This document shows, one piece after another, positions 1 to 64,000 of a DNA stretch of 64,000 nucleotides. The stretch is taken from assembly GCA_028284345.1 (NCBI GenBank), contig JANQRY010000006.1, forward strand, positions 124,001-188,000, read 5' to 3'. Position numbers and translations under genes: made by a program. Under the pieces are notes generated by a model. That model did no database searches. It was not told where the DNA came from and worked only from the letters and a program-made list of their open reading frames with translations. How positions within the stretch are numbered: the first letter of the stretch is position 1; each line of letters starts with the position of its first letter. This DNA is from Hyphococcus sp. GTDB taxonomy: Bacteria; Pseudomonadota; Alphaproteobacteria; Caulobacterales; Parvularculaceae.

Positions 1-1
1 C

Positions 2-25
2 GCCGGCGCCGGTTATTGCGAATGA
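2..25 (+). CDS. possible 3' end of an upstream gene (maf-like position), partial
   Basis: The frame GCC GGC GCC GGT TAT TGC GAA TGA is open from the window edge and ends in a stop whose bases overlap the ATG at 22 in an ATGA junction. Coupled junctions of this kind are common in this genome. In many alphaproteobacteria a maf-family nucleotide pyrophosphatase gene lies directly upstream of the RNase E/G-like gene and yacG. Only seven residues are visible, so the identity is a guess from gene order and the frame could be chance. Confidence 0.3.
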   Translation, partial: AGAGYCE

Positions 26-1197
26 GCGATGAAACGCTGCTGATCGAACAGGGCGCGATTGAGACCCGTGCGGCGCGCATGCGAAACGGCGAGGTGGTGC
101 GCTCCTGGTTCGGTCCGGCGTTCGGCGCCGAAAGCCGCGATTTAAGGCCCATTGAAGGACGCGCGTTCACGGGCCGCGTTTGCCGCGTCGATAGCGCGCT
201 CGACGCCGTCTTTATCGATATCGGCGCGGACCGGGATGCATTTCTGCCCATCGGAAAAGCAAAGTCCGAACCGCTCGCAGAAGGCGCGATGATCGAGGTG
301 CGCGTCATTGCCGCGCCGCGCCGGTCGAAGGGCGCTGTTGTGGATCTGGTCGGCGCGGCGGGCGCCGACGCGTCGACAGGGCGTCTCGATCCGGTCCCGG
401 CGCCGCTGGAGGCGGCGGCGGCCATTGGCGGCGACGGCGTTGATATTGTGACTGACGGGCCCGCGATCAAACAACGGTTTGCTGAGAACGGCGTTGAAGC
501 GCGCATGGCACAGGGCGAAGAAGCGCGCGGCTTGTTCGCCGCTTATGGCGTTGATCAGCTCCTCGACGCGGCGCTGCGCGCGCGCGTCTCGCTGCCTGGC
601 GGCGGCGCGCTCCATTTTTCCGAAACCGAAGCGCTCGTCGCCATCGACGTGGACACGGGCGCCGCCGGCGCCGCGTCTGCGGACCGGCTGCGCGAAAAGG
701 CGATTGCCGAAGCGGCGCGGGAAGCCATGGTGCAAATCGAACGGCGCAATCTCTCGGGCCGCATCGTGATCGACTTTCCGTCGATCCGCGCCCGCGACGT
801 CCGCGCTCGCGCGGTCAGGCACATCGAAAAGGCGATATCGGGATTGTCGCGCGTCACGTCAAAATCAATCGCCGGATCGAATTTTACGGTCCTGGCCCGT
901 GAGCGCCGCGGCGCGTCCTTGTGGGATGAAACGACCGAGCCTGTGCCTGGCGATCTGGTCCCCGGGCGGCGCTTCACGCTCTCCTGGCTCGCCCGCTGCG
1001 CGGTTCGGGAGGCCGAACGCCGACAGGGCGCGGCGCCGGGCGCCCGGCTTGGCGTTCGCGCCGGCAAGGCGCTAGAGGGGTATCTTCAGGAATTGGGCGA
1101 TCCGAGGGACGCCTATTTTGCGCGCTGGGGCGCGCCGCTGGAGATCGCGCGCGACGATCAGCTTGGAGACCGGACTTTTGAAATCGTCGAACGATAA
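22..1197 (+). CDS. ribonuclease E/G-family protein, short form without Zn-link
   Basis: This 391-residue protein resembles the catalytic part of RNase E/G, the endoribonucleases that act on single-stranded RNA in rRNA maturation and mRNA decay. An S1-like segment lies near residues 40-110. The two conserved catalytic aspartates are present, D209 in AIDVDTG and D251 in RIVIDFP, with the spacing expected from E. coli RNase E D303/D346. The CPxCxGxG Zn-link that joins subunits in RNase E and RNase G is not found, and the protein is about 100 residues shorter than E. coli RNase G. ATG at 22 is preferred; an in-frame TTG at 16 is possible. The 3' end overlaps yacG by 20 bases, and this short form next to yacG is a recurring alphaproteobacterial arrangement. 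Confidence 0.85.
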   Translation: MSDETLLIEQGAIETRAARMRNGEVVRSWFGPAFGAESRDLRPIEGRAFTGRVCRVDSALDAVFIDIGADRDAFLPIGKAKSEPLAEGAMIEVRVIAAPRRSKGAVVDLVGAAGADASTGRLDPVPAPLEAAAAIGGDGVDIVTDGPAIKQRFAENGVEARMAQGEEARGLFAAYGVDQLLDAALRARVSLPGGGALHFSETEALVAIDVDTGAAGAASADRLREKAIAEAAREAMVQIERRNLSGRIVIDFPSIRARDVRARAVRHIEKAISGLSRVTSKSIAGSNFTVLARERRGASLWDETTEPVPGDLVPGRRFTLSWLARCAVREAERRQGAAPGARLGVRAGKALEGYLQELGDPRDAYFARWGAPLEIARDDQLGDRTFEIVER

Positions 1198-1384
1198 TCG
1201 TGGAAAGAGCCGGGCCGCGCCCGCCGCCTGTCCGATCTGTAAGGCTGCCGCGTCCGCCGACTACGATCCCTTTTGCTCCAAGCGATGCGCCGACGTGGAC
1301 CTGCACCGCTGGCTCACCGGCTCTTACGCCATCCCCGCCGCCGACGATGACAGCGACGGGGCCGGACGCGACGAACCGCATTGA
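1178..1384 (+). CDS. yacG: DNA gyrase inhibitor YacG, zinc-binding
   Basis: This is a 68-residue protein if translation starts at TTG 1178, which has GGAG about ten bases upstream at 1164-1167. An upstream in-frame start at 1118 would add an Arg-rich extension lying inside the RNase gene and is unlikely. Four cysteines form the YacG zinc knuckle: C18 and C21 in CPIC, C33 and C37 in CSKRC, followed by the conserved ADVDLHRWLTGSYAIP segment. In E. coli YacG binds GyrB and blocks DNA binding by gyrase. The gene overlaps the RNase E/G-like gene and is probably co-transcribed with it. Confidence 0.9.
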   Translation: MKSSNDNRGKSRAAPAACPICKAAASADYDPFCSKRCADVDLHRWLTGSYAIPAADDDSDGAGRDEPH

Positions 1385-1395
1385 CGCGACGTCGA

Positions 1396-1432
1396 GGCGT
1401 TAGACTTTAACGCCAAGGTGTGACTATATCAC
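1396..1432. promoter_or_regulatory. two palindromes upstream of the metal-uptake pair (candidate operator)
   Basis: GGCGTTA (1396-1402) and TAACGCC (1408-1414) form a perfect seven-base inverted repeat around GACTT. Immediately after it, GTGA (1420-1423) and TCAC (1429-1432) flank CTATA and end four bases before the ATG at 1437. The pair lies just upstream of a small histidine-containing membrane protein and a ZnuD-like receptor, where a Zur-type operator would be expected. The sequence does not match a Zur consensus I can recall, so the regulator is unknown. The first repeat could instead be a weak terminator for yacG. Confidence 0.4.
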
Positions 1433-1436
1433 GGCC

Positions 1437-1751
1437 ATGCTGCGCAATTGGCTAAATTTTGCCCATGGGGACAGGCGCACGGCGATCTTCGCCGTTACGG
1501 CGCTTGTCTTCGTTCTTGCGCAGGGCTTTGCAGCGTTGCATGCGGCGGAATTCGGCGACGACCATGACCACAATGGGACGGCGTGCGTCGTCTCGGTCAT
1601 TTCGAAAAGCGGCGAGAAGCTTATCAGCATGGCGGCAATCACTTTTGCCGCCGTCGCCGTTATATGTCGGGGGGCCGGCGCCGCCGTGCAAACCGAACCT
1701 GCGCGCGCGCGCGTGCGCGCGGCGCGTCCCCGCGGTCCTCCGAACCGATAA
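1437..1751 (+). CDS. small HDHDHN membrane/periplasmic protein upstream of zinc receptor
   Basis: This 104-residue protein has an N-terminal hydrophobic segment (about residues 16-37) that could be a signal anchor. A metal-ligand-like stretch HDHDHN and a lone cysteine (TACVV) follow, and the tail is Arg/Pro-rich and ends RGPPNR. A similar layout (N-terminal hydrophobic segment, histidine cluster, Pro/Arg tail) occurs, as I recall, in small proteins encoded before zinc-type TonB receptors in other alphaproteobacteria. No enzymatic domain is recognised. The start has no clear Shine-Dalgarno sequence and sits against a palindrome, so the transcript may be leaderless. The TonB receptor follows 83 bases later in the same direction. 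Confidence 0.6.
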   Translation: MLRNWLNFAHGDRRTAIFAVTALVFVLAQGFAALHAAEFGDDHDHNGTACVVSVISKSGEKLISMAAITFAAVAVICRGAGAAVQTEPARARVRAARPRGPPNR

Positions 1752-1834
1752 TCTCGGCATCTTCACATTGTGCTGTTGATTGTCGCCGCGCCCCCGGGCG
1801 CGTGCACTCATTATTGGTAAGACTAGAGGGAAAC

Positions 1835-3955
1835 ATGTACCGCAATTTTTATCTGTCCGGCGCTGCGGCGCTGGCGCTCGTTCCCGTTTGCGCGAATGCG
1901 CAGGACGAGGAGCGTTTTGATGGCGATGATGAAATCATCGTAACCGCCTCTCCGCTTGAGAGATCAATTGAAGAAACCATTATCGGGACGTCGGTCCTGA
2001 AGGATGAAGATCTGCAACGCCGGATCGCCAACTCCATCGGCGAAACCCTGCGCCGCGAACCGGGAATCTCTTCGACATTCTTCGGGCAGGGCGCCAGCCG
2101 GCCGATTATCCGTGGGTTAGGGGGCGACCGTATTCGCGTTCTTGACGCCGGCATTGGCTCAATCGACGCATCCGCAACGAGCCCGGACCACGCCGTCGCC
2201 GTCGAGCCGGCGACAGCGGAGCGCATCGAGATTGTGCGCGGCACGTCAATGTTGCTTTACGGCTCATCGGCCGCGGGCGGCGTCGTCAACGTCTTTAACG
2301 GGCGCATCCCGGAAGAACGCCCGGAGGGCGGCGTTGACGGCGCGCTTCGCATCGGGAGATCGACGGTAGATAACGGCGTCGAGGCCTCCGGCGGGTTCGA
2401 TGTAGAACTCGGTCAATTCGGCGACGGGGCGATCGTCTTCCACGGCGATGGGTTTTATCGCGACGCCGACGACTATGACATTCCGGGTTTTGCTGAATCG
2501 GCGCGCCTGCGCGCCCTTGAAGAAGCCGAAGAGGAAGAAGAAGACGAAGATCACGAAGAAGAGGAAGAAGTTTTCGGCACCGCTGAAAACAGCGCCTTTA
2601 AAACCAAGGGCGGCTCGGCCGGTCTCTCGTGGGTTTTCGATAACGGCTTCTTCGGCATCTCCGGCACGGCGATAGACACCGATTACGGCGTTCCCGGCGG
2701 TCACGGCCACGAGGAAGGCGAGGAAGAAGAGGAAGAAGAAGGCGAAGAGCACGAGGAAGAAGAAGGCGGCGTCACCATCAATTTGCGCCAGCGTCGTCTC
2801 GACCTCAACGGTGAAATTGAATCCGACTTTGCACTCTTCCAGAAAGCGAAAATCCGTATCGGCTATGCGGATTACGAGCACGCCGAAATCGAACCGTCCG
2901 GCGAGGTCGGCACGCTCTTCACCAATGAAGGCTGGGAAGGGCGCCTGGAGCTTATCGACAAACCGATGGACGCTTTTGGCGGTCAGATCAACGGCGCCGT
3001 CGGCTTCCAGTTCCGGTTGCGTGACTTTTCAGCCGTCGGTGAAGAAGCATTCGTGCCGCCGACGAATTCCGATCAGTACGGCGTCTTCGCCCTTAAGGAA
3101 CTGACAAACGGGCCCTGGCGCTTTGAAATTGGCGGACGCTACGAGCATACGTCGCATACGGTTGAAGAAACCGGGTTCTCCCGCGACTTTGACGGCTTTT
3201 CCGTTTCCGGCGGCGTCGGCTTCAAAGCAACCGAGGAGCTCTTCTTTGGCGTAAACGGCTTCCGCACGGAGCGCGCGCCGTCAACCGAGGAGCTGTTCTC
3301 CAACGGGCCGCACCTCGCTACGGATCAGTTCGAGGTCGGCGACCCGACCCTCGACGAAGAAGTCGGTCGCGGCGTGGAAGCAACGGCGCGCTATTCAACC
3401 GACCGCTTTGCGCTTTCCATCAATGGTTTCTACACGTCTTATAAAGACTTCATTTATGAGATTGAGACCGGCGAGGAGGAGGACGGGCTTCCGGTGTTTC
3501 AATTCCTCGCTGCGGACGCAACTTTCCGCGGCTTTGAAGCGCAGGCGGAAGCGGAGCTGTTCCGTTTTGGAAGCTTCGATGTACACGGCGATGCGTCGCT
3601 GGATTATGTGCGCGCGACGGTGGATGTGACGGGCAATGAAAACCTGCCCCGTATTCCGCCGCTCTCCGGCCTTGTCGGTCTTGAGGCGCGATCAGAAGTC
3701 GTCGACTTGCGCCTTGAGCTGGAGTACGCCGCCGAGCAGGAAGACACGGCGGACTTCGAATTGCCGACGGATGGGTACGAGGTGCTCAACGCCTTCGTGA
3801 CGTTGCGTCCGTTCCCAACAGCGCGCGGGCTTTCACTACAGGTGGCCGGCTACAACCTCACCGACGAGGAGGTTCGTTTGCATACCTCGTTCCTGAAGGA
3901 CCTTGTTCCGCTGCCTGGGCGGAATTTCCGCGTATCATTGCGGGGGGAGTTCTAA
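1835..3955 (+). CDS. TonB-dependent outer-membrane receptor, ZnuD-like (probable zinc uptake)
   Basis: This is a 706-residue outer-membrane receptor. The chosen ATG follows AGAGGGAAAC, a good ribosome site, and gives a signal peptide ending near CANAQ; upstream in-frame starts would only add an Arg-rich tail. A TonB box-like DDEIIVTASP, a plug domain (about 45-150, with GLGGDRIRVLDAG) and a beta-barrel ending in the aromatic-type RVSLRGEF are present. Two extracellular-loop insertions rich in Glu, Asp and His lie near residues 228-246 and 289-311. Loops of this kind are typical of ZnuD-type zinc receptors and of some cadmium/nickel receptors. Substrate assignment is therefore inference from loop composition and from the HDHDHN gene upstream. 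The extremely acidic runs are unusual in length. Confidence 0.85.
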   Translation: MYRNFYLSGAAALALVPVCANAQDEERFDGDDEIIVTASPLERSIEETIIGTSVLKDEDLQRRIANSIGETLRREPGISSTFFGQGASRPIIRGLGGDRIRVLDAGIGSIDASATSPDHAVAVEPATAERIEIVRGTSMLLYGSSAAGGVVNVFNGRIPEERPEGGVDGALRIGRSTVDNGVEASGGFDVELGQFGDGAIVFHGDGFYRDADDYDIPGFAESARLRALEEAEEEEEDEDHEEEEEVFGTAENSAFKTKGGSAGLSWVFDNGFFGISGTAIDTDYGVPGGHGHEEGEEEEEEEGEEHEEEEGGVTINLRQRRLDLNGEIESDFALFQKAKIRIGYADYEHAEIEPSGEVGTLFTNEGWEGRLELIDKPMDAFGGQINGAVGFQFRLRDFSAVGEEAFVPPTNSDQYGVFALKELTNGPWRFEIGGRYEHTSHTVEETGFSRDFDGFSVSGGVGFKATEELFFGVNGFRTERAPSTEELFSNGPHLATDQFEVGDPTLDEEVGRGVEATARYSTDRFALSINGFYTSYKDFIYEIETGEEEDGLPVFQFLAADATFRGFEAQAEAELFRFGSFDVHGDASLDYVRATVDVTGNENLPRIPPLSGLVGLEARSEVVDLRLELEYAAEQEDTADFELPTDGYEVLNAFVTLRPFPTARGLSLQVAGYNLTDEEVRLHTSFLKDLVPLPGRNFRVSLRGEF

Positions 3956-3963
3956 CCGCCTGT

Positions 3964-4084
3964 GTCATCCCGGACGCCCCGCAAGGGGTGTCCGGGATGC
4001 ATGGCGCAACATGTCAAACATTCTGTAGACTGATAATTTAGTCTATGGATTGCGGGCTCCATGCTTCGCATGGCCCCGGAATGA
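3964..4084. repeat. composite palindromic intergenic element 1
   Basis: Three palindromes lie end to end. CATCCCGGAC (3966-3975) pairs with GTCCGGGATG (3990-3999), with CCCC/GGGG inside and a GCAA loop. TAGACT (4026-4031) pairs with AGTCTA (4040-4045). CCATGC (4059-4064) pairs with GCATGG (4068-4073). The outer ends read GTCATCCCGG and CCGGAATGAC, imperfect inverted termini. It lies between the convergent ends of the TonB receptor and secA, so it can also act as a bidirectional terminator. A related composite occurs after the RTX adhesin at 55111-55244. Confidence 0.65.
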
Positions 4085-4118
4085 CGCCTTGCGTCGCGTC
4101 TGGGACAATGGTCCTAGT

Positions 4119-7010
4119 CTAAATCGATCCGTGGCAATGCTTGTATTTTTTGCCTGAGCCGCAGGGGCAGGGGGCGTTGCGCGGCACGCGGCCCCAGGTC
4201 TCGGGATTTGCGGGGTCGATTTCTCGCGATGTTGCGCGCGCGCGCAGCGTGCCCGGGCCGGCGGCGGCAGCCGCCCCGGCGCCAACCGCCGCCATCTCGT
4301 TTTCGCCTGTTTGCGGATTGGCGTGGGTCTCAACCGTTTTGACCGGGCGCTGTTCCGGGATCGGCTGTTCCGCGCCGCGCAGACGCACATGCATCAGCGT
4401 GCGCGTCACGTCCCGGCGCAGGCCGTCAAGCAGCCCTTCAAACAACGCAAACGCCTCGGTCTTGAACTCGTTGACGGGATCCCGCTGACCATAACCGCGC
4501 AGGCCCACGGCGGAGCGCAGATGGTCGAGCGTCTGCAAATGCTCGCGCCAGTTGGTGTCGAGGTTCATCAGGAGAATGCGCTTTTCGAGGCCGCGCACAA
4601 AGTTCTCCGGATCGTTGTCGCCCATCTCGCGCGCCTTGCCAATCATGTCGGCGGCGTGTTTCGCGTAATGGCTGTTCACGGCCTCGATCAGCCGCTCTGA
4701 AATTTCCGTATCGGCGACGCCTTCCTCAGCGGCCCATTCGTCGACGGGGAAGTCGCGTCCGAAGGCTTCGCTGACTTCCTTTTTTAGCCCCTCGACGTCC
4801 CATTGTTCGGCGTATGATTTCGCCGGAATATGGGTAGCGACAAGGTCGTCGACCAGTTGCGCGCGCATGTCGTCGATGATGTCGTCGACCTTGTCCGCGG
4901 ACATGAATTCGATGCGCTGTTCGAAGATGGCTTTGCGCTGGTCGTTGATGACGTCGTCGAATTTCAGGACGTTCTTGCGCATGTCGTAATTGCGCTGTTC
5001 GACTTTTTTCTGCGCCGTTTCGACGGCCTTGGTAAACCAGGGATGTTCGATCGACTCGTCGGGCTGAATGCCGAAACGCTTCAGCATTTTCTCCATGCCG
5101 GCGCCGAAAATGCGCATCAGATCGTCTTCGAGCGAGAGGAAGAACTTGGTCCCGCCGGGATCGCCCTGACGGCCCGAGCGGCCGCGCAACTGGTTGTCGA
5201 TCCGCCGGCTTTCATGCCGTTCCGTGGCGAGGACGAAGAGACCGCCGGCGTCAAGCGCCTTTTGTTTTTCGTCCGCGACCTTGGCTTCGATCTCGGCGCG
5301 CTTGCGTTTGATCGTGTCCTCGTCGTCGCCTTCGTCGAGATGGTCGAGCAGGTATTTATCGACTGAACCGCCAAGCTGAATGTCGGTGCCGCGGCCGGCC
5401 ATGTTGGTGGCGATGGTGACGGCGCCCGGCGCCCCGGCGTCGGCGACGATCTCCGCTTCCTGTTCGTGATAGCGCGCATTGAGCACGCTGTGGGCGATGG
5501 GCGGCCTGTTTTTCGCAAGCGCCTCAAGATCGCCCGCGCGTTCCATCAGTTCGTTTTTGAGGTCGTCTTCCTTGTCCTTCAGCGCCTCGGCGCGCTTGTT
5601 GAGATCGGCGGCGACGGCTTTGAAGAACTTCTTGTCGGAGAGGAGTTCGGCGAGATGTTCCGACTTTTCGATCGACACCGTGCCGACCAGCACCGGCTGG
5701 CCGCGTTTAACGCAGTCGGCGATCTGCACGACGATGGCTTTGTATTTCTCTTCCGCCGTCATGTAGAGCTCGTCGTCCATGTCGTCCCGGGCGATCGGCA
5801 TGTTGGTCGGGATTTCGAACGTGTTGAGCTTATAGATGTCGGCGAATTCGGCTTCTTCAGTGAGCGCCGTGCCGGTCATGCCGGCGAGTTTTTCATAAAG
5901 GCGGAAATAGTTCTGGAAGGTGATGGAGGCGAGCGTCTGGTTTTCCGGCTGGATGTCCGCCTTTTCTTTCGCCTCAACCGCCTGATGCAGCCCGTCTGAC
6001 CAGCGCCGGCCTTCCATCATGCGACCGGTAAACTCGTCGATGATGACGACCTTGTTGTTGCGGACGATGTAGTCCTTGTCGCGCTGGAAGATTTTGTGGG
6101 CTTTCAGCGCCTGATTGACGTGGTGCACGACGGAAATGTTGCCGCTGTCGTAAAGGTTGTCGCCTTCAAGGAGGTCGGCCTCGCGCAACAACTCCTCGAT
6201 CTTTTCATTGCCGTCTTCGGTCAGCGCGACCGCCCGCGCTTTTTCATCGATCTCGTAGTCGTCTTCCTCCAGCTTCGTCATGAAACCGTCGACGGTGATG
6301 TAAAGCTCCGACTTGTCGTCGGTGGGGCCGGAAATGATGAGCGGCGTGCGCGCTTCGTCGATGAGGATGGAGTCGACCTCGTCGACAATGGCGAAGTGGT
6401 GCCCGCGCTGAACCATCTGTCCAAGCTCGGTCTTCATATTGTCGCGCAGATAGTCGAAGCCGAATTCGTTGTTGGTGCCGTAGGTGATGTCGGCGGCGTA
6501 AGCGGCTCGGCGCTCCTCGTCCGAGAGGCCGTGAACGATGCAGCCCGTCTTCATGCCAAGGCGCTCATAGACCCGGCCCATCCACTCCGCGTCCCGCTTG
6601 GCGAGGTAATCGTTAACGGTAATGACATGAACGCCGTTGCCGGCGAGCGCGTTCAGATAGACGGGGAGCGTCGCCACCAGGGTCTTGCCTTCCCCGGTCT
6701 TCATCTCGGCGATATTGCCCTGATGCAGCACCATGCCGCCGAGCATCTGGACGTCGTAATGGCGCTGGCCGAGGGCGCGCTTGGCCGCCTCGCGCACGGT
6801 CGCAAAGGCTTCCTCAAGCAAATTGTCGAGGCTTTCTCCCTCTTTATGGCGCGCTTTTAACGATTCCGTTTGGGCAATCAGGGCATCATCGGAAAACTTG
6901 GCGATCTCGTCCTCAAGCGCATTGATCGCTTCGACGCGACGCCATAAAGGCTTTAGACGGCGGTCATTGGATGAACCGAATATCTTCTTCGCTATTCCAA
7001 GCAGCGCCAT
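4119..7010 (-). CDS. secA: protein translocase ATPase SecA
   Basis: This is the 963-residue motor of the general secretion pathway, which drives unfolded preproteins through SecYEG. The start at 7010 gives [13 protein letters not shown], as in alphaproteobacterial SecA; a 16-residue upstream extension is out of family. Visible motifs are Walker A GEGKTLVA, Walker B in [11 protein letters not shown], the SAT-like LAGMTGTA segment, the NMAGRGTDI and [11 protein letters not shown] helicase motifs, and the C-terminal zinc motif [13 protein letters not shown], which binds SecB or lipids. The gene is divergent from a parvulin gene. Its leader can form a long hairpin, annotated separately. Confidence 0.98.
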
Positions 7011-7032
7011 GGGGTTCCGGCCTTTATGGAGC

Positions 7033-7084
7033 GGTGAATCCTCATATCCCGCTCCCAATGGATTGCGGAGCGGGGCCGTTCACC
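7033..7084 (-). promoter_or_regulatory. hairpin in the secA leader
   Basis: Two nested inverted repeats, GGTGAA/TTCACC (7033-7038 and 7079-7084) and CCCGCTCC/GGAGCGGG (7048-7055 and 7067-7074), lie 23-74 bases upstream of the secA start on its sense strand. No U-run follows in either direction, so it is not an obvious terminator. Control of secA translation by secretion status is known in E. coli through SecM, but no SecM-like gene is visible here. A regulatory role is conjecture. Confidence 0.35.
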
Positions 7085-7176
7085 GGCCTGGTTGAATGTG
7101 CGCCCCGAAGGACCGCCGGAGAGATAGTGACGGGGCCGGGACCTGTCAACGAAACGCCAGGGCGTCAGCGCTTGCA

Positions 7177-8487
7177 ATGAATACGCAGGAAAACAACGAC
7201 TTCGGAAAGCGCGACAAGGCTGGCGGCAAGCCGAATCGCGGCGCGGCGATGCTCGGCTTCGCGCGCGCCGGCGCGGCTGTGGCGCTGCGGGCGGGCGGAC
7301 GGCTCCTCGCCCAGGCGGGCCGGGCCGCGTTTCGCGGAACGGCGATTGCCTTGCGCGCCTTTGGCAAGTTTTCCATCACCACCTGGCGGTTAGCCTCCGC
7401 GCTCGATTCGGCGCTGTGGCGGGCCGTCAAACTGTTGGCGCGCCGTCTGGGCGAGGCGTGTCTCCACGCCCTCGCCCTGATCGGGCAGGTCTTCAAAAGC
7501 CTGATTCTGTGGCTGCCGACCCGAACGGGCCGCGCCTACAGCGCCCTGTGCGGCGTCGCCATTGTTGTTTGCGGGCTTTGGATCGCCGATCTCCTGCGCG
7601 AGGGGGACGGGATCATCGAGGCCGGCGCCGGCGCCAACCGGCCGCCGCTCGACGAGGCCGATCCCATCCTTGCGCGCATTGGCGGGCGCTATGTGCATCT
7701 GTCGGAAATCGCCGCTGCGGCGGGCGCCGGCGGCATGCTGGAGCCGGGCGAGGTTTTGACCGAAGCGCTCGCCTTTGAGCGCGGCCTCGTTGAATCCTAC
7801 GTCGAGCAGCGCCTTTTGGCGCGCGCGGCGCAGCGGGATGGTCTTCACCGCACGCCCATGGTGCTGCGCCGGGTCAACACTGCGCGGGATCGGATTCTCG
7901 CCGCCTCGCTGATCAAGTCCCGGGTCGATGAGGAAGTGACGCCGGAAACCGTTAAGCGCTATTACCGCGAACAGCGCAAGATCATGCAGGTTGGCGACGA
8001 AGTGCGCGCCCGGCACATTCTTGTGGAAACGGAAGAGGCCGCGCAGGAGATCGTCGCGCAACTGACGGCGGGCGACGATTTTGCGCAACTGGCCCGCGCG
8101 CGCTCGCAGGACCGCGCGACAGCGCCGTTAGGGGGGGAAATCGGCTGGTTCAGCCGCGGCATCATGGCCCGGAATTTCGCTAATGTCGCCTTCCGCACGC
8201 CGGTGGGAGATGTCGCGCCGCCCTTTCAGACGGAATATGGCTGGCACATTGTCGAAGTGACCGGGCGGCGTCCCACCAGCGCCAAACCCCTCGCGGAAGT
8301 CGAGAACGAGATCGAGGAATTTCTCCGTAACGAGATTATCGCGCGCCTGCTCAGCGAACTGGAAGACGAAAATCAGGTCGTCTACTACCGCCCCGAGACG
8401 GAGCGGTCGCCGACCATGGCGCCCCTGATCCTGCCGTCCGATCTGCGCGAGGGCGATCAGGGACTTGGCGAGCAGGCGGACGGCTAA
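7177..8487 (+). CDS. PpiC-type (parvulin) peptidyl-prolyl isomerase, membrane-anchored
   Basis: This 436-residue protein has a basic Ala-rich N-terminal region (1-115) with amphipathic segments and one clear transmembrane helix near 120-140 (CGVAIVVCGLWIADLL). A SurA/PpiD-like N-terminal half follows, then a rotamase domain at about 273-363 containing RARHILVETEEAA, GGEIGWFSRG and YGWHIVEV. The topology predicts a periplasmic foldase acting on newly exported proteins. The position next to divergent secA agrees with that job and is conserved in alphaproteobacteria. The start at 7177 was chosen because upstream codons overlap the secA leader. No good Shine-Dalgarno sequence is visible. Confidence 0.88.
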   Translation: MNTQENNDFGKRDKAGGKPNRGAAMLGFARAGAAVALRAGGRLLAQAGRAAFRGTAIALRAFGKFSITTWRLASALDSALWRAVKLLARRLGEACLHALALIGQVFKSLILWLPTRTGRAYSALCGVAIVVCGLWIADLLREGDGIIEAGAGANRPPLDEADPILARIGGRYVHLSEIAAAAGAGGMLEPGEVLTEALAFERGLVESYVEQRLLARAAQRDGLHRTPMVLRRVNTARDRILAASLIKSRVDEEVTPETVKRYYREQRKIMQVGDEVRARHILVETEEAAQEIVAQLTAGDDFAQLARARSQDRATAPLGGEIGWFSRGIMARNFANVAFRTPVGDVAPPFQTEYGWHIVEVTGRRPTSAKPLAEVENEIEEFLRNEIIARLLSELEDENQVVYYRPETERSPTMAPLILPSDLREGDQGLGEQADG

Positions 8488-8586
8488 GCGGTCCGCAGGC
8501 GCCGCCGGCGGGGGTTTTTGCATAAAATTGCTGGCATTCGCATAACGTGTCGCTAATTTCCGTCACGTATTAATTAAGGCGAAAAT

Positions 8587-8988
8587 ATGGCGAAGCTGTT
8601 GCTTGTGGCCGCTGTCGCGCTCATCGACCGTGATGGGCGCGTTTTGCTGGCGAAGCGCCGGGAAAGTGGCTCGATGGGCGGGCTTTGGGAATTTCCGGGC
8701 GGGAAACTGCAGGACGGCGAAACGCCGGAAGAGGCTTTGATAAGGGAGCTTGACGAAGAACTGGGCTTGAAAACGGAACGATCCTGCCTGGCGCCGGCGG
8801 CGTTTGCATCATGGGGTTCAGAGGAATTTCACCTTTTGATGCCCTTATTTGCCTGCCGCAAATGGTCGGGCATTCCCGCGCCGCACGCGCATGACGCGCT
8901 TCAATGGGTCAGGAAAGAGGATCTCTTGCAATACGACATGCCGCCGGCGGACAAGCCGCTCGCTGCGCAATTGAGGGACTTTTTATGA
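8587..8988 (+). CDS. mutT: 8-oxo-dGTP diphosphatase, MutT/Nudix family
   Basis: This 133-residue Nudix hydrolase has an intact Nudix box: [18 protein letters not shown] followed by DEELGL. The N-terminus ([19 protein letters not shown]) and the WEFPGGK segment match the MutT family that removes oxidised dGTP from the nucleotide pool. AAGG lies eight bases before the ATG. In many alphaproteobacteria argJ precedes mutT after the parvulin gene; here argJ is absent from that slot. The stop codon overlaps the start of a Flp pilin gene as ATGA. Confidence 0.92.
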
Positions 8989-9197
8989 GAACGGAATTCA
9001 AATTGTTGGAAACTCTGCGGTTGCGGCACCGTGACCATTTGAAAACGTTTGAGCGCGACGAAGACGGCGCCACGGCGATTGAATACGGCATAATTGCGTC
9101 GCTGATCATTATCGGCATCATCGCCGCCGTGACGACGTTCTCCGAGAACACCAGCGGCATGTATACGAGCATCGCCAACACGCTTGCCGGCGGCTGA
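8985..9197 (+). CDS. Flp/Fap-family type IVb pilin subunit
   Basis: This 70-residue protein has a long charged leader (about 1-28). The class-IVb prepilin processing site is [11 protein letters not shown], cleaved after Gly, with E at position +5 and Y at +6 of the mature chain. It is followed by the hydrophobic helix [14 protein letters not shown] that polymerises into the pilus core. Tad/CpaA-type peptidases process such pilins, which mediate surface attachment. No other tad/cpa gene is in the window, so this is an orphan pilin. It overlaps mutT by four bases and is probably translationally coupled to it, which is an odd pairing. Confidence 0.9.
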
Positions 9198-9202
9198 TCG
9201 CG

Positions 9203-10081
9203 TCACCCTTTTTCAAACCCTTTGACGGCGTCGCTGAGCGAGGCCGTCGCCGATCCCGGTTTTAGCGGCTTCGGCTGCGACGGGTCCGGCGCCCATCCGG
9301 TCATGTAGACGATCGTGAACCGTTCGCCGCCGCCGCTCTCTGAAAAATTTGCAAATGCGGACGCCGCCGTCAGGCGTCGCAGGGGCGCCGGCCGTGACGC
9401 CAGCGCGCCGGTTTCGCCCATGCCACGCAGGTCGCGAACAAGATTGCGCGGGTCTTCGTAGCGCACGCTCACCGTATCGACATCGGTTACCGGCATCGCA
9501 AACCCGGCCCGCGCCAGCGCGTGCCCGAAATCCTGAACGGCGGCGAAAGGGGCGATACGTGCGGAGAGGGCGCCGGTCTCGGCGATTTCCGTCGTCTGCA
9601 GCGCCGCGCGCCAGCCTTGCAGCGTGCCTTCGCCGAATGCGGCGGCAAGGAAGAGACCGTCCGGCTTCATGGCGCGCCGCGCCTGGATCAGCGCGCCGAG
9701 CATGTCGTTCGCCCCGTGAAGCGTCAGCAGGCTGACGATCAGGTCAAACGATCGAGGGGCAAAGGGCAGATTTTCCTCATCGCCCGCCAGGCGCGCGCCT
9801 GTCGGCGGCAACCGTTGCGGGGAAAGATCCATGTGCACGACGTCGCCGACGCCGGACGCCGGCGTCAGCATTTGGGTCAGGGGGCCGGCGCCGACAAAAA
9901 GGGCCCGGGGAAAATCGCGCGTCACCGTTTCCAGCCGGTCGACGATGTCGGTCATGGCGCGCCGGTGCAGGAAGTCATGGGCGTTGAACGCGCGGGCGCT
10001 GCGCGCGCGCATCAGACGGCGGCGGCGGCGGTCGAAGATTTCAGGCGGGCGAGCCCCGCCGCGGGCGTCTTTGGCGTTCAT
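9203..10081 (-). CDS. SAM-dependent methyltransferase-fold protein, NDUFAF5/BioC-like
   Basis: This 292-residue class I methyltransferase-like protein starts at 10081, just before divergent comF. The opening IFDRRRRRLMRARSARAF and FLHRRAMTDIVDRLE are typical of the alphaproteobacterial relatives of mitochondrial NDUFAF5. The SAM-binding region has ALFVGAGPLTQML, the acidic motif HMDLSP and the post-motif SFDLIVSLLTLHGAND. Human NDUFAF5 hydroxylates an arginine of complex I subunit NDUFS7, while BioC methylates malonyl-ACP; sequence alone does not separate these roles. The absence of other biotin genes nearby and the match to the alphaproteobacterial family favour the NDUFAF5-like reading. An upstream in-frame ATG would run into comF and is rejected. 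Confidence 0.8.
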   Translation of the reverse strand: MNAKDARGGARPPEIFDRRRRRLMRARSARAFNAHDFLHRRAMTDIVDRLETVTRDFPRALFVGAGPLTQMLTPASGVGDVVHMDLSPQRLPPTGARLAGDEENLPFAPRSFDLIVSLLTLHGANDMLGALIQARRAMKPDGLFLAAAFGEGTLQGWRAALQTTEIAETGALSARIAPFAAVQDFGHALARAGFAMPVTDVDTVSVRYEDPRNLVRDLRGMGETGALASRPAPLRRLTAASAFANFSESGGGERFTIVYMTGWAPDPSQPKPLKPGSATASLSDAVKGFEKG

Positions 10082-10106
10082 CGCCCGATGCGATACGCTG
10101 GGCGCG

Positions 10107-10880
10107 ATGATTGCGCAAATAGCTGCTGCGACGCGCGACGCCTTTAAGGGCGCCGGCCGACGCGCCATCGACTTTCTCATGCCGCCGGCCTGTCCCGTGA
10201 CCGGCGAGCGGGTGAGCGATCCGGCGGGCCTCAGCGCCGCAGGGTGGGGCGCCATTCAATTCATCGACGAACCGCGCTGCGACCGCTGCGGCGTACCCTT
10301 CGCGGCGGATTACGGGCTAGGCGTTCTGTGTCCGTCCTGTATTGCCGCGCCGCCGGCGTTCGATTGCGCGCGGGCGGCGATTGTCTACGATGATGCGAGC
10401 CACAAGCTCGTGGTTGGATACAAACACTCGGACCGGACCGAAAACGCGGCGCGGTTCGGCGCCTGGATGGCGCGCGCTGGTTCCGACATCCTCTCCGCGA
10501 CGTCCCTGATAACGCCGGTTCCCTTGCACCCCTGGCGATTGCTCGCCCGTCGATACAATCAGTCCTCCCTGCTCGCCGCAGCAATCGCCGCTGAAACAGG
10601 CGCGCGGTTCATGCCGGACCTTCTGGCGCGAACGCGGGCGACGCCGCCGCAGAAGGACCTCTCCGTCGATGCGCGGGCGCGTAACGTCGCCGGCGCCTTC
10701 GCCGTGCGCAGATCGCGCGCGCGTGACGTCGGGGGCGCGCATATCGTGCTGGTTGACGACGTCCTCACCACTGGGGCGACCTTGTCGGCGGCCGCGAAAA
10801 CACTGAGACGGGCCGGCGCCGCGCGGGTCGACGCCCTTGTCCTCGCCCGGGTTGTAAAAGGCGGGGTCGGCGCCATATAG
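10107..10880 (+). CDS. comF: ComF family protein (phosphoribosyltransferase fold)
   Basis: This 257-residue protein has a zinc finger (CDRCG near residue 58 and CPSC near 75) and a PRTase domain with the PRPP-binding loop VLVDDVLTTGATLSA at about 214-228. It also carries the ComF hallmark PVPLHPWRLLARRYNQSSLLA. ComF proteins are needed for uptake or processing of transforming DNA in competent bacteria, but the family is also widespread in species not known to be competent. The gene is divergent from the methyltransferase with a 25-base gap and lies upstream of grxC, the usual alphaproteobacterial order. Confidence 0.9.
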   Translation: MIAQIAAATRDAFKGAGRRAIDFLMPPACPVTGERVSDPAGLSAAGWGAIQFIDEPRCDRCGVPFAADYGLGVLCPSCIAAPPAFDCARAAIVYDDASHKLVVGYKHSDRTENAARFGAWMARAGSDILSATSLITPVPLHPWRLLARRYNQSSLLAAAIAAETGARFMPDLLARTRATPPQKDLSVDARARNVAGAFAVRRSRARDVGGAHIVLVDDVLTTGATLSAAAKTLRRAGAARVDALVLARVVKGGVGAI

Positions 10881-10912
10881 CGAACCCTTGGCCGCGGAGT
10901 GTGCGAAACATC

Positions 10913-11170
10913 ATGCAGGACGTAACGATTTATACGCGCCCATTATGCGGATATTGCGCGCGGGCCCTTGCGCTGCTGACGGAAAAGGGCGCGAAGATTA
11001 ACGAGATCTCGGCGGGTTTCGACAAGGAAAAACGCCAGGAGATGCTGGCGCGGGCAAACGGGCAGGCGACCTTTCCGCAGATCTTTGTCGGCGACGCGCA
11101 TGTGGGCGGGTGCGACGAGTTGATGGCGCTGGAGCGCGCCGGCAAGCTGGACGCGTTGCTGAATGCATGA
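10913..11170 (+). CDS. grxC: glutaredoxin 3
   Basis: This 85-residue dithiol glutaredoxin reduces disulfides using glutathione. The active site is C12-G-Y-C15. The cis-proline segment ATFPQIFVG and the glutathione-contacting GGCDELMALE are intact. ATG 10913 gives the normal GrxC length; the in-frame GTG at 10901 is less likely because the nearby GGAG at 10895 would be too close to it. The 3' end overlaps the next gene by eight bases. Confidence 0.95.
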   Translation: MQDVTIYTRPLCGYCARALALLTEKGAKINEISAGFDKEKRQEMLARANGQATFPQIFVGDAHVGGCDELMALERAGKLDALLNA

Positions 11171-12023
11171 CGAGACCTCATCGCTGCGCGTTGCCTGCGT
11201 GCAGATGCGGTCCGGTCTTGATCGCGCCAAAAATGTTTCCGATGCGCGCGAGCTGATTGCCGAAGCGGCGGCGGGCGGCGCCAAATTTATCGCAACGCCC
11301 GAGATGACCAATGTCGTTGATCGCAAGGGATCGCGTCTACTCGCAACGCTTCCGGAAGAAGCGCAGCTTGAAGAGATCGGCGCGTTTGCAGACGCGGCGA
11401 AAAAGCATGGCGTCTGGCTGCTGATCGGATCGCTGGCCGTGAAACTGGCGGCGGAGAAATCGGGACCGCGCGCGGCCAATCGGTCATACCTGTTTGCCCC
11501 CGACGGAAACGTCGCCGCGACCTACGACAAAATTCACATGTTCGATGTCGACCTTCCCGGCGGCGAAAGCTGGAAAGAGTCGCGGATCTACGCGCCGGGC
11601 GAACGCGCCGTCGTCGCCGGCGCTGATGTCGCTCAGATCGGCTTGACCATCTGTTACGACGTGCGCTTCCCGCATCTTTATCGGGCCCTGTCGCGCAGCG
11701 GGGCGGAGATCCTGTGCGTCCCGGCGGCCTTTACGCGGCAGACGGGCCGCGCCCACTGGAAGACCCTGTTGACGGCGCGCGCCATCGAAAACGGCGCCTT
11801 CGTCGTTGCCCCGGCCCAGGGCGGGGTCCATGAGGACGGGCGCGAGACCTGGGGCCATTCCATGATTGTCGGGCCCTGGGGCGATATTCTCGCCGAGGCG
11901 GAAGGGGACGAGCCTGGCGTGGTTCTTGCCGATATCGCGCTTCAGGAGGCGCGCCAGGCGCGGCAACGCATCCCCAATTTGGCCCTTGAAGAAAAGTTCG
12001 AAATAACCATTATAAAACAATGA
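11163..12023 (+). CDS. carbon-nitrogen hydrolase, Nit1-type
   Basis: This 286-residue nitrilase-superfamily enzyme carries the catalytic triad E47 (TPEMTN), K123 (YDKIHMFD) and C164 (ICYDVRFPH). The closest family is Nit1, whose members hydrolyse deaminated glutathione (a repair amidase), although omega-amidase activity is also known for relatives. Being wedged between grxC and a DUF1178 gene, with overlaps at both ends, is the standard alphaproteobacterial arrangement and suits a glutathione-related repair role. Substrate specificity is inferred, not seen. Confidence 0.9.
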   Translation: MHDETSSLRVACVQMRSGLDRAKNVSDARELIAEAAAGGAKFIATPEMTNVVDRKGSRLLATLPEEAQLEEIGAFADAAKKHGVWLLIGSLAVKLAAEKSGPRAANRSYLFAPDGNVAATYDKIHMFDVDLPGGESWKESRIYAPGERAVVAGADVAQIGLTICYDVRFPHLYRALSRSGAEILCVPAAFTRQTGRAHWKTLLTARAIENGAFVVAPAQGGVHEDGRETWGHSMIVGPWGDILAEAEGDEPGVVLADIALQEARQARQRIPNLALEEKFEITIIKQ

Positions 12024-12550
12024 TAAAATACCAACTTCTCTGCGACAGCGAGCACGAGTTCGAAGGCTGGTTTCGCGACAGCGCCGATTTCGACGCGCAG
12101 TCCGGGGACGGGCTTTTGGAATGCCCGATTTGCGGCTCGGGCGAGGTCCGCAAGGCCGTGATGGCGCCCGCGGTCGCAAAGCGCGGATCCGTGTCGCCGT
12201 CGGCGCGGAAATCGGCGTTCCTGCGCGAGATGGCCGAGGCTGCGGGCCGGGCGCGTCAATATGTCGAAAAAAACTTCGACTATGTGGGCGACAAGTTTCC
12301 GGAAGAAGCCCGTAAAATTCATTACGGAGAGACCGACCCGCGCGGCATTTACGGCGAAGCGACCGGCCGCGAAGTCAAGGACCTCGTTGAAGAAGGCGTC
12401 AGCGTCGCCCCGTTGCCCGGTGCGACGCCAAAAGGCGCGAACTCGAAAGACGACAAAGCCGGCGCGCCGCGTCCCGCCTCGTCGGTCGGCGAGCGTTCTG
12501 CGGACAAGCGGGCGGCGACGAAAACGCCGGCGGGTAAAAAACTGAACTGA
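12020..12550 (+). CDS. DUF1178 family protein
   Basis: This 176-residue protein has the DUF1178 pattern: MIKYQLLCDSEHEFEGWF at the start, a CPICGS zinc-ribbon half, then FLREMAEAAGRARQYVEKNF and the conserved EARKIHYGE segment. The tail after residue 140 is low-complexity, rich in Lys, Ala and Pro. The function is unknown. The family is restricted largely to proteobacteria and nearly always follows the nitrilase gene. An ATGA overlap with that gene suggests translational coupling. Confidence 0.9.
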   Translation: MIKYQLLCDSEHEFEGWFRDSADFDAQSGDGLLECPICGSGEVRKAVMAPAVAKRGSVSPSARKSAFLREMAEAAGRARQYVEKNFDYVGDKFPEEARKIHYGETDPRGIYGEATGREVKDLVEEGVSVAPLPGATPKGANSKDDKAGAPRPASSVGERSADKRAATKTPAGKKLN

Positions 12551-12628
12551 CGTCGCCCGATGTTGTGACGCGCGGATGGCGTCCGCGGCGGCTGACAGAC
12601 AAGCAATGAGATCGTTCGGGCCCGTTCC

Positions 12629-14359
12629 ATGGACGTTATTCGCGACCGCCTTCTCGACCTCGATTTTTTCAAAAGTCTTGATGATGAAGCGCTGACCGAC
12701 ATCGCTGCGCGCGGATGCTGGCAGTCGCTCGCCGGCGGTTGGCCTTTGTTCCTTGAGGGCGAGGCGTCCGATGCGCTGCATTTCGTCATTTCCGGCCGGC
12801 TGATCGTGGTTCGGCCCGGCCCGGAAGGCGACAAAGCGGTGGGTTATGTGCGCGCCGGCGAACCGGCGGGCGAAATGTCAATGTTGTCGGGGGAGGCTCA
12901 TTCCGCTTCCGTCTTCGCCTTGCGCGACACGGAAATCCTGACGCTGACGCGCGCCGATGTTGAGCACATTACCCATGAACACGGCGAATTCGCCGGCGCG
13001 CTGTCGCGGGTTATTCTAAAACGCGCGCGTCACCCGGCTGCGAGTTTCCAGCAGTCGGCGCCGCGGATCTTCGCCCTGGTCGCCAGCTCGCCGTCGATCG
13101 ACATCAATACGCTCGCCGCCGATCTCGCCCAACGTATCGCCGGCTACGGCGTCAGAACCCACTGGCTGCCGGCTGCCGACGCCGCGCCGGAGTCCGACGG
13201 CTTCGACCGGATGGAAGAAGCCCATGACGTGGTTCTCCTCGCGGCGCGGGTCGACGGCGGCGCGTGGTATCGGTTTGTGATCCGCCATGCGGATCGGTTT
13301 CTGGTGTTCGCGCGCCGCGACGCCAAACCGCCGCGCCCGTTTCCGATGACGACGGAAACCGGCGAACGGGCGCGCAAATTCCGGCTCGTCGATCTCGTCA
13401 TGCTGCATGAGGGCTTGCCCGCCTGTCCCATCGCCGAATGGGCCGATGCGATCAGCGCGTCGCGCGTTTTGAATTGCCGCAGCGAGGCCTGCCGCGAAAG
13501 GCTGGCGCGGATTGTAGCGGGAAAGTCCGTGGGCGTCGTGTTCTCAGGCGGCGGCGCGCGGGCTTACGCGCATATCGGCGCCGTCCTGGCGCTGCGCGAA
13601 GCGGGCGTTCCCGTCGATTTTGTCAGCGGCGCCTCCATGGGCGCGATCATCGCTGCCTGCGTCGCGGCCGGCTGGGACAATGAAGAAATCGAAGAGCGCA
13701 TTCGCGACGCGTTCGTCGATTCCAACCCGCTCGGCGATCATGTGCTGCCCGTTGTCGCCCTGACAAAGGGCAAGCGCGTTGAGGAACGCCTCAAAAAACA
13801 TTTCGGCGACCGGCTGATCGAGGAACTGCCCCTGCCGTTTTTTTGCGTGTCGTCGGACATTTCAACGGGCGAGGCGCGCATTCATCGGCGTGGTGTCCTG
13901 CGCCATGCGTTGCGCGCGACGATTTCCCTGCCGGGAATCCTGCCGCCGGTGATTGACGGCGATGCGCTGCTGGTGGACGGCGCCGTCATCAACAATTTTC
14001 CGACCGACGTCATGGCGACAACCCATCGCGGCCTCACCATCGGCATTGATGTCGCGCGCCGCGGCGTTATCGACATCGAAGCGTTTCGCGATCCGCCGGG
14101 CTTTTTCTCCTGGATCGCGCAACATGGCGTCAAGGATGCGCCGCCGATCGTCTCGCTTCTGATGCGCACGGCGACGGCGCGGCACGAACGCGTTTTAAAA
14201 ATCCACCCCGCCGACATCATGATCTCGCCGCAGGTCGCCGGCGTCGAACTGCGTGACTGGGAAGAGTACGACGAGGCGGTGTCGGACGGCTACAACGCAA
14301 CCCGCGCCGCCATTGACGAACATCGGGAAACGCTCAATGCGCTGCGGCGTCGGGATTAG
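12629..14359 (+). CDS. cyclic-nucleotide-binding domain / patatin-like phospholipase
   Basis: This 576-residue protein joins an N-terminal cNMP-binding beta-barrel (about 10-130, with FLEGEASDALHFVISGRL and GEPAGEMSMLSGE) to a Rossmann-like middle part and a patatin lipase domain (about 298-480). The oxyanion-hole motif SGGGARAYAHIG, the nucleophile elbow GASMG (near 334-338) and the catalytic aspartate in DGAVINN (near 450) are intact. This is the bacterial neuropathy-target-esterase arrangement, so lysophospholipase activity on membrane lipids gated by a cyclic nucleotide is expected. It stands alone between DUF1178 and ubiG, which are often neighbours elsewhere. Confidence 0.9.
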   Translation: MDVIRDRLLDLDFFKSLDDEALTDIAARGCWQSLAGGWPLFLEGEASDALHFVISGRLIVVRPGPEGDKAVGYVRAGEPAGEMSMLSGEAHSASVFALRDTEILTLTRADVEHITHEHGEFAGALSRVILKRARHPAASFQQSAPRIFALVASSPSIDINTLAADLAQRIAGYGVRTHWLPAADAAPESDGFDRMEEAHDVVLLAARVDGGAWYRFVIRHADRFLVFARRDAKPPRPFPMTTETGERARKFRLVDLVMLHEGLPACPIAEWADAISASRVLNCRSEACRERLARIVAGKSVGVVFSGGGARAYAHIGAVLALREAGVPVDFVSGASMGAIIAACVAAGWDNEEIEERIRDAFVDSNPLGDHVLPVVALTKGKRVEERLKKHFGDRLIEELPLPFFCVSSDISTGEARIHRRGVLRHALRATISLPGILPPVIDGDALLVDGAVINNFPTDVMATTHRGLTIGIDVARRGVIDIEAFRDPPGFFSWIAQHGVKDAPPIVSLLMRTATARHERVLKIHPADIMISPQVAGVELRDWEEYDEAVSDGYNATRAAIDEHRETLNALRRRD

Positions 14360-14377
14360 ATCCGCAAAACCCTCCGC

Positions 14378-15163
14378 TCATCCCGCGTCCGCGGCTTTCA
14401 CCGCCGTCAGCATGTAGTTGACGTCGGTGTCTTCGGAAATGCGCCATTGATCCATCAGCGGATTGTAGGAGACGCCGGCGTCTTTGGTGACGGTCATGCC
14501 GGCGTCTGACAGCGCGGCGACGGCTTCGTCCGGTTTGACGAATTTGCGCGGGTCATGGGTGCCCGCCGGCAGCCAGCGCAGGATGTACTCCGCGCCGATC
14601 TTGGCCAGCGCCAAAGCCTTCAGCGTACGGTTGATTGTCGCCATCACGAGCATGCCGCCGGGGGCGACAAGGTCCGCGCTCGCATTCAAAAAGAGGTCGA
14701 CATCGGCGACATGCTCGACCACTTCGAGATTGAGCACGACGTCGAACGGTCCTTCGCCGGCGGCGAGAAGGTCTTCCGCGGCGGCGCAGCGATAGTCGAT
14801 ATCAAGGTCCAACGGACCCGCATGGGCGAGCGCCGTTTTGATGTTGGCCTCGCTGGCGTCAATGGCGGTGACCGATGCGCCGAGGCGTGCCATCGGCTCG
14901 GCGACAAGACCGCCGCCGCAGCCGATATCGAGCAAACGAAGCCCGTCAAGCGGCCTCTCGTCGCTCGCGTCGCGCCCGAAATGGGCGCAGGCCGCGTCCC
15001 GGATATAGGCGAGGCGAACAGGGTTAAACTTATGGAGCGGCTTGAATTTTCCGAACGGATCCCACCATTCCGCGGCCATGGCGGAGAATTTACCAATCTC
15101 TGCGGGATCGATGGTCGTTTCGCCTACTTTTTCACGACTTTTTAGCTCAGATCGCGCATCCAT
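14378..15163 (-). CDS. ubiG: UbiG: 2-polyprenyl-6-hydroxyphenol / 3-demethylubiquinol O-methyltransferase
   Basis: This 261-residue enzyme performs both O-methylations of ubiquinone biosynthesis. Motifs are [19 protein letters not shown] at the N-terminus, SAM-binding [15 protein letters not shown], and [10 protein letters not shown]. The C-terminal [13 protein letters not shown] matches alphaproteobacterial UbiG. The gene is divergent from lysC, as in most alphaproteobacteria, with 114 bases between the starts. The stop overlaps the convergent region after the patatin gene. Confidence 0.97.
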
Positions 15164-15277
15164 TGACTTTTCCTCGCTTGCCTTCGCAAAAGGCGGCGCC
15201 TAGAGATACGACGATAGGGTACTCTCCCGATCATCGCTGGCAATACGGCGTTACAACGCAAGGACCGAACCTCGCGC

Positions 15278-16528
15278 ATGGCTCGCATTGTGATGAAATT
15301 CGGCGGCACGTCGGTCGCCAATCTGGACCGCATCCGCGCGGCCGCGGCCTTCGTGCGCCGGGAAGTGGAGGCGGGCCATTCCGTCGCCGTCATCGTTTCG
15401 GCCATGGCCGGGGAAACCAATCGCCTCGTGTCGCTGGTCGGCGAGGCCGGCGCGCCGGCGGCGGCGCTCGATGCGCGTTTCGTTGAACATGACGCCGTGG
15501 TGTCGAGCGGCGAACAGGTGACGTCCGGCCTGTTGGCGCTGGTCATGCAGAATCAGGGATTTCGCGCGCGTTCCTGGCAGGGCTGGCAGATTGCCCTGAA
15601 AACCAACGAGGCCCATGGCCGCGCGCGCATCGCCGCCATCGACGCCGACGCCATTGGCGAGGCTATGGACAATGGCGAAGTCGCCATCGTCGCCGGCTTT
15701 CAGGGCGTCGCGCCGTCGGGCCGCATCGCCACTCTCGGACGCGGCGGATCGGACACCTCCGCGGTTGCGCTCGCCGCCGCCATCGGCGCGGAACGTTGCG
15801 ATATCTACACCGACGTTGACGGCGTTTACACGACGGACCCGCGGCTGACGAAACAGGCCCGACGCATCGGCAAGGTTTCTTACGAAGAGATGCTCGAAAT
15901 GGCGTCGGTCGGCGCCAAGGTGTTGCAGACCCGGTCGGTTGAGATGGCCATGGCGTACAAGGTTCGCCTGCGCGTCCTTTCGAGTTTCGACGCGCCCGAC
16001 GCCGACGCGCCCGGCACGCTGATTTGTGATGAGGATGAGATCGTGGAAAAAAATATTGTCACCGCCATTACGCCGGATTTCAACGAAGCGGCGGTCACCG
16101 TGCTGGCGGTTCCCGACGAACCCGGCCGCGCCGCGGCGATTTTCACAAAACTCGCCGATGCGAATATCAATATCGACATGATCGTGCAAAGCGCGTCGCG
16201 CGAACCCGGTTTCGCCAATATTTCCTTCACCACGAAAGAAGACGATCTTGATCGCGCGGTTGAATCGTTGGCGGAAGTGCAGTCGGAAATCGGCTACAAA
16301 TCGCTTCAGGCTGACCGCCATGTGGCGAAAATATCGGTTATCGGCGTCGGCATGAAAAGCCACGCCGGCGTCGCCTCGACCATGTTCCAGACGCTTGCCG
16401 AAAAGGGCATCAATATTCATAATATCTCCACATCGGAAATTAAAATCAGCGTACTGATTGATTCCGATGCAGCCGAGTACGCCGTGCGCTCGCTGCATGA
16501 CGCGTACGGCCTCGACGCGGCCAAGTGA
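15278..16528 (+). CDS. lysC: aspartate kinase
   Basis: This 416-residue aspartokinase catalyses the first step of lysine, threonine and methionine synthesis and of diaminopimelate supply. The N-terminal kinase domain has the family start IVMKFGGTSVANLDRI and the RGGSDTSAVALAAA nucleotide/substrate loop. Two ACT domains follow (about 265-410), where lysine and threonine usually act as feedback inhibitors. Length and layout match the alpha/beta aspartokinases of alphaproteobacteria. ptsP begins 40 bases downstream. Confidence 0.97.
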   Translation: MARIVMKFGGTSVANLDRIRAAAAFVRREVEAGHSVAVIVSAMAGETNRLVSLVGEAGAPAAALDARFVEHDAVVSSGEQVTSGLLALVMQNQGFRARSWQGWQIALKTNEAHGRARIAAIDADAIGEAMDNGEVAIVAGFQGVAPSGRIATLGRGGSDTSAVALAAAIGAERCDIYTDVDGVYTTDPRLTKQARRIGKVSYEEMLEMASVGAKVLQTRSVEMAMAYKVRLRVLSSFDAPDADAPGTLICDEDEIVEKNIVTAITPDFNEAAVTVLAVPDEPGRAAAIFTKLADANINIDMIVQSASREPGFANISFTTKEDDLDRAVESLAEVQSEIGYKSLQADRHVAKISVIGVGMKSHAGVASTMFQTLAEKGINIHNISTSEIKISVLIDSDAAEYAVRSLHDAYGLDAAK

Positions 16529-16568
16529 ATTAAAGAAACCGGCGCGTTCCTCGCCGGATCGGAAAACG

Positions 16569-18872
16569 ATGAGCATCGAGAACACCCGGCCGCCCCATGG
16601 CGGCCACAGTGATCAAGGCATCACCGTCCTGTTGCGGCGGATGCACGACGCTGTGGCGCGCGAAGGGAGCGCCCAGGACCGGCTCGACCATCTGACGCGA
16701 ACCATTGCGTCCCATGTCGTCGCGGATGTCTGTTCGATTTATCTCCGGCGCCCCGATGACATATTGGAGCTTTATTCCACCGAGGGTCTCAACCGCGAGG
16801 CCGTGCACCGGACGCGGCTCGGGATCGGCGAGGGCCTTGTGGGTCTTGTGGCGAAGAGCCGGCGCCCGCTGGTGACGGACGACGCGCCCCAGCATCCCGC
16901 CTTCGCCTATCGGCCTGAAACCGGCGAGGATCCGTTCAGCTCGTTTCTCGGCGTTCCCTTGATCCGCTCGGGCAAGACGCTGGGCGTGCTCGTCGTGCAG
17001 AACCGCGCGGCGCGTCACTATGCGGACGAGGAAGTCGAGGCGGTGCAGGCGGTTGCGGCGCTGCTTGCCGAAATCGCCGCGTCGGGCGAACTCCTAAGCC
17101 GGGAAGAAACGGCGGTCGTCGGCGAGATGCTGCACCGGCCGGAAACGCTGAAAGGCGTTCCGATTGTCGCCGGCATCGCCTCTGGTCACGCGGTCTTTCT
17201 TCAGCCGCCGACGCCGAAGCACAAGGTTTTTGCGAGCGATGTCGCCGCGGAGGCCGGCCGGCTCGAAGAGGGTTTGACGGCGTTGCGCGCTTCCGTCGAC
17301 GCGATGCTCGCCGAAAACCAGAGCCTTACCGACGTCTCGCGCGATGTCCTCGAAGCCTATCGCCTGTTCGCCTATGACCGCGGCTGGAAGGACAGGCTGC
17401 GCGCGGCGGTGTTTTCCGGGCTGACGGCGGAGGCTGCCGTTGAGCAGGTGAAAACCGAAAATCGTACCCGGCTCGGACAGGCCCGCGACGCCTATATGCG
17501 CGAGCGGATGCACGATCTCGACGATCTGGCCCATCGCCTGTTGCGGTTGTTGTCCGGCGACCATAACGGCGCCCGGCGCGCCCTTGGCGGCGATGCGGTG
17601 CTGATGGCGCGGGTCATGGGCCCCGCCGAACTCCTCGAATATGACCGGCAGAACCTCAAGGGTCTCGTCCTTGGCGAGGTTTCGGCGACATCCCATGTGG
17701 CGATCGTCGCGCGCGCGCTGAAAATTCCCATGGTCACCGGCGTCGGCGATGCGATTGACCGGTGCGAGGAGGGCGATTTTGTCGTCATCGACGGCGACAA
17801 GGGCGAGATCCATATTCGTCCGACCTCGGATGTTATCGAAACCTTCCGGACGCGGCGGGAATTACAAAGCGAACGACAGGCGGAATTTGTAAAGGAACGC
17901 GCGCTGCCGACGCGCACCGCCGACGGCGTCGATATCACAGTGATGATCAACGCCGGTCTCGTGCTCGACATGCCGCATCTCCATGAGACCGGCGCCAGCG
18001 GCGTCGGCCTTTTTCGCACCGAGCTTCAATTCCTGATTGGTCATGCGCTGCCGAGCGTCGCCTCGCAGACTGCGCTCTACAGTGAGGCGCTCGACCTTGC
18101 CGACGGCAAGCCGATCATTTTCCGCACTGCCGACATCGGCGGCGACAAGATGGCCGCGTATATGGAGCGCATGGACGAGGGCAATCCGGCCATGGGCTGG
18201 CGGGGCCTGCGCATGGCCGTCGACCGTCCGGGCATCATCCGGCCGCAACTGCGCGCATTGCTCTCCGCCGCCGCGGACCGCGAGTTGCGCATCATGTTTC
18301 CCATGGTGACGCTGGCGAGCGAGATCGACGATGCGCGCGCGCTGATGGACCGTGAAATCGAACGGGTGCAGCGTCGCGGCGACGCTCTGCCGAACCGCAT
18401 TCATGTGGGCGCCATGATCGAAACGCCGGCGGCGGCATGGAACATCGCCGGGCTTGCGGGCAAGGTCGATTTCATGTCCATCGGCGGCAACGATCTTGCG
18501 CAATTCTATTTCGCCGCCGATCGGGATTCCGAACGCGTCCAGCGACGCTACGATCCGATGAATCCGGGGTTCTTAAGTTTTCTGAAGCATGTGGTGAACA
18601 ACGCCAACGCCACCGGCCTCTCGCCGTCCTATTGCGGCGAGCAGGCCGCCGATCCCGTGACGGCGGCGGCGCTGATCGCGCTTGGCTTGCGTGATTTTTC
18701 CGTGCCGGCCTCGTCCGTCGGGCAATTCAAACGGCTGATTCGATCGCTGGACGCTGCCGACGCCGCGGCCTGGTTCCAACACCGATTTGCGACGCCGGTG
18801 GATTCCTTAAGAGACGCGTTCACCGCCTATCTCAACGAAAAAGGCGTGTTGCGGGCGTCAATTGGAGGTTAA
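16569..18872 (+). CDS. ptsP: PTS-Ntr enzyme I: phosphoenolpyruvate-protein phosphotransferase PtsP
   Basis: This 767-residue protein starts the nitrogen-related phosphotransferase chain (EI-Ntr to NPr to EIIA-Ntr). An N-terminal GAF domain (about 20-170) senses metabolites, classically glutamine and 2-oxoglutarate. The phosphohistidine is H376 in TSHVAIVARALKIPMVTGV. The C-terminal PEP-binding barrel carries GVGLFRTELQFL, MFPMV and SIGGNDLAQ. ATG 16569 was chosen; upstream in-frame codons lie inside lysC. Gene order lysC-ptsP-prfA-prmC is conserved in the class, here interrupted by two genes. Confidence 0.95.
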   Translation: MSIENTRPPHGGHSDQGITVLLRRMHDAVAREGSAQDRLDHLTRTIASHVVADVCSIYLRRPDDILELYSTEGLNREAVHRTRLGIGEGLVGLVAKSRRPLVTDDAPQHPAFAYRPETGEDPFSSFLGVPLIRSGKTLGVLVVQNRAARHYADEEVEAVQAVAALLAEIAASGELLSREETAVVGEMLHRPETLKGVPIVAGIASGHAVFLQPPTPKHKVFASDVAAEAGRLEEGLTALRASVDAMLAENQSLTDVSRDVLEAYRLFAYDRGWKDRLRAAVFSGLTAEAAVEQVKTENRTRLGQARDAYMRERMHDLDDLAHRLLRLLSGDHNGARRALGGDAVLMARVMGPAELLEYDRQNLKGLVLGEVSATSHVAIVARALKIPMVTGVGDAIDRCEEGDFVVIDGDKGEIHIRPTSDVIETFRTRRELQSERQAEFVKERALPTRTADGVDITVMINAGLVLDMPHLHETGASGVGLFRTELQFLIGHALPSVASQTALYSEALDLADGKPIIFRTADIGGDKMAAYMERMDEGNPAMGWRGLRMAVDRPGIIRPQLRALLSAAADRELRIMFPMVTLASEIDDARALMDREIERVQRRGDALPNRIHVGAMIETPAAAWNIAGLAGKVDFMSIGGNDLAQFYFAADRDSERVQRRYDPMNPGFLSFLKHVVNNANATGLSPSYCGEQAADPVTAAALIALGLRDFSVPASSVGQFKRLIRSLDAADAAAWFQHRFATPVDSLRDAFTAYLNEKGVLRASIGG

Positions 18873-18972
18873 CAAATTCCTGCTTATATGGATGGCCTTC
18901 AGGGATTATAACAAAATCGTCGGCGAAAACGTGTACCATCGGCGCAATGAGTAAAGAGCGGGCGCGCGCAAA

Positions 18973-19782
18973 GTGAACAGTAAAGACGGCACGGCGGAAA
19001 TATTCGACATGGAAGACGCGCGCCGTCGTCGCGCCGACAATGGCGACGATGCGGGCGCGTTGCTCCGGGCGGCGCGCGAAGAGCAGGGCCTTTCCCTGAA
19101 CGAGGCCGCCGCGAAAACCCACATCAAGGAACGCCATCTCGAAGCGATCGAGGCGCTCGCTGCGGATGCACTGCCGGCGCGTCCCTATGCGATCGGTTTC
19201 GTGCGCGCCTATGCGGAATTTCTGGACCTCGATGCGGACGCCATTGTCGGTCTTTTTAAAACCGGCGCCGGGTTTGAAACCGCGAGCCCGGTTGAGGCGG
19301 AAAAATTTGAAGTCGCGGAAAACGCAGAACCCGCGGACAAGCCGGAGCTTTCCCTGCTGGCGGTGGTCTGCATCCTCGCCTTCATTCTCTGGTGCGCCTG
19401 GCAGATCACCCTGCCGCGCGAAGTGAGGCAGTTAGGCTCCGCCCCGCCGGAGGCGGCGCCGGTCGAAACGGCGGTTCCAACGCCCGTCGCCCCGCCGGCC
19501 GAAGCGGTGGTCGACGCCGTGCTTATCGAACGCGTCGAGCCGATCTATCCCATGGGTTGTCTCAACAGCGCGGCGGCGGTGGAGACGGTGATCCTAAGCC
19601 TTTCCGTCACGCCCCAGGGCCGGGTCGCCGGCGAGCGCATCGTCGAGGCCAGCAACAGTTGTTTTGGCGAGGCGGCGCTGATCGCCGTGCGGCGCTGGAA
19701 ATTCGAGCCCATGACCGTCGCCGGCCGGCCGCGCTCGGCGCACGATCAGCGCTTCGAACTGACCTTTGAGCGCCCGCTTTAA
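18973..19782 (+). CDS. RodZ-like HTH / transmembrane / TonB C-terminal fusion protein
   Basis: This 269-residue protein has a RodZ-type helix-turn-helix at about 32-95 (LLRAAREEQGLSLNEAA, IKERHLEAIEA, YAIGFVRAYAEFLDLD), one transmembrane helix at about 125-146, and a Pro/Ala/Val linker. It ends in a TonB C-terminal domain at about 178-267 (RVEPIYP, VILSLSVTPQGRVAGERIVEAS, EAALIAVRRWKFEP) with two cysteines. RodZ proteins normally end in DUF4115; here a TonB-type module replaces it. The topology is coherent for either family: HTH in the cytoplasm and TonB domain in the periplasm. The GTG start overlaps the stop of a nine-codon reading frame (18947-18976, MSKERARAK) as GTGA. No ExbB/ExbD is nearby. 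The function could be envelope shape control, energy transduction or both. Confidence 0.75.
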   Translation: MNSKDGTAEIFDMEDARRRRADNGDDAGALLRAAREEQGLSLNEAAAKTHIKERHLEAIEALAADALPARPYAIGFVRAYAEFLDLDADAIVGLFKTGAGFETASPVEAEKFEVAENAEPADKPELSLLAVVCILAFILWCAWQITLPREVRQLGSAPPEAAPVETAVPTPVAPPAEAVVDAVLIERVEPIYPMGCLNSAAAVETVILSLSVTPQGRVAGERIVEASNSCFGEAALIAVRRWKFEPMTVAGRPRSAHDQRFELTFERPL

Positions 19783-19894
19783 GGCCAGTGAAATGGCGCA
19801 ATTTTCGCGCTTTTCCGACGGGCCTTGACTTCCCGCGCGGGCGCGCGATTTTGGCGCTGCAACCGTTCGCTTTTTTTCTTTGGAGACGGGACAC

Positions 19895-21025
19895 ATGTCC
19901 GTACGCCCGTGGCGCGATATTGAGCGACGCAAATGCCGCCAGATCATGGTCGGCGCCGTCCCCGTCGGCGGCGACGCACCGATTGCCGTTCAGTCAATGA
20001 CCAACACGCTGACCTCCGACGCCCAGGCGACGATCCGGCAGATCAACGAGATCGCCGAGGCCGGCGCAGACATCGTGCGCGTTTCCTGTCCGGACACGGA
20101 TTCGACCGCGGCGATGAAAGAGATCACCAAGGCCTCGCCCGTGCCCATCGTCGCCGATATTCACTTCCATTATAAACGCGGCATTGAGGCCGCGATCGGC
20201 GGCGCTGCGTGCTTGCGCATCAATCCCGGCAATATCGGGTCGGAAGAGCGCGTCAAGGAAGTCATTAAGGCGGCGAAAGATCACGGCTGCTCCATGCGCA
20301 TTGGCGTCAATGGCGGATCGCTGGAAAAAGACCTGCTTGAAAAATACGGCGAGCCCTGTCCCGAAGCGATGGTTGAAAGCGCGCTCGATCATGCGAAAAT
20401 TCTTCAGGACAATGACTTTCACGAATTCAAGATTTCCGTCAAAGCTTCCGACGTCTTCCTGACCGTCGCCGCCTATCACGCACTGGCCGAAGCCATCGAC
20501 TGTCCGCTGCATCTCGGCGTCACCGAAGCCGGGGGCCTGCGCATCGGCTCTGTCAAATCGGCGATTGGCATGGGCAACCTTCTTTGGGCGGGGATCGGCG
20601 ATACGATCCGCGTGTCGCTCTCGGCCGATCCGGTTGAGGAGATCAAAGCCGGTTTTGATATCCTGAAGTCGCTCAATTTGCGCCATCGCGGCGTCAACGT
20701 CATTTCCTGCCCGTCCTGCGCGCGGCAGGGGTTCAACGTTATTGAAACCGTTGAAACCCTCGAACAACGTCTCGCCCATATTACGACGCCGATGACGCTG
20801 TCGGTGATCGGCTGCGTCGTTAACGGACCGGGCGAGGCGCGCGAGACCGATATCGGCTTCACCGGCGGCGGCGCCGGCAAGGAACACGGCATGGTCTATC
20901 TCGGCGGCGAAATCGATCACCGCATCGACAACGACAAGCTCGTCGACCATCTGGTGGAACTGGTCGAGAAGCGCGCGGCTGAAATACAGGCCGAAGAGGC
21001 GAATGCCGCGGTTGCGGCTGAGTAG
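19895..21025 (+). CDS. ispG: 4-hydroxy-3-methylbut-2-enyl diphosphate synthase (flavodoxin)
   Basis: This 376-residue enzyme of the non-mevalonate isoprenoid pathway converts MEcPP to HMBPP with a [4Fe-4S] cluster. Cluster ligands are C272 and C275 in CPSCAR and C307 in GCVVNGPGE. The N-terminal TIM-barrel part has [13 protein letters not shown] and [13 protein letters not shown] at the proper distance supports ATG 19895. It supplies precursors for the ubiquinone side chain used by ubiG and ubiX products in this window. A terminator-like hairpin follows. Confidence 0.98.
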
Positions 21026-21041
21026 ATATCCGGATTTGATC

Positions 21042-21074
21042 GCGCGCGCGGCGGGGCTTCCGGCGCGCGCTTTT
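21042..21074 (+). terminator. probable intrinsic terminator after ispG
   Basis: GCGCGCGC at 21042-21049 pairs with GCGCGCGC at 21063-21070 around a 13-base loop, followed directly by TTTTC. It lies between ispG and prfA, which are in the same direction, so prfA may have its own promoter or be expressed by readthrough. Confidence 0.55.
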
Positions 21075-21103
21075 CATTTCGAAATGCATGAAAGCGAAAA
21101 GCG

Positions 21104-22180
21104 TTGATCCCTCAGGAAAAACTCGACGCATTGATCGACAAGTTCGACCAGATCGAGGCGCGCATGTCCTCCGGCGCGGAGGCCGGCGATATCGTCAAGC
21201 TGTCGCGCGAGCATGGCGAGCTGCGCCCGGTCGTTGACAAGGCGCGGGAGTTGATCGACGCGCGCAAGCAGCTTGCCGATCTTGAGGAGCTTGTCGCCGG
21301 CGACGACGCGGACATGGCGGCGCTTGCCAAGGACGAGCTTGCCGAGCTGCGCGAAAGCCTTCCCGGCCTTGAGCATGAGATGCAGCTTCTTCTGTTGCCC
21401 AAGGATAAGGCGGACGATTCATCGGTCATCCTCGAGGTGCGCGCTGGCACAGGCGGCGATGAAGCGGCGCTGTTCGCCGGCGATCTCTTCCGCATGTATC
21501 AGCGTTTCGCCTCGCTCAACGGCTGGAAAGTCGATGTTCTGTCCGCGTCTGAGTCCGAAGCGGGCGGCTACAAGGAAATTCAGGCAAGCATCAACGGCGA
21601 CGGCGTTTTTGCCAAGATGAAATTCGAGGCCGGCGTGCATCGGGTTCAGCGCGTGCCGGCGACGGAGACGCAAGGGCGCGTGCACACCTCGGCGGCGACC
21701 GTCGCTGTTCTGCCGGAACCGGAAGACGTCGATATCGAAATCAACGAAAGCGACTTGCGGATCGACGTTTTTCGCGCATCGGGGCCGGGCGGGCAGTCGG
21801 TCAACACAACGGACTCCGCCGTCCGCATCACCCATATTCCCACCGGCGTCGTCGTCAGCCAGCAGGATGAAAAATCCCAGCACAAGAACCGCGCCAAAGC
21901 CATGCAGGTCTTGCGTGCGCGTCTTTATGAAGCTGAACGCGCGCGCGTGGACGCGGAGCGCGCCGCCGAACGCAAGGGCATGGTCGGCTCCGGCGACCGG
22001 TCCGAGCGCATTCGCACCTACAACTATCCGCAGAGCCGGGTGACGGACCACCGCATCAACCTGACGCTTTACAATCTCGATGAGATCATTCGCGGCGATG
22101 CGCTCGGCGAATTGGCGGATGCGTTGATCACGCAGGATCGCGCCGACCGTCTCGCGGCGATGCAAAGCGATGTCGGCTAA
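21104..22180 (+). CDS. prfA: peptide chain release factor 1
   Basis: This 358-residue RF1 decodes UAA and UAG. The GGQ catalytic motif is G229-G230-Q231 within the family segment [18 protein letters not shown]. The only suitable in-frame start is TTG 21104, giving [18 protein letters not shown]. Two nearby ATGs (21084, 21088) are in other frames. prmC overlaps its 3' end by 11 bases and encodes the enzyme that methylates the GGQ glutamine. Confidence 0.97.
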
Positions 22181-23051
22181 CCTTCAAAACGCGACGACGA
22201 TCGAGGCGATGATCCGCGCCGGCGCCGACATGCTGTCCGCGTCGCAGTCGCCGCGCCTCGACGCCCGCGTGCTCGCGAAATTCACGTTGGGCTGCGACGA
22301 CGCCGCGCTCATCGCGCGGGCGCGCGATGCGGCGGATAGCGCCGCGAAAGAAAGGTTCGGCAATCTCATTCTGCGCCGTGCGTCCGGCGAGCCGATTGCG
22401 TATATCACCGGTGAAAAAGAATTCTGGGGCATGCCGTTTCGCGTAACGCGCGACGTTCTGATTCCCCGCGGCGATTCGGAATGTCTTGTGGAAGCCGCGC
22501 GCGATCATGTCGATGCGCGCGCGCCAGCGCGCATTCTCGATCTCGGAACCGGCTCGGGATGTCTTTTGTGTGCGCTCTTAAGCGAACTGCCGCAGGCGTC
22601 GGGGCTTGGCGTTGACGTCTCGCCGGGCGCCGTCGCCGTCGCGCGCGAGAACGCCGCGACGCTCGGGCTATCAGCGCGCGCCGACTTCGTTGTGAGCAAT
22701 TGGTTTGAAAATGTTAACGGCGAATTTGACATCATCATCGCCAATGCGCCCTACATCCCCGATGGCGACCGTCCGGGGCTGATCGTCGACGTTTCCGATT
22801 ATGAACCGTCGCTCGCGCTTTTCGCCGGCGGCGACGGCCTCGACGCGTATCGGCGCATTTTTGAGGCGGTTAGCGGCTATTTGGCGCAGTCCGGCGCGTT
22901 TGTCCTGGAATATGGCGACCCCGTTCAGGGCCGGGAATTGCGGGCGATGGCGGCGGCGAACATTCCGGGCGCCGAGCTTTCGGTCATCCGGGATCTCGCG
23001 GCCCGGGAGCGGGGCCTGGCGGTCCGAAAACAGCCCGGAAAAAGGGATTGA
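22170..23051 (+). CDS. prmC: release factor glutamine N5-methyltransferase PrmC, NAPY variant
   Basis: This 293-residue enzyme methylates the glutamine of GGQ in RF1/RF2. It has an N-terminal helical domain (about 1-85), the SAM motif [15 protein letters not shown] and the acidic GVDVSPGAV. The active-site motif reads N192-A193-P194-Y195 instead of the usual NPPY. The two residues that hold the glutamine side chain (N and Y) and the second proline are kept, so activity is likely retained. The C-terminal [16 protein letters not shown] region is normal. It overlaps prfA and is probably coupled to it. Confidence 0.92.
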
Positions 23052-23320
23052 AATAGTTCAGCAAAACGGTAATATTGACTCAAGACATTGCAGATCGCGC
23101 CCCATAGGCGCAGGTCTCGTCCATACTCCATCACCAAGGCTGGCTGTTGAAAGGGTCTGGCTTTTGTCCGCAGCGATGCTGCGCATTGGAACCAAATAAC
23201 GCATGAAATAACGGGCGACGCGTCTGTCGCCGATGGTTTGCCGAGATCAACCACATCAGAGCCGCGAGGCGCGTTGCGCTTGCCTGCGCGGCGTTCAGGG
23301 GAAAGCGTAAGGACGACACT

Positions 23321-23884
23321 ATGAAGCGAGGCCGCAATCAACGCCGGCGCCAGGGCGGGTCAAATCCGAACAGGGCGCTCGATTCGAACGGGCCGGATGT
23401 GCGCATTCGCGGCACCGCCAATCAAATCTACGATAAATATACGGCCCTTGCGCGGGATGCGTCGTCAGCGGGCGATCGCGTGAAAGCGGAGAGTTATCTC
23501 CAGCACGCGGAACACTACTTTCGCGTTATCCGCGCCATGCAGCCGCCGCAACAGCAGCAGTCCGTAGACGCCGACGGCGATCAGCCGAGCGTCGCCGACG
23601 GCGGTGAAAACAAGGGCGGCGACCGCCAAAGTAACGAACGCCAAGGCAGCGAACGACCGAGCGGCGGGCGCAACACGCGTCGCCGCGATGAAGTGCGCGA
23701 CGAACAGAAGCCGGCGGAGGAGGCTGGCGGCGATGAGGCTGCGGCGTCGGACGGCGCTGACGCGGAAGCGGAAGAAAAGCCGAAACGCCGCCGCGGGCGA
23801 CGCCCGGCGAAAGCCGCGGAAAGCGATGCCGACGACGGCAAGAAAAAGGCGCCGAAGGAAACTGCGGCTGCGGCGGCTGAATGA
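23321..23884 (+). CDS. DUF4167 domain protein
   Basis: This 187-residue protein has an N-terminal basic segment MKRGRNQRRRQG and the DUF4167 core (GPDVRIRGTANQIYDKYTAL, DAYLQHAEHYFR-like ESYLQHAEHYFRVIRAM). The tail from residue 85 on is long, highly charged and probably disordered, with Asp/Glu/Lys/Arg/Ala blocks. The basic N-terminus and tail suggest nucleic-acid binding, but the function is unknown. Alphaproteobacteria carry this gene after prmC. The 269-base gap before it (23052-23320) shows no gene or clear signal to me. Confidence 0.9.
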   Translation: MKRGRNQRRRQGGSNPNRALDSNGPDVRIRGTANQIYDKYTALARDASSAGDRVKAESYLQHAEHYFRVIRAMQPPQQQQSVDADGDQPSVADGGENKGGDRQSNERQGSERPSGGRNTRRRDEVRDEQKPAEEAGGDEAAASDGADAEAEEKPKRRRGRRPAKAAESDADDGKKKAPKETAAAAAE

Positions 23885-23934
23885 CGGTCAGCGCGATCTA
23901 GCGCCGATTGTGATTCATATGATCAACAAACCTT

Positions 23935-24019
23935 CCGCTCATCCCGGCGAAGGCCGGGATCTCAGGAGGCTTGTTCAGGACTTGCGGCTCGAGATCCCGG
24001 CCTTCGCCGGGATGAGCGG
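23935..24019. repeat. perfect 29-bp inverted repeat (palindromic element)
   Basis: Bases 23935-23963 and 23991-24019 are exact reverse complements, separated by 27 bases. Each arm contains a shorter internal palindrome, ATCCCGGCGAAGGCCGGGAT-like, so cruciform or multi-hairpin structures are possible. It lies between convergent genes (DUF4167 and aminopeptidase P). A 19-base solo copy of the outer arm is at 62712-62730. It may be a non-autonomous palindromic element that also terminates both transcripts. Confidence 0.85.
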
Positions 24020-24052
24020 TTGAAAAACTGATCCGGCCAAAGCGCAACCGGG

Positions 24053-25870
24053 CTAGATCGCGCGCGTCGCCTTTTCAAACCAGTCCTTGACGCCCGCGGG
24101 CAGATGCGGGCCCACGCGGTCGCGAACCGTTTCGTGATAGGCGTTCAGCCAGTCGCGTTCGCCGTCGGTCAGCAAGTCCGTCTTGACGAGGTCAAGGTCG
24201 ATCGGCGCCATGGTGATGGTTTCGAACTCCAGCATGTCGCGGTCGCCGCCGGGGACCGGCTCGGCCGGGCGCACGACGATCAGATTTTCAATGCGAATGC
24301 CGAAGGCGCCGGCTTTGTAAAAGCCCGGCTCGTTGGAAAGGATCATGCCCGGAAGCAGCGCCTGGCTGTTCGGCGCCTTGGCGATGCGTTGCGGGCCTTC
24401 ATGAACGCCGAGGAACGAGCCGACGCCATGACCGGTGCCGTGATCATAGTCGAGGCCGACGTCCCATAAGGGCTTGCGCGCGATGGCGTCGATCTGGTGC
24501 CCGGTCGTTCCCGCTGGAAATTTCAACCGGGCGAGGGCGATATGTCCTTTAAGCACGCGCGTAAACCGGTCGCGCATTTCGTCCGTCGGCGCGCCGATCG
24601 GCGCCGTGCGGGTAATGTCCGTCGTGCCGTCCGGATACTGACCGCCGGAATCGATCAGGAACAGCGTTCCCTTTTCCAGTTTGGCGTTAGTCTCCGTTGA
24701 AACGCGGTAGTGGCAGATCGCGCCATTGGCGCCGGCGCCGGAAATGGAATCGAATGAAAGATCGCGCAAATCGTGGTGCTCGGCGCGAAAGCTCTCGAGT
24801 TTTTTGGCGGCGGTGATTTCGTCGATGTCGCCCGATTGCGCTTCCGTGGCGAGCCAGTGCAGAAATTGCGTCACGGCGGCGCCGTCGCGGATATGCGCGG
24901 CCCGCGCGCCGTCAATTTCGGTGTCGTTTTTCGCCGCACGGGGAAGGGCGCAAGGGTCGGTCATGTTGACGATTTCCGCGCCCGCGGTTTTCAGATCGTC
25001 GACGAATTTTGACGGCGCCAGCGACGGGTCGACGCCGATGCGCGCGTTCTCAGCGCCGAATTTTTTGAGCGCGGCGCCGAGCTGATCCTCGCTGCGAATA
25101 TCAACGCCGTCGCCGAGGAATTCCGGCAGGGCGTTGTCGATTTTTTCCGGCGCGATGAACAGCGTCGCCGCGCCCTCTTTGGCGAGGACGGCCCGGGCCA
25201 GCGGCAACGGCGTCCGCGCGACGTCGCCGCCGCGAATGTTGAACAGCCAGGCGACGGACGGCGGCGCGGTAATCAGCGCCGCGTCGGCGCCGGCGGCTCG
25301 GATCGCTGCGGCAATCTCTTTGCGTTTTTCCGAAGACGCTTTGCCGGCGTAGCGCAGCGCGTGGGGTTTCGCCGGCGTTTTCGGGACCGGCGGCTGGTCG
25401 GCCCATGCGGCGTCAATCGGGTTCTTCGAGACGGCGACGAGCGTGAACCCGGCCTTTTCCGAAGCGGTTTCCAGTTTGCGCACGCTGTTTGTCGTATGGA
25501 GCATCGGGTCGTAACCGATGCGCGCGGCGGCCGGCGCGTTTTCGCGCAGCCATTGGTCGGGCGTCTGCTCCGTGACGTCGAAATAGTCGAAATAAGCGCC
25601 GTCGGCCTGCTGACGAACCTGCAGCGTGTACCGGCCGTCGGTGAAAATGACGGCGCGATCCAACAGAATAAGTGCCGCGCCCGCCGACCCGGAAAAACCG
25701 CTGACCCACATCAGTCGTTCCGCGTAGGCCGGGATATATTCGTTCTGATATTCATCGTCATGGGGAACGACGAACCCGTCGAGCTTTTGCTTTTTCATTT
25801 CCGCGCGCAGACGCGGCAGATGCTTGCCGGCGAAGGAGCGATCGGAAACCGGTTCGAATGTCTGAAACAT
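24053..25870 (-). CDS. Xaa-Pro aminopeptidase (aminopeptidase P family, M24)
   Basis: This 605-residue, three-domain enzyme of the eukaryote-like aminopeptidase P type removes N-terminal residues preceding proline. It has two creatinase-like N-terminal domains (about 1-320) and a pita-bread M24 domain. Probable metal ligands are visible: D in FLIDSGGQYPDGT, D in TTDITRT, H in HGTGHGVGSFL, E in SNEPGFY and E in RIENLIVV. ATG 25870 gives MFQTFEPVSDRSFAGKHL, while upstream in-frame codons extend towards prmA. It probably acts in the cytoplasm, as no signal peptide is seen. Confidence 0.93.
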   Translation of the reverse strand: MFQTFEPVSDRSFAGKHLPRLRAEMKKQKLDGFVVPHDDEYQNEYIPAYAERLMWVSGFSGSAGAALILLDRAVIFTDGRYTLQVRQQADGAYFDYFDVTEQTPDQWLRENAPAAARIGYDPMLHTTNSVRKLETASEKAGFTLVAVSKNPIDAAWADQPPVPKTPAKPHALRYAGKASSEKRKEIAAAIRAAGADAALITAPPSVAWLFNIRGGDVARTPLPLARAVLAKEGAATLFIAPEKIDNALPEFLGDGVDIRSEDQLGAALKKFGAENARIGVDPSLAPSKFVDDLKTAGAEIVNMTDPCALPRAAKNDTEIDGARAAHIRDGAAVTQFLHWLATEAQSGDIDEITAAKKLESFRAEHHDLRDLSFDSISGAGANGAICHYRVSTETNAKLEKGTLFLIDSGGQYPDGTTDITRTAPIGAPTDEMRDRFTRVLKGHIALARLKFPAGTTGHQIDAIARKPLWDVGLDYDHGTGHGVGSFLGVHEGPQRIAKAPNSQALLPGMILSNEPGFYKAGAFGIRIENLIVVRPAEPVPGGDRDMLEFETITMAPIDLDLVKTDLLTDGERDWLNAYHETVRDRVGPHLPAGVKDWFEKATRAI

Positions 25871-25934
25871 TGCGAGGTCTCTTTCGATGGTTGCTGACGT
25901 TATCGCCCGTCGCCGCGGCGGTCTCAAGGCCCGT

Positions 25935-26822
25935 CTAGCGCCGCACCATGAGGAGCACCGGCCAGGTCGGTTGGTCAAGCCGGTTGATCAGCCGGAATCC
26001 GGCCGCGTCGTAGGCGGCGATGACGCCGTCCGCCTGTTCGGTCATGAGCCCGGCGAGCATGACACGCCCGTTCTTTTGAACATACTCGGCCATGGCCGGC
26101 GCCAGTTCTGCGAGCGGCCCCGCCAGAATATTTGCAAAGACGAAGTCGAACGGCGCGGCGGCCGCGATCTTCTCATGATCGAACCCGGCGGCGGCAATCG
26201 TTGACACCCGGTCGGCGACGTCGTTGAGGGCGGCGTTCTCCGCGGCGATTTCAACGGAGCGCGCGTCAATGTCGCTGGCGAGGATCGACCGGCCCCAGAG
26301 CTTCGCCGCTGCAATGGCCAGTATCGCCGAACCGCATCCGAGGTCGAAAACGCTCTTCGGCGCAAAACCGGCGAAACGGTCGAGCAGCGTCAGGCAGCCG
26401 GCGGTTGTGGGGTGGTGGCCGGTGCCGAACGCTTGGTTGGCGTCAATGCGGATCGGAATGTCGCCCTCTTCGTTGGGCAGCTTGTCCGCATCGTGAACGC
26501 CGTAAAGCACGAACCGGCCGCAACGGACAACGCCGAGCCCTTCGAGCGCATGGGCGACCCAGTCGATATCGGGCAGGTCTTCGATCTCGGGCGCGCCGGG
26601 GCGGCCGTGTTCCGCCAGCAGCGCATTGATCGCATCCGTGTCGGGCTTCGTGTCGAAATAGGCTTCGAGCCGCCAGCCCGCCTTTTCATCGTCAACGGTC
26701 GGATCGTCCTTGGTCAGACTGACGGCGCCGGCGGGCGGAATCAGAATCTCGCTCAGCGCGTCGGCGGCCTGTTGCAGCGCCGCCCGCGGTCCGGCCCATG
26801 AGAGTTTATAGGACGACGCCAT
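25935..26822 (-). CDS. prmA: ribosomal protein L11 methyltransferase
   Basis: This 295-residue PrmA-family protein trimethylates lysines and the N-terminus of ribosomal protein L11. The N-terminal substrate domain (about 1-110) is followed by the SAM-binding segment VFDLGCGSAILAIAAAKLWG, which has Ala where Gly is usual, and by ANILAGPL. IDANQAFGTGHHPTT is a strong family signature. It is transcribed towards the aminopeptidase P gene, with 64 bases between them. Confidence 0.93.
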   Translation of the reverse strand: MASSYKLSWAGPRAALQQAADALSEILIPPAGAVSLTKDDPTVDDEKAGWRLEAYFDTKPDTDAINALLAEHGRPGAPEIEDLPDIDWVAHALEGLGVVRCGRFVLYGVHDADKLPNEEGDIPIRIDANQAFGTGHHPTTAGCLTLLDRFAGFAPKSVFDLGCGSAILAIAAAKLWGRSILASDIDARSVEIAAENAALNDVADRVSTIAAAGFDHEKIAAAAPFDFVFANILAGPLAELAPAMAEYVQKNGRVMLAGLMTEQADGVIAAYDAAGFRLINRLDQPTWPVLLMVRR

Positions 26823-26825
26823 CGA

Positions 26826-27341
26826 TTACCGCCGCCCGCGCAACTGCGCATAGGTGTTTGCCGTTTCATGGTGCGGCGCCCATGCGCGATAGACGTCCTC
26901 CGCCCACAGGCGAACAATCTTTTGATGCGCGTCCGCGTCGGCGGCCTCGCAAACATCCTTCACGGTGTATTTGTAACGCGCGGGGTCTGGCGGCGAGAGC
27001 GGTTCGAAGCTCCCTTTATACGCATTTGCAAGAACGCCGAGAGACTTGGCCGCGTAAGAAAACGCGCAGCCTTCCTCGAAAATCATGTAGAGCGCCGTCA
27101 GATGAATATTCACCGACTGCGCGGCGCGTTGGTCGGACTGGTCGCCGGGATGCTGAACCGCGTAGGCGTCGACAGTGAGGCGGTGGACGGCGAAGTAGGC
27201 GGCGTCCTCAAACTCACGCGCCAGTACGGTGTTAAACGCCGCCCAGCATTCGGGCGATGCGCCAAGATAAGCGTGGGCGTCGCCGTCGCAGGGCTCGAAC
27301 GTTGCCCCGCAATCGGGGCAGGAGGTCATGTTGGCGGACAC
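26826..27341 (-). CDS. DUF5946 family protein
   Basis: This 171-residue protein starts with a zinc-ribbon-like CPDCGATFEPCDGDAHAY and continues with the DUF5946 pattern SPECWAAFNTVLAREF, YFAVHRLTVDAYAVQHPG, QSVNIHLTALYMI and TVKDVCEAADADAH...VRLWAEDVYRAWA. The function is unknown. Its stop lies three bases from the prmA start and its own start is 11 bases from the helicase stop, so it sits in an operon with helicase and prmA. The paired cysteines and the conserved His residues suggest metal binding. Confidence 0.8.
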   Translation of the reverse strand: MSANMTSCPDCGATFEPCDGDAHAYLGASPECWAAFNTVLAREFEDAAYFAVHRLTVDAYAVQHPGDQSDQRAAQSVNIHLTALYMIFEEGCAFSYAAKSLGVLANAYKGSFEPLSPPDPARYKYTVKDVCEAADADAHQKIVRLWAEDVYRAWAPHHETANTYAQLRGRR

Positions 27342-27351
27342 GAGGCCGGTC

Positions 27352-29694
27352 TCACGCAGGGTTCACAAAAGTGTCGATGACTTTTTTGAGCCCGGAATGT
27401 TCAAAGTCCACGGTGAGTTTCTGCCCTTCAATTGCAGAAATCATCCCGTAGCCGAATTTCTGGTGGAAGACGCGCTGGCCTTTTGCAAATTTTGAGTTGC
27501 CCGGGGCGCTCACCGATACGGTTGCGGCGCGCCCTTCGATCATTGGCGGCTCGCTGCGCGGCCGCCGGTTCGCGGCGCGGGCGCGGCGCCAGCCCGGATT
27601 GTCGTAATAGGCGTCGTCGCGCAGTTTTTCGCCGTCGAAGCTGGAATGACTGGCGAGGTCCGCCGCCGCATTGCCGTAAAGGCCGGGCTCGGACATGACC
27701 TCCACATGCTCCTCCGGCAATTCGTCAACGAAACGCGACGGCATCGCCGCCTGCCAGCGCCCGTAAATCTGTCGATTGGCGGCGAATGATATGCGGCAGC
27801 TTTCCTCCGCCCGGGTGATGCCCACATAGGCAAGGCGGCGTTCTTCTTCGAGCGCGGCGTTGCCCTTTTCGTCGAGAGAGCGTTTCGACGGAAAGATCTC
27901 TTCTTCCCAGCCGGGCAGGAACACGACGGGAAATTCAAGGCCCTTCGCCGCATGGAGCGTCATCAGCCAGACCTGGCCTTCGCCGGTGTCTTCGCTGCGT
28001 TCCGCGACCAGCGCCACATGATCGAGATAGCCTTCGAGCGTGTCGAATTCCGACACCGCCTGAATGAACTCTTTCAGGTTATCGAGCTTGCCGGGCGCCT
28101 GCGGGCTTTTGGAATTCTTCCACATTTCCATATAGCCGGACTCTTCGAGGATGAGTTCGGCGAGGTCGGCGGGCGCCATGTCCTTGGCGTCTCGAGTCCA
28201 GCGGTCGATCGTATCAACGAAATTGACCAACGAACGACGGGCGGCCGCATGAAGGTCATCGCTCTCAAGCGCAACGCGCGACGCCGCCGTTAACGGGATG
28301 CCTTGCGCCCGCGCAATTTTGTGCAATACCTGCAGCGCCTTGTCGCCGAGGCCGCGTTTCGGCTTGTTGACGATGCGGTCGAAGGCGAGATCATCGTCCG
28401 CCGAGCGGACAAGGCGCAGATAGGCAAGCGCGTCGCGGGTTTCCTCGCGCTCGTAAAAGCGCGGTCCGCCAACGACGCGATAGGCGAGGCCGAGCGTGTT
28501 GAAGCGTTCCTCAAAGGCGCGCATCTGAAACGACGCGCGCACAAGGACGGCCATATCCGACAGGGACCGGCCTTTCATCTGCTCCGCTTCGATATCGTCG
28601 CCGATAACGCGCGCTTCTTCCTCGCCGTCCCAGACGCCGCGGACTTTGACTTTCTCGCCGTCCTCCACGTCGGTCCAGAGTTCCTTGCCGAGCCGGTCTT
28701 TATTGGCGGCGATGAGGCCCGAGGCCGCGCCGAGGATCGACGGCGTTGAACGGTAGTTGCGTTCAAGGCGAATGACCTCGGCGCCGGGAAAGTCTTTTTC
28801 GAAACGCAGGATGTTTTCCACTTCCGCCCCGCGCCAGCCATAGATCGACTGATCATCATCGCCGACGCAGCAGATGTTGCGATGCTTCTGCGCCAAGAGG
28901 CGCAGCCACAAATACTGCGCTACATTGGTGTCCTGATATTCGTCCACCAGCATGTAGCGGAACCGGTTCTGGTATTCGGCGAGGACGTCGGCGTTGTTCT
29001 GGAAGATCATCAGATTGTGGATCAGCAAGTCGCCAAAGTCGGCGGCGTTGAGCGTCTTCAACCGCGCCTGATAGGCCGCATAAAGATCAATGCCGCGCCC
29101 GTCGGCGAAGTGGTACGCCTCATTAGCGGGAACCTTGTCCGGCGTCAGGCCGCGGTTCTTCCAGCCGTCAATGACAAAGGCGAGGCCGCGCCCGGTCCAG
29201 CGCTTTTCGTCGATATTCGCCGCCTCGATGACCTGTTTGGCTAGACGGATCTGGTCGTCGGCGTCGAGAATGGTGAAGGACGATTTGAGGCCGACCAGTT
29301 CGGCGTGGCGGCGCAGGATCTGGGCGCCGATCGAATGAAACGTGCCGAGCCACTGCATCCCTTCGACGGAGTCCCCGATGAGCGCGCCGATGCGCTCTTT
29401 CATCTCTCGGGCGGCCTTGTTGGTGAAGGTGACGGCGAGGATCTGCCAGGGCCGCGCGCGGCCCGTAAAGAGAAGATGGGCGAGGCGGGTCGTCAACGCC
29501 CGGGTCTTTCCCGTACCGGCGCCGGCGAGCATCAGCACCGGGCCTTCCGTGGCGAGCACCGCCTTGCGTTGTTCTTCGTTTAAGGCCGCGAGATAGGGCG
29601 CTGATTTTTCTTCGCTTTCGCCACCCGGGCGGGCGGTCGCCGCGGCCATGGCGCGCTCGGAAATGGATGGAGATTTTACCCGTTCGGAACTCAT
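27352..29694 (-). CDS. UvrD/PcrA-type superfamily 1 DNA helicase
   Basis: This 780-residue 3'-5' helicase of the UvrD/Rep/PcrA family functions in excision repair, mismatch repair or fork rescue. Motif I is GAGTGKT, motif II DEYQDTN, motif III GDDDQSIYGWRGA, motif IV LERNYRS, motif V-like LMTLHAAKGLEFPVVFLPG and motif VI EERRLAYVGITRAEE. The C-terminus has the tudor-like KFAKGQRVFHQKFGYGMI and ends in a hydrophobic/charged tail, as in PcrA/UvrD. The N-terminal 35 residues are variable and a later start is possible. Confidence 0.95.
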   Translation of the reverse strand: MSSERVKSPSISERAMAAATARPGGESEEKSAPYLAALNEEQRKAVLATEGPVLMLAGAGTGKTRALTTRLAHLLFTGRARPWQILAVTFTNKAAREMKERIGALIGDSVEGMQWLGTFHSIGAQILRRHAELVGLKSSFTILDADDQIRLAKQVIEAANIDEKRWTGRGLAFVIDGWKNRGLTPDKVPANEAYHFADGRGIDLYAAYQARLKTLNAADFGDLLIHNLMIFQNNADVLAEYQNRFRYMLVDEYQDTNVAQYLWLRLLAQKHRNICCVGDDDQSIYGWRGAEVENILRFEKDFPGAEVIRLERNYRSTPSILGAASGLIAANKDRLGKELWTDVEDGEKVKVRGVWDGEEEARVIGDDIEAEQMKGRSLSDMAVLVRASFQMRAFEERFNTLGLAYRVVGGPRFYEREETRDALAYLRLVRSADDDLAFDRIVNKPKRGLGDKALQVLHKIARAQGIPLTAASRVALESDDLHAAARRSLVNFVDTIDRWTRDAKDMAPADLAELILEESGYMEMWKNSKSPQAPGKLDNLKEFIQAVSEFDTLEGYLDHVALVAERSEDTGEGQVWLMTLHAAKGLEFPVVFLPGWEEEIFPSKRSLDEKGNAALEEERRLAYVGITRAEESCRISFAANRQIYGRWQAAMPSRFVDELPEEHVEVMSEPGLYGNAAADLASHSSFDGEKLRDDAYYDNPGWRRARAANRRPRSEPPMIEGRAATVSVSAPGNSKFAKGQRVFHQKFGYGMISAIEGQKLTVDFEHSGLKKVIDTFVNPA

Positions 29695-29833
29695 CGGGCC
29701 TGTTTAGACCAGACGGAACGATTCTGGAACATTTGCGGAAAATTCATGCGCACTGAACGGTTTACAGGGCCGCAATATGGGCTATGGGAAAGCCTGCGCT
29801 GGGGCGTGGACGCTAAAAAAGGAGAGGTCTCTC

Positions 29834-30169
29834 ATGGCGGGCAAGTTTGAACTTTACAAGGACAAGGCCGGCGAATTCCGCTTTCGGCTGAAGGCGGGAA
29901 ACGGCGAGAACATTCTGGCGAGCGAGGGCTATAACGACAAATCCGGCGCCGAAAACGGCATCGCCTCGGTTCGCAAGAATGCGCCGGACGACGCCCGCTA
30001 CGAGCGTAAGGAAGGGGCCAACGGCAAGCATCATTTCAATCTGAAAGCGGCCAATCACCAGGTGATCGGATCCTCGCAGATGTATGAATCGGCGTCGGGC
30101 ATGGAAGGCGGCATTGAGTCCGTGAAGAACAACGCGCCGGATGCGACCCTCGACGATCAGACGGGCTGA
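29834..30169 (+). CDS. YegP family protein (duplicated DUF1508)
   Basis: This 111-residue protein consists of two DUF1508 repeats. Each has the pattern KFELYKDKAGEFRFRLKA or HHFNLKAANHQVIG followed by Y(N/E)...SGxExGIxSVkxNAPDA. It is a small antiparallel-sheet fold often seen as a stress-associated protein, and its biochemical role is unknown. ATG 29834 follows GGAGAGG at good spacing; the longer frame from 29777 lacks such a site. A strong terminator follows. Confidence 0.92.
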   Translation: MAGKFELYKDKAGEFRFRLKAGNGENILASEGYNDKSGAENGIASVRKNAPDDARYERKEGANGKHHFNLKAANHQVIGSSQMYESASGMEGGIESVKNNAPDATLDDQTG

Positions 30170-30193
30170 TCTGACACGAATTGATTCAGTAAG

Positions 30194-30219
30194 CGGCCCG
30201 CCCTCGCGCGGGCCGTTTT
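30194..30219 (+). terminator. intrinsic terminator after YegP gene
   Basis: CGGCCCGC (30194-30201) pairs with GCGGGCCG (30208-30215) and is followed by TTTTC. It lies between the YegP gene and a convergent gene whose stop is at 30220. Confidence 0.8.
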
Positions 30220-31059
30220 CTATTCGGACTGTTCGTCGCGATTGAGACGATAGGTCGGGCTGCTCAGTTCAAGCCCGGTGCGCGTTTCAACTTCGTCCAC
30301 CGCGGCCTCGCAGGAGCCGCTGATGAAAGCGAGATCGTCAATCAGGTAGCGCAGCGTGTCGATGTTCTTGGGGTTGTGGCTGTCGAGACTTCTCATCGAC
30401 ACCGTGATGCGCTTGGCCGGCGTGTCGACGAAATGCGCGCCTGCGATGTTGTCGAATATCACGGTTTCGCTTTCCCATTCGAACTCCACCCGCGCCACAT
30501 CAAGCGGCCGGTCGTCCGCGTCCCAACCTTTGATTTCGAACGCGAAGGATTCGTTTTGTTTCGCGCCGGTCGGGTAGATGGACATGGTGACGAGGCACGC
30601 CGGTTGATCGAATTCGATCGCCAGGGGCCGGTTCAGCCTGTTTCGGTAACCGGCGGCGAAACGCCCGCTCGTCGGCGCCTCATAGGTGCACATGGAGTTA
30701 TACTGGAAGTGGCGCTGGCCTTCGCAAATCTGCCATGACAGGCCGGGCCCGAATTTGACGCCGTACTCTTCTTGATAGTCCTGAATGATCGGTTCGCCAT
30801 GGGTGCCCGGCGGCGGCTCGAAATGGACGACCGGAAAGGTCGAGCCTTCCGCGTCCGTCAGCACCCGCCCCACAAAGGGCGTTACCCGCGTATCGGTTGC
30901 GGGATTGCTGTCGCCGTCCGGGTCTGGACCGATGCCGTTTTCATGGACCCAGCCCGATCCGTGGCCATGATCATCGCCCGCATCGCCGTCATGAGGATGC
31001 GCGGCCGCGACGCCGAGCGCTGCAGCAGCTATCGCCGATAGGTTTAAGATCGTTCTCAT
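30220..31059 (-). CDS. secreted protein with His-rich N-terminus, unknown function
   Basis: This 279-residue protein starts at ATG 31059, which has GGAGGGG upstream. The signal peptide is MRTILNLSAIAAAALGVAAA, followed by a His/Asp/Gly-rich segment HPHDGDAGDDHGHGSGWVHE that could bind metal. The rest looks like a beta-rich domain with several cysteines (WQICEG, NSMCTY, QPACLV, SGSCEAA) and statements such as PLAIEFDQPACLVTMSIYP and ITVSMRSLDSHNP. These resemble secreted carbohydrate- or surface-binding jelly-roll modules, but I recognise no family with confidence. The 3' end is convergent with the YegP gene. Confidence 0.7.
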   Translation of the reverse strand: MRTILNLSAIAAAALGVAAAHPHDGDAGDDHGHGSGWVHENGIGPDPDGDSNPATDTRVTPFVGRVLTDAEGSTFPVVHFEPPPGTHGEPIIQDYQEEYGVKFGPGLSWQICEGQRHFQYNSMCTYEAPTSGRFAAGYRNRLNRPLAIEFDQPACLVTMSIYPTGAKQNESFAFEIKGWDADDRPLDVARVEFEWESETVIFDNIAGAHFVDTPAKRITVSMRSLDSHNPKNIDTLRYLIDDLAFISGSCEAAVDEVETRTGLELSSPTYRLNRDEQSE

Positions 31060-31243
31060 ACGCACCCCTCCGCGACCCCGTAACAGAATAGCCGATGGGC
31101 GGAATTGTTCCAAGAACATCAGAAAAGCCGGATAATACGATGATTGCCTTAGCGAAATCGGGTGATGCATTCACTATTGCTTGAACCGGTTGCCTCGGCT
31201 GGCCGGCTGCGCCAACGTTGCAAAAATTGAGGAGGGGCGTCCG

Positions 31244-32926
31244 GTGCGCGCGGATCTTTTTTCGTTCCTTAAACGGGCGCTCCTGGCGTCGGGCCTCGCG
31301 CTCGTCGCCGCCTGCGCCAGCGCAGAAGACCCGCGCACTTTCGATCATACAACAGCGGCGGCGCGGGTCGGCGCGCTGGACGGCGCCGCGTCGCGCATTC
31401 GCGCCGATGTGGCCTATCTCGCCGACGACGCCATGGAAGGCCGCGAAGCGGGAACGCGGGGCTACGACGCGGCCGCCGATTATGTCGCCGCGCGCATGGC
31501 GGCGCTGGGTCTCGCGCCGGGCGCCGACGGCGACTGGTTTCAGGCCGTGCCGTTGCGCGAGGCGACGTCCTCGCCCGACGCGTCGCGACTGTCAGTAACG
31601 ACGGCGGACGGCGAACGGGTCGACCTCGCTTTCCTCGACGATTTCAAGATCTATCCGTCTCTCGAAAAGGACGCGTTCGCCGTTTCCGCGCCCGCTGTTT
31701 TTGTCGGTCACGGCATATACGCGCCGGAGGCCGGTCACAATGACTATGAAGGGCTCGACATAAACGGAAAGGTCGTCGTGCGTTTCGCGGGCGCGCCGGA
31801 TGTTTTCGACAGCGAAGCGCGTGCCCATTACGGCTCAAGCGCCGCAAAAGCGAAATATATGGCGAGTCAGGGCGCGGTCGCGGTTGTCAGTCTCTACACC
31901 GACGCCGCCGAGAAATCTTTTCCGTGGAAACGGGTGCGGCGAAATCCGATCGCGCGCGCGACACGCTGGGTTGGTCCTGATGGCGCCGCCGATGTTGCGG
32001 GGGCGGGACTGAACGGGACGATTGGCCTCAACCCGGACAGCAGCGAAATCCTGTTCGAAGGCGGGCCGCGTTCCTATGGCGAGTTGCGCGCGGAAGAAGC
32101 CCGGCCGGGCGGCGCGCTAAAAGGGTTCGATTTGCCGGTGACGGTTTCCGTATCCGCCGCCGCCGCGTTTGACGACTATTTCAGCGACAACGTCGTCGGC
32201 GTCATCGAGGGGGCGGACCCTGCGCTCAAAAACGAGGCGCTCGTCGTCACCGCCCATCTCGACCATTTGGGGATCGACGAAGGCGATCTCGGCGGAGAAG
32301 ACGACATCATCAATAACGGCGCCATGGACAACGCGATGGGCGTCGCCATGCTGCTTGAAACGGCGCGGCGCTTTCTGGACGGCCCGCCGCCGGCGCGGAC
32401 GGTCGTTTTCCTCGCCGGCACGGCGGAGGAAAAAGGGCTTCTGGGGGCCGACTATTTCGCCCATTTTCCGCCGCTCGGCGACAAGGAAATCGTCGCGAAC
32501 GTCAATCTCGACATGCCCGTCATGCTTCATGCGTTTACGGACATTATCGCCTTTGGCGCCGAGCGTTCGACCCTCGGGTCTATTGTCGAGGCGGCGCTGG
32601 CCGATGCAGGCGTTGTTGTGTCGCCCGATCCGTTTCCGGAACTGGGGGTTTTCACCCGATCGGATCATTATCCGTTTGTCGAGCAGGGCGTGCCGGCGAT
32701 TTTCCTGTGGCCCGGCTACGCCAATGGGGGCGAGGCGGTGATCAGCGCGTTTCTCGCGAAGCACTACCACAATGTCAGCGACGACCTGTCCCTGCCGATA
32801 CGCTGGAACGATGCGGCGCGCTTTGCCGACATCAACTATAAAATCGCCCGCGAAATCGCCGACCGCCCGGAGCGGCCAGCTTGGAACAAAGGCGATTTCT
32901 TCGGCGAGCTTTTCGCCGGCGAATAA
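31244..32926 (+). CDS. M28-family metallopeptidase, lipoprotein
   Basis: This 560-residue peptidase starts at GTG 31244, which has GAGGAGGGG seven bases upstream. This gives a lipoprotein signal with lipobox LVAAC around residue 20. A PA-like insert lies at about 120-250. The zinc site of M28 enzymes is visible: H in TAHLDHLG, D in GAMDNAMG, the catalytic EE in GTAEEKGLLG, D in VNLDMPVM and H in RSDHYPFVEQGVPA. It is expected to be an aminopeptidase or glutamyl-cyclase-like enzyme anchored in the envelope. Starting at 31181 would bury the lipobox after a non-signal extension. Confidence 0.9.
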   Translation: MRADLFSFLKRALLASGLALVAACASAEDPRTFDHTTAAARVGALDGAASRIRADVAYLADDAMEGREAGTRGYDAAADYVAARMAALGLAPGADGDWFQAVPLREATSSPDASRLSVTTADGERVDLAFLDDFKIYPSLEKDAFAVSAPAVFVGHGIYAPEAGHNDYEGLDINGKVVVRFAGAPDVFDSEARAHYGSSAAKAKYMASQGAVAVVSLYTDAAEKSFPWKRVRRNPIARATRWVGPDGAADVAGAGLNGTIGLNPDSSEILFEGGPRSYGELRAEEARPGGALKGFDLPVTVSVSAAAAFDDYFSDNVVGVIEGADPALKNEALVVTAHLDHLGIDEGDLGGEDDIINNGAMDNAMGVAMLLETARRFLDGPPPARTVVFLAGTAEEKGLLGADYFAHFPPLGDKEIVANVNLDMPVMLHAFTDIIAFGAERSTLGSIVEAALADAGVVVSPDPFPELGVFTRSDHYPFVEQGVPAIFLWPGYANGGEAVISAFLAKHYHNVSDDLSLPIRWNDAARFADINYKIAREIADRPERPAWNKGDFFGELFAGE

Positions 32927-32932
32927 GGCGCG

Positions 32933-33643
32933 CTATTCGATTTCGTAGATCAGCGTGACGTTTGCGCGAATTGCTGACTCGCCGGCTTCGATGGGCGCGG
33001 CAAAATCCGCTTCTGCGCGCCTCGCCGTCACGACGATGGTATCGTTTTGAGGCGCGGCGACATATCCATCCTGTATCCTTAGGATAGGACCGAGTTTCAC
33101 ACCCGCTGCATCAGCGAGCAGGGCCGCGCGCGCCATGGCGTCGGCGACGGCGTCGCGGCGCGCTTCGTCCTGAAGCGGCTGCGGATCAGCAAAGGTAAAT
33201 GAGATGCCGCCCAGACTATTCGCGCCGGACGACACCGCTTCGTCGATCACGGCGCCGGCCTTGTCGAGATCGCGCAGACGGACGCGCACGGAATTCGACG
33301 CGCGGAACCCGATGACTTCCGGTTCGCTGCGGTTGCGCTCATAGTTATATCGCGGATTGACGTTGAGGCCCGAGGTCTGAATATCGCGCGCTTCGATATC
33401 CATGGATTTCAGCTTGTCGATTGTCGCCGTCATGGCCGCGGAATTGGCGCGCAGGGCTTCCGCCGCCGTCGCGCCGTCGATCTGAACGCCGATCGTGACA
33501 ATCGCCATGTCCGGCGCGGCGAGGGCCTCGCCCTGTCCCGTGACGGAGATCGTTCGGGGCGCCGGCGCTGGTTCCGCGCTCGCCTGCGGCGCTGCGCAGG
33601 ACGCGGCCAGCGCCGCGACGGCCGAGTAGAAAAATGCACGCAT
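32933..33643 (-). CDS. SIMPL domain (DUF541) periplasmic protein
   Basis: This 236-residue protein starts at 33643, preceded by GGGAGG at normal spacing. It has a signal peptide ending near ASAEP. The SIMPL pattern covers nearly the whole mature chain: ISVTGQGEALAAPDMAIVTIGV, DIQTSGLNVNPRYNY, VRVRLRDLDKAGAVIDEAVSSGANSLGGISF, and KLGPILRIQDG. Related proteins include E. coli YggE (oxidative stress) and mammalian SIMPL, but the molecular function is unknown. The stop is convergent with the M28 peptidase, seven bases apart. Confidence 0.92.
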   Translation of the reverse strand: MRAFFYSAVAALAASCAAPQASAEPAPAPRTISVTGQGEALAAPDMAIVTIGVQIDGATAAEALRANSAAMTATIDKLKSMDIEARDIQTSGLNVNPRYNYERNRSEPEVIGFRASNSVRVRLRDLDKAGAVIDEAVSSGANSLGGISFTFADPQPLQDEARRDAVADAMARAALLADAAGVKLGPILRIQDGYVAAPQNDTIVVTARRAEADFAAPIEAGESAIRANVTLIYEIE

Positions 33644-33808
33644 GGTTGCCTCCCGGTTGCGTAGGGACCCCCACCATGCTCGCCCGCGCAAGGCGAAATC
33701 AAGGCGCAAAATCGATCTTACCGCGGCGTTTGTCGGGCCTTCAATGCACCATCGATTGCTGATAAGAACCGCGCTTCGGTCGCGGGCGGGATCGCCGCCG
33801 CCCTGATC

Positions 33809-33885
33809 GGGCCTGTAGCTCAATTGGTTAGAGCTGGCGGCTCATAACCGCTAGGTTGGGGGTTCGAGTCCCTCCGGGCCCACCA
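33809..33885 (+). tRNA. tRNA-Ile2 (CAT anticodon, lysidine type), possible tRNA-Met
   Basis: This is a complete 77-base cloverleaf with encoded CCA: acceptor GGGCCTG/CGGGCCC, D-arm GCTC/GAGC, anticodon loop CTCATAA in stem GGCGG/CCGCT, T-arm GGGGG/CCCTC with TTCGAGT. The anticodon is CAT. C4-G69 and C5-G68 are consecutive acceptor pairs that TilS uses to pick tRNA-Ile2 over tRNA-Met, which favours isoleucine identity. An elongator tRNA-Met gene with a different acceptor is at 42135. Confidence 0.85.
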
Positions 33886-33954
33886 TCCAGCTATGTTGTA
33901 ACTTGCTGATTTTATTAGAGGGTAGATACTTTGTTCCAATGAGGTAACGTTTAC

Positions 33955-34548
33955 ATGTCCGAGCAACCTGAAAAAATTATTTGGAACAAAGATTGGGGCG
34001 ACGTCGCCGGTGATGCAGGTGATCCGTATCAATACCGACTTACAGGTCCGTGGCTGCAATATCATTCTGAAGAGTCGCTTGAGCAAAGAAGCCGTCAAGG
34101 GCTGGAAGATGGCAATCGGTTATTTCGTGAACTCGCGCGATCTCTCCTGGTTGGACACGCTGCTATTGTCGTTTTGTCTATCAACATTACGGCGAACTTA
34201 CTCGGAAGTGATAGCAGCATCAGCCTAATGTTGCCGGCGATAATGTTTTTGGGTGTATGTGGAATTGCAGCGGCAAGCTCTGCGCAATTCTACCTTGCTC
34301 GCCATGCCCAAGCCGTTGGCGCGGGCTATGAGGCATTCAAGTTTTGGCGATTTCCAAATAACGCGGGTACTATTCCAGATCACGACGCACTTGATGGCTT
34401 CGAGAAAGCGCATGCAAACTTTAGGGTGCTGTGGACGAAGCAGAGAAAGACCTACCGGCGTCTACTTATTACATCACTTTTGCTTTTTGGTTTGGCGATG
34501 ATCGTCGCCGTAATCTACATGATTGGTGTCGCCGCAAAAAGCGCTTAA
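33955..34548 (+). CDS. membrane protein of unknown function, AT-richer than its neighbours
   Basis: This 197-residue protein starts 69 bases after tRNA-Ile and has GAGG nine bases before the ATG. It has a hydrophilic start (MSEQPEKIIWNKDWG) and two hydrophobic segments at about 66-86 and 93-113. A charged region 115-160 follows (RHAQAVGAGYEAFKFWRFPNN) and a final transmembrane helix lies at about 168-190. No family is recognised. Codon use is distinctly AT-richer than in surrounding genes, with many TTA/TTT/AAT/GCA codons, which suggests recent acquisition at the tRNA gene. No integrase or duplicated tRNA end is seen nearby. Confidence 0.65.
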   Translation: MSEQPEKIIWNKDWGDVAGDAGDPYQYRLTGPWLQYHSEESLEQRSRQGLEDGNRLFRELARSLLVGHAAIVVLSINITANLLGSDSSISLMLPAIMFLGVCGIAAASSAQFYLARHAQAVGAGYEAFKFWRFPNNAGTIPDHDALDGFEKAHANFRVLWTKQRKTYRRLLITSLLLFGLAMIVAVIYMIGVAAKSA

Positions 34549-34700
34549 TCGCCTCCTGTTCAGACTACGCGTGCAATGCTGCCTAAAGGTCATTCACCCG
34601 GCCGGCGGGGTTTATTGTCGCTGCGCAATTGCTGCGCGCGCGGGCGTTGAGAGACAGGCGCGACATTTTAACGGGCTTAGGGAAGAAGATCCCGTGATTG

Positions 34701-34720
34701 GGGGCCGCCGGGCCCCTTTT
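34701..34720 (+). terminator. intrinsic terminator or attenuator upstream of feoA
   Basis: GGGGCC (34701-34706) and GGCCCC (34711-34716) flank a GCCG loop and are followed by TTTT. It ends 72 bases before the feoA start, so it either closes the orphan membrane gene's transcript or attenuates transcription into feoAB. Confidence 0.65.
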
Positions 34721-34741
34721 CTGGGGTTTGCGGCCGTTTTC

Positions 34742-34751
34742 TGCAATTGCA
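34742..34751. promoter_or_regulatory. TGCAATTGCA palindrome upstream of feoA (possible Fur-family site)
   Basis: A perfect ten-base palindrome sits 41 bases before the feoA start. Alphaproteobacterial Fur-family operators often include TGC...GCA with AT-rich centres, and ferrous-iron transporters are usual targets. The match is short and no second half-site is clear, so this is a weak call. Confidence 0.3.
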
Positions 34752-34792
34752 AGGCATTCTCAAATATGCCACATGAGGCAAAAGGAATGTCG

Positions 34793-35026
34793 ATGCGTCT
34801 TCACGAACTCAAAAAAGGCGAGCGGGCCCGGGTCGCCGAAATCTCCTCCGCCGATGCGGAACTGGAGGCGAAACTTCGTGAAATCGGGTTTGCCGAAGAC
34901 GACGACGTGGAGATTGTTCATTATGGCCCCGTCGCCGGCAAGCCGATCTGCGCGCGCCTTAATCAGACGCTGATCGCGTTGCGTCTGGAAGAGGCGGCCG
35001 CCATTGAAGTGGAGGCGGCGTCGTGA
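34793..35026 (+). CDS. feoA: ferrous iron transport protein FeoA
   Basis: This 77-residue SH3-like protein assists FeoB. The pattern MRLHELKKGERARVAEI, LREIGFAEDDDVEIVH and RLNQTLIALRLEEAAAIEV is typical. ATG 34793 is preferred over ATG 34787 because AAGGA (34782-34786) is six bases before the former and touches the latter. The stop overlaps the FeoB GTG start as GTGA. Confidence 0.93.
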   Translation: MRLHELKKGERARVAEISSADAELEAKLREIGFAEDDDVEIVHYGPVAGKPICARLNQTLIALRLEEAAAIEVEAAS

Positions 35027-36855
35027 CGGTCGCCCGCTTAGCGCTCGTCGGCGCGCCCAATTGCGGCAAGTCAACGCTCTTCAACGGCCTTACCGGCGGG
35101 CGCGCCAAGGTTGCGAACTATCCGGGCGCCACGGTGGAAACCCGTTCCGGGCGTTTCACGACGCCAAGCGGCCGCGACGTTGAGCTGGTTGATCTGCCGG
35201 GCATTTACGGATTGACGCCGCGCTCCATGGACGAACGCGTCGCCGTCAACATGCTTACCGGACAGTCCGCGAGCGACGCGCCGCCGGACATGCTGCTTGT
35301 GCTCATGGACGCGTCGAATATTCGGACGCATCTGCATTCCGTGTTGCAGCTTCGCAGTCTCGGCCGGCCGATGATCGTCGCGCTCAACATGATCGATCTC
35401 GCCGAACGGGACGGCCTCAAGCTCGACATGGAAAAACTCGAACAACGTCTCGGCGTGCCGGTCGTCGCTTCGCGCGCTACGCGCAAGGCCGGGCGCGCCG
35501 ATCTCCTGGCGCGCATCGACCGCACGCTTGGCGAAACGGTTGCCGCTCCGGCCTTTGACGCCGGCGCGCCGCTCAAGGATCTGCAGCGCGAAGCGCGGGC
35601 CATCGCCCGGGACGTCACCCTTCATGAACCGGTGATCAATCGCATCACGCGCGAAACCGATCGCATCGTGTTGAACCCGGTCGCCGGCCCGTTCATTCTT
35701 TTTGCGCTCCTGTTTTTGATGTTTCAGGCGGTGTTTTCCTGGTCTGGCGCGCCCATGGACGCGATCGACGGCGGCGCCGTCGCCCTCGGCGAATGGGTCG
35801 GAACCGTCTTGCCGGAGGGATGGCTGCAAAGTCTCATTACCGACGGCGTGATCGCCGGGGTCGGCAGCGTCGTTATTTTCCTGCCGCAGATTTTGATCCT
35901 CTTTGCGTTCATTCTCATTCTGGAGGCGTCCGGCTATATGGCCCGCGCCGCGTTTTTGATGGATGAACTGATGATGCGGGTGGGGCTTAATGGGCGCGCC
36001 TTTATCCCGCTGCTTTCGAGTTTCGCCTGCGCGATCCCGGGCATTATGTCGGCGCGGGTCATCGAGAATGAACGCGACCGGCTGACCACCATCATGATTG
36101 CGCCGCTGATGACCTGTTCGGCGCGGCTTCCGGTCTACACGCTGATTATCGCCGCCTTCATTCCGCGCGACACGGTCGGGCCGTTTAACCTGCAGGGCCT
36201 TGTCATGTTCGGGCTCTATATTGCGGGCATCATCAGCGCCGTGATTGTCGCCTTTGTTTTGAAGCGCACCCTCACCAAAGGCCGGCCGCAGCCGCTGATC
36301 ATGGAACTGCCGACCTACAAGCTGCCGGACCCGCGCGACTTCCTCATCGGACTGTGGATGCGCGCCTCGGCCTTTTTAAAACGCGCCGGCACGATCATTC
36401 TGGCGACCTCCATTCTTCTGTGGTTCCTGGCGAGCTATCCGGCGTCGGCCTCCAGCCTGCGGGAAACCTTCGCCGGCCGGATCGGCGCGGTGCTTGAAAC
36501 GGTCCTCGCGCCAATCGGCTTCAATCTTGAGATCGCCATCGCCCTCATTCCCGGCATGGCCGCGCGCGAGGTTGCGGTCAGCGCCCTCGGCACCGTTTAC
36601 GCCGTTCAGAACCCGGAAGAAAATGTGGAAGGGCTCGCGGCCGTGCTGCAAAACGCCTGGAGCTTGCCGACGGCGCTCGCCTTTCTCGCCTGGTACGTCT
36701 TTGCGCCCCAGTGTTTCGCGACGCTGGCGACCATGCGCCGGGAGACAAATTCCTGGGCGTGGACCGGCTTTGCCTTCGCCTATCTGATCGGGCTCGCCTA
36801 TATCGCGTCGGGCCTTACCTATTATACGGCGAAAGCGGTGATGGCGGGCGGATAA
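35023..36855 (+). CDS. feoB: ferrous iron transporter FeoB
   Basis: This 610-residue polytopic membrane protein takes up Fe(II). The cytoplasmic G domain has G1 GAPNCGKST (about 9-17), G2 YPGATVETRSG, G3 DLPGIYGL and G4 NMID. The membrane part contains two gate regions with the family signatures SFACAIPGIMSARVI and ALIPGMAAREVAVSALGTVYAV. It is about 160 residues shorter than E. coli FeoB but normal for alphaproteobacteria. No feoC follows. Translation is coupled to feoA. Confidence 0.96.
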   Translation: MTVARLALVGAPNCGKSTLFNGLTGGRAKVANYPGATVETRSGRFTTPSGRDVELVDLPGIYGLTPRSMDERVAVNMLTGQSASDAPPDMLLVLMDASNIRTHLHSVLQLRSLGRPMIVALNMIDLAERDGLKLDMEKLEQRLGVPVVASRATRKAGRADLLARIDRTLGETVAAPAFDAGAPLKDLQREARAIARDVTLHEPVINRITRETDRIVLNPVAGPFILFALLFLMFQAVFSWSGAPMDAIDGGAVALGEWVGTVLPEGWLQSLITDGVIAGVGSVVIFLPQILILFAFILILEASGYMARAAFLMDELMMRVGLNGRAFIPLLSSFACAIPGIMSARVIENERDRLTTIMIAPLMTCSARLPVYTLIIAAFIPRDTVGPFNLQGLVMFGLYIAGIISAVIVAFVLKRTLTKGRPQPLIMELPTYKLPDPRDFLIGLWMRASAFLKRAGTIILATSILLWFLASYPASASSLRETFAGRIGAVLETVLAPIGFNLEIAIALIPGMAAREVAVSALGTVYAVQNPEENVEGLAAVLQNAWSLPTALAFLAWYVFAPQCFATLATMRRETNSWAWTGFAFAYLIGLAYIASGLTYYTAKAVMAGG

Positions 36856-36963
36856 GCCGGTCCGGCTGACGGAAAATCTCCTTTCGAAAAACCGGGCCCT
36901 TGCGCGCCGCTTGCTTCGGGCCCCCATCTTGGCCTAATCCGCCCCCTCAATGAGAGAAACATC

Positions 36964-38196
36964 ATGAGCGAAGGACCGATCGTCATCATCGGCGCGGGGC
37001 AGGCCGCGGCGCAGGCGATTGCGTCCCTGCGTCAGGGCGGGTTCGACGGGGCGATCACGCTGATCGGCGACGAAGCGGCGTTACCCTATCAGCGCCCGCC
37101 TTTGTCAAAGGCGTATATGAAAGGCGAGTTTGAAGAGTCACGCCTCTATTTCCGGCCCGCCGCCTGGTACGAAGATCAGAACATTAAGCTGACGCTTGGT
37201 CAGCGCGCGACGGCGATTGACCGCGACGCGGGCCGCGTGCGCCTCGAAGACGGCGGCGGCGCCGATTACGACAAACTCATTATCGCGACCGGCGCCCGGC
37301 CGCGCCGCTGTCCCGTCGACGGCGCCGATCTTAAGGGCGTCCACGATCTGCGCACCCTGGCCGATGTGGAGCGCATCCGGCCGCAAATGATCAAGGGACG
37401 GAAGATCGTCATTGTCGGCGCCGGCTATATCGGTCTTGAAGCCGCGGCCGTGGCGCGACAGATGGGGCTCGACGTCACGGTGCTTGAAATGGCCGACCGC
37501 GTGCTTGCCCGCGTCACCAGTCCCGTCATCAGCGAATTTTACGAAACTGTTCACAAAGCCGAAGGCGTCGATATTCGCACGGGCGCGCGGCTCGCGTCGT
37601 TCAAGGGCGACAATGGCGCTCTCGCTGCGGCCGTTCTTGAAAACGGCGAGGAGATCGCCGCGGATCTCGCGCTCATCGGCATCGGCATTTTGCCCAATGC
37701 GGAGCTGGCGGAGGAAGCCGGCGTCGAATGCCGTGACGGCATTGTCGTCGACGAGGACGCCCGCACGTCCGATCCTGATATCTTCGCCGCCGGCGATTGC
37801 GCGCGCCGGCCGCTTGTCCATTACGGCCGGGACGGCCGTCTTGAAAGCGTTCACAACGCGATCGAACAGGGAAAGCTCGCCGCCGCCGCCATTTTAGGGC
37901 AGCCGCGCCCGAAAGAAGACTGCCCCTGGTTCTGGTCCGACCAATATGATCTGAAACTTCAAATCGCCGGTTTATCTGCCGGCTATGACGACATTGTTCT
38001 GCGCGGCGACCCCGCATCGCGGAAATTTGCAGCGTTCTATCTAAAGGACGGCGTGCTGATCGCCGCCGACGCCGTCAGCGCGGCGCCGGAATTCATGATG
38101 GCGAAGAAAATGATCATGGCGAAAGCGCGACCCGACGCCGCGCAGCTTGCCGACCCGTCCGTGTCGATGAAGGAGATCGCTGCCGGCGCGGGGTGA
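36964..38196 (+). CDS. FAD-dependent ferredoxin/rubredoxin-type reductase
   Basis: This 410-residue flavoprotein resembles the class that passes electrons from NAD(P)H to [2Fe-2S] ferredoxins for P450s and ring-hydroxylating oxygenases. FAD-binding motifs are VIIGAGQAAAQAIASLR and TSDPDIFAAGDCARRP, and the NAD(P)-binding motif is IVIVGAGYIGLEAAAVARQMG. The LPYQRPPLSKAYMKG segment is typical of the ferredoxin-reductase family. No ferredoxin or oxygenase gene lies next to it, so the partner is unknown. ATG 36964 follows GAGAGAAAC. Confidence 0.92.
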   Translation: MSEGPIVIIGAGQAAAQAIASLRQGGFDGAITLIGDEAALPYQRPPLSKAYMKGEFEESRLYFRPAAWYEDQNIKLTLGQRATAIDRDAGRVRLEDGGGADYDKLIIATGARPRRCPVDGADLKGVHDLRTLADVERIRPQMIKGRKIVIVGAGYIGLEAAAVARQMGLDVTVLEMADRVLARVTSPVISEFYETVHKAEGVDIRTGARLASFKGDNGALAAAVLENGEEIAADLALIGIGILPNAELAEEAGVECRDGIVVDEDARTSDPDIFAAGDCARRPLVHYGRDGRLESVHNAIEQGKLAAAAILGQPRPKEDCPWFWSDQYDLKLQIAGLSAGYDDIVLRGDPASRKFAAFYLKDGVLIAADAVSAAPEFMMAKKMIMAKARPDAAQLADPSVSMKEIAAGAG

Positions 38197-38204
38197 AAAG
38201 GCGG

Positions 38205-38771
38205 CTACTCGCCGCCGCGCCAGCGATTGACGAAATCGCTTTCAATATCAAGAAGGTCCATGACGCGGCCGACCGAATGGTCGATGAGATCGTCGACCGT
38301 TTCCGGTTTGGCGTACATCGCCGGCATGGGCGGCGCGATGATGGCGCCAAGCTGCGCCGCCTCGTGAAGCAGTTTGCAATGGCCGGCGTGGAGCGGCGTT
38401 TCCCGCGGCATCAGGATAAGCGGCCGGCGCTCCTTAAGACACACGTCGGCGGACCGCGTCAGCAAATTATCCGCATAGGAATGAACGATCGCGGAGAGCG
38501 TCTTCATGGAACAGGCGGCGACGATCATGCCGTCGGTCCTGAACGAGCCCGAAGCGATCCCCGCCGCAATGTCCGTATGACGGTGGCTATGGTCGGCGAG
38601 GGCGGCGACGTCCGCCGGCTTCCATTCCGTCTCCAGGCCCAGATTCATGATCGCGGTCTGGCTCATCACGAGGTGCGTCTCGACGCCGTCGGCCTCGCGC
38701 AGCTTTTCCAAAAGCCGGACGCCGTAAATGACGCCGGAGGCGCCGCTGATCCCGATGATGATCTTTTTCAT
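38205..38771 (-). CDS. ubiX: flavin prenyltransferase UbiX
   Basis: This 188-residue enzyme joins dimethylallyl phosphate to FMN, making the prenyl-FMN cofactor of UbiD decarboxylases in ubiquinone synthesis. Visible signatures are IIIGISGASGVIYGVRLLE, SGSFRTDGMIVAACSMKTLSAI, RRPLILMPRETPLHAGH and IIAPPMPAMYAKPETVDDL. Its stop is convergent with the flavoprotein gene eight bases away. No ubiD is in the window. Confidence 0.97.
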   Translation of the reverse strand: MKKIIIGISGASGVIYGVRLLEKLREADGVETHLVMSQTAIMNLGLETEWKPADVAALADHSHRHTDIAAGIASGSFRTDGMIVAACSMKTLSAIVHSYADNLLTRSADVCLKERRPLILMPRETPLHAGHCKLLHEAAQLGAIIAPPMPAMYAKPETVDDLIDHSVGRVMDLLDIESDFVNRWRGGE

Positions 38772-38886
38772 GGGGTCCTATGTAAGCCATATGCGGCCGC
38801 GCCGCCATCGTTGACCCCGCCGGCTTCAAGCGGACCGCCCCGGAGGGGTGGCGGGGCCCGCGCCGGGCGCCTATGTTCCAGGCCTG

Positions 38887-40059
38887 ATGAGCACGGGCCT
38901 CGACATAACCGCTATTGACGCGCCGCCGATTGACTTCGGCGCGCCCGCCGGCGCGCGCCTTGTTGTGGCAATGTCCGGCGGCGTCGACTCCTCGGTCACG
39001 GCGGCGCTGGCGAAACTTGCGGGCTATGATGTCGTCGGCGTGACGCTGCAACTCTATGACCACGGCGTCGCCATTCAGAAAAAAGGCGCTTGCTGCGCCG
39101 GCCAGGATATCGCCGATGCGCGCCGCGTCGCCGAAGCCATGGACTTCCCCCATTACGTGCTCGACTACGAAGACCGTTTCAACGATGCGGTGATGGAGGA
39201 TTTTGCCGATACCTATCTTGCGGGCGCGACGCCGATCCCTTGCGTGCGCTGTAATGAACGGGTGAAGTTTCGCGACCTGATGGAGACTGCCCGCGATCTT
39301 GGCGGCGCGGCAATGGCGACGGGGCACTACATTCGCCGGGTGGTCGGGCCAAACGGGCCGGAACTGCGCCGCGCTGTCGATGCGTCGAAGGACCAAAGCT
39401 ACTTCCTGTTCTCGACCACGAAAGAACAGCTCGACTTCCTGCGCTTTCCCCTCGGCGGCCTGCCGAAAGAGGAAGTGCGCCGGCTCGCCGGTCAGCTCGG
39501 GCTGGTCGTCGCCGACAAGCCGGACAGCCAGGACATCTGTTTTGTGCCGGAAGGGAAATACGCATCGGTGGTCGAACGCTTGCGCCCCGGTTCCGCGGAG
39601 CCGGGCGAGATCGTGCATGTGGACGGGACGGTGATGGGCCGTCATCCCGGCGTCATTCATTACACGGTCGGGCAGCGGCGCGGCCTTGGCGTCGCGACCG
39701 GCGACCCGCTTTACGTGGTCCGCCTCGATGCCGACCGCAAAGAGGTCGTTGTCGGCCCCCGCGACGCCCTGCTGGTGTCGCGCATCTTCCTCAAAGACGT
39801 GACCTGGCTTGGCGACGGCGAGGGTGAGACGGCCGCCCGCGCCGGCGCGCCCGTCGCGGTCAAGGTCCGCTCCACGCGCCCGCCCGTTCCCGCGCGCCTC
39901 AACTGGGTCGACGGCGGCTGGGCCGTTGATCTCGGCGTCGCGGAGGAGGGTGTCGCCCCGGGACAGGCTTGCGTTTTCTATTCCCCCGATGAGGACCATT
40001 CCCGCGTCCTCGGCGGCGGCTGGATCGCCGGGACGGCGGCCATGGAAGCGGCCGCGTGA
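38887..40059 (+). CDS. mnmA: tRNA-specific 2-thiouridylase MnmA
   Basis: This 390-residue enzyme thiolates U34 of tRNA-Lys, -Glu and -Gln. The PP-loop [13 protein letters not shown] binds ATP. Catalytic cysteines are expected in PIPCVRCN and DICFVPEG, as in E. coli, and KGACCAGQD and [12 protein letters not shown] are family motifs. ATG 38887 gives [14 protein letters not shown]; the longer in-frame start at 38848 lacks support. A GNAT acetyltransferase gene overlaps its stop as GTGA. Confidence 0.95.
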
Positions 40060-40496
40060 CGCTTGTCGTGCGCCCGCTTGCGGCGCGCGACGAGGCGGCC
40101 TGGCGCCGCCTCTGGTCGGATTATCTCAAGTTTTACAAGACGCCGCTGCCGACCCGCGTCACCGACGCGCTCTTTCAGCGGTTGCTCGCCGGGCAGCCGC
40201 ATTTCGCCCGCGTTGCAGAAAAGGACGGCGCCGTGATCGGCTTCGTCCACGCCTTGCCCCATGCCTCCACATGGTCGCTCGACGGCTACTGTTACCTCGA
40301 AGATCTCTTCGTTGAGGTTTCCGCGCGGGGGACCGGCGCCGGTCGCGCTCTGATCGAAGCAGTCTATCAGGAAGCCGATGCGCGCGGTCTTAAGCGCGTC
40401 TACTGGAACACCGAAACCGGCAACAGGACCGCGCGACGTTTGTATGACAGGCTTGCGTCCTTAAGCGACTTCGTTCAGTACCGCCGTGAAGCGTAA
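40056..40496 (+). CDS. GNAT family N-acetyltransferase
   Basis: This 146-residue acetyl-CoA-dependent acetyltransferase has the GNAT core [39 protein letters not shown] (acetyl-CoA pyrophosphate loop RGTGAG) and [19 protein letters not shown]. The substrate is not predictable, though polyamine or small-amine relatives share this length. The GTG start is coupled to mnmA. Confidence 0.88.
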
Positions 40497-40510
40497 GTCA
40501 GAGACCGGTG

Positions 40511-40879
40511 ATGGCGAAGAAATTGTACGATTGCATAAAGTGTTCGGCCTATTGCTGTTCATACACTCATATTCCGGCGACGAAGTCCGACATCAAGAGG
40601 CTCGCCAAGTTTCACGGCATCTCGTTTGACAAGGCCGAGAAGAAATTCACCAAGAAGGGCGACGAGGACAACCCGCGGGTTCTTCGGCATACGGATGATG
40701 AACACTTTGTGACGTCGTGCATGTTTCTCGACAAGGAAACGCGAAACTGTACGATCTATGAAGGGCGCCCGACCATCTGCCGCGAGTTTCCGACGCAGAA
40801 GCGATGCGGCTATTATGAGTTTCTGATTTGGGAGCGCGAGGTGCAGGACGATCCGGAATGGGTGGCGACGACGGATTAA
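40511..40879 (+). CDS. YkgJ-family cysteine cluster protein
   Basis: This 122-residue protein has the CxxC(x)n cluster DCIKCSAYCCSYTHIPATKSD and later CMFLDKETRNCTIYEGRPTICREFP, the CxnCxnPxxCRxFP pattern of the YkgJ/Fe-S or zinc cluster family (formerly UPF0153). A Lys-rich charged insert FDKAEKKFTKKGDEDN lies between the two halves. The function is unknown. It follows the acetyltransferase after 14 bases, probably in the mnmA transcript. Confidence 0.88.
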   Translation: MAKKLYDCIKCSAYCCSYTHIPATKSDIKRLAKFHGISFDKAEKKFTKKGDEDNPRVLRHTDDEHFVTSCMFLDKETRNCTIYEGRPTICREFPTQKRCGYYEFLIWEREVQDDPEWVATTD

Positions 40880-40973
40880 GAGCGGACGCGGAACGAATAG
40901 CGTTCCCGGGACTTACAGCGGCGATGACGCCATCGTCGCGATGCGGGATGCGGCGCCCGGCTTCTGACGCGGA

Positions 40974-42077
40974 ATGACGGAAAAAGTCGATACGGTCGTC
41001 ATCGGCGCCGGCGTTGTCGGACTGGCGGCAGCGCGCGCGCTCGCCCGCGCCGGTCGCGAGGTCATCGTCCTGGAAAAAAATTCAGCCATTGGCGAAGAGA
41101 CGTCCTCGCGCAACTCTGAAGTCATCCATGCGGGGCTTTTTTATAAGCCCGGGGGCTTGCGTGCGCGGCTCTGTCATCCGGGCAAGGTGAAGCTCTATGA
41201 ATTTTGCCGCGCCTATGGCGTTGACTTCGACAACTGCCAGAAACTGATTGTCGCTCATGGCGATGATGAAATTGCGCAGCTCCGCACGATCAAAACCCTC
41301 GCTGCCGACAATGGCGTCACGGACCTAGAATTGCTGAGCCGCGCCGAGGCGATTGCGCTCGAACCGGCGCTTGAATGCGACGGCGCGCTGTTGTCGCCGT
41401 CGACCGGCATTGTCGATTCCCACGGGCTGATGCTGGCGCTGCTTGGCGACTTTGAAAACGCCGGCGGCGTCGTGGCGCTGAACGCGCCGGTGGAGGGCGG
41501 CCGCATCAACGACGAACGCATTGGGCTCACTGTCGGCGGCGCGGGCGCCATGAGTCTCGACGCGGCGCTCGTCGTCAATTGCGCGGGCCTGTGGTCGGAC
41601 CGCGTCGCCCATTCGATTGACGGCGTGCCGGCGGAAACCATTCCGAGCCTGCAATACGGCAAGGGTCAGTACTTCGCCTATGCGGGCGCGACGCCGTTCT
41701 CGCGCCTTATCTATCCGGTCCCCAACCGCGACAGCCTCGGCGCCCACTACACCCGCGACCTTGGCGGGCAAGCACGGCTCGGTCCGGATATTTCCTACGT
41801 CGCGTCGAACGTCGACTACGACCTCGACCCGGACCGGCGCGACGGGTTCGCGCGAAGCGTCAAGCGCTTCTGGCCGTCGCTCGATCCGGAAAAAATGCAA
41901 CCGGGCTACGCCGGCATCCGCCCGAAAAGCGCGGGGCCGGGCGAGGAGGGCGACTTTGTCATTCACGGCCGCGAAACACACGGGCGCGCGGCCTATATTG
42001 GCCTTTACGGCATCGAATCGCCGGGCCTCACCAGTTGCCTTGCGATCGCCGATTATGTTGTCGCCTTAACGGCTTGA
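40974..42077 (+). CDS. FAD-dependent oxidoreductase, L-2-hydroxyglutarate oxidase-like
   Basis: This 367-residue DAO-superfamily flavoprotein has the FAD motif VVIGAGVVGLAAARALARAGREVIVLEKN, the ETSSRNSEVIHAGLFYKPG segment typical of LhgO/L2HGDH, and GYAGIRPKSAGPG near the C-terminus. The likely reaction is oxidation of L-2-hydroxyglutarate to 2-oxoglutarate with electrons to quinone or oxygen. It precedes tRNA-Met and no dedicated transport gene is near. Confidence 0.88.
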   Translation: MTEKVDTVVIGAGVVGLAAARALARAGREVIVLEKNSAIGEETSSRNSEVIHAGLFYKPGGLRARLCHPGKVKLYEFCRAYGVDFDNCQKLIVAHGDDEIAQLRTIKTLAADNGVTDLELLSRAEAIALEPALECDGALLSPSTGIVDSHGLMLALLGDFENAGGVVALNAPVEGGRINDERIGLTVGGAGAMSLDAALVVNCAGLWSDRVAHSIDGVPAETIPSLQYGKGQYFAYAGATPFSRLIYPVPNRDSLGAHYTRDLGGQARLGPDISYVASNVDYDLDPDRRDGFARSVKRFWPSLDPEKMQPGYAGIRPKSAGPGEEGDFVIHGRETHGRAAYIGLYGIESPGLTSCLAIADYVVALTA

Positions 42078-42134
42078 GCCGGCTTGCGCGCCCTCGCGCC
42101 GCCCGTTATAGACGCCCGCTCAAAACGGCGTCCC

Positions 42135-42211
42135 GGCGGGGTAGCTCAGTTGGTGAGAGCGCAGGATTCATAACCCTGAGGTCGGCAGTTCAAATCTGCC
42201 CCCCGCTACCA
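42135..42211 (+). tRNA. tRNA-Met (CAT), elongator
   Basis: This is a complete 77-base cloverleaf with encoded CCA: acceptor GGCGGGG/CCCCGCT, D-arm GCTC/GAGC, anticodon loop TTCATAA in stem CAGGA/CCCTG (with a mismatch-type lower pair), T-arm GGCAG/CTGCC with TTCAAAT. GGCGGGG/CCCCGCT is the acceptor I expect for alphaproteobacterial elongator tRNA-Met. It lies 18 bases from the end of the convergent hlyD-type gene that opens the secretion island. Confidence 0.9.
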
Positions 42212-42228
42212 AGACCGGAACGGCGCAA

Positions 42229-43575
42229 TTATCGTTCGGTGAACGCCTGGTCCAGCGACCGCGATACCGGCTTCAGGATATATTGCATCAGGGTGCGCGA
42301 CTGAGTGACGACTTCCGCGCGCACCTGCATGCCGGGCGTCAGTTGACGCGCCCCTTTCCCGCTTCCGATTTGCTGGTCCGGCAGGCTGATATAGGCGACG
42401 TAATAGGCGTCGCCCGTTCGCTCGTCGGTGAAGGTGTCCGCAGACACATGGGCGACTTCGCCTTCCAGCTTGCCGTAGCGATTGGGGTCGAAGGTCGTGA
42501 CGCTGACATCGGTTTTCATGCCGATTGTGACGTGGCCGATATCTTTCGGATTGACGCGCACCTCCGCCATCAACTCCGCGCCTATGGGCGTGATCTCGGC
42601 GACGACGCTGCCCGGGGCGACCACGTCGCCTTGTCCGTCGACGGCGAGGTCGTTAACGACGCCGGCGACCGGCGCGCGCACGGTGAGGCGATCCGACCGG
42701 TCCTTGAGCGAGGCGATCGGTTCTTCGAGTTCCGCAAGTTGCGCGACGACGGCCGCGCGTTCCTCGGCGATGGTCGATTGATACTCCGCCGCCGCGCCTT
42801 CGCGGTCGGCGCGGGCAGCCGTATGGGCGCGGCGCGCCTGATCGAGACGGGAGCGCGCGCCCGCGGCTTTCGCTTTCGCTGAGGCCACCGCCGCCTTCGC
42901 CTGAAGATAGGACTGCTTGGACGTAAAGCCTTCGCCGATCAGTTCTTCCTGTATCTCCAACTGCTGTTCGGCAAAGTCCAGAAGATCGGTTTCCGCTTTC
43001 AGTTCCGCTTCGGTTTTCACGACCTCCGATTTCGCCGAGGCCTCCCGCTCGGTAAAGGTCTCCATGACCGCGCGCTGTTGTTTTACGCTGGAGGCGTGCA
43101 CCGTGATCTGTTCGGCGACCATGGTCGGCCAGTCGTCGATGAATTTTTTGAAATCCGGGTCGCGTTCGCCCGCCTGCGCCGCCAGCCGCTCCAGCCGCAA
43201 TTCGAGATCGGCGCGGCGCGCTTCGAAACGGTCGAACTCGCCGCCGGCGTTTTCCGTGCGGAGGCGCACGAGGGGCTGGCCTTCGGCAACGACCTCGCCG
43301 GGGGCGACCAGCACTTCGTCGACAATGCCGCCCTCAAGATGGGCGGCCTCGCGCGTTGATCCGAACGGCGCAATTTCGCCCATGGCGACGGAAAGCTCCC
43401 GCACATGGGCGATGTTTGCCCAGACGAGGAGAACGATCACCAGACCGCTGATGATCGCCATTGCGGCGCGCGAAAGAAACGGCGGCGCGCCTTCCTCAAG
43501 CTCTATGGGCAGGGCGAGGCCGTGGCGTTCGCCGACATTTTCGTGTTTTCGCTCTGTGTTTGACGCCGTGTTCAT
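42229..43575 (-). CDS. HlyD-family membrane fusion protein of type I secretion system
   Basis: This 448-residue periplasmic adaptor links the ABC exporter to the TolC-like channel. It has a cytoplasmic N-terminus (about 1-35), one transmembrane helix (about 36-56, AAMAIISGLVIVLLVWANI), the lipoyl half EGGIVDEVLVAPGEVVAEGQPL and a long alpha-helical hairpin rich in Ala/Glu/Arg (about 120-290). A second lipoyl half (VRAPVAGVVNDLAVDGQGDVV) and a beta-barrel follow. The start overlaps the stop of the 744-residue ABC gene as ATGA. It is the last gene of the ABC-ABC-HlyD operon. Confidence 0.93.
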   Translation of the reverse strand: MNTASNTERKHENVGERHGLALPIELEEGAPPFLSRAAMAIISGLVIVLLVWANIAHVRELSVAMGEIAPFGSTREAAHLEGGIVDEVLVAPGEVVAEGQPLVRLRTENAGGEFDRFEARRADLELRLERLAAQAGERDPDFKKFIDDWPTMVAEQITVHASSVKQQRAVMETFTEREASAKSEVVKTEAELKAETDLLDFAEQQLEIQEELIGEGFTSKQSYLQAKAAVASAKAKAAGARSRLDQARRAHTAARADREGAAAEYQSTIAEERAAVVAQLAELEEPIASLKDRSDRLTVRAPVAGVVNDLAVDGQGDVVAPGSVVAEITPIGAELMAEVRVNPKDIGHVTIGMKTDVSVTTFDPNRYGKLEGEVAHVSADTFTDERTGDAYYVAYISLPDQQIGSGKGARQLTPGMQVRAEVVTQSRTLMQYILKPVSRSLDQAFTER

Positions 43576-45806
43576 GCTCGTTCCGCCTTCAACTCGGTAT
43601 CCATAATTTGCGGCACCACCTGATCCGATGGGCCGATGTCGCGCACGGCGCCGCGATCAAGCCAGACCACGCGGTCGGCAAGGCGCATATGGCTCGGGCG
43701 CTGCGTCGTCATAATGATGGCGCTGTTGCGCCGCTTTTCCTCAAGGATGGAGATCAACGCTCTTTCCCCCGAAAAATCGAGCGATGCGGCTGGCTCGTCG
43801 AGAAGATAGAGCGGCGCGTCCTTGATAAAGGCGCGGGCGAGGATGATCCGGCTTTTGAGCGCGTCCGACCATGTGGCGCGCGCCATGACGGTGCATTTCG
43901 TGTCGAGACCTTCGTCAAGCGCGCCGCCGAAATAATCGTCGATGCCGAGCTTGCGAATGACCGCGTCGATTTCCTTGTCCGTCGCGTCGGGGCGCGCCAG
44001 CCGGATATTCTGCGCCACCGTGCCGTGGAAGAGATCCGGCGACTGCAGGCCGACGCCGAGGGCGTGGCGCCATTCGCCCTTGTCGAGCTGACGCAGGTCG
44101 AGACCGTCGATAAAGATGGACCCCGCCTGCTGCTGATAAAGGCCCATCAACAGGCGCAACGCCGTTGACGCGCCGGCGCCGCTTTGACCGTAGAGACAGA
44201 CGAGTTCGCCGGGTTTGACCTCAAAGGAAACGCCGCGCAGGGACGGCTCGCGTGCGCCGGGATAACGGAACGAGATTTTGTCGAATACGACATGGCCCTT
44301 GAACGTCCGCGGGATGGACGGCCCGGCGTTCGGTTCCCGCTCCAGCGGCATTTTCACGAGCCGGTCGATCTGTTGCAGGCTTTGCAGAGTCTGTCCGAGG
44401 GTCAGGCCGCTGAGAAAGATGTTGCGGATCGGGCCGAGCACGCGCCAGGAAAGGGCCATGACTGCAATCAGCGCGCCTGCGCTGAGGTCGCCGGCAATGA
44501 CCATGCCGGTGCCGAGGGTTAAGATGGCGATTCCGGCGATGGCGACCATCGATTGCGAAAACGTCTGGAGCAGAAAGTTGAGCTCGCGCGCCTTCTTGTT
44601 GGCCATGGCGGCGTCGGCCGACATTCGCCGCTGGCGCCGCAACCAGATATGCTCCGCCGCAAGGTCGCGGATCGCGCGTTGCGACGATACCGCCTCGACC
44701 GTCAGGTTATTCAGTTGCGCGCGCGCATTGCCGGCCTTGCGCACAAGCGCTGCGGTGCGCGGCAACGCCCAGGCAGCCATCACCGCGTAGACGCCCACCA
44801 GCGCAATCGGCGCCCAGACAAGGGGGCCGCCGATAAACGCAATGACGACGATGAAAAGCAAGAGGAACGGCAGGTCGAACAGGGCGTTCGCCAGCGGGCC
44901 GGTGAACGCCTCGTGCAACGAGGTCATCTGCTTCAGGCGCGTCAACTGCGATCCGATCGGCGCGTCTTCCGTATGTGACAACGATAAGTGCGTGAGGTGG
45001 CGAAACGCGGTTTCGTTCAATTGTTCGTCGAGGCGCGCGCCGAGATAGGATTGCAGCCGCACGCGCACCTGACGCATGGCGAAGTCCGCCGCGGCAATAA
45101 TGATGACGCCAATAGACAGGCCGATCAGCACGTCGATGGATTTTGCGCCGACGGCTTTGTCGTATACCGTCATCACATAGAGCGGCGGCGCCAGCGCAAA
45201 GAGGTTTACGACAAAGCTGATCAGAAAGATCTGCCGGATGACGGGGCTGAACGCGGCGAACATGGTCGCTGACCAGGCTGGTGCCGCGGCGCCATGCTGG
45301 TCGTGTTTTTCCACGGCTTCGGGGAAGATGCACAAGCCCTCGATCTCGTCGGCGGCGAGTCTTTGTGGTTCGTCGCGCGCCGGGTCGAACAGGACGACGG
45401 TGTTGTCGTCGTCGATTTTTTCCGCCAGCACGACGCAGCCGTCCTCCCGGCGCACAAAGCACGGCAGAAATTCGTCGCGAAGTTTTTCCGGCGTCGCCGG
45501 CTCTGCGGTCGTGTTGTAGCCAAGCCGAAACAGGACGGAACGAAAGGCCGCAACGGACGCCATCGTATCCGCATGGGGCATGGCTTCGAAGATGCGGCGC
45601 GGGCCTTGCGCCCAGCCGGTGAGTTTCAAAAACCGGTCGATCACGACGATGCAGTCGTCGTTGAGCGTCTGTTGCATCGCCGGCGGCGCGGTAAAGGCGG
45701 CGCGCAGGCGCTGCTGCATCGCCTGCACTGGATTTTCGCCGTCTTGCGCGTCGATCCCCAGCCGTTCGAAAAACCAATCGTCGTTGCGTTTGAGCAGGTT
45801 CATCAT
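43572..45806 (-). CDS. type I secretion ABC subunit with C39-like N-terminal domain and degenerate ATPase
   Basis: This 744-residue protein has an N-terminal C39-peptidase-like domain (about 1-165) lacking an evident catalytic Cys, as in LapB/HlyB types, then six transmembrane helices (about 180-475) and an ABC ATPase domain (about 510-744). The ATPase is abnormal. Walker A reads GQSGAGAST with A546 in place of Lys, the LSGGQ signature is replaced by TWSDALK, and the switch His is Q702 (TTQRPSH). Walker B YLLDEP and D-loop SLD are intact. It overlaps the adjoining ABC gene by four bases, so a heterodimer with that subunit is likely. Confidence 0.9.
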   Translation of the reverse strand: MMNLLKRNDDWFFERLGIDAQDGENPVQAMQQRLRAAFTAPPAMQQTLNDDCIVVIDRFLKLTGWAQGPRRIFEAMPHADTMASVAAFRSVLFRLGYNTTAEPATPEKLRDEFLPCFVRREDGCVVLAEKIDDDNTVVLFDPARDEPQRLAADEIEGLCIFPEAVEKHDQHGAAAPAWSATMFAAFSPVIRQIFLISFVVNLFALAPPLYVMTVYDKAVGAKSIDVLIGLSIGVIIIAAADFAMRQVRVRLQSYLGARLDEQLNETAFRHLTHLSLSHTEDAPIGSQLTRLKQMTSLHEAFTGPLANALFDLPFLLLFIVVIAFIGGPLVWAPIALVGVYAVMAAWALPRTAALVRKAGNARAQLNNLTVEAVSSQRAIRDLAAEHIWLRRQRRMSADAAMANKKARELNFLLQTFSQSMVAIAGIAILTLGTGMVIAGDLSAGALIAVMALSWRVLGPIRNIFLSGLTLGQTLQSLQQIDRLVKMPLEREPNAGPSIPRTFKGHVVFDKISFRYPGAREPSLRGVSFEVKPGELVCLYGQSGAGASTALRLLMGLYQQQAGSIFIDGLDLRQLDKGEWRHALGVGLQSPDLFHGTVAQNIRLARPDATDKEIDAVIRKLGIDDYFGGALDEGLDTKCTVMARATWSDALKSRIILARAFIKDAPLYLLDEPAASLDFSGERALISILEEKRRNSAIIMTTQRPSHMRLADRVVWLDRGAVRDIGPSDQVVPQIMDTELKAERA

Positions 45807-47509
45807 GACGCAACCGCCTTTGCATCAATAACGTCGCGCTCGATGCGTTTCAGTTCGCGATCGGTGATTTCATAGGCCTCGTCGGCCATATTGATCAGCG
45901 AAGGCCGGTGCGTCGCGAGGACAATGGTGATTTTTCCGCGCAGATGTCGCAGCGCCTCAACGAAGCGCTGCTCGCCGGCGAGGTCGAGATGGGTGTTCGC
46001 CTCATCGAGAATAATAACGGAGGGTATGGTCGCAAGCGCGCGCGCAATGGTCAGGCGCTGCGCCGTGGGCGCCGGTATGTCGCGCCCGGCGGAGCTTTTC
46101 AGCATGGTGTCGTAGCCAAGCGGCATCCGCACCACTTCATCGTCGAGACCGACAATGCGCGAGGCCGCCAGCGCCGCTTTTGTCGACACTTCGCCGAACA
46201 GCGTCAGGTTTTCGAGGATCGTGCCGCGAAAAATCGTGGGCGTCTGATCCACATAACGAACTGCGCCGCGCACATTTGCGGCGTTCGCTGCGTCGCCGAT
46301 AAGCACGCTGCCCTTTGCGACGGGCGTATCGTCCATCAAAAGGCGGAGCAGGGAAGACCGTCCGGACCCGTCTGCGCCCTTGATCGCCACCAGCGCGCCG
46401 GCCGCGACGTCGAGATTAAGGTTTTCGAACAGCGGCGGCGCGTCCCCATACTGAACGGTGACGTTTTTGATGACGATTTTCTGTGGCCGGAACCGTTGTT
46501 GATATTCAACGGGCGCGTCGCTCTCGTCGCTGGCGTCCTCGAAGATTTTGGAGACGCGCGTTCGGCGATGCTTGGCCAACTGGATTTCGTTCCAGCTGGC
46601 AAGCGAGCGCATCAGCGGCTGCAGCAACTGCGAGGACAGCAACATGCAGCAGGCAAGGGCGCCGAGGGTCAGTCGTCCATTCAATACGAGGATGGCGCCG
46701 ACGCCGACGATGGCGATAATCGACAGCGCCGCATACATGGCGCTGTAGGTCTGCGCCTCGCCCGTGAGCTTGATGATGCGTTGCGTGATCATGCTGGCGG
46801 ACGATTGCAGGCGCTCGAAACGGCGCATCATCAATGGCTCCATGGCCGTTGATTTCACCGTCTGCATGGTTCTCAGCACTTCAATAAGGAAGTCGTGTTT
46901 GCGCGCTTCATGGGTTTCCTGTTCGGCGATGGCGGCGTTGAGCGATTGCGTGCGGCGCAAAGCGAGATAGCCGAACACCCCGAACAGCGCGAGGACGACA
47001 AAAAAGATCGGCCCGCCGACGAACACGATTACGGCGGCGAAGATGGGGATGAAGAGAATGTCGACGGCGACGAGGCGCGACTGCCCGCCGAGATGCCCGC
47101 CAAGGCCGGTCACGGCCGTCAGTCTTTCAAGATGTTCGCTGGCCATGGTGCGGCTGTATTGCGACGGGCGCGTCGCCAGCATGGTCGACAGCGCTTTCAT
47201 CGACAGCGTGTGCGTAAAAGAAGCCGCCGACCAGTTAACGAGCGACGCGCGAAGATATTTGAGGACGGCGTCAACGGCGACAACGCCCATCAGCAGCGCA
47301 ACGAGCGCCGTCAGCGTGTCAAACGACGCATTCGGCAACACCCGATCGTAAATCTGAAGGATCGTGAAGGGCAGCGCCAGGGCGAGGACGTTAACGATAG
47401 CGGAGGCGACATAGGTGGTCGCGCTCAAGGGCGGCTCCGACAGAGCCGTATTGTCTGACGCCTGATTCCGCATCAGCTCGGCGATTGTATCCAGCGCATC
47501 CTGCAGCAT
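45803..47509 (-). CDS. type I secretion ABC subunit, PrtD-like, with degenerate ATPase
   Basis: This 568-residue half-transporter lacks a peptidase-like domain. Its six-helix membrane region spans about 30-310 and its ABC ATPase about 350-555. Walker A reads GADGSGRSS with R384 in place of Lys, and the signature LSGGQ is replaced by PAPTAQ. Walker B IILDEA and the switch His in ATHRPS are intact. It is the first gene of the exporter operon, divergent from the giant adhesin gene with 182 AT-rich bases between them that should hold both promoters. Confidence 0.9.
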   Translation of the reverse strand: MLQDALDTIAELMRNQASDNTALSEPPLSATTYVASAIVNVLALALPFTILQIYDRVLPNASFDTLTALVALLMGVVAVDAVLKYLRASLVNWSAASFTHTLSMKALSTMLATRPSQYSRTMASEHLERLTAVTGLGGHLGGQSRLVAVDILFIPIFAAVIVFVGGPIFFVVLALFGVFGYLALRRTQSLNAAIAEQETHEARKHDFLIEVLRTMQTVKSTAMEPLMMRRFERLQSSASMITQRIIKLTGEAQTYSAMYAALSIIAIVGVGAILVLNGRLTLGALACCMLLSSQLLQPLMRSLASWNEIQLAKHRRTRVSKIFEDASDESDAPVEYQQRFRPQKIVIKNVTVQYGDAPPLFENLNLDVAAGALVAIKGADGSGRSSLLRLLMDDTPVAKGSVLIGDAANAANVRGAVRYVDQTPTIFRGTILENLTLFGEVSTKAALAASRIVGLDDEVVRMPLGYDTMLKSSAGRDIPAPTAQRLTIARALATIPSVIILDEANTHLDLAGEQRFVEALRHLRGKITIVLATHRPSLINMADEAYEITDRELKRIERDVIDAKAVAS

Positions 47510-47691
47510 AGGAAAATGTCGGCTCGTAAATAGAAAGCTTTCACTACCCGTTTATGGTTAAATCCTTTCGGAATGATAATCGGCCCGCCAAATGCGTAGT
47601 GATTTACGGGAGATTAACTAGATTGATAAGTTTCTGATTAATTCCTTGCGCCTAAACTCCGTCATATTGCGCAATAGTATAGAGTACTCCC

Positions 47692-50600
47692 ATGGCGGAA
47701 AATCGAGAGAAAACGCCTGTTAACGGAAAAGACCCCGCGGCGGGCGACGAGGCCGTTTCAAAACCTTCCGTGGAAGATTTAAGTCTCGAAAGCGAACGCG
47801 AGGCGTTGAAAAAGGCCCAGGACGCCGAGACCGCGGCCGCGACGTCCGGCGACGGATCGAGCGCCCATGGAAACCTGCATTTTGGCGATCAGGAACGCGG
47901 CGACATCAAAACCGTCGGCGACGACGCCGACGAGCGCGACGGCGATCCGGCGTTTGCCGATGGCGACAGTGACGATGACGGGCGCGATGCGCAGGCCGGC
48001 GCCGATGACGACGCCGACCGCGGTAACGAACCCTTAACCAATGAAACGTCCGGCGGCGCAGCGGGCGAGCCCGCCGGCGGGCCGGGTGCTTCGGCGGAGG
48101 CGGGCGCCGTGCTCGCGCGCAACGCCCGCCAACCGGCGCCGGAATCGAACAGCGGCGAAGCGGCGCCGACGACGACCGCGAAATCCGCCGGCGACCGCCC
48201 TGAGGACGCTGATCCCGACGACGACAGAACGCCGGTCAACGAAGCCCCGACCGACATTGCGTTGTCTGATGACGTTGTTGCGGAAAACGACGCCGGCGCG
48301 CTGATCGCGACGCTGGTCGCGTCCGACCCGGATGCGGACGACACGGCGACATATTCAATCGTCGAGGATCCGTCCGGTCTTTTCGAGGTGGTTGGCGACG
48401 AATTGCGACTGCGGGACGGCGTCTCGCTCGATCACGAGGCGCAGGATTCCTACGAGATCACGCTGCAGGTCGAAGACAGCGCGGGCAACGTTTACACGGA
48501 AACGGTGACGATCAACGTCGCCGACATCAATGAAGGCCCGACCGGTCTCATCCTTTCGGGCGATAGCGTCAATGAGAACGACGCCGGCGCGACGGTCGCG
48601 ATCCTGTCCGCGACGGACGAAGATGAAGGCGACATAGCGACATTTTCCATCGCGGAGGACCCTTCAGGTCTGTTTGTAATCGTCGGCGACGAATTGCGGC
48701 TCAAAGACGGCGTCTCCCTCGATCATGAAGCGCAGGACGCCTATCAAATCACCATTGAGGTCGAAGACGGCGCCGGGAATGTCTATTCCGAGACCGTGAC
48801 GATCAATGTGGCGGACCTCAACGAGGGTCCGACCGATCTTCAGCTTTCGAATACGAGCGTCGACGAAAACGGCGCCGGCGCCGTGGTCGGCACGTTGTCG
48901 GCGTTTGATCCCGATGACGGCGACGCGCTTGTTTATACGGTGTCGGACGATCGTTTCGAAATTGTCGGCGATCAGTTGCGGATCAAGGAAGGCGTTTCCT
49001 TCGACCACGAAACCATCGACTCCATTGATGTCACGGTGACGGCGACTGATCAGGGCGGTCTCACCACGTCGCAGTCATTCACGATCGACGTCAACGATCT
49101 CAATGAGCGCCCGACGGACATTGCGCTCTCCGGCGATACGGTGGATGAAAACGACGCCGGCGCGACGGTGGCGATCCTGTCCGCGACGGACGAGGATGAA
49201 GGCGACATTGCGACGTTTTCTATCGCGGAAGACCCGTCCGGCCTCTTTGAAATCGTCGGCGACGAGCTGCGCCTCAAAGACGGCGTCTCCCTCGATCACG
49301 AGGCGCAGGACGCCTATCAGATCACCATCGAGGTCGAGGATTCCGGCGGCGCGACCTATTTGGAAACGGTGACGATCAACGTCGCTGATCTCAATGAAGG
49401 CCCGACCGATATTCAACTCTCCGGCGCCAGCGTCGACGAACATGACGCCGGCGCGGTTGTCGGCACGCTGACGGCGTTCGACCCGGATGAAGGCGATACG
49501 CTGACGTTCACGGTCTCGGACGACCGCTTTGAAGTGGTCGGAGACGAGTTGAAGCTCAAGGACGGCGTCGAACTCGACTTCAATGAAATTGAATTGATCG
49601 ACGTCACCGTGACGGCGACGGATTCCCACGGGGAGTCGACGTCCCAGTCATTCTCCATCGACGTCAATGACGTTAATGAGGCCCCGACGGACATCTCTCT
49701 CGACAACGATACGGTCGCTGAAAATGACGCCGGCGCAACCGTCGCGTGGCTCGCGGCCGCTGACCCGGACGCGGGCGACACGGCGACGTTCTCCATTGCC
49801 GAAGACGCCTCCGGTCTGTTCGAGGTGGTCGGCAATGAGTTGAAACTGAAAGACGGCGCATCCCTCGATCGCGAGGCGCAGGACGCCTACGAGATTACGC
49901 TTGAAGTCACCGACAGCGGCGGCGCCAACTATACCGAGACGGTGACGATCAACGTCGCCGACCTCAATGAAAGTCCGACAGATCTTCAGCTTTCCGGCGA
50001 TACGGTGAACGAAAATGAAGCGGGCGCCGTTGTGGGCGAGGTCTCGGCCTACGATCCCGACGACGGCGACAGCCTCGATTTCACCGTCTCCGACGACCGG
50101 TTCGAGATCGTCGACGGCCAGCTCAAGCTCAAAGACGGCGTTTCCCTTGACCATGAAGCGGCCGAGACGATTGACGTCACGGTCACGGCGACGGACCAGG
50201 GCGGTCTCGAAACCTCTCAATCATTCACCATCAACGTCGCCGACGTTAACGAGGCGCCGAGCGATATCACGCTTTCCGGCGGGACGGTTCGCGAAAACAG
50301 TTTCGAAGGAACCTATGTCGGCACGGTGTCGGCGAGCGATCCTGACGACGGCGAGACCTTTACTTTCGCTCTCGCCGATGATGCGGACGGGCGTTTCGCC
50401 GTCGATCCGGATACGGGACGCATCACCGTTGCGGACCGCATCGATCAAAGCATACTCCTCGACTTTGAAGAGAATCCCACGCACGACATCGTCGTCGTGG
50501 TCACGGACAGCGCCGGCAACGCCTATCAGGAAACCGTCACCATCAATGTCGCCGACCTGCAGAACGAATACATCATTGGCGACAACGCCGATAATGTTCT

Positions 50601-53600
50601 GACCGGCGCTGGCGGCAATGACGTTATCTACGACTATTTCGGCGGCGACGACGTCCTCGACGGCGGCGACGGCAATGATGTCCTGGTCGACATTGCTGGC
50701 GGCGAGGATGAGCTCTATGGCGGCGCCGGCGACGACATCCTGCTCGGCGGCGCCGGGGCCGACGTCATTGACGGCGGCGACGGGACCGACACGGCCTATT
50801 ATTCGAATTCAGCGTCCGGCGTTTCGGTCGACCTTGAGAGCGGCGGCGTCAATGGAAGCGGCGGGGACGCCGAAGGCGACGAGATCGTCAATGTCGAAAA
50901 CGTCTTTGGCTCAGCGCGCGACGATACGATCATCGGCGACGACGCTGATAACACGCTTACCGGCTACTATGGCGACGACGTGTTGCAGGGCGGCGGCGGC
51001 GACGACACAATCGACGGCGATTATGGCCGCTGGGGATCGGCGGGCGACGACACGGCGGTCTACAGCGGCGCCTGGTCCGATTACACGATCACCGAAGAGA
51101 ACGGCGTCTTCACTATCACAGACAATCGTCCTGACTCCCCGGATGGAACCGACACCGTCTCAAACGTTGAGAACTTTCAATTCGCCGACGGCGTTGTAAC
51201 AGCGGATAACCTCCTCAACGTCGGTCCAAGCGATTTGTGGGCGGAAGACGCGACCGTCGCGGAAAATAGTGCGGCGGGAACTGTCGCCGCAACCCTGGCG
51301 GTTTCTGACGACAATGCGCTGGACGCCCACGAATTCGCCATTACCGATGATCCGTCCGGTTTCTTTGAGATTGTCGGCAATGAGGTTCGCGTCAGGGAAG
51401 GCGCCGATCTCGATTACGAATCGCAGGATTCCTACGATATCACGGTGGAAGTCACCGATAGCGCCGGCGCCAGCTATACCGAGACGGTGACCATCAACGT
51501 CGCCGACGTCAACGAAGCGCCGGTCGACTTTGTTCTTACGCCGACGTCGGAATCCGGCACGCTGTCGCTCAATCAGGACGGCGGCAATGACGACGCGGCG
51601 ATCGCCGCCAATATGGAAGGCTTCCCGACGACCGCATTGACGGTCGAGGTGACGTTCACGTCGTCGCAGACCGATGTGGGCTCCGGCGTGCCGCTGTTCT
51701 CCTATGCGGCCGATAGCGGTTCCAACAACGAGGCGCTGATCTGGCTCGAAAGCGGGTCCGGCAACGTCCAGATTTATCTCGCCGGTCAGCGGATCAACAC
51801 CGGCTTCTCAAACGCCGACCTCCTCGACGGCGAGGAGCATCAGGTCTCGTTCACCTGGGATCAGGCGTCGAACGAGCTGAAATTTTATGTGGACGGCGAA
51901 GAGGAATTCGCCACCAGCATCAACATTCGCGATCTCCGGGCCGACGGCACCGTTGCGTTCGGTCAGGAACAGGACGCCGAGGGCGGCGGCTTCGATACGA
52001 ACCAGATCTTTGAAGGGGAAATCGCCGAAGCGCGCATCTTTAACTACGCCCGTTCGGGCGAGGAGATCGCCGACAACGCCGGCGCGCCGCTCGACGATCC
52101 CGCGAGCGAGCCGGGTCTTGTCTCGAACTGGCTGATGAACACGAATGACGGCGGCTTTGTGCGCGACGCGGCCGGCGACAACGATCTTCAACTCGTCAAT
52201 GACGCGAGCATTGAGGGCGGCGAGGCCTATGACGAGCCGACCGTCATTGAAAACGAGACCGGCGCCGTCGTCGGAACCCTTTCCGCCACCGATCCCGACA
52301 GCGGCGAGCCGGTTACGAATTTCGCCATCGCCGACGATCCCTCCGGCCTGTTCGAGGTCGTCGGCGACGAGCTGAAACTCAAAGACGGCGTCTCGCTCGA
52401 TCACGAGGCGCAGGACTCCTACGAGATCACCGTTGAGGCGATCGACGACGCCGGCTTGGCGACGCAACAGATCGTCACCATTAACGTCGCCGATGTGGGC
52501 GAGGCGCCGATCAACGTCTCCTTTGACCCGGCCGCCGACAGTCCCGTCCTTTCGCTGAACGAGGACGGCGGCAACAATGACTACGCCATCGCCTCCAATA
52601 TCGAAGGCTTCCCGACCGACGCGCTGACGGTCGAGGTTTCGTTCGTGTCGTCGCAGACCGATGTGGGCAACGGCGTTCCGTTGTTCTCCTATGCGGCCAA
52701 TGACGGCTCGAACAACGAGGCCCTGATCTGGCTCGAAAGCGGGTCCGGTAACGTACAGATTTATCTCGCCGGTCAGCGGATCGACACCGGCTTTTCAAAC
52801 GCCGACCTGCTCGATGGCGAACCCCATCAGGTCGCTTTCTCCTGGGATCAGTCCACGAACGAACTCAAGTTCTATGTCGACGGAGAGCCGGCGTTCGAAA
52901 CAACTGTCAACATTCGCGACCTGCGCGCGGACGGCACGCTTGTTCTTGGACAGGAGCAGGACACGGAAGGCGGCGCCTTCGATACGAACCAGATCTTTGA
53001 AGGTCAGATCTCGGAAGTGCGCATCTTCGACTACGCCCGCAGCGATCAGGAAATCGCCGACAACGCCGACGCGCCGTTTGACGATCCTGAAACCGAGCCC
53101 GGCCTCGTCAACAACTGGGTCATGAACGGGGAAGAGGGCGGCTTTATCGAAGATCTCGTCGGCGCCAACCATATGGAACTGCGCGGCGACGCCGGCATTA
53201 TCGACGGCGATTTCGGCTCGACGCCGACGGTCGTTGAAAACGAGACGGGCGCCATTGTCGGCACGATTTCGGCCACCGACCCGCAGACCGGCGGACCGGT
53301 GACGAATTTTGTCATCGCCGACGATCCGTCCGGCCTGTTCGAACTGGTCGGCGACCAGCTGAAACTTAAAGACGGCGTATCGCTAGATTTCGAAACGGCC
53401 GAAACCCACGACGTCGCGATCGAAGCCATCGGGTCGGGCGGCGAATCCACCGTGCATGTGGTGACGATCAATGTCGCCGATGTTGATGAAACGAACCTGA
53501 TCCTCGGCACGGAACGAGCCGACCGGCTCAACGGAACCGATGACGCCGACGAAATTCATGGCCTTGGCGGCAATGACCAGATCAATGGCCTTGGCGGCGA

Positions 53601-55086
53601 CGATATCGTCCTTGGCGGCGCGGGCCGGGACAATGTTCGCGGCGGCGACGGCGACGATGTGGTTGAGGGCGGCGACGGCAATGATACGATCCGCGGCGAT
53701 GCGGGCGCCGACGAATTACGCGGCGGCGCCGGCAACGACCTGATCTTCGCCGACGGCGACGACACGGTCGTCGAGGGCGGCGAAGGCACTGACCGCGTGA
53801 TCGTTCAGGGCGACGGCGACTTCTCCATCGACATGACGGCCGGCGGCGTTGAGCGCGTCGACGGCGGCGCCGGCAACGACGTTATGGACGCCACTGGCAT
53901 GTCGGATCGCGCGCGGCAATATGGCAATGCCGGCGACGACACGCTCATTGGCGGCGACAACCGCGATGATCAGCGCGGCGGCGCCGGGAATGACATTATC
54001 GACGGCGGCGCAGGCAATGATACGATCCGCGGCGACGCGGGCGCCGACCAATTGCGCGGCGGCGCGGGCAACGACCTGATCTTCGCCGACAGCGACGATA
54101 CGGTCGTCGAGGGCGGCGAAGGCTATGACCGCGTCATCGTGCAGGGCGACGGCGACTTTTCCATCGACATGACGGCCGGCGGCGTTGAGCGCGTTGACGG
54201 CGGCGCTGGAAACGACACGATGGATGCCACGGGCATGTCGGATCGTGTGCGCCAGTACGGCAATGATGGCGACGATACGCTCATCGGCGGCGACAACAAT
54301 GATGATCAGCGCGGCGGCGCCGGCAACGATGTTATCGACGGCGGCGCGGGGAATGACTACATCCGCGGCGATGCGGGCGCCGACCAATTGCGCGGCGGCG
54401 CCGGCAATGACCGGATTTACGCTGACAGTGACGACACGGTCGTTGAGGGCGGCGAGGGTAATGACCGCGTTATCGTTCAGGGCGACGGCGATTTCTCCAT
54501 CGACATGACCGCAGCGGGCGTTGAGCGCGTCGACGGCGGGGCTGGAAACGACGTCATGGACGCCACCGGCATGACGGATCGCGCCCGGCAATATGGCAAT
54601 GCCGGCGACGACACCCTTATCGGCGGCGAGGGCCGCGACGTGCAGCTGGGCGGTGACGGCGAGGATATCATTTTCGGCGGCGGCGAACGGGACTTCATCC
54701 GCGGCGGCGACGGCAATGACGCGCTTTCCGGCGGCGAGGGCGCAGACAGGATTTATGGCGACGCCGGCGATGACACGATCACCGGCGGGACAGGCAATGA
54801 CCGGCTTGAAGGCGGCGACGGTTCGGATGTGTTCGTCTACGAACTGGGCGACGGGTCCGATCGCATCAGCGGCGGCGCCGGTGACTGGACCGATACCATC
54901 CAGCTCAACGCCGAAGACGGCTCCCTCGGCGAGTTCGGCGTCGACTGGACCATCGAACTCACCGAAGGGTCGATTGTCTCCGCCGACGAGGACGGGATTG
55001 TCTTTACCGACGATGCGGACGGCGTCATCACGCTCAATGACGGATCGACTATCACCTTCACCGATATTGAAGAAGTGCTAATTTAG
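47692..55086 (+). CDS. giant calcium-binding adhesin: cadherin-like, LamG-like and RTX repeats
   Basis: This 2,464-residue surface or secreted protein has no Sec signal. Residues 1-185 are acidic, Ala/Gly/Asp-rich and probably disordered. Eight cadherin-like repeats of about 97 residues follow (186-950; PTDI.LS, V.EN.AGA, SLDHEAQD.Y.IT). RTX block 1 spans 958-1176 and a ninth cadherin-like repeat 1179-1276. LamG-like domain 1 (1279-1513), a tenth repeat, LamG-like domain 2 (1608-1842) and an eleventh repeat come next. RTX block 2 covers about 1938-2383, and the acidic, Ile/Thr-rich C-terminus (2384-2464) fits a type I secretion signal. The exporter genes on both sides imply type I export. A LapG-type TAAG retention site was not found. 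Confidence 0.93.
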   Translation: MAENREKTPVNGKDPAAGDEAVSKPSVEDLSLESEREALKKAQDAETAAATSGDGSSAHGNLHFGDQERGDIKTVGDDADERDGDPAFADGDSDDDGRDAQAGADDDADRGNEPLTNETSGGAAGEPAGGPGASAEAGAVLARNARQPAPESNSGEAAPTTTAKSAGDRPEDADPDDDRTPVNEAPTDIALSDDVVAENDAGALIATLVASDPDADDTATYSIVEDPSGLFEVVGDELRLRDGVSLDHEAQDSYEITLQVEDSAGNVYTETVTINVADINEGPTGLILSGDSVNENDAGATVAILSATDEDEGDIATFSIAEDPSGLFVIVGDELRLKDGVSLDHEAQDAYQITIEVEDGAGNVYSETVTINVADLNEGPTDLQLSNTSVDENGAGAVVGTLSAFDPDDGDALVYTVSDDRFEIVGDQLRIKEGVSFDHETIDSIDVTVTATDQGGLTTSQSFTIDVNDLNERPTDIALSGDTVDENDAGATVAILSATDEDEGDIATFSIAEDPSGLFEIVGDELRLKDGVSLDHEAQDAYQITIEVEDSGGATYLETVTINVADLNEGPTDIQLSGASVDEHDAGAVVGTLTAFDPDEGDTLTFTVSDDRFEVVGDELKLKDGVELDFNEIELIDVTVTATDSHGESTSQSFSIDVNDVNEAPTDISLDNDTVAENDAGATVAWLAAADPDAGDTATFSIAEDASGLFEVVGNELKLKDGASLDREAQDAYEITLEVTDSGGANYTETVTINVADLNESPTDLQLSGDTVNENEAGAVVGEVSAYDPDDGDSLDFTVSDDRFEIVDGQLKLKDGVSLDHEAAETIDVTVTATDQGGLETSQSFTINVADVNEAPSDITLSGGTVRENSFEGTYVGTVSASDPDDGETFTFALADDADGRFAVDPDTGRITVADRIDQSILLDFEENPTHDIVVVVTDSAGNAYQETVTINVADLQNEYIIGDNADNVLTGAGGNDVIYDYFGGDDVLDGGDGNDVLVDIAGGEDELYGGAGDDILLGGAGADVIDGGDGTDTAYYSNSASGVSVDLESGGVNGSGGDAEGDEIVNVENVFGSARDDTIIGDDADNTLTGYYGDDVLQGGGGDDTIDGDYGRWGSAGDDTAVYSGAWSDYTITEENGVFTITDNRPDSPDGTDTVSNVENFQFADGVVTADNLLNVGPSDLWAEDATVAENSAAGTVAATLAVSDDNALDAHEFAITDDPSGFFEIVGNEVRVREGADLDYESQDSYDITVEVTDSAGASYTETVTINVADVNEAPVDFVLTPTSESGTLSLNQDGGNDDAAIAANMEGFPTTALTVEVTFTSSQTDVGSGVPLFSYAADSGSNNEALIWLESGSGNVQIYLAGQRINTGFSNADLLDGEEHQVSFTWDQASNELKFYVDGEEEFATSINIRDLRADGTVAFGQEQDAEGGGFDTNQIFEGEIAEARIFNYARSGEEIADNAGAPLDDPASEPGLVSNWLMNTNDGGFVRDAAGDNDLQLVNDASIEGGEAYDEPTVIENETGAVVGTLSATDPDSGEPVTNFAIADDPSGLFEVVGDELKLKDGVSLDHEAQDSYEITVEAIDDAGLATQQIVTINVADVGEAPINVSFDPAADSPVLSLNEDGGNNDYAIASNIEGFPTDALTVEVSFVSSQTDVGNGVPLFSYAANDGSNNEALIWLESGSGNVQIYLAGQRIDTGFSNADLLDGEPHQVAFSWDQSTNELKFYVDGEPAFETTVNIRDLRADGTLVLGQEQDTEGGAFDTNQIFEGQISEVRIFDYARSDQEIADNADAPFDDPETEPGLVNNWVMNGEEGGFIEDLVGANHMELRGDAGIIDGDFGSTPTVVENETGAIVGTISATDPQTGGPVTNFVIADDPSGLFELVGDQLKLKDGVSLDFETAETHDVAIEAIGSGGESTVHVVTINVADVDETNLILGTERADRLNGTDDADEIHGLGGNDQINGLGGDDIVLGGAGRDNVRGGDGDDVVEGGDGNDTIRGDAGADELRGGAGNDLIFADGDDTVVEGGEGTDRVIVQGDGDFSIDMTAGGVERVDGGAGNDVMDATGMSDRARQYGNAGDDTLIGGDNRDDQRGGAGNDIIDGGAGNDTIRGDAGADQLRGGAGNDLIFADSDDTVVEGGEGYDRVIVQGDGDFSIDMTAGGVERVDGGAGNDTMDATGMSDRVRQYGNDGDDTLIGGDNNDDQRGGAGNDVIDGGAGNDYIRGDAGADQLRGGAGNDRIYADSDDTVVEGGEGNDRVIVQGDGDFSIDMTAAGVERVDGGAGNDVMDATGMTDRARQYGNAGDDTLIGGEGRDVQLGGDGEDIIFGGGERDFIRGGDGNDALSGGEGADRIYGDAGDDTITGGTGNDRLEGGDGSDVFVYELGDGSDRISGGAGDWTDTIQLNAEDGSLGEFGVDWTIELTEGSIVSADEDGIVFTDDADGVITLNDGSTITFTDIEEVLI
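51526..53490 (+). repeat. tandem duplication of LamG-like plus cadherin-like unit, 987 bp
   Basis: Matching landmarks (for example TCGTCGCAGACCGATGTGGG at 51661 and 52648) are 987 bases or 329 codons apart. The two units carry the same order: a LamG-like domain followed by a shortened cadherin-like repeat beginning PTVIEN or PTVVEN. Protein similarity is high throughout, indicating a duplication inside the adhesin gene. Confidence 0.9.
53681..54688 (+). repeat. three tandem 336-bp RTX super-repeats
   Basis: The landmark GCGGGCGCCGAC occurs at 53701, 54037 and 54373, exactly 336 bases (112 codons) apart. Each unit has RTX nonapeptides, a VVEGGEG.DRVIVQGDGDFS strand and the segment GGAGNDVMDATGM.DR.RQYGN. 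The third unit is truncated at its end. High nucleotide identity points to recent expansion. Confidence 0.9.
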
Positions 55087-55110
55087 GATCGGTTCACGAA
55101 ACGCTACGGC

Positions 55111-55244
55111 GTCATCCCGGATGCAATGCAGCATGTAATGCTGCTTTGCTAATCCGGGATCGCACATATTACGCGTGGCGCTTGCGGAGGGCGATCCCGT
55201 GTTAGCAGCGCGTCATTTCATGCCGCGCAGCACACGGGATGACG
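55111..55244. repeat. composite palindromic intergenic element 2
   Basis: Nested palindromes fill the gap between the convergent adhesin and TolC-like genes. ATCCCGGAT (55114-55122) pairs with ATCCGGGAT (55152-55160), GGGATCGC (55156-55163) with GCGATCCC (55191-55198), and ATCCCGTGT (55194-55202) with ACACGGGAT (55232-55240). The outer ends GTCATCCCG and CGGGATGAC are exact inverted repeats. It resembles element 1 at 3964-4084 in its termini and probably also terminates the adhesin transcript. Confidence 0.75.
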
Positions 55245-55284
55245 GCTGATGCGGAACTTTATACAACCCGCTTCCGTAAGCCCG

Positions 55285-56724
55285 CTATTCGCCCTCAATG
55301 CCGAACGCTTCCAAAATCGACCCGGTAGCGGCGGCGAGTTCGTACTGACTGACGCGCACGTCGAACTCCGCTTCGGACAGGCCGATCTGCGCCTGTACAA
55401 GATCGCGCTGGCCGTCGAGGACGTCGATGACCGTGCGCTGGCCCGCTTCATATTCAAGCTGCAATCCCTTTACCGATTGCTCCGCCGCTTCGATGCCTTG
55501 CCTGGCGGCGACGCGCCGGATTTCCGCTTCCGTCAGCTGCCGCCAACTGCGCATCACGATTTCATCGACGGCGAGACGGGTGCTGTCGAGTTCCGCGCGC
55601 GCCTGTCTTTCCGACGCGCGCGCGCTTCTGAGATCGGCGATGTTTCGGCCCTGATTGAAAATCGGCATGCGCAACCGCGCGACGAGCTGATATTCCTCGT
55701 CTTCCTGCATCAATGTCGGGTCGGCGCCGAAGCGCTTGAAGTAGCTTCCCTCAAGCGTGACCTTGGGCGCGAAATCGCCAAGGGCCGCGCCTTTGGAAAA
55801 TTTCGCGGCCTTAAAGCCCGCTTCCGAGGCGTTGACGGCGGGATTGTATTCCCGCGCCAGATCGATCGAGCCGTCGAGGGTCTCAGGCGTCCGGTCGCGA
55901 TCATCATCATCGGCGACAAACTGCGCCGGCGTCTCACGGCCGGTAATGCGTTGATAGGCGGCTTCGCTCTGGGCGAGCGCGGCCCGCGCCGCGCCGAGGT
56001 CAACCTGCGCCTGCGCGCGGCGAACCCGCGCTTGCTCGACGCCGGTGCGCCCTTGCGCGCCGGCTTCCGCGCGCTTGCTGACAATTTCAAACTGGCGGTT
56101 GAGGAGCGCCAGATTGCTGATCCGGTGTTCGACAATTTCGCGCGCCAGCACGACGGCGGCATGCGCTTGCGCGGCGTTGAACGCCACTTGCTGACGCACG
56201 GACAGGAACGACAGGTCCGCCTGGCTCGCCCGCGCGCGCGCGCTGCGATACCGGTTGAAGGTGGTCAGCCCTTGAGACAGCGGCTGCACCGCCGTCACGC
56301 CGAAGGTCGTGCCGTCGCGATCCTGAAGGGTCTGCAGCGACTCGCTGCGCCAGCTTTCGTCGGAATAGGCGGCCGTCACCTGAACGTCGGGGAGAAACTG
56401 ACCGAGCGCCGCAAACCGGTCGGCCTTTGCTGCATCGAGGCGGGATTTTGAAATCTCGATCTGCGGATTGTTGGCGAGCGCCGTCTTGATGGCGTCGACC
56501 ACGGTTTCGCCGTCGGTGCGCGTCGATGCGTCCTCATCGGTCGCCGCGCCGTCGGGGACGGCGATCGGCTCCGGCAGATGCTCGTTCAGATCTTCAACCG
56601 GGTAGACGCTGCCCGGATAAGGAACGGCGCTGTCGTCCTGCGCCCAAACGGCGCTCGCCGCGCCGGCGACCGCTGTGACGACCAGCATTTCTAAAGACCT
56701 TAAGCGCACTTTTAAAAACCACAT
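55285..56724 (-). CDS. TolC-family outer-membrane channel of type I secretion
   Basis: This 479-residue protein has a signal peptide (MWFLKVRLRSLEMLVV...ASAVWA, cleavage near 28) followed by a variable acidic stretch. Two outer-membrane efflux-protein repeats cover about 70-260 and 280-470, with the coiled-coil patterns NPQIEISKSRLDAAKADRFAALGQFLPD and YNPAVNASEAGFKAAKFSKG. It is the expected third component for the ABC-HlyD exporter and lies on the far side of the adhesin gene. ATG 56724 lacks a Shine-Dalgarno site; ATG 56688 has AAGG upstream but would lose the basic n-region. Confidence 0.93.
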   Translation of the reverse strand: MWFLKVRLRSLEMLVVTAVAGAASAVWAQDDSAVPYPGSVYPVEDLNEHLPEPIAVPDGAATDEDASTRTDGETVVDAIKTALANNPQIEISKSRLDAAKADRFAALGQFLPDVQVTAAYSDESWRSESLQTLQDRDGTTFGVTAVQPLSQGLTTFNRYRSARARASQADLSFLSVRQQVAFNAAQAHAAVVLAREIVEHRISNLALLNRQFEIVSKRAEAGAQGRTGVEQARVRRAQAQVDLGAARAALAQSEAAYQRITGRETPAQFVADDDDRDRTPETLDGSIDLAREYNPAVNASEAGFKAAKFSKGAALGDFAPKVTLEGSYFKRFGADPTLMQEDEEYQLVARLRMPIFNQGRNIADLRSARASERQARAELDSTRLAVDEIVMRSWRQLTEAEIRRVAARQGIEAAEQSVKGLQLEYEAGQRTVIDVLDGQRDLVQAQIGLSEAEFDVRVSQYELAAATGSILEAFGIEGE

Positions 56725-56898
56725 AAACGATCAAACGATCTATAGGCGTCATTTGGTTAACGCGGCGTTTCGCGGCCTCCCGCAAAAGCGAGGAATTACG
56801 CCGATATTTTTGTTAATGTGGCGCTGGCAAGGTAATGGAAATGTTAACGCCGCGCGCCGCTTGGTTTCCGGCCCGGTCCTGCCTTGTCGGGCGGGGCG

Positions 56899-58290
56899 TT
56901 AATTATCGGCAAGCCCGAACGGCGCGGAGGACCGGCGATATTCGTCAGCGAGGATCTGACGGCCGATCGGCGGTTCCGAGCGCGCGATGCAGCCCATGCG
57001 ATGACAGAGTTTGCAGTTGACGCCGATGGGCGTCGCCTGTTCCGGCGACAGCGCTTTATCCTGCGTGTAGATGAGCCGCCGGGCGTTTTCTTCCGAACAG
57101 CCAAGCGCGATCGCCCGTTCGACCTTCGCCGCCCCATGGGCGCCGCCGCCGGCGGTGACGGTCCGGACAATGGTGAAAAACCGTTCGCCGTCGGGCAGGC
57201 CGACCCATTCGGCGATAATCTCGCGCGGTCGGCGAAACGCCTGGTGCAGCGACCAGAGCGGGCAGGAGCCTCCGTGCCGGGCGAAAGGGAAGCCGGCGCC
57301 GTCGAGGCGTTTCGACACGTTTCCCGCCGCATCAACGCGAATGAAGAAAAAAGCGACGCCTTCTTCCCCCGGGCGCTGCAACGTGGTCAGGCGATGGGCG
57401 ACCTGTTCGAAACTGACGCTGAATTGCCGCGCCAGCGCCTCAACATCATAGCGGCGTGCCTCCGCCGCGCGAATGAAGGCGCGGTAGGGCATCAACAATG
57501 CGCCCGCCGCGTAGTTGGCGAGCGCCCGGCGCGTCAGGCGTCGGCCGTTTTCTGTCTGGAACTTTGCTTGCTGAAGCTCGCCGTCAATATCGTCGCCCAT
57601 TTCAAGATAAGCGATTTGCAGGGATAGCTGAAACGCCGCGCTCGCCTTGTCGAGGCTTTCGTCAATGACGATTTCGTTCCTGTGCTGATCAAGACGGCGC
57701 AGGGAATCAATCATCACGTCGGACGGGAGGCGACGGACGTTAAGGCCGCTTTGTTTCAGATAGGCTTCGCGCCCGCCCGCGTCGTCGATCTTTCGCGCCA
57801 GCGTTTCCGCAGCGTCGTCAAGGGCCGGGAAGGAGTTTCGTCGCGCCGACAAAAATCGGCGCGCCTCCGCGACCGGATCGGGCGCCGCCGATGCGCCTTC
57901 GCCATGATCGGCAAGGGCGAGCTGGCTTTCCTGATAGGCGTTGTAAAGACGCAGCAAGGCGTCCGCCGCGCCGGGAAAGGAATTGCCGAAATCCTCAATT
58001 TCCATCGGCGCAATTTCGAGATCGCCGAACAGGGGATCGCGCAGCGCCGCGCGAAGGCGCGCGGCGAAATCGTCCTCGCGCGCCGCGGCGAGGGTGGCGA
58101 CGTCGAGGCGATAGGTCTTGGCGAGCCGCAAGAGGACGTCGGCGGTCACCGGGCGCTGATTACGCTCCATCAGCGCGATGTAGGAGGGGGAGACATCCAG
58201 ATCGCCGGCCATGGCGGCCTGGGTGACGCCCAGTTCGCGCCGCAGCCGGCGTAATCTGGGTCCGAGGAAAACACTGCGTTCACGGGCCAT
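56899..58290 (-). CDS. RamB/ScfR-type XRE transcription regulator of acetate/short-chain acyl metabolism
   Basis: This 463-residue protein has an N-terminal HTH (about 8-65, LRRLRRELGVTQAAMAGDLDVSPSYIALMERNQRPVT), a central IrrE/ImmA-like segment (about 150-290) and a C-terminal DUF2083-type cysteine-containing domain (CSEENARRLIY, GVNCKLCHRMGCIARSEPP). This is the domain order of RamB and ScfR, which sense acyl-CoA or acetate-derived signals and control isocitrate lyase or acyl-CoA genes. It is divergent from isocitrate lyase and has a repeat array in the shared promoter region. Autoregulation and control of aceA are inferred. Confidence 0.88.
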   Translation of the reverse strand: MARERSVFLGPRLRRLRRELGVTQAAMAGDLDVSPSYIALMERNQRPVTADVLLRLAKTYRLDVATLAAAREDDFAARLRAALRDPLFGDLEIAPMEIEDFGNSFPGAADALLRLYNAYQESQLALADHGEGASAAPDPVAEARRFLSARRNSFPALDDAAETLARKIDDAGGREAYLKQSGLNVRRLPSDVMIDSLRRLDQHRNEIVIDESLDKASAAFQLSLQIAYLEMGDDIDGELQQAKFQTENGRRLTRRALANYAAGALLMPYRAFIRAAEARRYDVEALARQFSVSFEQVAHRLTTLQRPGEEGVAFFFIRVDAAGNVSKRLDGAGFPFARHGGSCPLWSLHQAFRRPREIIAEWVGLPDGERFFTIVRTVTAGGGAHGAAKVERAIALGCSEENARRLIYTQDKALSPEQATPIGVNCKLCHRMGCIARSEPPIGRQILADEYRRSSAPFGLADN

Positions 58291-58322
58291 AGGAACCTCG
58301 CTAACCGTCTGAAATTTATACC

Positions 58323-58360
58323 ATTACAACATTACAATATAATTTTGTAAAGTATTACAA
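58323..58360. promoter_or_regulatory. TTACAA repeat array between regulator and isocitrate lyase (candidate RamB-type operator)
   Basis: ATTACAA occurs at 58323-58329, 58331-58337 and 58354-58360, and the inverse TTGTAA at 58345-58350. Four copies within 38 AT-rich bases in an otherwise GC-rich region, 33 bases from the regulator start and about 118 from the aceA start, suggest a cooperative operator controlling both genes. Confidence 0.6.
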
Positions 58361-58477
58361 CTGAACTATTTCGCAAATGCAATATGAGCCGGGCGGCGGT
58401 ATTCAGAGGCCAACGGATGAGGGCGCTGACCCGGCGTGGGCGGGCCGCCCTCTAAGCAAGCGGAAAAGAAAAGGCTG

Positions 58478-60073
58478 ATGATGATGGCTTACAATCAGAA
58501 TATCGATTCGATCCGGGGGCTGATCAAAGACAATCTCGGCGCCTGGGACGGCATTGACGAAGAGGCGGTGGCGCGCATGCGCGCCCAGAACCGGTTCAGG
58601 ACCGGCCTCGATATCGCAAAATACTGCGCGAAAATCATGCGCGAGGACATGGCCGCCTACGACGCCGATCCGAAGAACTACACCCAGTCATTGGGATGCT
58701 GGCACGGTTTTGTCGCCCAACAGAAAATGATTTCGATCAAGAAGCATTTCGGAGCGACTAAGGGCCGCTACCTCTATCTTTCCGGCTGGATGGTCGCGGC
58801 GTTGCGTTCCGAATTCGGTCCGCTTCCTGATCAGTCCATGCACGAAAAAACCTCCGTGCCGGCGCTGATCGAAGAACTCTATACATTCCTCAAGCAAGCG
58901 GATGCGCGCGAGCTTGGCCTGATGTTCCGCGATCTCGATGCGGCGCGGACCGCCGGCGACAGCGCCAGGGAAAAGGAGCTGCTAGGCGCCATTGAAAATT
59001 ACGAAACTCACGTCGTGCCGATCATTGCCGACATTGACGCAGGTTTCGGCAATGCGGAGGCGACCTACCTGCTCGCCAAGAAGATGATCGAGGCCGGCGC
59101 CTGCGCCCTTCAGATCGAGAACCAGGTTTCCGACGAAAAACAATGCGGCCATCAGGACGGCAAGGTGACGGTGCCGCATGAAGACTTCCTCGCGAAGATT
59201 CGCGCCTGCCGATACGCCTTTCTGGAGCTTGGCGTTGAAGACGGGGTTATCGTCGCGCGCACCGATTCGCTCGGCGCGGGTCTCACCAAACAGATCGCCT
59301 ATTCCCGCGAGGCGGGTGATCTCGGCGATCAGTATAACGCCTTCCTCGATTGCGACGAGGTTTCCGTTGAGGACACGGCCAACGGCGATGTCCTGATCAA
59401 TCGCGGCGGCAAGCTGTTGCGGCCGAAACGGCTGCAGTCAAATCTCTTTCAGTTCCGCGCCGGCACCGGCGAGGACCGCTGCGTCCTCGACTGCATCACG
59501 TCGCTGCAGAACGGCGCCGATCTCTTGTGGATCGAAACGGAAAAACCCCATGTGGAACAGATCGCCGGCATGGTCGATCGCGTCCGCGAGGTCATTCCCA
59601 ACGCCAAGCTCGTTTACAACAATTCGCCGTCCTTCAACTGGACGCTGAACTTCCGTCAGCAGGTTTTCGATGCGTGGCAGGAGGAAGGCAAAGACATCTC
59701 GGCCTATGACCGCGCCAAGCTGATGAGCGTAGAGTATGACGATACGCCGCTGGCGGCTGAGGCGGACAACCGCATTCGCAGCTTCCAGGTCGACGCATCG
59801 AAACGCGCCGGCATCTTCCATCACCTGATCACGCTGCCGACCTATCACACCGCGGCGCTGTCGACGGACAATCTGTCGAAACTCTATTTCGGCGAGGAAG
59901 CCATGCTCGGCTATGTGAAAACCGTCCAGCGTCAGGAGATCCGTCAGGGCGTCGCCTGCGTCAAACACCAGAACATGGCCGGGTCGGATATCGGCGACGA
60001 CCACAAGGAGTATTTCGCCGGTGAGGCGGCCCTCAAGGCGGGCGGCAAGGACAACACGATGAACCAGTTCTAG
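58478..60073 (+). CDS. aceA: isocitrate lyase
   Basis: This 531-residue enzyme of the longer, Pseudomonas-type family cleaves isocitrate to succinate and glyoxylate. The catalytic cysteine sits in KQCGHQDGKVTVP near residue 222. IADIDAGFGNAEATYLLAK and NSPSFNWTLNFRQQ are active-site motifs. Three tandem ATGs (58478, 58481, 58484) follow AAAAGG; the middle or last has the best spacing, so the start is uncertain by one or two codons. The malate synthase gene follows after a terminator. Confidence 0.97.
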   Translation: MMMAYNQNIDSIRGLIKDNLGAWDGIDEEAVARMRAQNRFRTGLDIAKYCAKIMREDMAAYDADPKNYTQSLGCWHGFVAQQKMISIKKHFGATKGRYLYLSGWMVAALRSEFGPLPDQSMHEKTSVPALIEELYTFLKQADARELGLMFRDLDAARTAGDSAREKELLGAIENYETHVVPIIADIDAGFGNAEATYLLAKKMIEAGACALQIENQVSDEKQCGHQDGKVTVPHEDFLAKIRACRYAFLELGVEDGVIVARTDSLGAGLTKQIAYSREAGDLGDQYNAFLDCDEVSVEDTANGDVLINRGGKLLRPKRLQSNLFQFRAGTGEDRCVLDCITSLQNGADLLWIETEKPHVEQIAGMVDRVREVIPNAKLVYNNSPSFNWTLNFRQQVFDAWQEEGKDISAYDRAKLMSVEYDDTPLAAEADNRIRSFQVDASKRAGIFHHLITLPTYHTAALSTDNLSKLYFGEEAMLGYVKTVQRQEIRQGVACVKHQNMAGSDIGDDHKEYFAGEAALKAGGKDNTMNQF

Positions 60074-60107
60074 CGTTTCTGTTCCTTGCGCGCTTTTTTT
60101 GCCATAA

Positions 60108-60137
60108 GCGGCCGTCCATCCGGACGGCCGCCCTTTC
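60108..60137 (+). terminator. terminator after isocitrate lyase
   Basis: GCGGCCGTCC (60108-60117) pairs perfectly with GGACGGCCGC (60122-60131) around ATCC, followed by CCTTTC. The T-run is weak, so termination may be partial and allow readthrough into malate synthase. Confidence 0.6.
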
Positions 60138-60162
60138 ATGACGAAGCAGATTTGATCGGATT

Positions 60163-62295
60163 ATGACGGAATATGTTGAACGCGCCTCTTTGCGCGTGGC
60201 GAAAGAACTGGCGGATTTTGTCGAGACGGAGGCGTTGCCGGGGCTTGCCGTCGATGCGGACGCGTTCTGGCAAGGCGTCGGCGACATTGTCCGGAACTTT
60301 GCGCCGGAGAACAAAACGCTGCTTGCAAGCCGAGACAGGCTGCAACAGCAAATTGACGACTGGTGCGAGGCGCGAAAGGGAACGGCGTTTTCGGCGGACG
60401 AATACCAGGCGTTTCTGCGCGAGATCGGTTATCTCGTCGACGAACCGGCGCCGTTCGAGATCGGGACGGAGCATGTGGACGATGAACTCGCCCGCCTCGC
60501 GGGCCCGCAGCTTGTCGTGCCGGTGCTCAATGCCCGCTATGCGCTGAACGCCGCCAACGCCCGGTGGGGCAGTCTTTATGACGCGCTTTACGGAACAGAC
60601 GCGATTGCGCGCACAGGCGATGAAAAACCGGGATACGACCCGGCCCGCGGCGCAGAGGTCATCGCCAGAGCGAAGGCGTTTCTCGACGATGCGGTTCCGC
60701 TTCAGGGCGGTTCCCATGCGGACGTTTCCGCATATGCGGTGAAGGAGGGCGCGCTCGTCCCGGCGCTGAAAGATCCCGCCGCCTTTGTCGGCTTTACCGG
60801 CGCCGCGGACGCGCCGACCGCCGTCCTGTTAAAACACAACGGTCTCCACATCATCATTCATATCGACCGCGACCATCCCGTGGGTAGGGACGACAGGGCC
60901 GGCGTTTCGGACGTCGCGCTTGAAGCGGCGCTATCGACCATTGTCGATCTTGAGGACTCCGTCGCCGCGGTAGACGCGGAAGACAAAACCGCCGCCTATC
61001 GCAACTGGCTCGGCCTGATGAAAGGCGACCTCACGGCGAGGTTCGCCAAGGGCGGCGAAACGATCGATCGCGGTCTTAACGCCGACAAGACCTTCACGAC
61101 GCCGGGCGGGGGAACGCTGACCCTTAAGGGCCGGTCCGTCCTGCTGGTGCGCAATGTCGGCCACCTGATGACAAATTCGGCGGTGATGATTGGCGATGAA
61201 GAAGCGCCCGAGGGCGTGCTCGACGCCATTTTCACAAGCCTCGTCTCCATGCACGATTTAAAGCGCAATGGCGGCCTTAAAAATTCCGACGTCGGATCGA
61301 TCTATATCGTCAAACCAAAGATGCACGGGCCCGAGGAGTGCGCGTTTACGAACAAACTGTTCGACGCCGTCGAAGATCTCCTCGGCCTTGAGCGCCATAC
61401 GATCAAGGTCGGCGTCATGGATGAAGAGCGGCGCACCTCGGCGAACCTCGCGGCCTGCATCGCGGCGGTAAAAGACCGGATTGTTTTCATCAATACCGGC
61501 TTCCTCGACCGCACCGGCGATGAAATTCACACCTCGATGCGCGCCGGCGCCATGATCCGCAAAAATGAAATGAAATCGACCGACTGGATCGCCGCCTATG
61601 AAGCGCGCAACGTCGCCATCGGTCTTCGCTGCGGGTTTTCGGGCAAGGCCCAGATCGGCAAGGGCATGTGGGCGGCGCCGGACCGCATGGCCGACATGCT
61701 GGAGCAGAAAATCGGCCATCCGAAAACCGGCGCCAACACCGCGTGGGTGCCGAGCCCGACGGCCGCGGTCCTGCACGCGCTTCACTATCATCAGCTTGAC
61801 GTCTTTGCGCGCCAGCGGGAAGTGGCGAAAGAACCGGTTCCGGGTCTCGATGCATTGCTGACGATACCGCTCGCAAAAGGAACCAACTGGTCGGAACAGG
61901 AAATCCGCGACGAACTCGACAACAACGCACAAGGCATTCTCGGCTACGTGGTGCGGTGGATCGATCAGGGCGTCGGCTGTTCGAAAGTGCCGGACATCAA
62001 CGATATCGGCCTGATGGAAGACCGCGCGACGTTACGCATATCTTCGCAGCACATGGCGAACTGGCTCCTCCATGGCGTCTGCACGGAAGAACAGATCGAC
62101 GAGGCCTTCCGGCGCATGGCGGAGAAAGTCGATGGGCAAAATGCGGGCGATCCGGAGTACAAACCGATGACGCCGGCGTTTGACGGCGTTGCCTACCGCG
62201 CGGCGCGGGCGCTGGTCTTTGAGGGCGTCGTCCAACCGAGCGGCTATACCGAGCCGCTGCTGCACAAGCACCGGCTGGAGGCGAAGGCGGGCTAG
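60163..62295 (+). CDS. glcB: malate synthase G
   Basis: This 710-residue monomeric enzyme condenses glyoxylate with acetyl-CoA to malate, completing the glyoxylate shunt with isocitrate lyase. Family motifs include [74 protein letters not shown] and NWLLHGVC. Its length is normal for form G (about 720 residues). ATG 60163 is the only candidate near the expected N-terminus [13 protein letters not shown]. Confidence 0.97.
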
Positions 62296-62358
62296 CGGTT
62301 GAACTGTGTCGGCGCGCTTTGATAGGATGGGCGCGAGCGAACTGGAGAAGGGCCCGCG

Positions 62359-62667
62359 ATGACGCGTTTGAGCGAACAGGATCAGGAAAAACTCGACGCG
62401 GCGGTCATGCGCCGCCTGATTGATCATCTCGACGCCAACAAAGACGTTCAGAATATCGATCTGATGATCCTCGCCGGCTTCTGCCGGAACTGTCTCGGCA
62501 AATGGTACAAGGCGGCGGCCGACGAGCTTGGCGTCGATGTTTCGGACGGCGACGCCCGCGAGCGCATTTACGGCATGCCCTACGGCGAATGGAAAGAAAA
62601 ATACCAGACGCCGGCGAGCCCGGAACAACTGGCGGCCATGGACGCGCGCGCCAAGGCCGGGAAATAG
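62359..62667 (+). CDS. DUF1244 family protein
   Basis: This 102-residue protein matches DUF1244: an N-terminal helix with AVMRRLIDHLDANKDVQNIDLM, then AGFCRNCLGKWYKAAADE and YGMPYGEWKEKYQTPAS. The CRNC pair may bind metal. The family is small and helical, common in alphaproteobacteria, and of unknown function. It lies 63 bases after malate synthase, in the same direction. Confidence 0.9.
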   Translation: MTRLSEQDQEKLDAAVMRRLIDHLDANKDVQNIDLMILAGFCRNCLGKWYKAAADELGVDVSDGDARERIYGMPYGEWKEKYQTPASPEQLAAMDARAKAGK

Positions 62668-62711
62668 AGGCTGGCGTTGGCGGCGGGTTAAAGGGGGGCG
62701 AAAGCCATAAC

Positions 62712-62730
62712 CCGCTCATCCCGGCGAAGG
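62712..62730. repeat. solo arm of the palindromic element at 23935
   Basis: Nineteen bases, CCGCTCATCCCGGCGAAGG, exactly match the outer arm of the 29-bp inverted repeat at 23935-24019. No opposite arm follows within 80 bases. It lies in the 157-base gap between the DUF1244 gene and moaA, which holds nothing else that I recognise. Confidence 0.8.
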
Positions 62731-62824
62731 ATCGGAAATTTCGATTTAATTTGAGGGCAAAACGCTTAAACGGTCCGCACGCACGCAATAGCCGACGGCG
62801 GTCCGGCGTGTTAGATTGCGAGCT

Positions 62825-63829
62825 ATGAACGACACCCTTCTGAAAGACAGTTTTGGCCGGCGGATCACCTATTTGCGGCTTTCCGTGACGGATCGCTGCG
62901 ATTTGCGGTGCCGCTACTGCATGGCCGAACAGATGACGTTCCTGCCGAAGCGGGACGTGCTCAGCCTTGAAGAGCTTGAGCGCATCGCCGGCGCCTTCAT
63001 CGACCGCGGCGTAAAGAAAATTCGCATCACCGGGGGCGAACCGCTCGTGCGGCGCGACATCACCACCTTGCTGGCGCGTCTGTCGCGACGTTTGAAAAAC
63101 GGCGACCTCGATGAATTAACGCTGACGACCAACGGCACGCAGCTTGTTCATCATGCCGATGTTCTGAAAGAACTTGGCGTAGAGCGCATCAACGTATCGC
63201 TGGACACGCTCGATGATGAAAAATTCGAACGCCTCACGCGACGCAACGCGCTTTCCCAGGTATTGCGGGGTCTCGATGCGGCGCAGGCGGCCGGGCTGAG
63301 AGTCAAGATCAACGCGGTTGCGCTCAAGGGCGTCAACGATCAGGAACTGCCGTCCCTCATCGAATGGGCCCATGGCCGCGATATGGACGTGACGCTGATC
63401 GAGGTCATGCCTCTTGGCGAAATCGAAGAAGATCGAACGGATCAGTATTTGCCGCTGACGGCGGTGCGCGACGGGCTTGAAGCGCAGTGGACGCTGACGC
63501 CGATGGACAAGCGCACGGGCGGGCCGGCGCGCTATGTTCGCGTTGAGGAAACCGGCGGCGTGCTCGGGTTTATTACGCCGCTCACGCAGAATTTCTGCAA
63601 CGGCTGCAATCGCGTCCGCGTCACCTGCACGGGGCGGATCTATACGTGCCTGGGCCACGACGACTATATTGACCTGCGCGCGGCGCAACGGGGCCCCGGG
63701 CCCGAGGCGGCCCTGTCGGCGGCGCTCGACCGCGCCATGCTGACAAAGCCCGAGCGCCACGGCTTTCAAATCAAGACGCCCGGCGCTGCGCCGGCCGTGT
63801 CGCGTCATATGTCGGTTACGGGCGGCTGA
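62825..63829 (+). CDS. moaA: GTP 3',8-cyclase MoaA (molybdenum cofactor)
   Basis: This 334-residue radical-SAM enzyme catalyses the first molybdopterin step. The N-terminal cluster motif is [14 protein letters not shown], the SAM-binding GGEP is present (ITGGEPLVR), the second [4Fe-4S] site lies in [21 protein letters not shown], and the chain ends in the catalytically needed Gly-Gly (VTGG). ATG 62825 is chosen over TTG 62816. moaD begins one base after the stop. Confidence 0.96.
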
Positions 63830-63830
63830 C

Positions 63831-64000
63831 ATGGCCCGGCTCCTGTTTTTCGGAAAGCTCGGCGACATCGCCGGGGGCCGCGCGCGCGACTTTCCCTTGG
63901 GCGCCGCGAACACCGTGTCGGCGCTGAAGGCGGCGATTGCGAAGGGCGATCCGGTGCTCGGCGATGCGCTTGCGGCCGCATCCGTGCGCTGCATCGTCAA
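63831..64000 (+). CDS. moaD: molybdopterin synthase sulfur-carrier subunit MoaD, 3' end missing
   Basis: The frame MARLLFFGKLGDIAGGRARDF continues to the window end with VSALKAAIAKGDPVLGDALAAASVRCIV, a ubiquitin-like MoaD pattern. The C-terminal Gly-Gly that carries the thiocarboxylate lies beyond the window. Starting two bases after the moaA stop makes an operon very likely. Confidence 0.85.
   Translation, partial: MARLLFFGKLGDIAGGRARDFPLGAANTVSALKAAIAKGDPVLGDALAAASVRCIV

Follow-up and report, generated by a model that had tools for sequence, protein, structure and literature searches.

How is a type I exporter powered when neither of its composite ATP sites is canonical? The question is raised by a window of 64,000 nucleotides from the genome of a marine Hyphococcus sp. 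(the whole stretch of DNA analyzed here), in which two adjacent genes encode ABC subunits, A and B, that have both lost the P-loop lysine. Could a giant adhesin be secreted with ATP bound at a single altered site, or without any hydrolysis? Comparison with relatives shows the double lysine loss to be old and under selection, and the powering of the pump consequently becomes a testable question.

The exporter pair and its neighbors

Subunit B (45803..47509, minus strand; 568 aa) is a half-size ABC exporter with a TMD and an NBD and no N-terminal extra domain. Subunit A (43572..45806, minus strand; 744 aa) has an N-terminal domain where a C39-like domain sits, followed by the TMD and NBD; the Pfam C39 model gave no match in A at E 0.001. 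Both proteins carry the ABC_membrane and ABC_tran domains of a type I ABC exporter (PF00664 and PF00005) above the gathering score, with 88 and 84.6 bits in A and 68.7 and 57.1 bits in B. They are two different subunits, encoded here by adjacent genes that share a 4-base overlap and fused as B-A in six relatives.

In B, the Walker A motif GADGSGRSS (46352..46378, minus strand) has R384 in place of lysine, IPAPT stands at the signature position instead of LSGGQ (46064..46078, minus strand), and the switch histidine, H534 (45908..45910, minus strand), is kept within ATHRPS. In A, A546 replaces the lysine in GQSGAGAST (44163..44189, minus strand), WSDAL replaces LSGGQ (43857..43871, minus strand), and glutamine takes the place of the switch histidine at Q702 (43701..43703, minus strand), within TTQRPS. 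Walker B is retained in both, as LLDE in A and ILDE in B. Re-reading these motifs bore out the preliminary description, including its claim that the window pair has no canonical composite ATP site, both lysines and both signatures being replaced.

Downstream of A, and overlapping it as A overlaps B, lies a gene for a HlyD-type periplasmic adaptor (42229..43575, minus strand; TIGR01843 at 316.1 bits, above the cut-off of 208.65). A TolC-family outer-membrane protein is encoded at 55285..56724 on the minus strand (TIGR01844 at 241.4 bits, above the cut-off of 225.15). Divergent from B is the putative substrate, a 2464-aa adhesin-like protein (47692..55086, plus strand) with cadherin, RTX, and laminin-G/pentaxin domains (PF00028 in 7 stretches, PF00353 in 11, and PF13385 and PF00354 in 2 each). 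The window holds the ABC exporter, linked HlyD, and TolC of a type I secretion system together with a linked RTX substrate gene, and this gene order suggests that the adhesin is secreted by the A/B pair. The domain scan of substrate neighbors covered the window and one relative, G037, where the divergent neighbor is a 3186-aa cadherin/PA14/pentaxin protein with a single RTX stretch and TolC is also present. A LapG-type protease for adhesin release was sought with PF06035, which had no match in G000 or G037.

Conservation and selection of the pair

Within the genus (Parvularculaceae, Marinicaulis-like), the pair is present in 24 of 28 genomes, for a total of 26 pairs. The B-A order is found at all 26 places, HlyD adjoins A wherever the fetched contig includes it (23 places), and a divergent open frame begins 49-164 bases from B at 22 of 26. 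TolC is present in the fetched stretch at 7 of 26 places only. At the 23 places with B, A, and HlyD, no extra gene lies between them that could be an energy source. Contig ends cut A in G034 and G041.

Arginine is found in Walker A of B in 25 of 26 genus pairs (24/25 with G022 set aside). In A, the lysine is absent from 14 of 25 readable copies, replaced by threonine in 7, alanine in 4, valine in 2, and serine in 1, and intact in the other 11. The switch residue of A follows: it is glutamine in 14/14 Lys-less copies and histidine in 10/10 Lys-plus copies read. Other features are uniform across the genus, with proline at position 2 of the B signature (25/25 read) and tryptophan first and leucine last in the A signature (24/24 read). 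The B of G024 keeps Lys, Glu, and His, but the signature facing it is WPEAL. A canonical composite site was found in none of the 26 genus pairs, each site having at least one departing residue read.

In trees built with motif columns left out (LG+G4, no mixture model), Lys-less A forms one clade (bootstrap/SH-aLRT 100/99) and the loss is a single change. Lys-plus pairs occur in close relatives, some of them as paralogues within one genome, as in G026 and G039, which have a pair of each kind. On this tree, the double lysine loss arose within a single clade and is derived. Long-branch joining is a concern where L070 meets L072, away from the Lys-less clade.

Outside the genus, the A lysine is kept in 78 of 79 copies and no pair of 78 lacks both lysines. 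LSGGQ, by comparison, is missing from every readable A (0/78) and every readable B (0/78), while all 23 clearly single-gene relatives in the sample have LSGGQ and Lys. Judged by these counts, the missing LSGGQ is a trait of the B+A family. Of the peculiarities first claimed for the window pair, the double lysine loss stands, but the loss of LSGGQ is common to the whole family.

The selection data argue against decay. Of 52 NG86 comparisons attempted, 15 had saturated dS and 1 had a truncated gene; in the remaining 36, dN/dS was 0.026-0.167. For the window against G038, the values were 0.064 (A NBD), 0.081 (A TMD), 0.095 (B NBD), and 0.086 (B TMD). Where both domains gave finite values, the NBD exceeded the TMD in 6 of 8 comparisons for B and 2 of 9 for A. 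Reading frames are intact in all genus relatives except the B of G022, which is split by a frameshift, and the replacements track the gene tree. Intact, constrained Lys-less copies in relatives show that the loss is old and has been maintained by selection. This agrees with the earlier view that the pair is not decaying. Homologues with an intact lysine, named beforehand as a sign of strain-specific decay, do exist for A, but such decay was rejected given intact frames, low dN/dS, and a loss that spans a clade of 14 Lys-less genomes.

How the exporter could be powered

Each composite site joins the P-loop of one subunit to the signature of the other: site 1 is formed by the A P-loop and B signature, and site 2 by the B P-loop and A signature. 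In Lys-less pairs, site 1 has neither the lysine (0/14) nor the switch histidine (0/14). Site 2 has Arg in 14/14, Walker B Asp, Glu/Asp, and His each in 13/13, and the Trp and Leu of the A signature in 14/14. The preliminary description had treated the two sites as equally lysine-less; neither is canonical, but they are not alike. Site 1 motifs are also looser in Lys-less than in Lys-plus pairs (mean pairwise identity, compared without a significance test, of 0.74 vs 0.87 for A Walker A and 0.54 vs 0.77 for the B signature), whereas the A NBD as a whole is not (0.70 vs 0.65).

We consider the chances about even that the pair is an exporter working with one site, built on the Arg-bearing P-loop, in which site 1 is empty or structural and site 2 is the sole nucleotide site. 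A and B would form an obligate heterodimeric ABC transporter, and the neighboring RTX/cadherin protein would be exported through HlyD and TolC. The pair descends from a B+A family in which, by motif counts, Walker motifs are mostly normal, signatures are non-LSGGQ, and A is the better-conserved half. In this lineage, the B Lys became Arg and the catalytic Glu of A became Asp, Asn, or Ser, judging from the tree before the window clade lost the Lys and switch His of A and regained Glu in most copies. Site 1 may now be an interface that is empty or has a structural role. Site 2, to which B gives the Arg-bearing P-loop, the Walker B Asp, the Glu/Asp, and the His, and A the W-P/S-D-x-L signature, could then bind ATP with slow turnover, or switch mainly through binding. 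Extracellular Ca2+-driven folding of RTX repeats may aid net movement where the substrate has many. Consistent with this one-site model are the invariance of the site 2 residues, the looser site 1 motifs, the monophyly and low dN/dS of the Lys-less copies, the wide retention of the pair, and a B switch histidine found in 25/25 read in the genus vs 36/78 read outside.

However, several observations fit the one-site model poorly. Site 2 is itself flawed in Lys-less B (A-loop Tyr in 6/14, Q-loop Gln in 8/13), and the A signature is looser in Lys-less pairs (0.77 vs 0.89). The B NBD is often less constrained than the TMD. An empty interface does not explain why Lys-less A keeps the Walker B Glu (13/14) and the A-loop Tyr (13/14). 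The adhesin is proposed as cargo from gene order, and the G037 neighbor has one RTX stretch. In addition, the degenerate site of ABCG5/G8 has Arg for Lys and an altered signature (PMC7756269, in excerpt); consequently, the Arg alone predicts little hydrolysis.

It is possible, though we doubt it, that the exporter moves a giant protein with hydrolysis at neither NBD site, the P-loop lysines and signatures having been lost stepwise under purifying selection and the NBD dimer serving as a structural or binding-only gate. We regard as unlikely a hydrolysis-free conduit in which the NBDs are a constitutive or binding-gated scaffold and the drive comes from membrane potential and substrate folding outside. 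No Lys-less pair has all canonical residues at either site, both signatures are replaced, and site 2 has lost part of its A-loop and Q-loop residues, all of which favor such a conduit, as does Ca2+-triggered folding of GG repeats outside the cell, described in PMC8277102 (in excerpt). However, every Lys-less pair read keeps Walker B Asp, D-loop Asp, and the B P-loop glycines along with the B Arg, Glu/Asp, and His, and the A NBD is constrained as much as the A TMD.

We give little credence to a mixed engine, with the Lys-less heterodimer as the channel and hydrolysis by dimers of another, canonical ABC protein in a larger assembly. A precedent is HlyB/HlyD, a trimer of HlyB dimers that all hydrolyze while one transports (PMC9751043, in excerpt, citing Zhao 2022). 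The window's own genome has a separate PrtD exporter (GPSAAGKSS, LSAGQ, DEP, SHRPS), but this has its own HlyD. Since that genome holds PrtD, the objection that a separate exporter does the work is answered by G037 only, which is Lys-less and listed as 100% complete. There, no further PrtD-like exporter scored over or near the TIGR01842 cut-off and TIGR01843 found one HlyD, which also favors the one-site and conduit readings. Of its four PF00664 proteins, two are A and B; the other two have MsbA as their top match, at 518.3 and 370.5 bits and so below its cut-off of 602, match type I secretion models far below cut-off only, and could in the strictest sense still act as an engine. The proposed search for a third canonical type I exporter found PrtD in the window's own genome, and G037 argues against such an engine.

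Also improbable is a lysine-independent ATPase in which other residues stand in for the lysine and both sites hydrolyze. Lys-less A retains the Glu and A-loop Tyr, together with Walker B Asp (14/14) and P-loop Thr (14/14), which speaks for this reading, but the substitute is unfixed, the A histidine is gone, and the facing B signature is loose. Decay, or an annotation or assembly artefact, is scarcely credible: the G022 frameshift fits it, but the overlapping genes are intact, the neighboring open frames are long, Lys-less A recurs in 14 genomes, and finite dN/dS never exceeds 0.167.

Comparison with known systems

The best NCBIfam match of A and B is LssB (TIGR03375), and the HlyD next to A and the nearby RTX protein are also LssB-like. 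However, the scores (460.7 bits for A, 295.9 for B) are far under the curated cut-off of 693.1, and single-gene relatives have LSGGQ and Lys (23/23), unlike the B+A pair. The three-part architecture is shared with the HlyB/HlyD/TolC and PrtD systems, whose exporters are homodimers. The PrtD of the window's own genome differs from the pair in having Lys, LSAGQ, DEP, and His. AlphaFold2 single-chain models of A and B were moderate (mean pLDDT 73.0 and 74.3). Fold searches with these models, which confirm the exporter fold only, gave HlyB (7sgr/8dck) as the top PDB matches, with PCAT1 and PrtD (5l22) also in the lists.

Asymmetric sites are shared with TM287/288, TmrAB, TAP, ABCG5/G8, and Pdr5. 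The usual account of degenerate-site ABC transporters is that labor is divided between the altered site and one canonical site. In Pdr5 site 1, Lys is replaced by Cys, Glu by Asn, and His by Tyr (PMC7756269, in excerpt). Heterodimers are not in themselves novel among type I secretion systems, as TmrAB of Thermus is described as one (PMC8277102, in excerpt). Among the titles and abstract openings listed from an open literature collection, none describes a heterodimer for type I secretion whose two sites are both degenerate. In the excerpts cited here, a degenerate site has a canonical partner, whereas the window pair lacks any canonical site and has lost the P-loop lysine of each subunit. The pair is maintained in this state while close relatives hold intermediate ones, a natural series through which the catalytic residues required for type I export can be investigated.

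Gene order at the locus and across the genus

The genes for the ABC subunits A (744 aa) and B (568 aa) lie at 43572-47509 in the window, where the preliminary description had placed them, and overlap by 4 bases; A overlaps the gene for an HlyD-type adaptor in the same 4-base fashion. ABC_membrane and ABC_tran domains were identified in both proteins above the gathering scores. The best family match of each is to the LssB type I secretion exporters, but both fall far under that family's cut-off (460.7 bits for A and 295.9 bits for B against 693.1 bits). The unusual residues are as first described: alanine (A546) and arginine (R384) stand in place of the Walker A lysine in A and B, the switch residue of A is glutamine (Q702), Walker B is retained, and LSGGQ is absent, the signature register reading WSDAL in A and IPAPT in B. 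Divergent from the pair is the gene for a 2464-aa protein (47692-55086) with cadherin repeats, RTX repeats and two laminin-G/pentaxin stretches; a TolC gene comes after it, on the opposite strand.

A family-level search for orthologues of A took in 62 genomes, 28 from the window's Marinicaulis-like genus and 34 outside it. Orthologues (at least 48% identity) occur in 24 of the 28, the four genus genomes lacking one being G025, G036, G043 and G045. In the 34 family genomes outside the genus, identity to A never exceeded 32% among the matches listed; public-record matches, again among those listed, include Marinicaulis, Parvularculaceae, Parvularcula and others. Because G026 and G039 carry two pairs each, the 24 genomes hold 26 pairs. 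B is immediately upstream of A in all 26 places, and HlyD adjoins A in 23, the contig stopping beforehand in G022, G034 and G041. Contig ends truncate A in G034 and G041, and the B gene of G022 (L032:2317-4240), on a metagenome-assembled contig, is broken by a frameshift that is possibly an assembly error. In G026 (loci L041 and L054) and G039 (L043 and L055), a pair in which A has had its Walker A lysine replaced (Lys-less) and one in which it is kept (Lys-plus) occur together as paralogues.

A divergent open frame lies 49-164 bases from B in 22 of the 26 places, as measured to the stop-to-stop frame and not to the start codon; 8 of these frames are complete (1075-3190 residues) and 14 run past the edge of the stretch examined. 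The exceptions are G040, with TolC in this position; G021, where a large frame begins at +1333; the second pair of G026, with a 436-residue frame at +141 and then a large one at +1659; and the first pair of G039, which has a contig edge directly at the pair. TolC falls inside the examined stretch in 7 of the 26 places. Domain scans covered the window and G037, in which the pair is neighbored by TolC and by a divergent protein of 3186 aa (L035:5659-15216) that contains cadherin, PA14 and pentaxin domains and a single RTX stretch. The LapG-type protease profile (PF06035) had no match in G037 or in the window's own genome, G000.

Motif states, their history and selection

Walker A is reached by 25 of the 26 genus A sequences. 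Its lysine is replaced in 14 of these (by Thr in 7, Ala in 4, Val in 2 and Ser in 1) and retained in 11. Every Lys-less A has Gln at the switch position (14/14), and the Walker B Glu is present in all but one of the 14, G037 having Ala there; Lys-plus sequences have the switch His in all 10 read, with the Walker B Glu replaced by Asp (6) or Asn (4). In B, Walker A carries Arg in 25 of 26 sequences (24 of 25 without the split B of G022) and Lys only in G024. LSGGQ was found in none of the 24 readable A or 25 readable B signatures of the genus. Both lysines are missing in 13 of 24 pairs, or in 14 of 25 when G022 (Thr plus Arg) is added. The preliminary description had argued against decay and had proposed asking whether both substitutions are conserved; the Arg of B is near-general in the genus, and the lysine of A is replaced in part of it.

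Trees of 42 and 35 rows were built from A and B together after the motif columns had been taken out. On both, replacement of A's lysine maps to one change, with the Lys-less clade supported by SH-aLRT 99 (42 rows) and by bootstrap/SH-aLRT 100/99 (35 rows); the truncated G041 sits inside it. The motif counts are consequently counts of sequences and not of independent events, and the joint loss of Lys and His counts as one shared history rather than as repeated evidence. Pairs from another family of the order (G217 and G113; L158 and L159, with L052) are nested in the genus beside G031, for which lateral transfer or old paralogy is possible.

NG86 dN/dS was calculated for 13 sequence pairs, with TMD and NBD separate for A and B. 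Of these 52 comparisons, 15 had saturated dS and one hit a truncated gene, leaving 36 finite values from 0.026 to 0.167, which are rough, with high synonymous divergence in most comparisons, yet are all far below 1. Between the window and G038, the values are 0.081 (A TMD), 0.064 (A NBD), 0.086 (B TMD) and 0.095 (B NBD). Purifying selection on the pair, which the preliminary description had proposed looking for, is thus borne out. Where both values were finite, the NBD exceeded the TMD in 2 of 9 comparisons for A and 6 of 8 for B, so B's NBD is constrained somewhat less than its TMD.

The wider family and other possible export engines

A profile scan of named genomes gave 579 relatives, the best 80 of which were kept as loci, and 35 more were drawn from order (matches in 30 of 299 genomes) and class (42 of 385) searches, each at its own threshold. 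The resulting 115 loci comprise 83 adjacent B-A pairs, 6 fused B-A proteins and 26 scored as single. The fused proteins (L067, L100, L104, L106, L108 and L223) come from Rhodobiaceae, Sulfuricella, Magnetococcales and other records. Such fusions would support an obligate heterodimer. Three singles have non-LSGGQ signatures, L081 having a B-like fragment at the contig edge and L202 and L218 lying within open frames of more than 1000 residues; since these may be cut pairs or fusions, they were counted in neither class. The remaining 23 singles, among the matches listed, all have LSGGQ, Lys and Glu, with His in 22 and Gln in 1.

Removal of 10 loci repeating the genus left 79 pairs or fusions outside it, a few of which share a genome or come from close relatives. 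Among these listed matches, LSGGQ occurs in none of 78 readable A or 78 readable B; the Walker A lysine is present in 78 of 79 A and 58 of 78 B read, and the full Lys/Glu/His set in 55 of 79 A and 26 of 79 B. The set is incomplete in both halves in 20 pairs, and none of the 78 read lacks both lysines. Altered signatures therefore mark the pair family, outside the genus A is the better preserved half, and double lysine loss is, within the sampled loci, special to the window's clade. Outside the genus, L091 has an A with Ala for Lys (GHNGCGAST) and His kept, beside a B with Lys, and strongly altered B P-loops (e.g., PVDGGGVRE, GRDGARLSA) accompany a Lys-bearing A in L076, L077, L109, L161 and L164.

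A third, canonical type I ABC protein had been raised as another possible exporter of the adhesin. G000 does encode one PrtD that passes the TIGR01842 cut-off; it carries Lys, LSAGQ, DEP and His, and an HlyD gene lies beside it. G037 (given as 100% complete, 0% contamination), whose A is Lys-less with Ala for Glu, is the more informative case: at E 1e-60, its TIGR01842 matches are limited to the pair itself and a generic exporter scoring 220 bits, and its one HlyD at E 1e-30 belongs to the pair. Its four PF00664 proteins are A, B and two others, which keep Lys, have an LSGGQ or LSGGE signature and match MsbA best, below the cut-off (518.3 and 370.5 against 602).

The two composite sites and known systems

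NBD dimers pack head-to-tail. In an A-B dimer, site 1 would be formed by the Walker motifs of A facing the signature of B, and site 2 by those of B facing the signature of A. Among the Lys-less pairs, site 1 has lost Lys and His (14/14) and has the Walker B Asp (14/14) and A-loop Tyr (13/14). Site 2 has Arg (14/14), Walker B Asp (13/13), His (13/13), a kept Glu/Asp position (13/13; 10 Glu, 3 Asp) and the Trp and Leu of A's signature (14/14). By plain mean pairwise identity, with no significance test, Lys-less sequences are looser than Lys-plus ones in A's Walker A (0.74 vs 0.87), B's signature (0.54 vs 0.77) and A's signature (0.77 vs 0.89), and not looser in A's whole NBD (0.70 vs 0.65) or B's Walker A (0.84 vs 0.78). 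The switch His of B is present in 25 of 25 genus sequences read against 36 of 78 outside among the matches listed, a contrast that would favor the view that site 2 has taken over the importance of site 1.

The data establish the order of the genes, the motif states and how these changed along the tree, and purifying selection. We infer that A and B form a heterodimer that would bind and turn over ATP and carry out export. The reading we favor, with about even confidence, is a one-site machine in which site 2, with its Arg P-loop, would be the one nucleotide switch left, with site 1 serving as a structural interface. Losses at site 2 in Lys-less pairs, where the A-loop Tyr is present in 6 of 14 and the Q-loop Gln retained in 8 of 13, would speak against it as a working site. 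A hydrolysis-free conduit, a bolder reading than the one-site machine, has these losses in its favor and the residues kept at site 2 against it; we consider it unlikely, and marginally less so when binding-only gating is included.

Among the titles and abstract openings listed from the open literature searched, none concerned a type I secretion heterodimer in which both sites are degenerate. The Lys-to-Arg change of ABCG5/G8 and the Lys-to-Cys change of Pdr5 are each described as belonging to a degenerate partner of a canonical site (PMC7756269). TmrAB is described as a type I secretion system that is a heterodimer and has one degenerate site (PMC8277102); by that description, a heterodimeric type I system is not in itself new.
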